From a virus: a stretch of 34,964 nucleotides of DNA. Below the pieces are notes generated by a model, which was not told the DNA's origin, did not search any database, and worked only from the letters and a program-made list of their open reading frames with translations. The stretch covers positions 1 through 34,964 of the IMG/VR virus record IMGVR_UViG_3300031857_000673. One strand, 5' to 3'. Below are positions 1 through 34,964 of this stretch, piece by piece (position 1 is the stretch's first letter; the number at the start of each line of letters is the position of its first letter). The position numbers and the translations under genes are program-made.

Positions 1-738
1 TGATCCAGTAAGACCGGAGTTCTCTCTTAAGTTTAATTGTTTAATCGTATTGCCTTTATAGAAAGTAGAGTGATCGTCAAAGCTAGGAAAGTAGGTCTCC
101 ATTTGAAGGTCAAGAGAGATGGATACGATGTTTGAATCAGTATAGGTAAAGCTATAAGTCTTTTGGAACTGAGCAGTCTCAGGAAAAGTCACCTGTGCTG
201 GAATTCGGATTCCTCTAAACTGAAAGTATCTTACCTGATTCTTATAATAAAAATCAAAGATCTTTTCCATGATCTTAAAGGTCTTATTGATGTTATCGCT
301 CTCTATCTTTATTGAAAAGCTCAAAGCCATCGGTAACGTAAAGAGCCTAGACGAAAAAGCTTTTAGTTGCTTTTGATCATTCTCGTCCCTTACTTCCTGA
401 TTGAAGCTTCCTCGAACGAACTTGTTTGTAATATCGCTTGACTTTATCTGAAATCCGCCTAATGTGACTATTCCCCTGGGCATCTGTTCATAGTTACCCT
501 CAGCATGACTAGGACACTTACAGTCTCCAGGTATCTCAAGAAAAAAGTCTTTCATGAATCCTTCGTCTCCTCCGAAATTATAGAAGAATGGAACCTCATG
601 ATAGGTGACTTCGTCGTTTCTCTTTAAGCTAATTATGACTTCTCTATTGAGTAGGTCAAGCAGTGACAGGGTAGCATTTCTTAAGAATATGTCCTGTACG
701 TTCTCGTTTCGTATGTTTTCGTTCTTTGAGATCTTCAT
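1..738 (-). CDS. gp15-like tail sheath stabiliser (3' end outside window)
   Basis: The frame is open from an ATG at 738 down to base 1, giving 246 residues with the C-terminus cut off by the window edge. The pattern resembles T4 gp15, the protein that caps the contracted-tail end and stabilises the sheath. It starts with a segment containing NATLSLLDLL, then a charged strand leading to VPFFYNFGGDEGFMKDF, then a mid-section with LPMALSFSIKIES and a helix around KIMEKIFDFYYKN, and finally alternating strands ending in LQMETYFPSFD. T4 gp15 as I remember it has the same order of elements and a similar length. This is similarity from memory, not an alignment. It lies 5 bases downstream of the 714-aa virion gene and is probably co-transcribed with it. 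The alternative is another neck or tail-terminator protein. Confidence 0.55.
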   Translation of the reverse strand, partial: MKISKNENIRNENVQDIFLRNATLSLLDLLNREVIISLKRNDEVTYHEVPFFYNFGGDEGFMKDFFLEIPGDCKCPSHAEGNYEQMPRGIVTLGGFQIKSSDITNKFVRGSFNQEVRDENDQKQLKAFSSRLFTLPMALSFSIKIESDNINKTFKIMEKIFDFYYKNQVRYFQFRGIRIPAQVTFPETAQFQKTYSFTYTDSNIVSISLDLQMETYFPSFDDHSTFYKGNTIKQLNLRENSGLTGS

Positions 739-743
739 TATTT

Positions 744-2888
744 TTATCTGTTTTTAGCGATGTACGGCAGGTTCGTTTGAGGTCTGCAGTTATCGATTAG
801 GATCAACATTGACTCGTCCTTTAGGAATTGCTGACTTAGTATAAACTCGTGTTCTTCTTCCCTAAGCATGGTGTTGAAAAGACGCAAGTTCGTGATCAGG
901 AGCAGGGAGTTCTGTAACACATAGTTTTGGTCTAGATCAAACGTCTCTTGAGATAAGGATGATGTCGCACCAAATATCTTATTAAAATCACTGTGATTTA
1001 TGATGTCGCTTGGATCTTCAGTGATTCGATAAACATAGGTTCCTATCTGTAAGAACTCGTTAGATATGGAAACCACCATTGCGTGCCACGTGCCGCTAAT
1101 AAAGTTGTTGATTGTGTATATCTTGTTCTGACCGTTTATCTCAATCAACAGGATAAGATCTCCCTCAGGATTAGAAAGGTTGTAACGATTAAAGCTTCCT
1201 GTTATTCTTAGCCCTGCTTGTAATTCATTGTCGTATCCATTGATAAAGCTAACGATATCCGCAGATGTAGGCACGTTAAAGAGACAAGTGAACGAAAGGT
1301 TTTTAATGTTTGTCGTATTGAACTTTGGAGTGGCGTTATAAATCACAGCAGACTCCCTTACCCTAAACGTAGTGATCGTGTCTGGACCTAACGTATCAGT
1401 TAGGACGTCCCGCTGATCATTGAATCTCATGTCTCGATATGCCTCTATCCTAATGTACCTATTGGGTTCAGACTGTCCGATGTTATTTGGAATATAATCG
1501 AATGGTCCCCTTATTCTGCAGTACCTCATGCTGGTTCCTCGAATGTTCTTGTCATTAGTGATGAGTCCTCCATTCTTCCAAGTAGCATAGAGATCGCTAC
1601 CCTCATACGCAAGTATCACGTCATTTTGAGGAGGCGGAACCTTGTCTAAGCTAGGTAAACTTGCAACGTATTGGCTAGTTGAGGTGACTGGAGAAGCAGG
1701 AGTCAAAGCAACAGTTATGTCTGTGCTGGGAACTCCTCCAAGATCATAATAGTTTTCTATTAAGGGTGCAAAATTGTAAGTATATTTCAAAGGTCTTAGC
1801 GTTGTGTCAGGATGAATCGCCTTTCGGGAAGGATCAAAGGTCGTTGTTATCTTTGAATACTGCTCAGGCATTGTGCCGTCCTTAATATCTTTCTCTACTT
1901 CAGGTCCAAATAGCTGCTCTGCTGAGAGAATCACGTTATCCAAGAAGGTACGAGTCTCATCAGTAAGGAGCATATCGATGTTTGGATTGTACTTCTTAAG
2001 CTGAATCTTCCAATAACTAGGAGTCATCATGAAGCTGCGAAAGAGGTAAGATCCCTGGATCTCAAACATCCTATTAAGCAGAGGAAAGTAGAGAAAGTCT
2101 CTCTTCCTAGGCTCAGACTCGCTTCCAAAGATTGATTGAAAGTATTTGTGATCTACATGAATCTCAAATGGCATCTGAAAGTCTATGCCAAATTCTGTGT
2201 ATTTAGGCACGTTATCAGGAAAGGTATTACCTGGCACTAAAACCTTTATACATTTGCGATCCACGTTTTTGTAGAGAGTCCATTCCTTAAAGACATAGTC
2301 ACCGCTATCTGATTCAGGAACAGTCCTAAAATAAACTACTTGATGGCCGTATAGCTGATTAGTAAAGAATGAGAGCTCATTATAGAGTCCAATTGCGCTA
2401 TCCACGTTGTATGGCCTAAAACTCGGATCCCTGTTTGTAATGATTGATGTGCATTTCTCATCTGAACATTGGGTCACAGGACAGTAGGTATTCGCAACGT
2501 TTCCTGCCTGCTTAAACCTTAGTTTCACTTCGTTTACCTGAATGACGGTCGGCATCTCATTAGAAGTGCCGTCGTCGTACTCATATTTCACCTCGAAATA
2601 GAACTGATCGTTTGCGTCTAAATAGATTCCTGCAGCGTCCCCTAAGTTACCTGGAGAGACCTCATACCATAGTGACCAGTCTAACTTGTTCCTGGAATAT
2701 CTAAAGTATCTCTTGAGATTAGTAAGATCGATCGCTTCTGGTGAAGTAAACATAAGATCTTCTAGGAAGTCTGTGAACTCAGTGATTCCTGTCACAGGCT
2801 CAGTCGTTGAAAATATCCTAAAATTCTTACTAAAAGTCAGCGAGTTTTTCTGGGGATCTATCAGTAATTTGACAGTAGTCTTAATCAT
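744..2888 (-). CDS. virion structural protein with C-terminal LamG/concanavalin-like domain
   Basis: A 714-aa protein with no signal peptide or membrane segment. The first 500 residues are not recognisable to me; they are rich in aromatic and beta-strand-like segments and contain a Cys cluster around residues 135-150 (CPVTQCSDEKC). Residues about 510-690 look like a concanavalin/LamG jelly roll: alternating strands, a FTCLFNVP strand, and the segment INNFISGTWHAMVVSI, whose G-T-W-H-x-x-V pattern is typical of that fold. Such domains in phage tails often bind sugars or stabilise fibres. The gene is the first of its small minus-strand group. Its ATG is preceded by an A-rich leader with a CAAATAAATAAAC sequence about 20 bases upstream. 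A tail, neck or baseplate-associated role is inferred from position only. Confidence 0.75.
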   Translation of the reverse strand: MIKTTVKLLIDPQKNSLTFSKNFRIFSTTEPVTGITEFTDFLEDLMFTSPEAIDLTNLKRYFRYSRNKLDWSLWYEVSPGNLGDAAGIYLDANDQFYFEVKYEYDDGTSNEMPTVIQVNEVKLRFKQAGNVANTYCPVTQCSDEKCTSIITNRDPSFRPYNVDSAIGLYNELSFFTNQLYGHQVVYFRTVPESDSGDYVFKEWTLYKNVDRKCIKVLVPGNTFPDNVPKYTEFGIDFQMPFEIHVDHKYFQSIFGSESEPRKRDFLYFPLLNRMFEIQGSYLFRSFMMTPSYWKIQLKKYNPNIDMLLTDETRTFLDNVILSAEQLFGPEVEKDIKDGTMPEQYSKITTTFDPSRKAIHPDTTLRPLKYTYNFAPLIENYYDLGGVPSTDITVALTPASPVTSTSQYVASLPSLDKVPPPQNDVILAYEGSDLYATWKNGGLITNDKNIRGTSMRYCRIRGPFDYIPNNIGQSEPNRYIRIEAYRDMRFNDQRDVLTDTLGPDTITTFRVRESAVIYNATPKFNTTNIKNLSFTCLFNVPTSADIVSFINGYDNELQAGLRITGSFNRYNLSNPEGDLILLIEINGQNKIYTINNFISGTWHAMVVSISNEFLQIGTYVYRITEDPSDIINHSDFNKIFGATSSLSQETFDLDQNYVLQNSLLLITNLRLFNTMLREEEHEFILSQQFLKDESMLILIDNCRPQTNLPYIAKNR

Positions 2889-2906
2889 TGAGAAGCTTTT
2901 TCTTTA

Positions 2907-2919
2907 GTTTATTTATTTG
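2907..2919 (-). promoter_or_regulatory. candidate late promoter-like AT box upstream of the 714-aa gene
   Basis: On the minus strand the sequence is CAAATAAATAAAC, with its proximal edge 19 bases upstream of the ATG at 2888. It resembles the T4 late promoter core TATAAATA and similar boxes upstream of two other structural genes here (19545-19555 and 22645-22655). It could equally be part of an A-rich translation leader, so confidence is low. Confidence 0.3.
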
Positions 2920-2982
2920 ATTTTTTACACTAAACTTGGAATCGTGCTTCAGTGAAATAAATAATAAAAAGAGCATTAAGCT

Positions 2983-3783
2983 TTGAAAGAAAAACAGATA
3001 CTCGATCCTCTATGGATAACTAAGGGCAGTTATCTAGATCCAGAATACTTTAGCTACATACTCTTGGCAGCAAGCCAAAAGTACAGAAAGGATCTTGAAG
3101 AAGGAGACCTTCGCTACTTTTATGAGCTCTTCTTTCATAGCTTGAACCTAAATAACTTGGCGATAGACGGTAGCTTATTTGATTCAAAGCTTCATCCCAT
3201 CTGGCAGAACGAAAGATTGAATGCAATAAAGAAAGAATTACGACAGATCTTTGAGAGAAAGACGGAGGTCGTTGAGATATTTAGAAATGCAAATTACGTC
3301 TTCTTAAACCTGATCCTAGAATACATGGATCAGCAGCTAGCCGCTTTTGACTTAATGGAGATCTTTTATATGAATGAGATGATTCATGAACAACAGGAGA
3401 TATTCATAGTGATGAATGAGGTCGGAAGCAAGCAATACTCGATTTGGTGCGTGAAAGAAGACTTTACTAAGGATTATGGAGTCTCATTTAGAAAAGTAAA
3501 AACGATCGTCCTTGATGAGATCAAGGAAAACGCTCTCAAAGAAAAGTTGAGTGAGATGAATCACCCGACCTTAAATAGAATGAAGGACAAGAAGAATGTC
3601 GTTTTTGCAATAACTGAAGAAGTCGATCAAAAAATTGCGGCAAATGTCGTGAAAGACACAATTTTGCTAAACAAGGGGATTGCTAAGGGAATAGCCTTTG
3701 AGACAAACATCATCGCTGAGCTTCAGGCTCTACTTGTTGTTGAGAACCTGATGCCCTTTACTCTTTCTCAATGGATCGATTAG
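2983..3783 (+). CDS. unknown 266-aa phage protein, isolated on the plus strand
   Basis: An uninterrupted 266-codon frame with ordinary phage codon use. An in-frame TAA lies six bases before the TTG at 2983, and the first in-frame ATG comes only at about residue 115, so TTG is the probable start. There is no good Shine-Dalgarno; an A-rich AAAAAGAG stretch lies upstream. The product is mostly helical and charged, soluble, without signal peptide or transmembrane helix. The N-terminal half (FSYILLAASQKY, FYELFFHSLNLNN, LRQIFERKTEVVEIF) looks like a helical bundle; the C-terminal half is mixed (VVFAITEEVDQKIAANVV). I do not recognise the family. It is the only plus-strand gene inside the minus-strand structural block. 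Its stop codon overlaps the stop of the convergent small gene by three bases (union 3780-3783). Confidence 0.7.
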   Translation: MKEKQILDPLWITKGSYLDPEYFSYILLAASQKYRKDLEEGDLRYFYELFFHSLNLNNLAIDGSLFDSKLHPIWQNERLNAIKKELRQIFERKTEVVEIFRNANYVFLNLILEYMDQQLAAFDLMEIFYMNEMIHEQQEIFIVMNEVGSKQYSIWCVKEDFTKDYGVSFRKVKTIVLDEIKENALKEKLSEMNHPTLNRMKDKKNVVFAITEEVDQKIAANVVKDTILLNKGIAKGIAFETNIIAELQALLVVENLMPFTLSQWID

Positions 3784-4085
3784 ATCGAATCAATCACTGT
3801 GAGTCCAAATGCTTCTAGCTTTTCCTTAGTTAGCGCGTAGGCAACCTCATAAACATTACCAGTTAATGTGAATGCTGAATCATCAGTCTTTCCTACTCTA
3901 GAATAAACCTGCTGACTTGTCACAGTCTTGGTAGGATCAGCCAGTCTAGCCTCCTCATTTAAGTATAAGTTTAAGAATGCATTTATTGTGCCGCTCTTTG
4001 AAACCTTTACTGTTTCGATGTTTACATAGGCATCAGATGTTGTGCCTCCGTCTGTGTAAATTTCACTAGTTATCTTTAGTCCCAT
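3780..4085 (-). CDS. small putative virion protein, 101 aa
   Basis: A 101-aa acidic, beta-rich protein (MGLKITSEIYTDGGTTSDAYVN at the start, FLNLYLNEEARL in the middle) with no signal peptide or membrane segment. I do not recognise the family. It sits 19 bases downstream of the long tail-fibre gene on the same strand. Small proteins in that place are often fibre-tip, chaperone-like or decoration proteins, but this is only positional inference. The ATG at 4085 is preceded by a strongly A-rich leader (ATAAAATAAA directly before it) with no Shine-Dalgarno. The 3' end overlaps the convergent plus-strand gene, so there is no room for a conventional terminator between them. Confidence 0.7.
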   Translation of the reverse strand: MGLKITSEIYTDGGTTSDAYVNIETVKVSKSGTINAFLNLYLNEEARLADPTKTVTSQQVYSRVGKTDDSAFTLTGNVYEVAYALTKEKLEAFGLTVIDSI

Positions 4086-4104
4086 TTTATTTTATTTTTT
4101 ATTA

Positions 4105-7100
4105 TTATGCAATCACGTACGAGAATGTGAACCACTGGGTGCCATCACCGATGCCTATTGCTGAGTCATCTGCCTTTTTTATTTCTACTTGAGTTGCGTT
4201 TTTATATCCTACTTTACAAGCGGTATTTCCAACATTAAATGAAGCTACTCCCCAAGCCTGATTAGGAGCGATCGTTCCAAGAGGAATATTGATTGTTGGA
4301 TTTCCACCGGCAATAGTTTTTCCAGTACAAGTGACAACGTCTCCTACTCTAGTAAATGTATAATCAGAGTTAGCCTCATCATATCTACCGCTTATGAATT
4401 GATTACTGCCACTAAATTGGTTTGGATCTCTAGCATTAAGGTATAGATGAGGATGATCATTGATTGTAAGCTTTCCATCTAATATATTCTCATCAGCGTC
4501 TCTTACCCAAATACCGTATGCTTTGTTCACAGCAGTCGCTCCTGCATAGTCAACATATACTCCATAAACATCGCCGGCTGTATTGTTTCCAGTAAACTTA
4601 AAGTTATATCCCCAAAGGCTAGAATTGGCAGTAACTCCCGGGCCAATTTCTACCCAGTTGGAAAGCACCCATCCATCAAAGGTTGTGGTATCGCCACCAA
4701 TACCAAATTTTTGCCAGTGACCCACAAAGTCTGAATGAAAGGTAGTAGATTCTCCAACGCCAGTCGCTCCTATGAGTTGAGAGGTGACCCATCCCCCATT
4801 GATGTCATTTGTTCCGCTGAGTCTAATTCTATTACAGTTAACTGCTTGTAAATCAACTGAATCTAAATCAGTAGTATCGATTAGGATCTCATCAGCGAGC
4901 GCAACGGTGTCTAACCACTTTCTATTCAATCGTATTTTTGGAGCACCAGTTGGAGAGCTTTGTGTGATTCCTTCCAGCTTAGTTTCAATGATTGTCAATG
5001 GATCAGGAGCACTGGTGAGTACCATATTAGGATCAGAGAATCTTACCTTTATTGGGCCGTCTACCGCTAGTCCCTGACCGCGATCGATGTATACTCCTCC
5101 CTGACCCACGTTTATTGAGTTCCCGACCTCTAATGATTCTCCAACGTATGCGTTTTTGAATACTTTGATCTCATTAGATCTTATCATAGACAGGTCGGCA
5201 TTTGCAGAAACTATTCCGTCAACTTCAAACACAGAAATACCTCCAATCGTTGCAGCATATGAACCTGTTCCGTTTGAGGTGGAAACGTAAATCTTGTTTC
5301 CTACCATCGTCATCTTTCCAGCAGCAGTTATCTCACCTCTAGACTCAATTGCGACAGTAAATGGATTTAGGATGTCAGAAATATCGACTGTTGCAAGCAT
5401 CCCAATTCCGCTCACTTTATTCTCACCTAGCGCATATAAGTAACGATCACTAACTATTATGTCAGTAATATCGATATTTGTGTCCACTTCAAATGAAGAG
5501 ACTAGAGACAAGTTTTGAGTGTTGTTCACATCAATGTTGTATACATAAACATCATTATCGTAAGAGCAGAATAACCAGGTCCCCAGAGCCTTGAGCTGTG
5601 CAGGTTTTTCATTAGCACCACTGGCAACAACAACGGTCCCGCTATTTGAAGCAGGTCGATAAGTTATGTTATAAGGATCATGGATATCAAACTGCTTGAT
5701 TCGAATGCTGTTTGAGCTCTCAGTAAAAGTAGAAACAAACGCTCTTTCTCCAACTATCTCAAGGTCCAAGTAATTATCATCGTTTCTACCATATGATGTG
5801 GGCGAACCGAGACTACATATTACTACAGGATTCGTCGGATCGGAAACATCAATAGCGATTATAGTTGAGTTAAGAGTAGACCATGGAGCGGCAGCCTGTC
5901 TCTTATTGATTACGTAAGCAATTGACCCAACTATCTCAACTCGCTGTAAACTGTTTCCTGGAGTATCAATTGATACCGGTACCATAGAATTTCCATTGGA
6001 GTCGGCCTCAGCTATGATGAAAGTATTATAATTTCGATTGATACCTACACCTGGTGCACTGCCTGGAGTAGAAGGTCTGACTCTAGTTAGATAGATGTAC
6101 TTACCAGCAATCTTTGCGTCAGTCACACTAGTTGCGGGAATGTCTTGAAGTACTCCAGAGATTGTGTGGCCATGGTTATCGAATGCAAGTGGAATAAGAA
6201 GATTTTGCTCAGAGTCAGTAGTAACCGTATTAAGAACAGTAAGCGCTGAGTCTAGTGCTCTAAGTTGGATTGCACCCTGAGAAGTAGTCAAGTTACTTCC
6301 GCCGTATATGTCATTAGGTCCAGCAAAAGTCTGTATTAAGTATTTACCATTGGAGAATATCGAAGTATAATAGCGGTTAGCATTACCTGGATAGCCGACT
6401 CCAAACAGCGCCTTAGAGACAAATTCAGCAGGTGTTGTGTGAATCTGCTCAATGTTGCCAGCAGTCTGTACAAGACGGTCATTAAAGAAGAAACCATTTA
6501 GTCCGCTTGAAACATCAAATAGAGCAAAATCAGCGTTTCCTGCAGAATAAGGCAGAGTCAATTCATTTTCAAGACCCTCCTTAAGACCAAAGATAAGACC
6601 GTTTACTGCAGAAGAAATGCTGATTCCGTCAGGTACGATAGGCGGAACTGCTGACTGTTCAATTAGAGACTCGGCCGATCCTAATCGAATTGTTACCTCA
6701 GACTGAATTGTGCTCAGCCCTTCGTCGTTATACTTTGGAACTACAAATTCAAATCTTCCGTTTTGATCAATAGTTGCGATTGAGGTCGATTCTAATTTAC
6801 TTAAAGAGAATCTTGCAGTATTTAACCAATAGTTAGTACTCGGCAATGGGGTTGATAGGCTAACGTCTTCCTTTAGGAACTTTACCTTTAGATTGTGTCG
6901 AATATCACTCATCTCAACTTGACTGGGACTTACTTCTGTGTTTTCGTAGAGTGATCCCATTTCAAGGTGATATCTTCCTTGAATGACAGCTGCGCCTTCA
7001 CTATGGTTTGAGTAGATGGATAATAGAGAATTGAATAACTCTCCAGGATTTGCTGTAAAATAAAAGTTAGTTAAGCTATTGGAAAGAACGTCCTCATTAA

Positions 7101-7626
7101 AATTATTTAGAAAAAGCGTATCGTTATTTGAAGTATTTAGAGTTCCTAAATTCACATCAAGCTGTGTCTCTAAATAAGTCTCTCCACGACGATTAAAGGT
7201 AATGAACCGATCATCACTCGGACTACTTAAACCTATTCCTCTCTTAAAAGGAGAAGAAGTGGTTGAAAGATAATTATTAACTAATGTGGATATGCTGGTG
7301 ACTAGTGACCAGGTATCAGTCGCTAGATCGTATTGCCACACATCAAATGATAAAGAATCTAAGTAGAGATCATTATCGATAAGATCGATGAATCCAGTAA
7401 GAGTATTTGGATCTCCTGCATCCACAAACCAAGTAGATCCTCGTAAGCCAGCAGGTCCGCCTAGGCCAGTCGGCCCAGCTGGGCCCTGTATTCCTGAAAG
7501 TCCCTGTATCCCAGGATCCCCTACTCCTAACTCCAATAACTTATTGAAATTAAAATTGACTTTGTCAACTGTGATTTCCTGTGAATCTGAAGGAAAGATC
7601 TCCTTTAAGTTTACTCTAATTGGCAT
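4105..7626 (-). CDS. tail fibre with collagen-like stalk and LVIVD-type beta-propeller
   Basis: A 1173-aa probable host-recognition fibre. Residues 1-35 form a short head domain (MPIRVNLKEIFPSD...) of a kind common at the base of phage fibres. Residues 36-62 are nine G-X-Y triplets (GDP GIQ GLS GIQ GPA GPT GLG GPA GLR), a trimeric collagen-like stalk. Residues about 480-830 contain repeated strands of the LVIVD type, such as IAIDVSDPTNPVVICSLGS near residue 592 and TVDISDILNPF near 747, which suggest a beta-propeller. After that come glycine-rich repeats (VGNSINVGQGGVYIDRGQG) and a C-terminal tip ending in TQWFTFSYVIA. It ends two bases before the ATG of nothing else on its strand and starts two bases after the stop of the 1737-aa gene, implying co-transcription and translational coupling. 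The receptor is unknown. Confidence 0.85.
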   Translation of the reverse strand: MPIRVNLKEIFPSDSQEITVDKVNFNFNKLLELGVGDPGIQGLSGIQGPAGPTGLGGPAGLRGSTWFVDAGDPNTLTGFIDLIDNDLYLDSLSFDVWQYDLATDTWSLVTSISTLVNNYLSTTSSPFKRGIGLSSPSDDRFITFNRRGETYLETQLDVNLGTLNTSNNDTLFLNNFNEDVLSNSLTNFYFTANPGELFNSLLSIYSNHSEGAAVIQGRYHLEMGSLYENTEVSPSQVEMSDIRHNLKVKFLKEDVSLSTPLPSTNYWLNTARFSLSKLESTSIATIDQNGRFEFVVPKYNDEGLSTIQSEVTIRLGSAESLIEQSAVPPIVPDGISISSAVNGLIFGLKEGLENELTLPYSAGNADFALFDVSSGLNGFFFNDRLVQTAGNIEQIHTTPAEFVSKALFGVGYPGNANRYYTSIFSNGKYLIQTFAGPNDIYGGSNLTTSQGAIQLRALDSALTVLNTVTTDSEQNLLIPLAFDNHGHTISGVLQDIPATSVTDAKIAGKYIYLTRVRPSTPGSAPGVGINRNYNTFIIAEADSNGNSMVPVSIDTPGNSLQRVEIVGSIAYVINKRQAAAPWSTLNSTIIAIDVSDPTNPVVICSLGSPTSYGRNDDNYLDLEIVGERAFVSTFTESSNSIRIKQFDIHDPYNITYRPASNSGTVVVASGANEKPAQLKALGTWLFCSYDNDVYVYNIDVNNTQNLSLVSSFEVDTNIDITDIIVSDRYLYALGENKVSGIGMLATVDISDILNPFTVAIESRGEITAAGKMTMVGNKIYVSTSNGTGSYAATIGGISVFEVDGIVSANADLSMIRSNEIKVFKNAYVGESLEVGNSINVGQGGVYIDRGQGLAVDGPIKVRFSDPNMVLTSAPDPLTIIETKLEGITQSSPTGAPKIRLNRKWLDTVALADEILIDTTDLDSVDLQAVNCNRIRLSGTNDINGGWVTSQLIGATGVGESTTFHSDFVGHWQKFGIGGDTTTFDGWVLSNWVEIGPGVTANSSLWGYNFKFTGNNTAGDVYGVYVDYAGATAVNKAYGIWVRDADENILDGKLTINDHPHLYLNARDPNQFSGSNQFISGRYDEANSDYTFTRVGDVVTCTGKTIAGGNPTINIPLGTIAPNQAWGVASFNVGNTACKVGYKNATQVEIKKADDSAIGIGDGTQWFTFSYVIA

Positions 7627-7628
7627 CT

Positions 7629-10600
7629 CTAGATGAATTTAATTTTTATCTTTGGACTGATTGACAATCCTTTTCCAGGTTTTTTACTGAAATTGAATTT
7701 TAACACCAATCTTTCTCTTTTATTTATTTGCAAAGCCTTTAGTAGATCGTAGCCTTGAGTAAAGCGTTGTTGATCATTTAAAAAGACAAACTCTATCGTA
7801 TTTGGATTGGTCTGCGACTGTGTGATCGTTGACACTAGTGATGCGTTTTCCTTGAAGAAAAAAGCATTTTCATAGATCTCGTAAAGCTTAAGAATATTTG
7901 CATCGGTGTATGCTCTAACATAATCTTCGATAGAATTAAAGTTTCCGATATACTCGTTAGAGTTTATGAGGAATTCATTAAACTTAGCTGAGATTCCGTC
8001 CTCAATAAAGTATCGAGTTAAAGCGTTACTCACATTGATATAGCCTTCTACTTGTATTGGAGTCTCCTTCACCACCATCTCTACTTGATCAATGTCTATT
8101 GTTGAGAGATCTGCGTTCTCCGCTACATTTACTACTTGAAAGTTTTCAAGCTCAATGAATTCAGGTAGAGTTATTAACTTTGAGACAAATGATTCGTCCT
8201 CTTCTACTCTAAGAGCACCGGATACTGGAGAATACTGATTCTTATTTGAATATCTAAAATGGAACCCCCAATCCCAGTTTCCTCTAAGCAAGAAGTAATC
8301 AGCTTGGCCTATTGCTATCTCATTGATTCGTTGATATTTAGCGTCATATGTGTCATCTGATTCAAGTTCAAGTATCGCGTTATCTGCGACTTTAATGTGA
8401 TTGAAATTATGCACAGTAAAGATAGAACTAATGTTTCCATTTAATTTAACATTTCCTAGTTCAAGATCAGCTATTTGATTTTTAGTGAAAGTGAAATTAG
8501 ATTTAAAGGATATTGAGTTTCTAACGATCGGTTCATACTCTCCTTTATATCTATTTAAGATGTATGTACTAGGTAAAGTAGCCAATTCATAATCAAAACC
8601 TATTGAGTCTAATTGTGAAAACTGGACAGGTACTCTTTCTGTAGGAATAGAGATTACTTGATTGATCTTCTCAATTCCGCTCTGATCTAATATCTCAAGA
8701 TAAAAATTAGGATTACTTGACAATACTGGATTGCCTGTTGAATCCAATGAATAAGAATAGTATTCAATGAATGGATCTAGTGAATTTATGTATTGTTTAA
8801 ATCGACCAAAGGATATTTTTTCGAATAGTTTTTCAAAGTATTTTTCTCCACCAGAAACGATTCTAAAGATGTAATAACTATTGATTAGAGAAGTTGATCC
8901 AGTCGGCAAGACGTTGTAAGGACTTACGTAATCTGGCGGAACGTTAGATGGTGTGCTCAAGCCTAATGAAGTCGTAGAATCATAGATTAAAAACTGTTCA
9001 GCAGACCCTGCGATCGGGCTTAAGCTTTGAGGATTTATTCCTACAAATTCATCAATAAACAGATCGAAACCTGTCACAAGATCACGTATCGTTATAAACG
9101 TTGAAGTTGTGGGCATGGACACGTCGTCAGTTAAGAATCCTGAATAGTTTGGCGTGTTATTATTTTTAAGTCTCTTTATTGTTCCGTCACCAGGAATACC
9201 GTTCGCTAACGAAAGCTTTGATCCCATTTTTATGGTAGAAAAGTTATTCAAGATGACGTTGTACTTCTTATTCTTTAAGGAATAGAGAAGAGTATGAGTC
9301 AAGTTAGATACTGAATTTGAATCAAATGAAACTCGATAGTCTCCATTTATGCTTTCAAATGGAAGGACGGATCCTAACTCAGTAACATATGTTGGGTTTG
9401 AGTAGTTTTGGTTGTTCACAGTAGTTAAAGTCGGAACCGCTTGTACCTCTTTCCAATAATTCTCTATGTCTGCGATTTGACCTATTGCTATCTCAATCAC
9501 GACAACGATGAATTTAAACTCCTGATGCTCTATCACTTTATATTTGATAGGGGGCTGAGTTTGATCTAATATGTTCTCTTTTACTGGTTTAAGTATGCAG
9601 CTAAACTTATAATCTTCAAACCTTGTCGTAGAATCTTTAGCTACTGGCTTACCGTCTGCCCCAAATACATTGGGATCAGTCACATCCTTTAGCGTTAATT
9701 TAAAGCCTTTAAAGAATGCCTCGTACTGTCCAGCCCTATTCTTAAAGACGTTTGAGTAACGAATTTGAGTTTCACCTACCTCGTTTCCAGAGAAAGTTGG
9801 AGTATACGTAAAATAATTTATGAAATAATCAGGATCAGACAAGAGTAGAGTCTCATCAAGAGGATTGTCAAAATAATTAGAATTTAATTTAATAGTCGAC
9901 TCATCATTCGTATAGTTAAACTTACTCTCTATATAGAACCACTCATGAGTAAAGTTTACTGGATTCTGAGTCCTGTCCTCATGGTCAGGAGAAAAGTTGT
10001 TTCGACTAAAGATTAACTCAGTATTTAATCGATAAGGATTGTCTCTAGAATCTTTACCGTTTTTGATTCCCCACTTAGTGATGTATGGAATGATCTTTGA
10101 TCTAAGAGCAAAATCAAGACTCTCGTTCTCCTTGTAGTAATCGTATTCAGTTTGAGTAACCCCGTTAAGATATTTTAGCCTAAGCTTGTATTCTTCGCTA
10201 TCGTTTTGAGGAACCACTTTTTCAGGATCCTTAAGTAACGAGAATCCTGGGAAATTAATTAGCTCTTCGTTTTGATCATTGATTGGAGCTACTAGACTTG
10301 CACCAGCCGTTGTGATGTCGCTAGAATATCTAACAAGAGGTGAACCACTAACTGTTTTGTATTTGGTGAGAATCGTAACAGTAAAGGAAGTGCCGTTTGT
10401 ATAATTTGATATAGTTCCGTCATTTACTTGAATCTCACCACCAATAACAGTATATTCTATTCCAGGCTCAAGCAGATTAGCTCCTTCTGGAATAAAGTAG
10501 TAGTTGTATAAGTCGATCTCTGGAAAATTAGTATAGAGGCTGCTATAAAAATCAAAGTCAATGTCCTTTATTGGAAAGAACGATAAGAATCCAAACGACG

Positions 10601-12842
10601 GTCTAAATTTAGGCCTCATCACGAATTCTTTGTAAGCAATCGTAGGGGACTCATTCTCCTCCAAGACCACGACAATCTTTTCAAGGTAAGAATTGATGGC
10701 ATTCGTTCTAAGAGACTTACTAAGCTGATTCTCCTCAGTGATTAGATCGATGTATGGAGAAACCTTTCTTATCTTTGACCAACTATCTGATGATTTCACC
10801 AAGATTGAATCAAAGGATTGATTTATTTTGTTTAAGTGTTGGGCATCAAAGATTAAACGATTTCCCTTCTCCTTTGATCCTCCAGAAAAATTAAATAGCT
10901 GTCCAGCAACCTGTGAACCTGTTATAAAGTCTATCTCCATCGCGGAGTAGTCGGCTGCTGATAATGAGACTTTATGTAGAAGATCAAAGTCACCAGCCGC
11001 ATTTGCTTTAATGAAGACTCGATCTTCATATAGGTATGCAGTAAAGGTTCTATTTCGTATTAGATTAAGAGCGGAAGTCAATGCACTCGCGATCTCATTC
11101 TTCTCACCAGTCCCATTGATATAGAAAACATCGTATCCTACTACTCCATCATAGTCGTTGAATCCATAATAATCTCCAGGATTGGGCACAAGTCCATAGT
11201 TGTTAGCTATGGTGATCAAATCATGTTTACCGTTTGAGTCTACTCTAGTTCCGTTTGGGTGGTATATCCTAAACTCATCATAATTTGTGAGAGTTGAATT
11301 TATCTTGATCCCAATGTGAGAATAGCCAGGAACCTTTGTTGACTCTCCTTGGTCCTGTAAGAAAAGAATCCTGCTTTGTCCAAAAAAGAGGCCAAGGTCT
11401 ATTTTTTTATTAGAGAATCTAAATTGCCCAGTATTCAATTCTTTGACTGATGTGCTAGTAGAAGTCAACGGGTCCACTATGTTGAATGAACTAATATATG
11501 AAAACTGATCATCATTCAACTTAACAACCAGGAATTCACCTGAATAGCCCGAGTCTGGACTAACAATAGTTATTAGATCGTCAGTCTCATACCCGTGAGA
11601 GGTTAGAGAGGCAGTAACCAGGTTACCTGATCTAATAAGCTCAGTTAATCTAGGCGAGGAATAGTCTGGAGTGTACGGATCTGTTAATTTAGGTAGATAA
11701 AGCTTACCGTCCTTATCATTAATATAGGTCAAGTACATTGAATCAAGATCAGAGAATAAATCATTGAATTCTGAGATCTTAAGTTCCAAGTTCTTATATG
11801 GAATTATTACACCGTCTGGGTTTTCTTGATAGACAGATACCTCATCTGTCTCAAGATAAGTCTTACGAAGCCTAGGAGTATTTTCCCAAGTAAGACGAGT
11901 ATCGTAACCTCTCTTTAAGTCAATGTCCAGCTTTGATAGCTCAATGGTATTGACGTAAAATCCTACGTATCTATTGAAATCATATTTTTCAGAAGAATCA
12001 TCATTAAAGACGAATTCAAGGTTTAGGATGTTCGGAAAGATCACGCCGGTCCTAGAATAGCCATTCGTTATGTTTTCTTCAAAGAATTTTAGAGGAGATG
12101 ATGTCCTATAAAAATCATAGAGTAATTCTCCCTTAGATCCAAATGATCCCTCGTTTATTATTATTCCGTTCCACGTAGTAAAATCGTCTTGACCAAATGC
12201 CACACTGAGCGGGCTTGTAGGAAAATTGATGTCAGTTACGTAATCTCTAATATATTTCCCAGCCTTAGTTTCAGGACGTAAATCAAAGGTTTTAATTATC
12301 GTTGACTTCTTGAATAGGTCCAGCATGTATTCTCCATTGCTCTGACCTGATTCATAATTCTGACGGATATCATCAAGAGGAAAGTTCGCAGGATCGTTTA
12401 TCTTTAAGATCACGAAAAAATTAGGTATCTTATCCCTAAGATATAAGGGAGCTAGATATGAAAGCCTCTCAGTATATTTCTTAGATGCAAGATATTTTGC
12501 TCCACTAAAATAGTGAGAAAAATCAAATTGGTCCTTGAAATTCTTTGAAGTTTTTGTCGTGTCTACGTTTTCAGAAAGATCAAAGATTATTTCGTTAGGC
12601 GTAGTTCCTCCCTTGAAGAAACGAAAGATGTTTAATGGGTGAGAGATGTTAGAATCAATAGGAAACTTTGAATATGAATCCTTTGATAGCTCTTGATTTG
12701 CTTTTATTGATTCTAACCATAATTCACCAGCCTCGTCTATCGCTATCTTTATGTTTCCTGTTAATTTTGGATTAGTCCTAACTAATCCAAAGCTAGAGTC
12801 ATCAGTTAAAAGCTTAGTATAGAGTAAATTGCGATCTCTCAT
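7629..12842 (-). CDS. giant virion structural protein, 1737 aa
   Basis: The largest gene in the window. The product is soluble-looking and strongly beta-rich, without a signal peptide, membrane helices or obvious enzyme motifs. The N-terminal 350 residues describe a repeated strand-turn pattern (GNIKIAIDEAGELWLESIKAN near the start). Around residues 405-450 there is a small beta module, LVTASLTSHGYETDDLITI followed by GYSGEFLVVKLNDDQFSYI, of a type found repeatedly in phage tail proteins. The remainder is unknown to me. It lies between the fibre gene and the 1192-aa gene, with gaps of 2 and 18 bases, so it is part of the same transcription unit. Position and size suggest a baseplate-periphery or fibre-attachment protein. 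That role is inferred, not seen. Confidence 0.75.
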   Translation of the reverse strand: MRDRNLLYTKLLTDDSSFGLVRTNPKLTGNIKIAIDEAGELWLESIKANQELSKDSYSKFPIDSNISHPLNIFRFFKGGTTPNEIIFDLSENVDTTKTSKNFKDQFDFSHYFSGAKYLASKKYTERLSYLAPLYLRDKIPNFFVILKINDPANFPLDDIRQNYESGQSNGEYMLDLFKKSTIIKTFDLRPETKAGKYIRDYVTDINFPTSPLSVAFGQDDFTTWNGIIINEGSFGSKGELLYDFYRTSSPLKFFEENITNGYSRTGVIFPNILNLEFVFNDDSSEKYDFNRYVGFYVNTIELSKLDIDLKRGYDTRLTWENTPRLRKTYLETDEVSVYQENPDGVIIPYKNLELKISEFNDLFSDLDSMYLTYINDKDGKLYLPKLTDPYTPDYSSPRLTELIRSGNLVTASLTSHGYETDDLITIVSPDSGYSGEFLVVKLNDDQFSYISSFNIVDPLTSTSTSVKELNTGQFRFSNKKIDLGLFFGQSRILFLQDQGESTKVPGYSHIGIKINSTLTNYDEFRIYHPNGTRVDSNGKHDLITIANNYGLVPNPGDYYGFNDYDGVVGYDVFYINGTGEKNEIASALTSALNLIRNRTFTAYLYEDRVFIKANAAGDFDLLHKVSLSAADYSAMEIDFITGSQVAGQLFNFSGGSKEKGNRLIFDAQHLNKINQSFDSILVKSSDSWSKIRKVSPYIDLITEENQLSKSLRTNAINSYLEKIVVVLEENESPTIAYKEFVMRPKFRPSFGFLSFFPIKDIDFDFYSSLYTNFPEIDLYNYYFIPEGANLLEPGIEYTVIGGEIQVNDGTISNYTNGTSFTVTILTKYKTVSGSPLVRYSSDITTAGASLVAPINDQNEELINFPGFSLLKDPEKVVPQNDSEEYKLRLKYLNGVTQTEYDYYKENESLDFALRSKIIPYITKWGIKNGKDSRDNPYRLNTELIFSRNNFSPDHEDRTQNPVNFTHEWFYIESKFNYTNDESTIKLNSNYFDNPLDETLLLSDPDYFINYFTYTPTFSGNEVGETQIRYSNVFKNRAGQYEAFFKGFKLTLKDVTDPNVFGADGKPVAKDSTTRFEDYKFSCILKPVKENILDQTQPPIKYKVIEHQEFKFIVVVIEIAIGQIADIENYWKEVQAVPTLTTVNNQNYSNPTYVTELGSVLPFESINGDYRVSFDSNSVSNLTHTLLYSLKNKKYNVILNNFSTIKMGSKLSLANGIPGDGTIKRLKNNNTPNYSGFLTDDVSMPTTSTFITIRDLVTGFDLFIDEFVGINPQSLSPIAGSAEQFLIYDSTTSLGLSTPSNVPPDYVSPYNVLPTGSTSLINSYYIFRIVSGGEKYFEKLFEKISFGRFKQYINSLDPFIEYYSYSLDSTGNPVLSSNPNFYLEILDQSGIEKINQVISIPTERVPVQFSQLDSIGFDYELATLPSTYILNRYKGEYEPIVRNSISFKSNFTFTKNQIADLELGNVKLNGNISSIFTVHNFNHIKVADNAILELESDDTYDAKYQRINEIAIGQADYFLLRGNWDWGFHFRYSNKNQYSPVSGALRVEEDESFVSKLITLPEFIELENFQVVNVAENADLSTIDIDQVEMVVKETPIQVEGYINVSNALTRYFIEDGISAKFNEFLINSNEYIGNFNSIEDYVRAYTDANILKLYEIYENAFFFKENASLVSTITQSQTNPNTIEFVFLNDQQRFTQGYDLLKALQINKRERLVLKFNFSKKPGKGLSISPKIKIKFI

Positions 12843-12850
12843 GAATCATG

Positions 12851-12863
12851 TAAATTTTTATTA
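12851..12863 (-). promoter_or_regulatory. AT-rich TAATAAAAATTTA box before the 1737-aa gene
   Basis: The minus strand reads TAATAAAAATTTA, beginning inside the stop codon of the 1192-aa gene and ending 8 bases before the ATG at 12842. It matches the box before the 700-aa gene (18561-18572) over its first ten bases. It could be a late-promoter core or an A-rich ribosome-recruiting leader. Confidence 0.25.
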
Positions 12864-15800
12864 GAAGCTAGATCGAACTCCTCTACTTTGAACTAATGGC
12901 GAGTCTAATGATGTCTCTTTGATGTATTGAGCATCCACCTTAAGGTCAAAGGAAAAAGGAGACTCATCTTTAATGATGATGTCGATTCCAATCTTCTTAG
13001 AATATTTTATATTAGTTAAAGTAGATGTGGTTCTATATCCACCAACATATCCTAACTTGTCCGACGCTCTAAACTGAAAGAGCACAGGAATGTTTATTGA
13101 GTTTTCTTCGCCAAACTTGATGATTTTACTTGATCTTGCTGGAAAATTACCCTCAACTGATACTGATTCATAGTTTGTAGGATACATGTAAAGATATGCT
13201 CCACATGTATACTTTCCTACCAAGTACTTATCATTGTTTTTAAATCCTAGTTTGATTGGATAATGAGAATCGTCTTTATCTGTTACGTTATTTGTAGGAA
13301 TGACTGGTGTTGTTCTACTTGCTTGCTTGTAATATTCTACACCAAAGGCATTTGTATTCTCTGAAGTAGAGGTCTCAAAGTGTAGTGCATGAGAAAAAGG
13401 TAAGTATTCCTGGTTAGCGGTTAATGGAATTGCTAAACTCGATCCAAAATCAGGTCTAAACACTTCTGCAATATTACCTATCGCAAAAGAGGGTCCACAC
13501 AATGTTGGAATCTCAGGATGATCTTTACTTACGCAAAACTCAGTAAGATATCCACCGCCGTTTGCTGTGACCGGAATCGCACTAGTCGTTCCATTCCAAA
13601 TTCTAGAGTCAGTAGATGTTCCTGTTACACCAGAATATTGTGGATTGAATGGAAGGTAGTGTCCCCAGTTAACCGGCACAAAGTTAGTAGTGTTAACTGT
13701 TTGTCCCTGATAAGTATAGGCAGCTGTAAAATAAGTACCAAAACCAGTCGAAGGATCGCCTGGAGAATATACTTCTTCAGAAAGTCCATAGTCTCTTACT
13801 CTTGAATGAATAAACTGACTCATTACCTGACCTGATTGAGCGCCTGCTCTCTGCTTAAAGTTTCCTAGTTGAGGAGTCGGATTTGAGTTTACTCCGATAG
13901 GAACGATATCGTATCTTCTATTGACATGATAGTCATTGTCTGGGTTACCGCTTGGGTTAGACGTAGTCGAAAGTTGGCCTATTCCTCCAAAGAGAAGAGA
14001 AACTAGTTCTAAGTTAGTAGCAGAAGTGTTTTGTATTGAAACTGCGTACTGTTTAGTAATTATATCTCCCTCATTGTAAATCACAGTCCCACCGGTCGTG
14101 TCCTTAATTAAGTCTTTATAGAATCCTCCAAATAGAGATATTGTATCTCCATTAGAAACGTCTAAGGAGTTTCCTTCAGAATCTATCACCCGAACCTTTA
14201 TTGCTCCACGATCAGTAGTGATAGACTGTTGAATTCCATCCAGCGTTGCCTGTAGAGACTTTAGCTTTTGATATAGATCAACGACATTTCCTTCACTTGT
14301 GAAAAAGCCGCTTGATATGTCTTCTGCAATGTGAGAATAAAACTTATCTCCCTGAGTAAATTGATTTGCAGTATGAATATCAAGACCCTTAGAATTCAAA
14401 TTATTTTCAAAGTCTATCCTAACCTTTTCAGCAAAAGCTTTTTGTGAGACTAACGTAGCCTCTTCTTCAGATTGAATTGAAGCTGGAAACTGTATTTGAA
14501 CTGAATTTGACCATACTGATTCCACTGGATTAGTCGGCCATCCTGCCTCAGAAAGAGACTTTACTTGGATCTCAACTATCTCTCCTTTACGAATAGGTAT
14601 GCTTAACTGATTTGTGTTTACTGCGTCTGCGTCATTTAAGATCTCATCTACCCAAACATATAAACCTGTTTCAGGATCCAACTCTTTTACTCGAGGTCTA
14701 GTAAGTTCCTCTGTCCATGGAGAAAAAGTAGCAGTCTTGGTAGCTCCATCGCTATCAATGAATGGCTGCTGAGTAGCATTAGGTTGAGTGCCGCTTAGAC
14801 TTAAGTAACGATATCTATACTTGAATTGAACGACTTGTTGAGGTCCATACTTTGTGACCTTTGCGTCTGGAATCTGCCAAAATCCTCGAACTCTATATTT
14901 TTTCTTTACGATAAATTGAGGAGTCGTTGAAAGTTGTAAACTAATATTATTAACTAGTGTAGAAAGAGCGGTGACTTTTTCATTCCTAGAATTTAGTGAC
15001 TGAGTTAACTGTTTTTGTAAACGCTTGGCTTCCTTGTCAGTTTTAGCAACTGTTGTGATGGTTGATTTAATTGAATCAATTTTCTTATTTAATTCATCAA
15101 CTTCTTGCTGTAAAGCCGCTTTTTCTTTTATGTTGTTATTTAACTCTGTGACGTTTTTATCATCTTGAATGTGAGCATCTACCTGTATTACTGAGAAATT
15201 ACTCTCAAATAAGTTTGGAGAAGAAGGAATCTCACCAATGATCGTAGGAACAGTTTTTTCCTTAGCTAAGTTCAATAGAATCAGTCCAAAGTCAGAAACA
15301 AAATTATTGTAATAGTCCTCTAAAGTAGATGAGCTATTGTCTACTAACGGAATTGTAAGCTCGTTTGTGTATACTCCAAAACCTTTTGAAAAGCCATCAA
15401 TCGTTAAGTTCTTTGCTTTACTTACTGGCTTTACAAATATCACCTCACGTTCGTTGAATCCAACGTTTACTGGAAGCTCAGGAACCCTATATGGAGAAGG
15501 TTTTACTCGTAAAATGCTTGCACCTATCGTGATCGCGTCTGTTCCAAAGATCTTTTCAAGAACGACTTCAGTATCAGTAGTGCTGATTGATGCGACTCTA
15601 TATTCAGAATCACCAGTGGTGATTAGTACATCACCAATTGATAGAAACTTTGTGTTTTGTACTCCAGCGACGATATCAGTATAGTTTAGAGTACTAAGCT
15701 TATATCTTCTTCTTACTGTAGAAACAGTCTGTCCACTAGTAAGAGTCTGATTTCCCTCTTCCTCAAGTATCTTTATCACATCGAATGATCCTTGATATCT

Positions 15801-16439
15801 ATTGACTGCTACCGCTAGGTCAACAACAGTATCATCCTCAAAATAATCGATTGCATTTTCATCTAAATCTAGCTTTAACGCATCGACATTGATGTTGTTA
15901 CTTCCTTTGTAATTAGTATCAAAGAAAGCAGCTGCATCATCATCATTTGCTGCGTTGATTATGATTCTTTTGACTACGAATTGATCGATATCATCAGTTA
16001 AGATTGAAGTGATATCTACATTCACATAGAGAAGAGGATTCAGGAAAGATTCAAAGAACCAGTTGTTCTTTACTTTAAATGAGTTAGGAACGGTGAACGT
16101 TGAATTTTGAACCTGCTCTAGGTCTTGTATCAGCTGTGAAGTCTTTTTTAATTCAAACTTACGAACGTCTCCGTTTGAAGACTTGATACCGATCACATCA
16201 CTGTTTGCTGAGATTAAGACATCAAACTTAGAGTTAATGTCTTCGATCTTTCCTTTTAGGTAGCCAAATGATGGAACAGTTATATTCACAGCACTGCCGT
16301 CTGACTTAGTTTGAGAGACCGTTACGTTTTCTGATTGTGACTCAAGGATGTTCTGTAAGCTATACAAGAATGAGTTCATGTTGTCGATGTCAACAACAAG
16401 TCTCTGTAAAACGTCAGATAGAGTATGTTTAGTATCCAT
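12861..16439 (-). CDS. virion structural protein with coiled coils and an FN3-like domain, 1192 aa
   Basis: The N-terminus (DVLQRLVVDIDNMNSFLYSL) is helical and could oligomerise. Residues about 420-500 form a long heptad-like coiled coil (KAALQQEVDELNKKIDSIKS, then KRLQKQLTQSLNSRNEK). Residues about 500-655 look like an FN3-type beta sandwich: KYRVRGFW, FKYRYRYLSLSG, VEIQVKSLSEAGWP and SVWSNSVQIQFP. A second helical region follows near 670-740, then a beta-rich C-terminus. These parts fit a large baseplate or connector protein, but no T4 counterpart is clear to me. It lies 8 bases downstream of the 700-aa gene and 18 bases upstream of the 1737-aa gene. The leader before the ATG is purine-rich (AAGATAAGAAGATAA). 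Confidence 0.75.
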   Translation of the reverse strand: MDTKHTLSDVLQRLVVDIDNMNSFLYSLQNILESQSENVTVSQTKSDGSAVNITVPSFGYLKGKIEDINSKFDVLISANSDVIGIKSSNGDVRKFELKKTSQLIQDLEQVQNSTFTVPNSFKVKNNWFFESFLNPLLYVNVDITSILTDDIDQFVVKRIIINAANDDDAAAFFDTNYKGSNNINVDALKLDLDENAIDYFEDDTVVDLAVAVNRYQGSFDVIKILEEEGNQTLTSGQTVSTVRRRYKLSTLNYTDIVAGVQNTKFLSIGDVLITTGDSEYRVASISTTDTEVVLEKIFGTDAITIGASILRVKPSPYRVPELPVNVGFNEREVIFVKPVSKAKNLTIDGFSKGFGVYTNELTIPLVDNSSSTLEDYYNNFVSDFGLILLNLAKEKTVPTIIGEIPSSPNLFESNFSVIQVDAHIQDDKNVTELNNNIKEKAALQQEVDELNKKIDSIKSTITTVAKTDKEAKRLQKQLTQSLNSRNEKVTALSTLVNNISLQLSTTPQFIVKKKYRVRGFWQIPDAKVTKYGPQQVVQFKYRYRYLSLSGTQPNATQQPFIDSDGATKTATFSPWTEELTRPRVKELDPETGLYVWVDEILNDADAVNTNQLSIPIRKGEIVEIQVKSLSEAGWPTNPVESVWSNSVQIQFPASIQSEEEATLVSQKAFAEKVRIDFENNLNSKGLDIHTANQFTQGDKFYSHIAEDISSGFFTSEGNVVDLYQKLKSLQATLDGIQQSITTDRGAIKVRVIDSEGNSLDVSNGDTISLFGGFYKDLIKDTTGGTVIYNEGDIITKQYAVSIQNTSATNLELVSLLFGGIGQLSTTSNPSGNPDNDYHVNRRYDIVPIGVNSNPTPQLGNFKQRAGAQSGQVMSQFIHSRVRDYGLSEEVYSPGDPSTGFGTYFTAAYTYQGQTVNTTNFVPVNWGHYLPFNPQYSGVTGTSTDSRIWNGTTSAIPVTANGGGYLTEFCVSKDHPEIPTLCGPSFAIGNIAEVFRPDFGSSLAIPLTANQEYLPFSHALHFETSTSENTNAFGVEYYKQASRTTPVIPTNNVTDKDDSHYPIKLGFKNNDKYLVGKYTCGAYLYMYPTNYESVSVEGNFPARSSKIIKFGEENSINIPVLFQFRASDKLGYVGGYRTTSTLTNIKYSKKIGIDIIIKDESPFSFDLKVDAQYIKETSLDSPLVQSRGVRSSF

Positions 16440-16447
16440 TTATCTTC

Positions 16448-18550
16448 TTATCTTATTTTGTCCACTCTAAAGGTGAATAGTGTGCTGTCCAAACAGATTA
16501 TGTCAAAAATAGGGGCATTTTGAGAAGGGGTGAAATCAAGATCAGTAAGGACTGATATTAGGACACCATATTCTCCGTTATTGCTCCTATTTAGAGCATC
16601 TGTGTATATCTTAACGTCATAGACGCTAGGTTCTAATTGATCTTCAAAGACTAGTCTTAATATCTGACCTTTTCTCCATTCAAACTTAGTATCGTCTATG
16701 AATATCTGAAGATCTCTTGAAAGAACTATCGGCGTTCCTGAGTTCTGATGAACATAATAGTTCGTGAAAGTAGATAACTCAAGAACATTGTTTGTGAACA
16801 CGTTTCTCAATGAGGTATCAGATATGTTATAGTATTGTGTCGAATTGATTATTCTAGCAATATTTGGAGTTCGACGGTCGACTGATATGCCCAATCCTGG
16901 TCGAATTGCATCTAGATCATATGACACAGTAACATTAGTGTCTCCATTTAAGATAGAATCAAGCTTAGTATTAGTATTGTCTATCATGTTCATGATCACA
17001 CCAGTGTTATCAAATATCGCTTGATTTTCGATTAATGAAGTCTCCAAATCAGTTATCCTAGCTGAAAGTTCAGCTGAATTAGTATCATTGAGCATGAGAT
17101 CTTTAAGATTATTGACCTCCTGTTGTAATGACTCTATCTCTAAGAGCTTGTCGTTAAATCTAGTCTGTAACTGTTTAAACTCAGTCAAAACATCAGTGAA
17201 TAGCTCTAGAGAAAAGGTAGAGTAATCGTTTATTGACTTCTCTATCTTAGTATCCTCAGCCGACGTGTCAAGCTTGAGATTTAACTTAAATGAAAAGGCA
17301 TTACCGTTTGTCTTATTTAGAGGGTCCGGTTTGTACTTAGAAATAGGCGGAATCTCAAATTCTAATCCAGACTGTTGTATTCTATCTAAGAATAGTACAC
17401 CATATAGGTTGGTTCGTATGTCTATTGGAACCCCTGAAGCATCTACGTTATTTGGATCGTATACATCATAGTACACTAAGATCGCATTGAATTCAAAGTC
17501 ACGATTTGCTACGTAATCATTGAATTGTGAAAATACTTTTATCTCAGGATTTTCACTGGCTAGTTTGTAATTAGCTAAATCAAAGTCTAGAGATATTCCG
17601 TCTAATGTGGTTCTAGGATATTCGACGGATGTTATTCCTAACTGTTTTAGAACGTATTGATCAGTCGCAACATCGTATACACCAGTGTTATTGTAATTAT
17701 CTGTGTAGTAGGCGTTATTGATCGTCTTATTGAACCAATTACCTGGAGCGTATGCACCAGTATATGAATTTTTAATTTGAGTAAACACGCTCTGATCGTC
17801 AAGATCGTAAAAGGCCTTTATTGAAAGCCCAAATGGGTGAGTCTCATTGTATCTTCTTCCAGAGAGATACTCAATGTTTAGAGGATCAATTGGAGAATTA
17901 GCAATCGTCATGTTTGGAAAGTAATTGAAATCACTAACTGATTTAAACAGGACGTGAGGCGTTGTACCAACATTCGTTGGCACGTGAATATAGACCTCAG
18001 TGTAAGAGTTGGCAGCCGATGCTAGTGAGTTAACAACGTCAATGTCCCCGATGTATTTTACTACACGGTTATAGGTAGAAGTCGTCTCAGGTTTTTCAAC
18101 GAATCTCTTCTCTGTTCCAAGAACATTTATGTTCTTTTCTAAGGTATTTGCATCTTGAAAGCGAACTGCTCCTAATTCTTTTAACCACTTCCAAAAGACT
18201 CTTTCAGAAACAGTCAGTCTCTCGTTTCTTTTGTATTGTGGCCTACTTAATAATAATGCCTCAAGGTTAAGGGCATAGTTTTGAAAACTCTCAGCTAAGT
18301 TAACGTTATTATCGGGATTTAATCCCTCAATCAGTGGAGTTTCTCCTGGGGCAGCAAACTGTATCTTGTTGTCAGTCGCTAGAGAATTTGGTTCGCCGAT
18401 CTCAGGTATTCTTAATAGGGCAAACTTGGAAAAACGTACAGCACCCTCACTGTTACTTAAGGTGATATTAATATCCTCAAGCGCGCTTTGAAAGTTGTAA
18501 AATATTCCCTTTTTATTCTGAACTGGCTTTATTAAAGGAGTTACTGCCAT
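16448..18550 (-). CDS. putative baseplate-associated structural protein with coiled coil, 700 aa
   Basis: Residues 1-130 are a mixed domain containing VSERVFWKWLKELGAVRF. Residues 180-430 are beta-rich and aspartate/asparagine-rich, ending in LEFEIPPISKYKPDP. Residues about 445-535 form a clear coiled coil (LTEFKQLQTRFNDKLLEIES, QQEVNNLKDLML, ITDLETSLIENQ). Residues 545-700 are a beta domain. There are no catalytic motifs. It sits between the 318-aa and 1192-aa structural genes in one continuous minus-strand unit. A baseplate-wedge role is suggested by the neighbouring gp7-like gene; a gp8- or gp10-type function is possible, but I see no diagnostic similarity. The leader is almost pure A with a few T and G. 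Confidence 0.75.
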   Translation of the reverse strand: MAVTPLIKPVQNKKGIFYNFQSALEDINITLSNSEGAVRFSKFALLRIPEIGEPNSLATDNKIQFAAPGETPLIEGLNPDNNVNLAESFQNYALNLEALLLSRPQYKRNERLTVSERVFWKWLKELGAVRFQDANTLEKNINVLGTEKRFVEKPETTSTYNRVVKYIGDIDVVNSLASAANSYTEVYIHVPTNVGTTPHVLFKSVSDFNYFPNMTIANSPIDPLNIEYLSGRRYNETHPFGLSIKAFYDLDDQSVFTQIKNSYTGAYAPGNWFNKTINNAYYTDNYNNTGVYDVATDQYVLKQLGITSVEYPRTTLDGISLDFDLANYKLASENPEIKVFSQFNDYVANRDFEFNAILVYYDVYDPNNVDASGVPIDIRTNLYGVLFLDRIQQSGLEFEIPPISKYKPDPLNKTNGNAFSFKLNLKLDTSAEDTKIEKSINDYSTFSLELFTDVLTEFKQLQTRFNDKLLEIESLQQEVNNLKDLMLNDTNSAELSARITDLETSLIENQAIFDNTGVIMNMIDNTNTKLDSILNGDTNVTVSYDLDAIRPGLGISVDRRTPNIARIINSTQYYNISDTSLRNVFTNNVLELSTFTNYYVHQNSGTPIVLSRDLQIFIDDTKFEWRKGQILRLVFEDQLEPSVYDVKIYTDALNRSNNGEYGVLISVLTDLDFTPSQNAPIFDIICLDSTLFTFRVDKIR

Positions 18551-18560
18551 TTACTTTTTT

Positions 18561-18572
18561 TTATTTTTATTA
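18561..18572 (-). promoter_or_regulatory. AT-rich TAATAAAAATAA box before the 700-aa gene
   Basis: The minus strand reads TAATAAAAATAA, 10 bases upstream of the ATG at 18550 and overlapping the stop codon of the 318-aa gene. It is similar to boxes before four other structural genes. Late-promoter core or A-rich leader are both possible. Confidence 0.25.
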
Positions 18573-19526
18573 GAATTGCTCCATTCCTACCGCGCCGGTG
18601 ATCAAGAGACGATCGTTTGTTAATTCATCTAGGATATAAAGCAGTGAAGCATTACTTCCATACGCAGATAAAGTGGTATTAGGAATCACTGTACTTGCAG
18701 GATTTACTCCCAATGAGAAGCTTCCATCATGTAAGATGATTGGAGAGCTAGTATTTTGATTCGTTCCAGCCTTTATGTAAACCGGTAAGGATGCACCGTT
18801 TACTGCGGTAAGGATTGATGTGAGGTTAACGTCCTCAACAACATCGACGATGTGAATAGTATACCTAGCATTTGGTGCTGGTGGGTTAGTCGCATCGAAA
18901 TCAATATAGAGCGCGATATTAGTGATTGTTCCAATGATGTTACCAACTCCATCGTATACTGGAGGTATGTTCGGTGAAGTCACCGCTTTCAACTTAACAA
19001 ATATGTTCTGTCTAGAAGTATTAGTTAATGTGATTGTCGCTTTAGCTTCGGAACCATTTGCAGCAAGGTCCAATACAACAGATTCTTTTGATTCAATCAC
19101 GCTTGACTTAAAGTTCACAGTTGAATTAAACTCAGATGGGCCGTTAAATGATGAAGCGTCTGTCACTATCATGTCGTTAACGTTCAACTCATTTAAGCTA
19201 GTTATCGCATTAACATTAAGCAAGTCAACAGTAAAGATAGATTCGTTTAGACCGTTTTTTTCCAATTTTGCGATAATTTGGTTTGGAGTACCGGTCTGAT
19301 AGATGATTCCCTGATCCTGTAGAATGACTGATTGCGTCTTGATAAAATTTATCGCGTTATCAGTTCCTATTGAGAGAGAATTCACGTCTATCTCCAAGTT
19401 ATTGATAAGATCCTCTAATTTAGCCTGTAGAAGTAGGTCATTTGCGTTACTGATGGTTGCGATGTCCGTCACAAAATTAGTAAGCAAGATCTCTTGGATC
19501 GGTAAAGAAACTGGTGTAAATGCCAT
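18570..19526 (-). CDS. fibre-like virion protein, 318 aa
   Basis: The N-terminal 60 residues are helical (IATISNANDLLLQAKLEDLI), likely a short trimerising coiled coil. The middle contains repeated short beta turns (SLNELNVNDMIVTDASSFNG, then EFNSTVNFKSSVI), a pattern seen in phage fibre shafts. Residues about 150-250 form a beta-sandwich-like section (KATITLTNTSRQNIFVKLKA), followed by a tip ending LLITGAVGMEQF. No enzymatic residues are seen. It is 29 bases downstream of the gp7-like gene and 19 bases upstream of the 700-aa gene. It could be a short fibre or a baseplate spoke; the exact role is not determined. Confidence 0.7.
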   Translation of the reverse strand: MAFTPVSLPIQEILLTNFVTDIATISNANDLLLQAKLEDLINNLEIDVNSLSIGTDNAINFIKTQSVILQDQGIIYQTGTPNQIIAKLEKNGLNESIFTVDLLNVNAITSLNELNVNDMIVTDASSFNGPSEFNSTVNFKSSVIESKESVVLDLAANGSEAKATITLTNTSRQNIFVKLKAVTSPNIPPVYDGVGNIIGTITNIALYIDFDATNPPAPNARYTIHIVDVVEDVNLTSILTAVNGASLPVYIKAGTNQNTSSPIILHDGSFSLGVNPASTVIPNTTLSAYGSNASLLYILDELTNDRLLITGAVGMEQF

Positions 19527-19544
19527 TTCAATTAATTATTTTTA

Positions 19545-19555
19545 GTTATTTATTA
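19545..19555 (-). promoter_or_regulatory. candidate late promoter box TAATAAATAAC (318-aa gene)
   Basis: The minus strand reads TAATAAATAAC with its proximal edge 18 bases upstream of the ATG at 19526. The identical 11-mer lies 20 bases upstream of the gp7-like gene (22645-22655). The core AATAAATA differs by one base from the T4 late promoter TATAAATA, and the window encodes a gp55-type late sigma factor. Function is inferred. Confidence 0.4.
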
Positions 19556-22500
19556 TTAGTAAGGCTTGTTCTTTAATAATTGAACTTTCCTTTCGTTTAA
19601 TCTTGTTTCTATCTCATTCACGTAACTAGTCTTATTCAAGACTCTAATAAAGTTTTGTACTACAGTCTCGTATTTTGTTTTACGATTGTCGTACACTTCA
19701 ACGCTTAATGTAAAATTACCTAAGTCTTTGAACTTCCAAACAAAGAATGGAACTGATCTTACTTTTATTACTTCTTCGCCTGTGATGTCATTTTTTAAGG
19801 TCCATACGAAATCGGATTTTCCGTCTAAGTTATTCACAACAAAGAAGCATATGGCATTCTTAGGAGCAGCAAAGGTGCCGTTAAAAAGTTTTATGTCGGT
19901 TATGTTAAAGACATTTTGGTCTATTGTGGTAGGCAAGTATCCTATCTGCTCATCGTTTACATATTTCCAATATTTCTCGTCCCTCCAAAAGACTGGATCC
20001 TGTACTGCTCCATTGATCACGTCGCTAGTTTTAGCAAATAGGAATAGGGTTTCCACATCAAAGACTGGTGAGATGGATTGTAAAAAGCTTATTAACGACG
20101 CTGAGAATACCTTTTTAGGTAGGAAAAAGGTGTACTCATCGTTTTTTCCACCAGCTCCATTACCTCCGCCTCCTGGGCTTGGGCTAAATCCTGGGCTTGG
20201 GCTAAACTGTCCTGGAGAATAGAGCATGTGATACATGATACGGCTTAAGTATTCTGCCTGTGCATGAATGCGACCGTTTATGATCTCATAATTGAATAAT
20301 CTGATGGCTGGATGATTGCTCTCATTGAGTATCGTGATTAGCTCATCAACGGTTGAATAGTTTGGAACAACGTAATCTGAATAAAGAGAGATCTTTATTA
20401 TGCTTCCTGGAGGTGGAACTTTGATGTAAAATCCTGCGTTAAAATCATCAACATAAACTAGATCAGTAAGTCGCATCCAATACATGTCACCGACTCTAAC
20501 GTCTCTAAAATCCTTTAGTGTTATGGGTATGTCGTTTTCACCTAATCCCCAAGAAAGCTTTTCTGGATGGGATTGTGCTGGATCTAGGTATGGAACGAAT
20601 TGACCTGTGTCTGAATTATATAGCTCTGCCAGATAAAGGTTTTGTCCCAATCCATAGCTATTCTTGTAGAATGAGATCCACTCTAATAGGTTCTTGTAAA
20701 CGTTGATCTCCACTGCAGAGTCCTCATTATTGAGAACATTGACCTTTGGATAGTAAATCGGCGATGCTCCAAAATCCTGTAATCTAACGTTACTTAGGTT
20801 TTGTACACTGTACTCAAACTTGTCCTCAAGTCTAGAAAACGCGATGATTTCAGGTTTCATCTGGTCGGAAACAGTCACAAACTTTGAGAATGTGCTCACG
20901 TTGCCGCAAAAGTCAAAGAGCTCAATGATGACTCTATACTCTCCAGCATAGGGTAAAAAATGAGGTAATATATGCAGGTCAACAAGCTTACCCCTATACT
21001 CAAAGTTATAGGGATTTGGAGAGGCTTTTACTATTCTCCAGTTTATCTCATAATAGTTCTTAAAATCTATGTTCTCTAGGGTCCAATATGGATCCAGTCC
21101 AGGAGCGATTGCATCTAGATCGTCTATTCTTACTCCTCGAAGATCGGCTATTGTGAATCGACCAACATCTGCGGTAAGAACCACTGGGGCACCTATCACC
21201 CTTTGAGGATCGTCACCAAACTCCCAACTTAACCTAGCGTTAAGATCTGGAATTCTTTGGTCACGAATCTCAACATAATATTTTTCTATATAGTCAACTA
21301 TTCCTGGTATCTCTTCCCTAGTGTAAAATTGAAAGGATTCAAATGGATTTTTGCTTGACTCATTGAGTTGAACCACTCCAAAGTCTATTCCATTAGGCTC
21401 GGCCGTTCTGTACAGAGGATCTAGTGATCTTAAAACAAGGTTAGTATCGTTCCCAGGATATAGTGTCACCTTGGCAGGCTCATTGATATCGTAATCTCTG
21501 ATCTTAGTAGAATCGCTCCAATAATTGATCGTTAGTTTTTGAAAGTAGATGAACTCCCCTATGATGTCCCTGATCTTTACGTTGATTGGAATGAATTCAT
21601 TCTTTAGTTTCTTGCGAAGCAGATCCAACTTATAGAAGATCTCATTAACACTAAAGTCAGTGGTCTCCTGTACGAGAGGAATCCCATCATCGTCAAACTC
21701 GTCAGTCATTTGAGTAAACTCATAAACTAATGCTAAGAACTCTGTCTTTTTAAACTGACTCCCTTCCTTTAATCCTCTATTTGCATCGACTAGATCTAGA
21801 GTGTCGATCTTGCCGTCATCTAAGTAATCGGTGAGATCCACCATAGTAAGAGTATTAAAGTATGGAGACCTGGGATTTGAATTTATCCAATATTCCTTTA
21901 CTCGAAGAACGTCTTTGTATCCAAGAAGATTCACGATATTTGCGAGTCCCCTGTAAGTACCGATGTATGGAAAAACTTCTTCCTTGTTTACTAATAGGTT
22001 CTTTCTTGCGGCATTCAACGCCTCAAGGTCTGGATATGCCTCCTTGATGTCGTAGTCCTTAAGCACGTTTGCGTCCTCGCGTAGGAACTTGATTCCAAAG
22101 TTCTGACACCATACCTTAAATCGATCTTCTTCCTCCTCGCCTTCACCATAGAAGGATATCTCAACTATGAGTTCAGTCACCGCTCCTATCTTTCTATGTA
22201 CAAGCAAGGTCCTTTCGTACCTAGCTTCAGTGTAGGGATTAAATGCGATGTTTGCCTGTAAAGGAAACCTTAAGTCTAGCGGAGAAGAGAGATTTGAGTA
22301 GTCTGAGTGAGCGAATGTCTTGGTCTCTATCTTATTGATAAAGTTTTCCTGTAGTTCTAAATCCCTAATCACATCATAGAGAAAGAACTCATCTGAGTTT
22401 TTAGAATCCTTCCATGAAAATATCAGTGACTCGTTTTGAACTAGAGTCGGAAACTTATAAGCATTACCAACTTTCTCAAGAATAAAGAGGTTCTCATTCT

Positions 22501-22624
22501 CAAATAGGTATGCTGAAATTGGTTCAAAGTAGATAGCCCCTTTCCAGACTTCGTTAATAGCATCGTACTCTAGGTTCAGGTTCTTTCCGAACTTATCAAA
22601 GAAGTTGAGATTTTGAACATTCAT
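19556..22624 (-). CDS. baseplate wedge protein, gp7/gpI-like, with PKD-like domains
   Basis: At 1022 aa this is close to T4 gp7 (about 1032 aa). Residues about 120-255 resemble the P2 gpI / R-pyocin Tri1 / T4 gp7 tail domain: HRKIGAVTELIVEISF, a helix ALNAARKNLLVNKEEVF, then PYIGTYRGLANIVNLLGYKD followed by a strand to EYW. The gpI family shows a similar 'HR.KGT..a....l..lG' feature. Residues about 480-585 and 925-1015 look like PKD-type beta sandwiches (AGEYRVIIELFDFCGN; DLGNFTLSVEVYDNRK). Between them, about residues 795-828, is a flexible linker with tandem SPSPGF and a poly-glycine run. It is the first tail gene downstream of the gp55-like gene, 41 bases away. In the wedge it would pair with a gp6-like protein not present in this window. 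Confidence 0.55.
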   Translation of the reverse strand: MNVQNLNFFDKFGKNLNLEYDAINEVWKGAIYFEPISAYLFENENLFILEKVGNAYKFPTLVQNESLIFSWKDSKNSDEFFLYDVIRDLELQENFINKIETKTFAHSDYSNLSSPLDLRFPLQANIAFNPYTEARYERTLLVHRKIGAVTELIVEISFYGEGEEEEDRFKVWCQNFGIKFLREDANVLKDYDIKEAYPDLEALNAARKNLLVNKEEVFPYIGTYRGLANIVNLLGYKDVLRVKEYWINSNPRSPYFNTLTMVDLTDYLDDGKIDTLDLVDANRGLKEGSQFKKTEFLALVYEFTQMTDEFDDDGIPLVQETTDFSVNEIFYKLDLLRKKLKNEFIPINVKIRDIIGEFIYFQKLTINYWSDSTKIRDYDINEPAKVTLYPGNDTNLVLRSLDPLYRTAEPNGIDFGVVQLNESSKNPFESFQFYTREEIPGIVDYIEKYYVEIRDQRIPDLNARLSWEFGDDPQRVIGAPVVLTADVGRFTIADLRGVRIDDLDAIAPGLDPYWTLENIDFKNYYEINWRIVKASPNPYNFEYRGKLVDLHILPHFLPYAGEYRVIIELFDFCGNVSTFSKFVTVSDQMKPEIIAFSRLEDKFEYSVQNLSNVRLQDFGASPIYYPKVNVLNNEDSAVEINVYKNLLEWISFYKNSYGLGQNLYLAELYNSDTGQFVPYLDPAQSHPEKLSWGLGENDIPITLKDFRDVRVGDMYWMRLTDLVYVDDFNAGFYIKVPPPGSIIKISLYSDYVVPNYSTVDELITILNESNHPAIRLFNYEIINGRIHAQAEYLSRIMYHMLYSPGQFSPSPGFSPSPGGGGNGAGGKNDEYTFFLPKKVFSASLISFLQSISPVFDVETLFLFAKTSDVINGAVQDPVFWRDEKYWKYVNDEQIGYLPTTIDQNVFNITDIKLFNGTFAAPKNAICFFVVNNLDGKSDFVWTLKNDITGEEVIKVRSVPFFVWKFKDLGNFTLSVEVYDNRKTKYETVVQNFIRVLNKTSYVNEIETRLNERKVQLLKNKPY
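20172..20207 (-). repeat. tandem 18-bp repeat (2 copies) coding SPSPGF linker
   Basis: Two adjacent 18-base units, 20172-20189 and 20190-20207, are identical except for the last base (cctgggcttgggctaaat / ...aac). They encode the repeated FSPSPG segment of the glycine/proline-rich linker in the gp7-like protein. The repeat probably arose by local duplication and may vary in copy number between relatives. Confidence 0.85.
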
Positions 22625-22644
22625 TCGCTTTTTCTTGCCTTTAT

Positions 22645-22655
22645 GTTATTTATTA
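22645..22655 (-). promoter_or_regulatory. candidate late promoter box TAATAAATAAC (gp7-like gene)
   Basis: The minus strand reads TAATAAATAAC, 20 bases upstream of the ATG at 22624, in the 41-base gap after the gp55-like gene. It is the same 11-mer as at 19545-19555. If it is the promoter core, transcription would begin about 12-15 bases before the ATG. Confidence 0.4.
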
Positions 22656-22665
22656 AGATTTAGAG

Positions 22666-23064
22666 CTAGATGCTGTAAACTGAACTTTCTCCATTAGAAT
22701 TGATAGAGATGAAATCTAGGCTCTCGTCAGAGTCTAAGCCAGTTTTACGGTGTATGCTCTTCCACTGTTTTGCGTAACCGTTTTTACAGATCTGAGTAAA
22801 ATAAGCAAAGGCGTTTGGTGTCGCCATTTTGCTCTCGTCAAAGCTCTTCCAATATTTTAGGCAGTCTAATATGGCAGACTGTACGCAGTCTTCCTTGTCT
22901 CGATAGTCCTTAAAGTATAGTCGATCTACTGCTCGGTTTGCGAGTGAGATAAAACAGTTTACTGAGAACTCCGAGAGCTCTCCGTTATTTTTACATTTAA
23001 TGATGTCAGCTGTGAATTCCTTATTATTGATATAGTGGGTGTCCCCTCTTCTTTTTCTTGCCAT
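22666..23064 (-). CDS. 55: late-transcription sigma factor, T4 gp55-like
   Basis: 132 aa; redirects host RNA polymerase to late promoters. Three parts resemble T4 gp55: the N-terminal YINNKEFTADIIKCK (residues 11-25; T4 has YVNNKELLQAIIDWK as I recall it), the core-binding sigma2-like helices around DCVQSAILDCLKYWKSFDESK (59-79), and TPNAFAYFTQICKNGYAKQ (82-100; T4 has NPHAYITQACFNAF). The protein is about 50 residues shorter than T4 gp55. Near its C-terminus ESLDFISI (114-121) resembles the SLDFLYE sliding-clamp-binding end of T4 gp55, which suggests clamp-activated late transcription. It is placed between the resolvase and the baseplate genes it would help to express. No other sigma family fits better. 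Confidence 0.85.
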   Translation of the reverse strand: MARKRRGDTHYINNKEFTADIIKCKNNGELSEFSVNCFISLANRAVDRLYFKDYRDKEDCVQSAILDCLKYWKSFDESKMATPNAFAYFTQICKNGYAKQWKSIHRKTGLDSDESLDFISINSNGESSVYSI

Positions 23065-23074
23065 TTATCCAAGA

Positions 23075-23734
23075 TTATTTTGAAAGCTGGTAGACCTTCG
23101 CTATTCCTAGATAAGAGTCCACCATGTCAATGATTGGGGAGACTATTCGTTCCCCATCGACTATCCATTTCTCTTGGTTAACGGCTTGAAAAAGATCAGA
23201 GTTCTTTACTGCTTCCATGCCAGGATCCTCTTTAAAACGTTCAAAGATGTCCTTTTTGTTAGCGTTTCCCTTGCAGCCTATCGCGTTCTTTAGCTCGCTA
23301 GGGCTAAAGATAAAGAGTCGGTCGGCTTGACCTTTTAGTACCTTTGTTAAGAGTTCGTGCTTTAAGATTCCTGTTGATTGTGAAATATCGACCAGTGAGT
23401 TTCCTTTAGATCCAAATGAGATGCCTTCTAGAGCAACGATTACTTCATCGTCGCCTACTTCAGATAAGAGTTCAGAGATAATTAAATTGATGAGTTCTTG
23501 GTAGTTTATCAGTTTCGTCCTTTCGGTGATGTGATACTCTGGATGAGTCTTTCGGATAGTGCTAGTCTTTAGGATCTTTATGGCTGGATACTTTTGAGTA
23601 AGGTAGTCCAAGTTAGCTTGATCGGCTTTCTTTAGCTTAGTGTTTACTACAGAAAACCACTTAAACTCTTTTAGGTCCTTACAGACACAGATTCCAGGAT
23701 AAAGAATAGAAAAGTCTATGCTGACTATCGTCAT
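23075..23734 (-). CDS. ruvC: RuvC-like Holliday-junction resolvase (RNase H fold)
   Basis: 219 aa. The four acidic metal-binding positions of the RuvC family can be seen: D7 in VSIDFS, E103 in VALEGISFG, and D203 and D206 in PIIDMVDSYLGIAK. A lysine pair (K160, K161) lies in GNANKKDIFERF, where RuvC carries its conserved basic motif. The serine/glycine-rich segment SQSTGILKHEL before the SPSEL motif is also typical. Phage RuvC-like enzymes resolve branched replication and recombination DNA before packaging, the job of endonuclease VII in T4. It is 10 bases upstream of the gp55-like gene and is the first gene of the long minus-strand unit. A recombination or RNase H-like role other than junction resolution cannot be excluded. 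Confidence 0.8.
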   Translation of the reverse strand: MTIVSIDFSILYPGICVCKDLKEFKWFSVVNTKLKKADQANLDYLTQKYPAIKILKTSTIRKTHPEYHITERTKLINYQELINLIISELLSEVGDDEVIVALEGISFGSKGNSLVDISQSTGILKHELLTKVLKGQADRLFIFSPSELKNAIGCKGNANKKDIFERFKEDPGMEAVKNSDLFQAVNQEKWIVDGERIVSPIIDMVDSYLGIAKVYQLSK

Positions 23735-23805
23735 TCATAACTGATATTTTTTAGATGCTCTAGTTATACTATGCAGCTTTAAAAAAGTTCTTGATTTCAA
23801 AAATA

Positions 23806-23814
23806 TTATTTATC
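23806..23814 (-). promoter_or_regulatory. candidate late promoter core GATAAATAA upstream of ruvC-like gene
   Basis: The minus strand reads AAGATAAATAATATT; the core GATAAATAA differs in one position from T4 TATAAATA over the first eight bases. It lies 71 bases upstream of the ATG at 23734. The same 9-mer occurs at three plus-strand intergenic or gene-end places (29900, 31193, 34383). Confidence 0.35.
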
Positions 23815-23878
23815 TTTGAAAACCTTTGCTATTTTCCCTAGTACAATGGGATGGCGGGTGGGTTACTAGTAGTATTAC

Positions 23879-23900
23879 TTTAATCTTACTTTAATCTTAC
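23879..23900. repeat. two 11-bp direct repeats (tttaatcttac)
   Basis: The unit tttaatcttac occurs twice head to tail at 23879-23889 and 23890-23900, about 80-100 bases before uvdE. Adjacent 11-base spacing (about one helical turn) places the two copies on the same face of DNA, a common arrangement for activator or repressor binding sites. Confidence 0.8.
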
Positions 23901-23917
23901 TAGATAGTACTCTAGTA
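23898..23917. promoter_or_regulatory. inverted repeat, operator-like (TACTAGA-6-TCTAGTA)
   Basis: TACTAGA (23898-23904) and TCTAGTA (23911-23917) are perfect inverted copies separated by TAGTAC. The left arm overlaps the second 11-bp direct repeat. It is not followed by a T-run, so a dimeric-protein operator is more likely than a terminator. The binding protein is unknown. Confidence 0.5.
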
Positions 23918-23967
23918 TACTCGTGCACACGGAAAAAGCGAAATTTTAAGAATTCCCCTAAATTTAG

Positions 23968-23973
23968 TATAAT
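23968..23973 (+). promoter_or_regulatory. TATAAT -10 element immediately before uvdE
   Basis: A perfect TATAAT lies 6 bases before the ATG at 23980. If used, transcription would start at or next to the A of the start codon, giving a nearly leaderless mRNA. There is no clear TTGACA-type -35 at 17 bases upstream. No Shine-Dalgarno sequence precedes the ATG, in agreement with a leaderless start. Confidence 0.4.
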
Positions 23974-23979
23974 ATCTCT

Positions 23980-24945
23980 ATGAGATTAGGATACTGTTGC
24001 ATCAACCTTAGCCTTAGAGATAAAGGCATTACCGCTAACCGCGGCATGATCAAAAAGACTTGGCAGGAGCAGGGCATGGCCCGAGCCAGCGAGCTTGCGA
24101 TCCTTAACTTGACCGATCTGTATGAGATCATCAAGTGGAATATCGAACATGATATCCAAGTCTATCGCATGTCTAGCGATATCTTTCCCTGGATGAGCGA
24201 GTATAGGTTTGAGGAATTACCAAAATACGAAGAGATATGCTCTCTCCTCAAGCGAATAGGCTCGCTAGCCATGCAAAACAATATACGTCTATCCTTTCAT
24301 CCTGGCCAGTTTGACGTGCTTGCTTCTCCTAATCCTGACGTGGTTAGTAAGACCATTTATGACTTGGACCAACACGCTAGGATCATGGATCTCATGGGTC
24401 TACCTCAAGACTATCGTTCTCCCATCAACATTCACATCGGTGGATCGTATGGAGACAAGGAAAGCGCTTTGTCTAGGTTCTGTGAAAACTTCAAGCGACT
24501 CGCCCCCTCCACGCAAGCTAGGCTGGTGGTTGAAAACGACGATAAAGCGAGCCAGTTCTCAGTCAAGGATCTCTACTATGGCGTCTACCGTGTAGTGGGT
24601 TGCCCAGTCACATTCGATCACCTACACCACAGGTTCTGTACAGGTGATCTCTCTGCCAGCGAGGCCGCTCACTTGGCTGCTTCTACCTGGCACGGCTTTA
24701 CTCCCATGCAGCACTACTCCAGTTCCAAGTCACTGTATGAGGACTCTTCAGCGATCAACCGTTCCCATGCTGATTACGTCTATGATCTTATTCCAAGCTA
24801 TGGTCTTGATGTAGACGTTGAGGTCGAAGCCAAAGCCAAGGACCTAGCCGTTTTAAAATATCGTCAAGATTTAGTATCTAATGACCCAGTATTACAAAAC
24901 CCAATTTTATTCGAATTTGAAAGTTATGAAAATGTACAAGATTGA
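23980..24945 (+). CDS. uvdE: UV-damage endonuclease UvdE (TIM barrel)
   Basis: 321 aa; makes a nick 5' of UV photoproducts and starts excision repair. Family motifs appear in order: RLGYCCINLSL (2-12), MSSDIFPW (64-71), LSFHPGQFDVLASP (104-117, H107), NIHIGGSYGDK (150-160, H152), LVVENDDK (182-189, E185), FDHLHHRFC (212-220, D213/H216), HYSSSK (245-250), RSHADYV (261-267, H263) and DVDVEVEAKAKDLAVLK (277-293, E282). These include the His/Glu/Asp metal ligands of the three-metal site. The gene is clearly richer in GC (about 50% by sampled lines, up to about 60%) than its neighbours (about 35-40%), except for the last 30 codons, which are AT-rich. This suggests recent gain. Its 3' end overlaps the next gene. 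Confidence 0.93.
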   Translation: MRLGYCCINLSLRDKGITANRGMIKKTWQEQGMARASELAILNLTDLYEIIKWNIEHDIQVYRMSSDIFPWMSEYRFEELPKYEEICSLLKRIGSLAMQNNIRLSFHPGQFDVLASPNPDVVSKTIYDLDQHARIMDLMGLPQDYRSPINIHIGGSYGDKESALSRFCENFKRLAPSTQARLVVENDDKASQFSVKDLYYGVYRVVGCPVTFDHLHHRFCTGDLSASEAAHLAASTWHGFTPMQHYSSSKSLYEDSSAINRSHADYVYDLIPSYGLDVDVEVEAKAKDLAVLKYRQDLVSNDPVLQNPILFEFESYENVQD

Positions 24946-25381
24946 GCTTAATGAGACACAACTAGTAGTGATGCAAGAGGCACTAGAATTCTATTCAAGG
25001 TTCCTACATGGACAGGTCGACCGAATTCCCTTTTCTCTAGACTTTAGGCTAAAGAACGAACATCGTCCTTGCTACAACAACCAGATACTTGATGATGCCT
25101 TTTGGGTCATTAAAAGAGAGATGTTTGGACTTAAGAATCGAGGAGCGTCATATCCGATTGGTGCTAGAACAATAAACACTTTAGAGGAGGACAAGGAGTT
25201 ACCTGAACCTCAAATCGCTTACGAAATGTACAAGATGATACTTTACTTATGGCGCCAGGAATCAATCACCAAGGCAATCACAGAGGGCAAGGATCCAGGC
25301 TGGACCGTTCATGATGATCTGCCCTTGCACTATTCGGATCAGCCCTTCATAAAAATCAAAAAAATAGAGCAAAATGGATAA
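24926..25381 (+). CDS. conserved phage protein of unknown function, about 151 aa
   Basis: The frame is open from 24881, but that would add 15 residues overlapping uvdE by 65 bases. The start at 24926 (MKMYKIELNETQLVVMQEAL) or 24932 (MYKIEL...) is more likely because it begins at the evident domain start and gives only a 14-20 base overlap. The product is helical with LNETQLVVMQEALEFYSRFLHGQ, a pattern I associate with uncharacterised proteins in many large phages, and a tail with lysines. It shares an 8-base overlap (ATGGATAA) with the next gene, so translation is probably coupled. No catalytic motif is seen. Function unknown. Confidence 0.75.
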   Translation: MKMYKIELNETQLVVMQEALEFYSRFLHGQVDRIPFSLDFRLKNEHRPCYNNQILDDAFWVIKREMFGLKNRGASYPIGARTINTLEEDKELPEPQIAYEMYKMILYLWRQESITKAITEGKDPGWTVHDDLPLHYSDQPFIKIKKIEQNG

Positions 25382-25967
25382 AATCTTTTTACCCAAGAAC
25401 CTAATGAGCCTAGTATCAAAAGGCAGAGAAAGGTTTCTTAGTTTTTCATCAGACTACATGAAGAAGTATGATAGTCGAGAGAAATTTAGAGTAGGAGTTT
25501 CGTGGCACGTTCCCACACAGTTCCTTATCGATCTCATGAAGAAACACTCACCGCTAGTTTCCGTAGGAAGCGGTTTTGCATACACTGAGAGCCTTGCAAT
25601 AGAACAGGGAGTCGACATCATACCTACTGATTTATCTCCAAACGTAAATAATAGTTGGTGCAGAGAGGGAAAGTTCTTTTGTGAGGTCGAGGAGATAGAC
25701 GCAGTGTTTGCGGTTGACAAGTATAAAGACCGAAATGTGTTTATGGCATGGCCCCCTTACGATACTTCAATGGCATACGATGTTGCCTTTACAATGCTCC
25801 CAGGTCAGTGCTTGATATACATCGGTGAGGGTTACGGAGGATGTAACGGAGACGACCAGTTTTTTGATTACTTAGAGAATCATTTTGAAGAGGTCGATCG
25901 TTTGACCATTCCTCAATGGTTTGGTCTACATGATTACTGTTCAGTTCACATAAAAAAATCTAAATGA
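25374..25967 (+). CDS. methyltransferase-fold protein with WPPY motif
   Basis: 197 aa. SPLVSVGSGFAYTESLA (residues about 59-75) matches motif I of class I SAM-dependent methyltransferases (V-x-V-G-x-G), and IIPTDLSP contains the acidic end of strand 2. MAWPPYDTSMAYDVAF has the P-P-Y of motif IV found in amino-methyltransferases. A distinctive tail, YIGEGYGGCNGDDQFFDYL and IPQWFGLHDYCSVHI, is shared, from memory, with a widespread uncharacterised family in viruses, fungi and bacteria. The substrate is not known; it need not be DNA. The start overlaps the preceding gene by 8 bases and the end overlaps the next gene by 4 (ATGA). Confidence 0.7.
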   Translation: MDKIFLPKNLMSLVSKGRERFLSFSSDYMKKYDSREKFRVGVSWHVPTQFLIDLMKKHSPLVSVGSGFAYTESLAIEQGVDIIPTDLSPNVNNSWCREGKFFCEVEEIDAVFAVDKYKDRNVFMAWPPYDTSMAYDVAFTMLPGQCLIYIGEGYGGCNGDDQFFDYLENHFEEVDRLTIPQWFGLHDYCSVHIKKSK

Positions 25968-26536
25968 TGAAAAGTATCAGACTTTGGTGGAAGTTCGATG
26001 GTCAGTACTATCACAAGGACTTTGCAAACGGCATACTAAACCTATGGAGGTGGTTTCCAACAATTTGGAAAGATCGTAACTGGGATCAGTCCTACATATA
26101 CAAGATAATAGCTAAAAAGCTAGAGCTTCAAGCGGATTACATCGGTAGTCGCGATTTTCACGTTGACGCTAAACGCGACGCTGAGCGTATGCGGCTAGTC
26201 ATTAGACTCATTGAACACCAATTGGAAGACACGTATGAAATCGAATACATGGATTATCATGATATTAAATACGATTTTATTCCAACTGACGAGACTGAAA
26301 AGTGGTATGAGATGAAGGACACTCATATATCTGAAAAGTACGATGAATTTTTTGCAAAGTATCCCCGTCAATATAAAAGAGCTCTTAGTGGAGAGATTAG
26401 TCGATTCAATAGGAGTGAAGATCCGATTGAGAATAAAAAACTAATAGCAATGGACATATCTCATGAAAACCAAGAGAGGTCTCGTGAGTTATTATTTAAG
26501 ATAATGAGCGATCACATCGAGAGATGGTGGGACTAA
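25964..26536 (+). CDS. conserved phage protein of unknown function, 190 aa
   Basis: A basic-acidic mixed, tryptophan-rich helical protein. The segment LWRWFPTIWKDRNWDQSYIY (residues about 27-46) followed by a KLELQADYI helix resembles an uncharacterised family common in large phages (W-F-x-x-I-W-x-D-x-x-W-D). No known enzyme motif, membrane helix or signal is seen. Translation appears coupled to the methyltransferase-like gene through an ATGA overlap at 25964. The stop is contained in a CTAAATAAATC sequence, 10 bases before the next start. Function unknown. Confidence 0.75.
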   Translation: MMKSIRLWWKFDGQYYHKDFANGILNLWRWFPTIWKDRNWDQSYIYKIIAKKLELQADYIGSRDFHVDAKRDAERMRLVIRLIEHQLEDTYEIEYMDYHDIKYDFIPTDETEKWYEMKDTHISEKYDEFFAKYPRQYKRALSGEISRFNRSEDPIENKKLIAMDISHENQERSRELLFKIMSDHIERWWD

Positions 26537-26546
26537 ATAAATCAGC

Positions 26547-26795
26547 ATGGCTTTAAAAATCATAAAATTTGTATTCATTCCAATCATATTGATTCAGATA
26601 CTTGTAGTGATCTATTTTTCTTATAAAAAGAATAATACGTGTGCCACTAGGATCCTAATGAAAGACGGTACCGAATATCTTGTAGTAAGAACCTTTCACA
26701 CAAATGATGGCATGACATGGATGAAGGACTGTGCAGGAAGTGAAAAAAGTTTTCCGACAGTCGATATCAAAACAATTGAACAAATAAATCAATAA
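26547..26795 (+). CDS. small single-pass membrane protein, 82 aa
   Basis: Residues 7-25 (KFVFIPIILIQILVVIYFS) form one hydrophobic helix. It is followed by a positive patch (YKKNN), so the C-terminal part is probably cytoplasmic by the positive-inside rule. The rest is a short beta-like domain (ATRILMKDGTEYLVVRTFHT, then DIKTIEQI). No cleavable signal peptide is evident. It is located one base before the exonuclease gene, in the middle of the uvdE-groEL operon. I do not recognise it; it is not a holin by any visible feature. Confidence 0.65.
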   Translation: MALKIIKFVFIPIILIQILVVIYFSYKKNNTCATRILMKDGTEYLVVRTFHTNDGMTWMKDCAGSEKSFPTVDIKTIEQINQ

Positions 26796-26796
26796 T

Positions 26797-27530
26797 ATGT
26801 ACACACCTAATGAACTATCAAAGATGGTCTTTTTTGACCTAGAAACCGCACCGGAATTTGAATCACTAGATTCTCTCGCGATTCATAAACCCAAGATGGC
26901 TGAGCTCTGGTCAAAGCGTTGTGAATACCTACGCTCTAGATTTGAGGAGAACAAGGACCTTACTGACGAGGAACTTTACACGACAAAAGCTGCCTTGACT
27001 CCCGAGTTTGCACGTATCGTTTGTGCGTCATTCGGTCGAGTGGGTTATAAAGATGGAGAGGCGTCAGTCATCATCAAAAGTTATAGCTCAACTTCTGAAT
27101 CTGAAATACTTGACGGTATTGAAAAAGTCTTTACTAATTTCGCAACAATGAAATTTGTAGGACACAACATCAAGCGATTTGATGTGCCGATGATGTGTAA
27201 GAGACTCTTAATCAACAGTCGATCTCTACCGAAAGGGCTACAGATTCAAAACCTAAAACCTTGGGAGATGCCATTCATCGATACTTCAGAGTTATGGAGT
27301 TTTGGCGCTTGGCAAGAAAGCTTTGCTTCCCTTGAGTTACTCGTAACATCAATCGGTCTTGATACTCCAAAGAGCGATATTCGAGGAGAAGAAGTAGGTC
27401 GAGTTTTTTGGGAAGAAATGAATGTTCAACGAATCACGGAATACTGTCAACGCGATGTGCTGGCAACAATTCAAGCTCTTTTAAAACTTTCCGGTCAACC
27501 GGTAGTAGAAGAGTTTGAATTACAAGCATA

Positions 27531-27531
<1 letters not shown>
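26797..27531 (+). CDS. 3'-5' exonuclease, PolB-type DEDDy family
   Basis: 244 aa. The three exonuclease motifs are present: FFDLET with D14 and E16 (Exo I), GHNIKRFDVPMM with D129 (Exo II), and ITEYCQRDVLAT with Y216 and D220 (Exo III, Y-x3-D, the DEDDy form). This fits the predicted 3'-5' exonucleases related to DNA polymerase B proofreading domains, here as a stand-alone protein with no polymerase domain. A role in repair, single-strand end trimming or host DNA breakdown is likely. The stop overlaps the next ATG by one base (TAATG), so the two nucleases are probably made together. Confidence 0.85.
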
Positions 27532-29899
<2,368 letters not shown>

Positions 29900-29908
29900 G
29901 ATAAATAA
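29900..29908 (+). promoter_or_regulatory. GATAAATAA box after groEL
   Basis: GATAAATAAAC starts right after the groEL stop codon. It matches the 9-mer at three other intergenic sites, but the groEL terminator hairpin lies between it and the next gene. A promoter function here is therefore doubtful. Confidence 0.2.
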
Positions 29909-29923
29909 ACAAGGTTTAATAAG

Positions 29924-29952
29924 AAAGGAGATAGCTAAACTATCTCCTTTTT
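29924..29952 (+). terminator. rho-independent terminator after groEL
   Basis: AAAGGAGATAG (29924-29934) and CTATCTCCTTT (29940-29950) form a perfect 11-bp stem with a 5-base CTAAA loop, followed by TT; the right arm and tail together give five T's in a row. It lies 25 bases after the groEL stop codon and ends the uvdE-groEL operon. Confidence 0.85.
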
Positions 29953-30000
29953 GTCTAAAACTATTTTAACTACCTGTGTATAAGCTTTAAAAATAAAAAA

Positions 30001-31158
30001 ATGTCAAACCAAGACCCATTTAAAATTACCGGAAAATACAACACTTCCGTAAAACTAACAGACGATGACAAGAAGAGTGGAGTAAAAATATTTTGCCATG
30101 AACCGTATGCTCAAGAGCTATATGATGCAATGGTCAAGTATGAAAAATCAAACTCTAGAATTTCAAAGGACCTTCAAGAAGGAGCCGTCTGTAAAGTAAT
30201 AGCAAAAACCATCTCATACGACGATAAGACTATCTATGCAGAAGATATTTCTTCTAGCATGCCAGTCGCGATTCCATTTAGAGAATTCTCAAAGGACATG
30301 AGCGCTCTTGCAAACGGAGAAGACCGTGAGTTTTTTGTGATGATTTACAAGTCTACAAAGTTTGGTGAAAACTTCGGGTCAGAGAAGAAAGCCCTTTCAA
30401 TATCCTATAAGCAAGAGCTATTTGATCACTTGAATGAGGATCAGTGGTTTGACGTTACAATCACAAAGCTAATTAAAGGAGGATACCTTGCTCTCTACAA
30501 GAAAGAGATCGAATGTTTTATTCCAGGTTCACACGCAGCAGCCAATATCATTCATAACTTTAATGACATGCTGAATAAGACACTGACTGTCATGGTAGAT
30601 AACTATGATCAAGCAAATGACCTATTCATCCTTTCATACAAGAAGTACGTCACTCAATCGATGCCTACTATGATTGAGAATCTAGAGTTCAATAGAGAAT
30701 ATACTGGTGTACTAACCAGTAAACCTTATGACTTTGGAGTCTTTGTTGAGATTGACGGTTACTTCACAGGTCTTATACATCAGTCTGAATTTGAAGACTA
30801 TGAGATCACTAAGAGAACCTTGAAAACGGGAGACACTCTTCCTGTTTACGTTAAAGATATCACTACAAAAGGTTCGCAGTTTAGAATCGTTCTTACTCTT
30901 AAGTCTGACAACGTTAATTCTGAAAAATTAGCTTGGCAGAACCTAAAAGAGAAGACTCAAAATAAGTGTTTCCCATACGACGTCAATTCTAAAAAGAATT
31001 CCATTTCTATTGAGATTGACGGTGAAAACTTTGAAGTGTCTCTAAAGCGTAGAGACTTGGACAAGAACCTAAGTCGATACCCATTCGTTAAGGTTTCTAA
31101 GGTAGATTTGATCAATAAGAGCCTAAAATTTGAGTTCGTTGAAGAATCTTCAAATTAA
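30001..31158 (+). CDS. S1-domain RNA-binding protein (ribosomal protein bS1-like)
   Basis: 385 aa with three S1/OB-fold repeats. The first, about residues 57-136, is degenerate. The second, about 147-215, contains WFDVTITKLIKGGYLALYK and ECFIPGSHA. The third, about 230-300, is the most canonical: REYTGVLTSKPYDFGVFVEI followed by GLIHQSEF. A C-terminal region of 80 residues is not recognised. Bacterial bS1 has four to six repeats and binds A/U-rich leaders to bring mRNA to the ribosome; phage homologues are known in metagenomic viruses. Here it has its own leader of nearly pure A (aaaaataaaaaaATG) and lies between the groEL terminator and the RNR genes. Roles in translation, RNA protection or RNA polymerase regulation are all possible. 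Confidence 0.85.
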   Translation: MSNQDPFKITGKYNTSVKLTDDDKKSGVKIFCHEPYAQELYDAMVKYEKSNSRISKDLQEGAVCKVIAKTISYDDKTIYAEDISSSMPVAIPFREFSKDMSALANGEDREFFVMIYKSTKFGENFGSEKKALSISYKQELFDHLNEDQWFDVTITKLIKGGYLALYKKEIECFIPGSHAAANIIHNFNDMLNKTLTVMVDNYDQANDLFILSYKKYVTQSMPTMIENLEFNREYTGVLTSKPYDFGVFVEIDGYFTGLIHQSEFEDYEITKRTLKTGDTLPVYVKDITTKGSQFRIVLTLKSDNVNSEKLAWQNLKEKTQNKCFPYDVNSKKNSISIEIDGENFEVSLKRRDLDKNLSRYPFVKVSKVDLINKSLKFEFVEESSN

Positions 31159-31307
31159 TTTTACAAGGATGGCTCTCATCAATTCTTGACCTGATAAATA
31201 AATTAGAATCTTAAACGATTTAATCTGGATTAAGCATACAAATAAAAAAATCTAACAATTAGCGATGCTGATAGTATAGCCTCGCTGTCTAAAAAAACAA
31301 GAAGAAA
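31159..31307 (+). promoter_or_regulatory. nrd upstream region with AT box and imperfect hairpin
   Basis: This 149-bp gap holds GATAAATAA at 31193-31201 and an imperfect hairpin at 31261-31286 (AGCGA-t-GCT paired with AGC-c-TCGCT around an 8-base loop). An A-rich, AAGAAG-containing leader follows, directly before the nrdB ATG. No NrdR box pair or known riboswitch was recognised. It probably contains the nrd promoter, but I cannot fix the start point. Confidence 0.4.
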
Positions 31308-32315
31308 ATGGCAAACTCACTCTTTACTGAACGCGTAGAATACAAACCATTCGAATACCCTATCTATTACACTGAAGGCTGGTTAAAGCAAGCTCAAGCC
31401 TTTTGGCTTCACACTGAGATCTCAATGCAGGGAGACATTAAGGACTGGAATGAGCACTTGAGTAAAGCTGAAAAGAATCTAGTAGGTAATATCCTTTTGG
31501 GGTTTGCTCAGACTGAGTGTGCAGTCTCAGACTATTGGACTGGAATGGTATCTAAGTGGTTTCCTAAGCATGAAATAAAGCAGATGGCCATGATCTTCGG
31601 TTCTCAAGAAACCATACACGCGACCGCTTATTCATATTTGAATGAATCACTAGGTTTGGAAGATTTTAAAGCATTTTTACATGAGCCAGCAATCGCTCAA
31701 AAATTTGAATACTTACTAGAGACGAATTACGATTACTCATACACTGATCTTGCTGAATCATCAGATGCCCGTAGAGACGTTGCTCGCTCTCTTGCTATAT
31801 TTTCCGCATTTGCTGAAGGAGTATCCCTCTACTCATCCTTTGCTGTTCTCTATTCTTTTCAAATGCGTAATCTCTTAAAAGGAATAGGCCAGCAAATGAA
31901 ATGGTCAGTTCGCGATGAGTCTTTACACTCTAAGATGGGATGTCAATTATTTAGACACATGTGCGAAGAATATCCAGAACTAAAAGAAGCGGTTCGATCT
32001 CAAGTTGAAGAGGCCGCTGCTATCATGGTAGAGATGGAGTTGACATTTATCGATAAGATGTTTGAGATGGGAGATCTTGAGAACCTAAAATCCAACGATC
32101 TTAAGGAATTCATCAAGAAGAGAGCTAATGAGAAACTTAATGAGTTAGGTTATGAGTCAATATTTAATTATGACGAATATCTAGCTTCTGAACTTGACTG
32201 GTTTTATCATCTTACTGGAGGACACACTCACACAGATTTCTTTGCGATCCGACCTACTGATTATGCAAAGGCTGGCGAAAACGAAGATTGGGACGAAGAC
32301 TCACTTTTTAGTTAA
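31308..32315 (+). CDS. nrdB: class Ia ribonucleotide reductase small subunit (R2)
   Basis: 335 aa; generates the tyrosyl radical for reduction of ribonucleotides. All dimetal ligands are visible: D43 (FWLHTEISMQGD), E101 and H104 (GSQETIHATAY), E170 (FSAFAEGVSLYSSF), E204 and H207 (VRDESLHSKMG). The radical tyrosine is kept at Y108, exactly four residues after the His, as in E. coli Y122, so this is not a tyrosine-less class Ic enzyme. The acidic C-terminus (ENEDWDEDSLFS) is probably the peptide that docks onto NrdA. No ATP-cone is attached. The stop TAA overlaps the next small ORF's ATG (TAATG). Confidence 0.96.
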   Translation: MANSLFTERVEYKPFEYPIYYTEGWLKQAQAFWLHTEISMQGDIKDWNEHLSKAEKNLVGNILLGFAQTECAVSDYWTGMVSKWFPKHEIKQMAMIFGSQETIHATAYSYLNESLGLEDFKAFLHEPAIAQKFEYLLETNYDYSYTDLAESSDARRDVARSLAIFSAFAEGVSLYSSFAVLYSFQMRNLLKGIGQQMKWSVRDESLHSKMGCQLFRHMCEEYPELKEAVRSQVEEAAAIMVEMELTFIDKMFEMGDLENLKSNDLKEFIKKRANEKLNELGYESIFNYDEYLASELDWFYHLTGGHTHTDFFAIRPTDYAKAGENEDWDEDSLFS

Positions 32316-32524
32316 TGGAAAAATCAGTATTACAACTATGGGAAGAGTATTGCGAGTCGGCTCATGCCAAGAGCATAGATTCTCCCTACATCATCGTCAG
32401 TGAAGAGTTATCAAAAAAAATAAGAGAGATAAATGGAAGAATTAGAAAAAGAGATAGAAGTTTGCTTGGGAGTGGGCACAAATCAAATATTTCCCGAGAT
32501 CATAAAGATCAAAGTACCAATTAA
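32315..32524 (+). CDS. small ORF between nrdB and nrdA, 69 aa
   Basis: The ATG overlaps the nrdB stop by one base, which favours translational coupling. The first 43 residues (MEKSVLQLWEEYCESAHAKS, then IIVSEELSKKIREI) look like a real helical protein. The last 26 are basic and polar (RKRDRSLLGSGHKSNISRD) and overlap a second small ORF in another frame. Function unknown. It could be a truncated or shortened RNR accessory protein. Confidence 0.6.
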   Translation: MEKSVLQLWEEYCESAHAKSIDSPYIIVSEELSKKIREINGRIRKRDRSLLGSGHKSNISRDHKDQSTN

Positions 32525-32579
32525 CTTTAATCCGGATCACGCTTGGGAAAGAGTAGAAGAAGAATCAAATAAACAATAA
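32433..32579 (+). CDS. small ORF immediately upstream of nrdA, 48 aa
   Basis: This frame starts with ATG at 32433, preceded by AAGAGAG with a 4-base gap, one of the few Shine-Dalgarno-like sequences here. It ends with TAA two bases before the nrdA ATG. The product begins MEELEKEIEVCLGVG and ends NPDHAWERVEEESNKQ: acidic, with one cysteine. It overlaps the preceding ORF by 92 bases in a different frame. The tight spacing to nrdA suggests a genuine coupled gene. Function unknown. Confidence 0.55.
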   Translation: MEELEKEIEVCLGVGTNQIFPEIIKIKVPINFNPDHAWERVEEESNKQ

Positions 32580-32581
32580 AA

Positions 32582-34387
32582 ATGGAAGAGACTGAAATAA
32601 ATCACGGAGCAGAACATGGATGGGAAGTCGGAGTTCATTTTCCAGTATGGGCAAACACTGAAGTCTATGTCAAAACTGTATCTAAAGGCTACTTATTAGA
32701 GGGTGAAACACCAAAGGACTCTTATTGGAGAGTGGCAAGCGCAGTAGCTAAAAGACTTAAACGACCTGAACTTGCTTCTAAGTTCTTTGATTATATGTGG
32801 CGCGGCTGGCTAAACTTAGCTACTCCAGTTTTTTCAAACACTGGAACTGAAAGAGGTTTACCTATTTCATGTTTTGGAATCGACGTTGCCGATTCTATCG
32901 CAGACATTGGAGGCAAAAACCTAGAGCTAATGCTCCTTGCTAAGCACGGCGGAGGAGTCGGAATTGGAATCAATCAAGTTCGACCTGCAGGTTCAACTAT
33001 ATCTCAAAACGGAACTTCTGATGGAGTCGTTCCTTTTTGTAAGATCTATGATTCATCAGTCTTGGCTACCAATCAAGGAAATGTTCGTAGGGGAGCAGCG
33101 TCAGTAAACATAGACATTGAGCATGGAGACTTTTGGGACTGGCTAGAGATCAGGGAGCCTAAAGGAGAGATCAATCGCCAGTGTCTAAACTTACACCAAT
33201 GTGTAGTAGTCTCAGACGATTTCATGCAAAAACTAGAGCATGGCGACAAGGAAGCGCGTCGACGTTGGACTGCTGTGATCAGAAAAAGAAAGGCCACTGG
33301 CGAACCTTACATCATGTACAAAGGAAACGTTAATCGTCAAAGTCCAGAAGCATACAAAAAGAACGGTCTTAAAGTGTATATGACCAATATTTGTTCGGAG
33401 ATCACCTTGCATACTGATGAGAACCATTCATTCGTTTGCTGTCTTTCTTCGCTAAACCTTGCAAAATATGAGGAGTGGAAGGATACTGACTTGATCTATA
33501 CTGCTACTTGGTTTTTGGATGGAGTCCTAGAAGAGTTTATTCATCGTTCTAAATACATGAGAGGTTTTGAAAACTCAGTACGTTCAGCAGAAAAGGGTAG
33601 AGCTTTAGGTTTGGGAGTATTGGGCTGGCACACTTATTTACAAAACAAAAATATTCCATTCGATTCCCTAACTGCTCAGTTTGAGACTCGAAAGATATTC
33701 TCACAACTTAAGATTGAGAGCGAGAGAGCGAGTCGAGACCTTGCTAAAGAGTTCGGCGAGCCGTTATGGTGTGTTGGTACTGGAATGAGAAACTCTCACC
33801 TTAGAGCCATTGCTCCTACTGTTTCTAACTCTAAATTAGCAGGAAATGTTTCAGCTGGAATTGAGCCATGGGCAGCAAACGTATTCACTGAACAGACAGC
33901 TAAAGGTACATTCATTCGTAAAAATCCTTCGCTAGAGAAAGTACTAGACAAGATCGGTCATAATACTAAAGAGGTTTGGGATCAGATATTAGCAGACGGT
34001 GGATCAGTTCAAGGACTCGATTTTATGGATAACTATCGAGTAAAATTAGGAGAAGTTAGCTTTCCTATAACTTTAACTAAGTGGTCAAAGCTTCCTGATG
34101 TAGAGCAAGCCAATTATCTCCCTCTTAAGGAGGTTTACTTGACCTTCAAGGAGATAAATCAGTTAGAATTAGTAAGACAGGCTGGAGTTCGTCAACAGTA
34201 CATCGATCAAGCAGTCTCTCTAAACCTGGCCTTTCCTAGTGAAGCTGAACCTAAGTTTATCAATCAAGTTCACCTAGAAGCCTATAATGCTGGAATCAAG
34301 ACTTTATATTACATGAGAACTGAGTCTGTTTTAAGAGGAGACATCGCGACTAGGGCAATGACAGATTGCCTAGCATGCGACGGATAA
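32582..34387 (+). CDS. nrdA: class I ribonucleotide reductase large subunit (R1), ATP-cone absent
   Basis: 601 aa. The active site is complete: C97 (LPISCFGI), the thiyl-radical C271 with N269 and E273 (TNICSEI), C286 (FVCCLSSLNLA) as partner of C97, the radical-transfer tyrosines Y576 and Y577 (KTLYYMRT), and the C-terminal redox pair C596-x2-C599 (DCLACDG). The sequence begins almost directly with the helical domain; the roughly 90-residue N-terminal ATP-cone that lets dATP shut off most class Ia enzymes is absent, as in NrdE. The enzyme is therefore probably insensitive to dATP feedback. With NrdB it makes deoxynucleotides for phage DNA. No intein or intron was seen. Confidence 0.96.
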   Translation: MEETEINHGAEHGWEVGVHFPVWANTEVYVKTVSKGYLLEGETPKDSYWRVASAVAKRLKRPELASKFFDYMWRGWLNLATPVFSNTGTERGLPISCFGIDVADSIADIGGKNLELMLLAKHGGGVGIGINQVRPAGSTISQNGTSDGVVPFCKIYDSSVLATNQGNVRRGAASVNIDIEHGDFWDWLEIREPKGEINRQCLNLHQCVVVSDDFMQKLEHGDKEARRRWTAVIRKRKATGEPYIMYKGNVNRQSPEAYKKNGLKVYMTNICSEITLHTDENHSFVCCLSSLNLAKYEEWKDTDLIYTATWFLDGVLEEFIHRSKYMRGFENSVRSAEKGRALGLGVLGWHTYLQNKNIPFDSLTAQFETRKIFSQLKIESERASRDLAKEFGEPLWCVGTGMRNSHLRAIAPTVSNSKLAGNVSAGIEPWAANVFTEQTAKGTFIRKNPSLEKVLDKIGHNTKEVWDQILADGGSVQGLDFMDNYRVKLGEVSFPITLTKWSKLPDVEQANYLPLKEVYLTFKEINQLELVRQAGVRQQYIDQAVSLNLAFPSEAEPKFINQVHLEAYNAGIKTLYYMRTESVLRGDIATRAMTDCLACDG

Positions 34388-34391
34388 ATAA
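34383..34391 (+). promoter_or_regulatory. GATAAATAA box overlapping the nrdA stop
   Basis: GATAAATAAAG overlaps the nrdA stop codon and ends a few bases before the next ATG (34398). It is one of four exact GATAAATAA copies noticed at gene ends or in gaps. If a promoter, it would produce an almost leaderless transcript for the following gene. Confidence 0.3.
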
Positions 34392-34397
34392 AGATAT

Positions 34398-34622
34398 ATG
34401 AAATACATCATGACATACACAGAATTATTTGAAGACGTTAGAAAGGTCGGAAACAGATATTGTGTGTATATCGATGATAAGGTATTAAAAAAGAACAAGA
34501 AGCCTGGTGAGAGACTTGGAGCTACTCGTAAGACCAAATCTGGAAAGATTAAAATGAAGAGTGCTGCATGTCATCCGACTCGTAAAAAAGCCAATAATCA
34601 CATGGCAGCCGTAATGCAATAA
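34398..34622 (+). CDS. small basic protein, possibly capsid-targeted
   Basis: 74 aa, very rich in lysine and arginine (KKNKKPGERLG, TRKTKSGKIKMK, PTRKKANNH). The start may be 34398 (MKYIMTYTELFE) or 34410 (MTYTELFE). Either N-terminus resembles the T4 internal-protein leader MKTYQEFIAE, which directs proteins into the prohead and is cut after the Glu. A small basic, DNA-binding-like protein would suit packaging with the genome. This is inference from a short similarity. A general nucleic-acid-binding role is the alternative. Confidence 0.65.
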   Translation: MKYIMTYTELFEDVRKVGNRYCVYIDDKVLKKNKKPGERLGATRKTKSGKIKMKSAACHPTRKKANNHMAAVMQ

Positions 34623-34625
34623 GAT

Positions 34626-34964
34626 ATGATACTAAATGACTTTAACCAATTCGTAAATGAGGCCAACTCAGCCGACTCTTGTCCAAGAGCAGCAAAAGAT
34701 TTAAAGCTAAATACTAAAAATCGTAATCATGCGATCAAAGCTGAACACATCGAGTACGGTCCACTAAACCTTTCTGATGAGGGATATTGGGAGCACATCG
34801 CTGAACACTGGAAGACCACAGTAAAAGTTGCTAAGAAATCAACTTGTGGAAATTGTGCCGCCTTTGACGTCTCACCTAGAATGGATAAATGTATGCCTGG
34901 AAAGCTAGAAGATAAAGACGGTAGGCTTGGGTATTGTTGGATGCATGACTTCAAATGTCACTCA
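34626..34964 (+). CDS. cysteine-rich protein, HiPIP-like Cys pattern (3' end outside window)
   Basis: The frame is open from ATG 34626 to the window end (113 residues). The N-terminus MILNDFNQFVNEA resembles the T4 capsid-targeting leader MKTYQEFIAEA. Residues 74-104 hold C74-G-N-C77, C89 within KCMPGKLED, and C104 in GYCWMH, a C-x2-C-x11-C-x14-C arrangement. It recalls the [4Fe-4S] high-potential iron-sulphur proteins (C-x2-C-x14-C-x13-C with nearby PGKL and a C-x-x-W). A fifth Cys is at 111. It could bind Fe-S or zinc. It starts 3 bases after the preceding stop, so the two are probably an operon. Confidence 0.65.
   Translation, partial: MILNDFNQFVNEANSADSCPRAAKDLKLNTKNRNHAIKAEHIEYGPLNLSDEGYWEHIAEHWKTTVKVAKKSTCGNCAAFDVSPRMDKCMPGKLEDKDGRLGYCWMHDFKCHS

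Follow-up and report, generated by a model that had tools for sequence, protein, structure and literature searches.

A bS1-like S1-domain protein encoded between GroEL and ribonucleotide reductase in a lineage of phages probably infecting Bacteroidota

The stretch of viral DNA analyzed here in full (hereafter the window) comprises 34,964 bases with a GC content of 39%, and encodes tail and baseplate proteins, a RuvC-like resolvase, UvdE, exonucleases, a gp55-like sigma factor, GroEL, an S1-domain protein and a class I ribonucleotide reductase (table 1). A search of the window against Rfam gave zero matches. Because the large structural protein of the window matches phages Flavobacterium MaF61, Tenacibaculum pT24, Chryseobacterium MA9V, PAU and Lak Prevotella, the host most likely belongs to the Bacteroidota, the structural-protein similarity reaching only to the level of phylum and not to a genus.

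Table 1. Features of the S1 locus and of the rest of the window, in window coordinates.
Feature	Position	Strand	Basis or remark
Leader of gene 3780-4085	4086..4115	-	A-rich, SD-less
Leader of gene 16448-18550	18551..18580	-	A-rich, SD-less
RATAAATAAYTAAAA motif copies	2909-2916, 19546-19553, 22646-22653	-	Many genes in L065-L073 also
T4 gp55-like late sigma factor	22666..23064	-	PHROG 234, E 1.5e-18
GroEL	28292..29899	+	PHROG 5725, E 1e-151; conserved synteny, upstream neighbor of the S1 gene
Terminator-like hairpin and T run between GroEL and S1	29924..29952	+	Sequence; kept in eight relatives
Promoter-like stretch (AAAACTAT...TGTATAAG) and A-rich S1 leader	29953..30000	+	Putative promoter
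bS1-like S1-domain protein, 385 aa, ATG at 30001	30001..31158	+	Colinear with bS1 D1-D3; top fold-search matches are bS1 chains
N-terminal motif YAQELYD (36-42) and helix, residues 36-50, at the place of the bS1 uS2-anchoring helix	30106..30150	+	Conservation, model
D1, OB fold, residues ~63-127	30187..30381	+	Profile alignment, structure model
D2, residues ~149-212, KGGY...ECFIPGS hallmark	30445..30636	+	K159/Y162/F173 correspond to E. coli K117/F120/F130
D3, canonical S1 RNA-binding domain, residues ~233-299	30697..30897	+	PF00575; conserved DFGVFVE..YTGL.H
Degenerate fourth OB-like domain (D4), residues ~323-380	30967..31140	+	Five strands and one helix in two models
NrdB	31308..32315	+	Conserved neighbor downstream of the S1 gene
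NrdA leader	32552..32581	+	A-rich, SD-less
NrdA	32582..34387	+	A-rich leader

The open reading frame that a preliminary description had assigned to an S1 protein at 30001-31158 is present, and over residues ~50-305 its product is colinear with D1-D2-D3 of bS1 by both sequence and predicted fold, a better agreement than with PNPase or other S1 proteins. In a phmmer search of the PDB, residues 71-302 align colinearly with bS1 (E. coli bS1, E = 7.7e-13; PNPase, 9.3e-6), and in a profile alignment of 37 phage homologues with a Bacteroidota bS1 set, residues 41-315 pair with D1-D3 at a probability of 97% and an identity of 23%; this set was fetched with a consensus-like query, and only the retrieved genomic proteins entered later analyses. 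The expectation that the repeats would be of the bS1 and not of the RNA-degradation type is borne out by the E values (in round figures 8e-13 for bS1 chains and 9e-6 for PNPase). NCBIfam bS1 equivalog models are the best match for all 17 homologues scanned (best E about 1e-25) and score above the CvfD/GSP13 and PNPase models. The curated rpsA cut-offs are missed by far (TIGR00717, 60 vs 577 bits; NF005208, 77.6 vs 368; NF000907, 78.6 vs 624), and we therefore file the protein as bS1-like and not as a bona fide bS1. Matches to PNPase, RNase R, NusA, CvfD and GSP13 are weaker and, in sequence, confined to D3, and a catalytic domain is absent.

The AlphaFold2 model of the protein (mean pLDDT 80.7, pTM 0.46) has good domains whose mutual placement is uncertain. 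Foldseek ranks bS1 chains top; against E. coli bS1 2-261 the model gives Z 11.2 and rmsd 6.5 over 243 residues, and against 3-174 it gives Z 12.3 and rmsd 4.2 over 163 residues. Model residues 39-217 align with E. coli bS1 1-174. The three repeats originally reported stand as three colinear S1 domains recognizable by sequence, but the count leaves out a probable degenerate fourth, and Pfam PF00575, which by itself undercounts the repeats, detects one only (residues 244-288, E = 1.1e-8). The predicted structure contains four OB-like units, of which the last, taken alone, gives weak matches to D4 of bS1 (Z 4.8 with 4nnh of M. tuberculosis, Z 3.7 with 9guv of E. coli); a Foldseek search with this domain alone returned nothing significant. 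Despite these weak matches, the 462-kb phage LR756500 has at the aligned position an S1 domain that Pfam recognizes, and on this ground we take it as probable that the modeled protein consists of four S1-type domains with a degenerate one at the end. The 385-aa chain ends after this domain, and D5-D6 are absent.

Positions that in E. coli bS1 touch mRNA or the ribosome are unevenly kept in the phage proteins. E. coli bS1 forms an mRNA pocket in D2 from K117, F120 and F130 (PMC10123108), and the equivalent residues are near-invariant among the 37 phage homologues (K159 in 35, Y162 in 36 with F in the other one, F173 in all 37). Contact with uS2 is made in E. coli by F5 and F9 of the N-terminal bS1 helix and by the D1 rim (PMC4288201, PMC10123108). 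At the place of this helix, the phage homologues conserve the YAQELYD motif (Y36 in 35, A37, Q38 and Y41 each in 36 of 37), and a predicted helix at residues 37-50 carries the conserved Y41 and an aromatic residue at 47, although its register to F5 and F9, which stack on Phe32 of uS2, is not alignable. From the model, this helix may anchor the protein to uS2. K43, through which E. coli bS1 touches the zinc pocket of uS2, is not conserved (the window protein has S86; 11 of the 37 homologues have K, and most have G), which counts against docking at the bS1 site; in E. coli bS1 itself, K43E has a minor effect only (PMC4288201). Ribosome binding is a property that we infer, given that F5 and F9 cannot be aligned in register and that K43 is not kept. 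The S1 gene has a dN/dS of 0.04-0.11, similar to GroEL and NrdB and indicative of strong purifying selection. The most diverged relatives, L055 (L055:9908-10978) and L056, are without the N-terminal YAQELY segment.

Protein and profile searches recovered 57 viral contigs with S1, and a GroEL search added 19 more. Among 80 GroEL loci, S1 lies downstream in 56; three lineage loci end too early after GroEL, and the other 21 are without the lineage gene order. S1 is thus found downstream of GroEL in 56/56 lineage loci having enough downstream sequence, within the conserved order exo-PDDEXK-GroEL-(large protein)-S1-NrdB-NrdA. It is a core gene of the lineage and no stray acquisition, and the large viruses of this lineage probably infect Bacteroidota. 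A tblastn search of 84,980 bacterial and archaeal species genomes with two conserved S1 peptides, from which diverged copies would escape, found no relative and therefore gives no evidence of recent exchange with hosts. The ribosomal protein bS21 is co-encoded in at least 9 of the 29 S1-bearing records tested, a lower bound given that the records are mostly fragments.

Several further features of the relatives were observed. S1 and bS21 occur on one contig in L060-L064 and in the 253-kb, 142-kb and 119-kb records behind L260, L267 and L269; a bS21 search of L253 (~271 kb) gave no match. By PHROGs, the bS21 gene of a 176-kb relative is not placed beside capsid genes, and no tRNAs were found in that genome. 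Three contigs of ~271 kb from different samples (L253, L254, L255) carry S1 at the same place, which suggests that ~271 kb is the genome size of one branch. The gap between GroEL and S1 holds, in most relatives, a protein of 1,180-1,513 aa with coiled-coil-like stretches and a hydrophobic segment (for example L033:5378-9919, L043:5735-9886, L050:5775-9887 and L055:6269-9814), which is absent there in the clade of the window and found no match in Pfam and PHROG searches.

At 29924-30000 of the window, a promoter-like stretch comes after the conserved terminator-like hairpin, which suggests that S1 is transcribed separately from GroEL. A different signal precedes many other genes. In the window and the 176-kb relative together, ATAAATAA lies within 100 nt of the ATG in 46 of 207 genes, compared with 6.2 expected by shuffling, and 38 copies sit at 20-29 nt, as RATAAATAAYTAAAA; S1-less Bacteroidota phages have no such excess (11 vs 8.9). 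This motif looks like a T4 late promoter and fits the presence of the gp55-like sigma gene, pointing to a putative late promoter, in which case many late mRNAs would have leaders of about 10-20 nt only. The S1 gene is without a well-placed copy of RATAAATAAYTAAAA; it comes with a terminator of its own and with another type of promoter-like stretch.

The preliminary description had also drawn attention to the leaders, and had proposed calculating base frequencies from -20 to -1. This calculation gives 58% A and 9% G for 20 window genes, compared with 33% A in the coding-strand background and 30% A upstream of in-frame internal ATGs, and 51% A for 167 genes of the 176-kb relative. Leaders before 4085, 18550, 30001 and 32582 are A-rich as described, but the phrase “nearly pure A” overstates some of them, in which A is accompanied by T and a few G. 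The reported lack of Shine-Dalgarno (SD) sequences holds, with SD-like motifs in 0/20 window leaders (shuffled 4.5%) and 6.0% vs 3.9% shuffled in the 176-kb relative; a Proteobacteria-like SD signal is absent, further relatives are likewise SD-less, and the T4 control gives 49% vs 19% shuffled. These statistics derive from a simple longest-ORF, first-ATG caller by which some starts are mis-set. Leader A stays high in genes without the promoter-like motif (50%) and in genes tightly coupled to the upstream gene (54%), and because of the latter, A-richness cannot be due to promoter sequence alone.

The idea that A-rich leaders and S1 form a phage-specific pair fails against phages without S1. Whole genomes of the cultured phages MaF61, pT24, MA9V-2, PAU and immuto gave no match in an S1 search. 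This control consists of Flavobacterium, Tenacibaculum and Chryseobacterium phages plus PAU (recorded host Sphingomonas), Bacteroidota hosts being stated for four of the five. Their leaders are equally A-rich and SD-less (47-53% A, 0-5% SD), and dividing leader A by coding A gives overlapping ranges, 1.24-1.75 for phages that have S1 and 1.33-1.53 for those that do not. Bacteroidota mRNAs are themselves without SD and use A at -3, -6, -12 and -13 (PMC6847099, PMC9976891), the contact at -12 to -15 having been assigned to D4 of bS1 (Baez et al.). Our host baseline is the published Flavobacterium johnsoniae data, as random 20-kb samples from 20 phylum genomes (GTDB), some of which show SD-like signals, are too small and too GC-diverse. 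Since S1-less phages and Bacteroidota hosts have such leaders, A-rich leaders are the ordinary host start signal, and A-richness cannot by itself single out phage mRNAs.

What the protein does is best read, in our judgment, as exchange or competition with host bS1, given the conserved anchor-side domains and mRNA pocket, the co-occurrence of bS21, and the precedent of phage-encoded ribosomal proteins. A shortened bS1 paralogue of this kind, for which ribosome binding is inferred, would occupy or compete for the bS1 site on the 30S subunit and alter initiation, a reading that we hold with about even confidence for and against. The N-terminal helix and D1 would dock the protein at the bS1 site of the host 30S, on the uS2 side, and D2 and D3 would be placed at the mRNA exit channel. 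By replacing or competing with host bS1 in infection, the protein could then change which mRNAs initiate, or with what efficiency. In vitro, F. johnsoniae bS1 roughly doubles initiation on one mRNA that has no SD (PMC9976891), bS21 clamps bS1 in E. coli (PMC10123108), and a Pelagibacter phage bS21 enters E. coli ribosomes, according to work cited in PMC9976891. In part of the lineage, the phage S1 might act together with the phage-encoded bS21. Cultured relatives with the common structural gene do without S1, which counts against this reading, as do the scores far short of the curated bS1 cut-offs.

S1 and OB folds are widespread among non-ribosomal RNA-binding proteins, which likewise counts against exchange with bS1, and the protein could instead work off the ribosome by coating or remodeling phage mRNA, as RNase protection, as an RNA chaperone or as a cofactor of a phage nuclease or polymerase. 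D3 is the best-conserved canonical RNA-binding repeat, the neighboring genes encode nucleases, GroEL and ribonucleotide reductase and include no translation genes, and host bS1 has extraribosomal uses in T4 (RegB), Q-beta (replicase) and lambda (PMC13157829). We nevertheless find such a role doubtful, because the ribosome-facing half (N-terminal helix, D1, D2), needless for a pure RNA binder, is kept and conserved, and because bS1 models outscore those of CvfD/GSP13 and PNPase. A bolder reading, which we consider unlikely, is that the phage's own bS1-like protein, with bS21 in some members, rebuilds the mRNA exit site into a phage-specific initiation platform on the SD-ignoring 30S; such a platform would select phage mRNAs by a feature other than A, for example through very short late-promoter leaders, the N-terminal motif or D4.

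Retention of the anchor-side domains, absence of D5-D6 and the A-rich phage leaders would also suit a host shut-off decoy. Such a decoy would fill the bS1 site and, having neither D5-D6 nor a functional D4, would stop host initiation that depends on bS1, with phage mRNAs escaping because of unstructured leaders. Strong conservation of D3 and of the D2 mRNA pocket is unexpected in a mere plug, and with host leaders of the same type the escape is not obvious, which makes a decoy distinctly unlikely. Least probable of all is the version in the preliminary description, according to which the protein would recognize leaders rich in A and in this way steer ribosomes to phage mRNAs. In its favor, binding of A/U-rich RNA by S1 domains is established, leaders in the phage have much A and no SD, and SD motifs are rare in rpS1-bearing huge phages (PMC7162821). 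However, the same leaders occur in S1-less Bacteroidota phages, host mRNAs are A-rich (PMC6847099), so that a preference for A-rich leaders would favor them equally, and the phage protein has a degenerate version of D4, to which the contact near -12 to -15 is assigned.

Compared with bacterial bS1 (rpsA), the phage protein has the same colinear D1-D2-D3, the KGG(F/Y)...F(L/I)PGS signature in D2, a helix before D1 and OB folds, but differs in having no D5-D6, a degenerate D4, an identity of only about 20-25%, its own YAQELY motif and no K43 contact. It is homologous to the S1 protein of Lak Prevotella megaphages over residues 3-299 (28% identity, E = 1e-17), and the two have in common the YAQELY motif and SD-poor genomes. 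Relative to Lak and the rpS1 of huge phages, the present lineage comprises smaller phages (contigs to 271 kb) with the standard code, a fixed GroEL-S1-NrdB-NrdA context and a degenerate D4. Phage rpS1 was reported in 2020, together with the observation that such phages rarely have SD and a proposed role in initiation (Al-Shayeb et al. 2020; PMC7162821), and the same protein is already in databases: A0A6J5NIG6 (BFVD, uncultured Caudovirales phage), automatically annotated as “30S ribosomal protein S1”, is 75% identical and of equal length. The bS1 of the jumbo cyanophage PhiMa05, reported in 2026 and thought to replace the host protein (PMC13157829), is also phage-encoded but differs in its cyanobacterial host and in belonging to a set of six ribosomal proteins. 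The bS21 of freshwater Bacteroidetes phages (Chen et al. 2022; Mizuno et al. 2019) is likewise a phage-encoded paralogue of a 30S initiation-site protein, though a different one; Chen et al. (2022; PMC9723584) describe bS21 phages of freshwater Bacteroidetes with no mention of S1 domains or ribosomal protein S1. What is new here is the architecture (putative anchor helix, D1-D3, degenerate D4), the lineage-wide fixed position, the co-occurrence with bS21, and the control in which A-rich leaders occur irrespective of S1.

How start codons are selected in Bacteroidota, where SD pairing plays no part, has yet to be explained, and bS1 is the factor most often suspected. A phage bS1 that is shortened by nature and under strong selection could be used to probe which of the bS1 domains count on ribosomes blind to SD and, sometimes accompanied by a phage bS21, to test ribosomal-protein swapping as a means of translation takeover.

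The interval between S1 and nrdB also contains a hairpin, which we do not put forward as a structured RNA, its covariation being weak (one pair with two-sided change among 14 sequences). The same intergenic region (31159-31307) is conserved in relatives, with RATAAATAA about 40 nt past the S1 stop and TTAACAATTAGC..GCTGATAGTATAGC..GCTGTCTAAAAAAA before nrdB.
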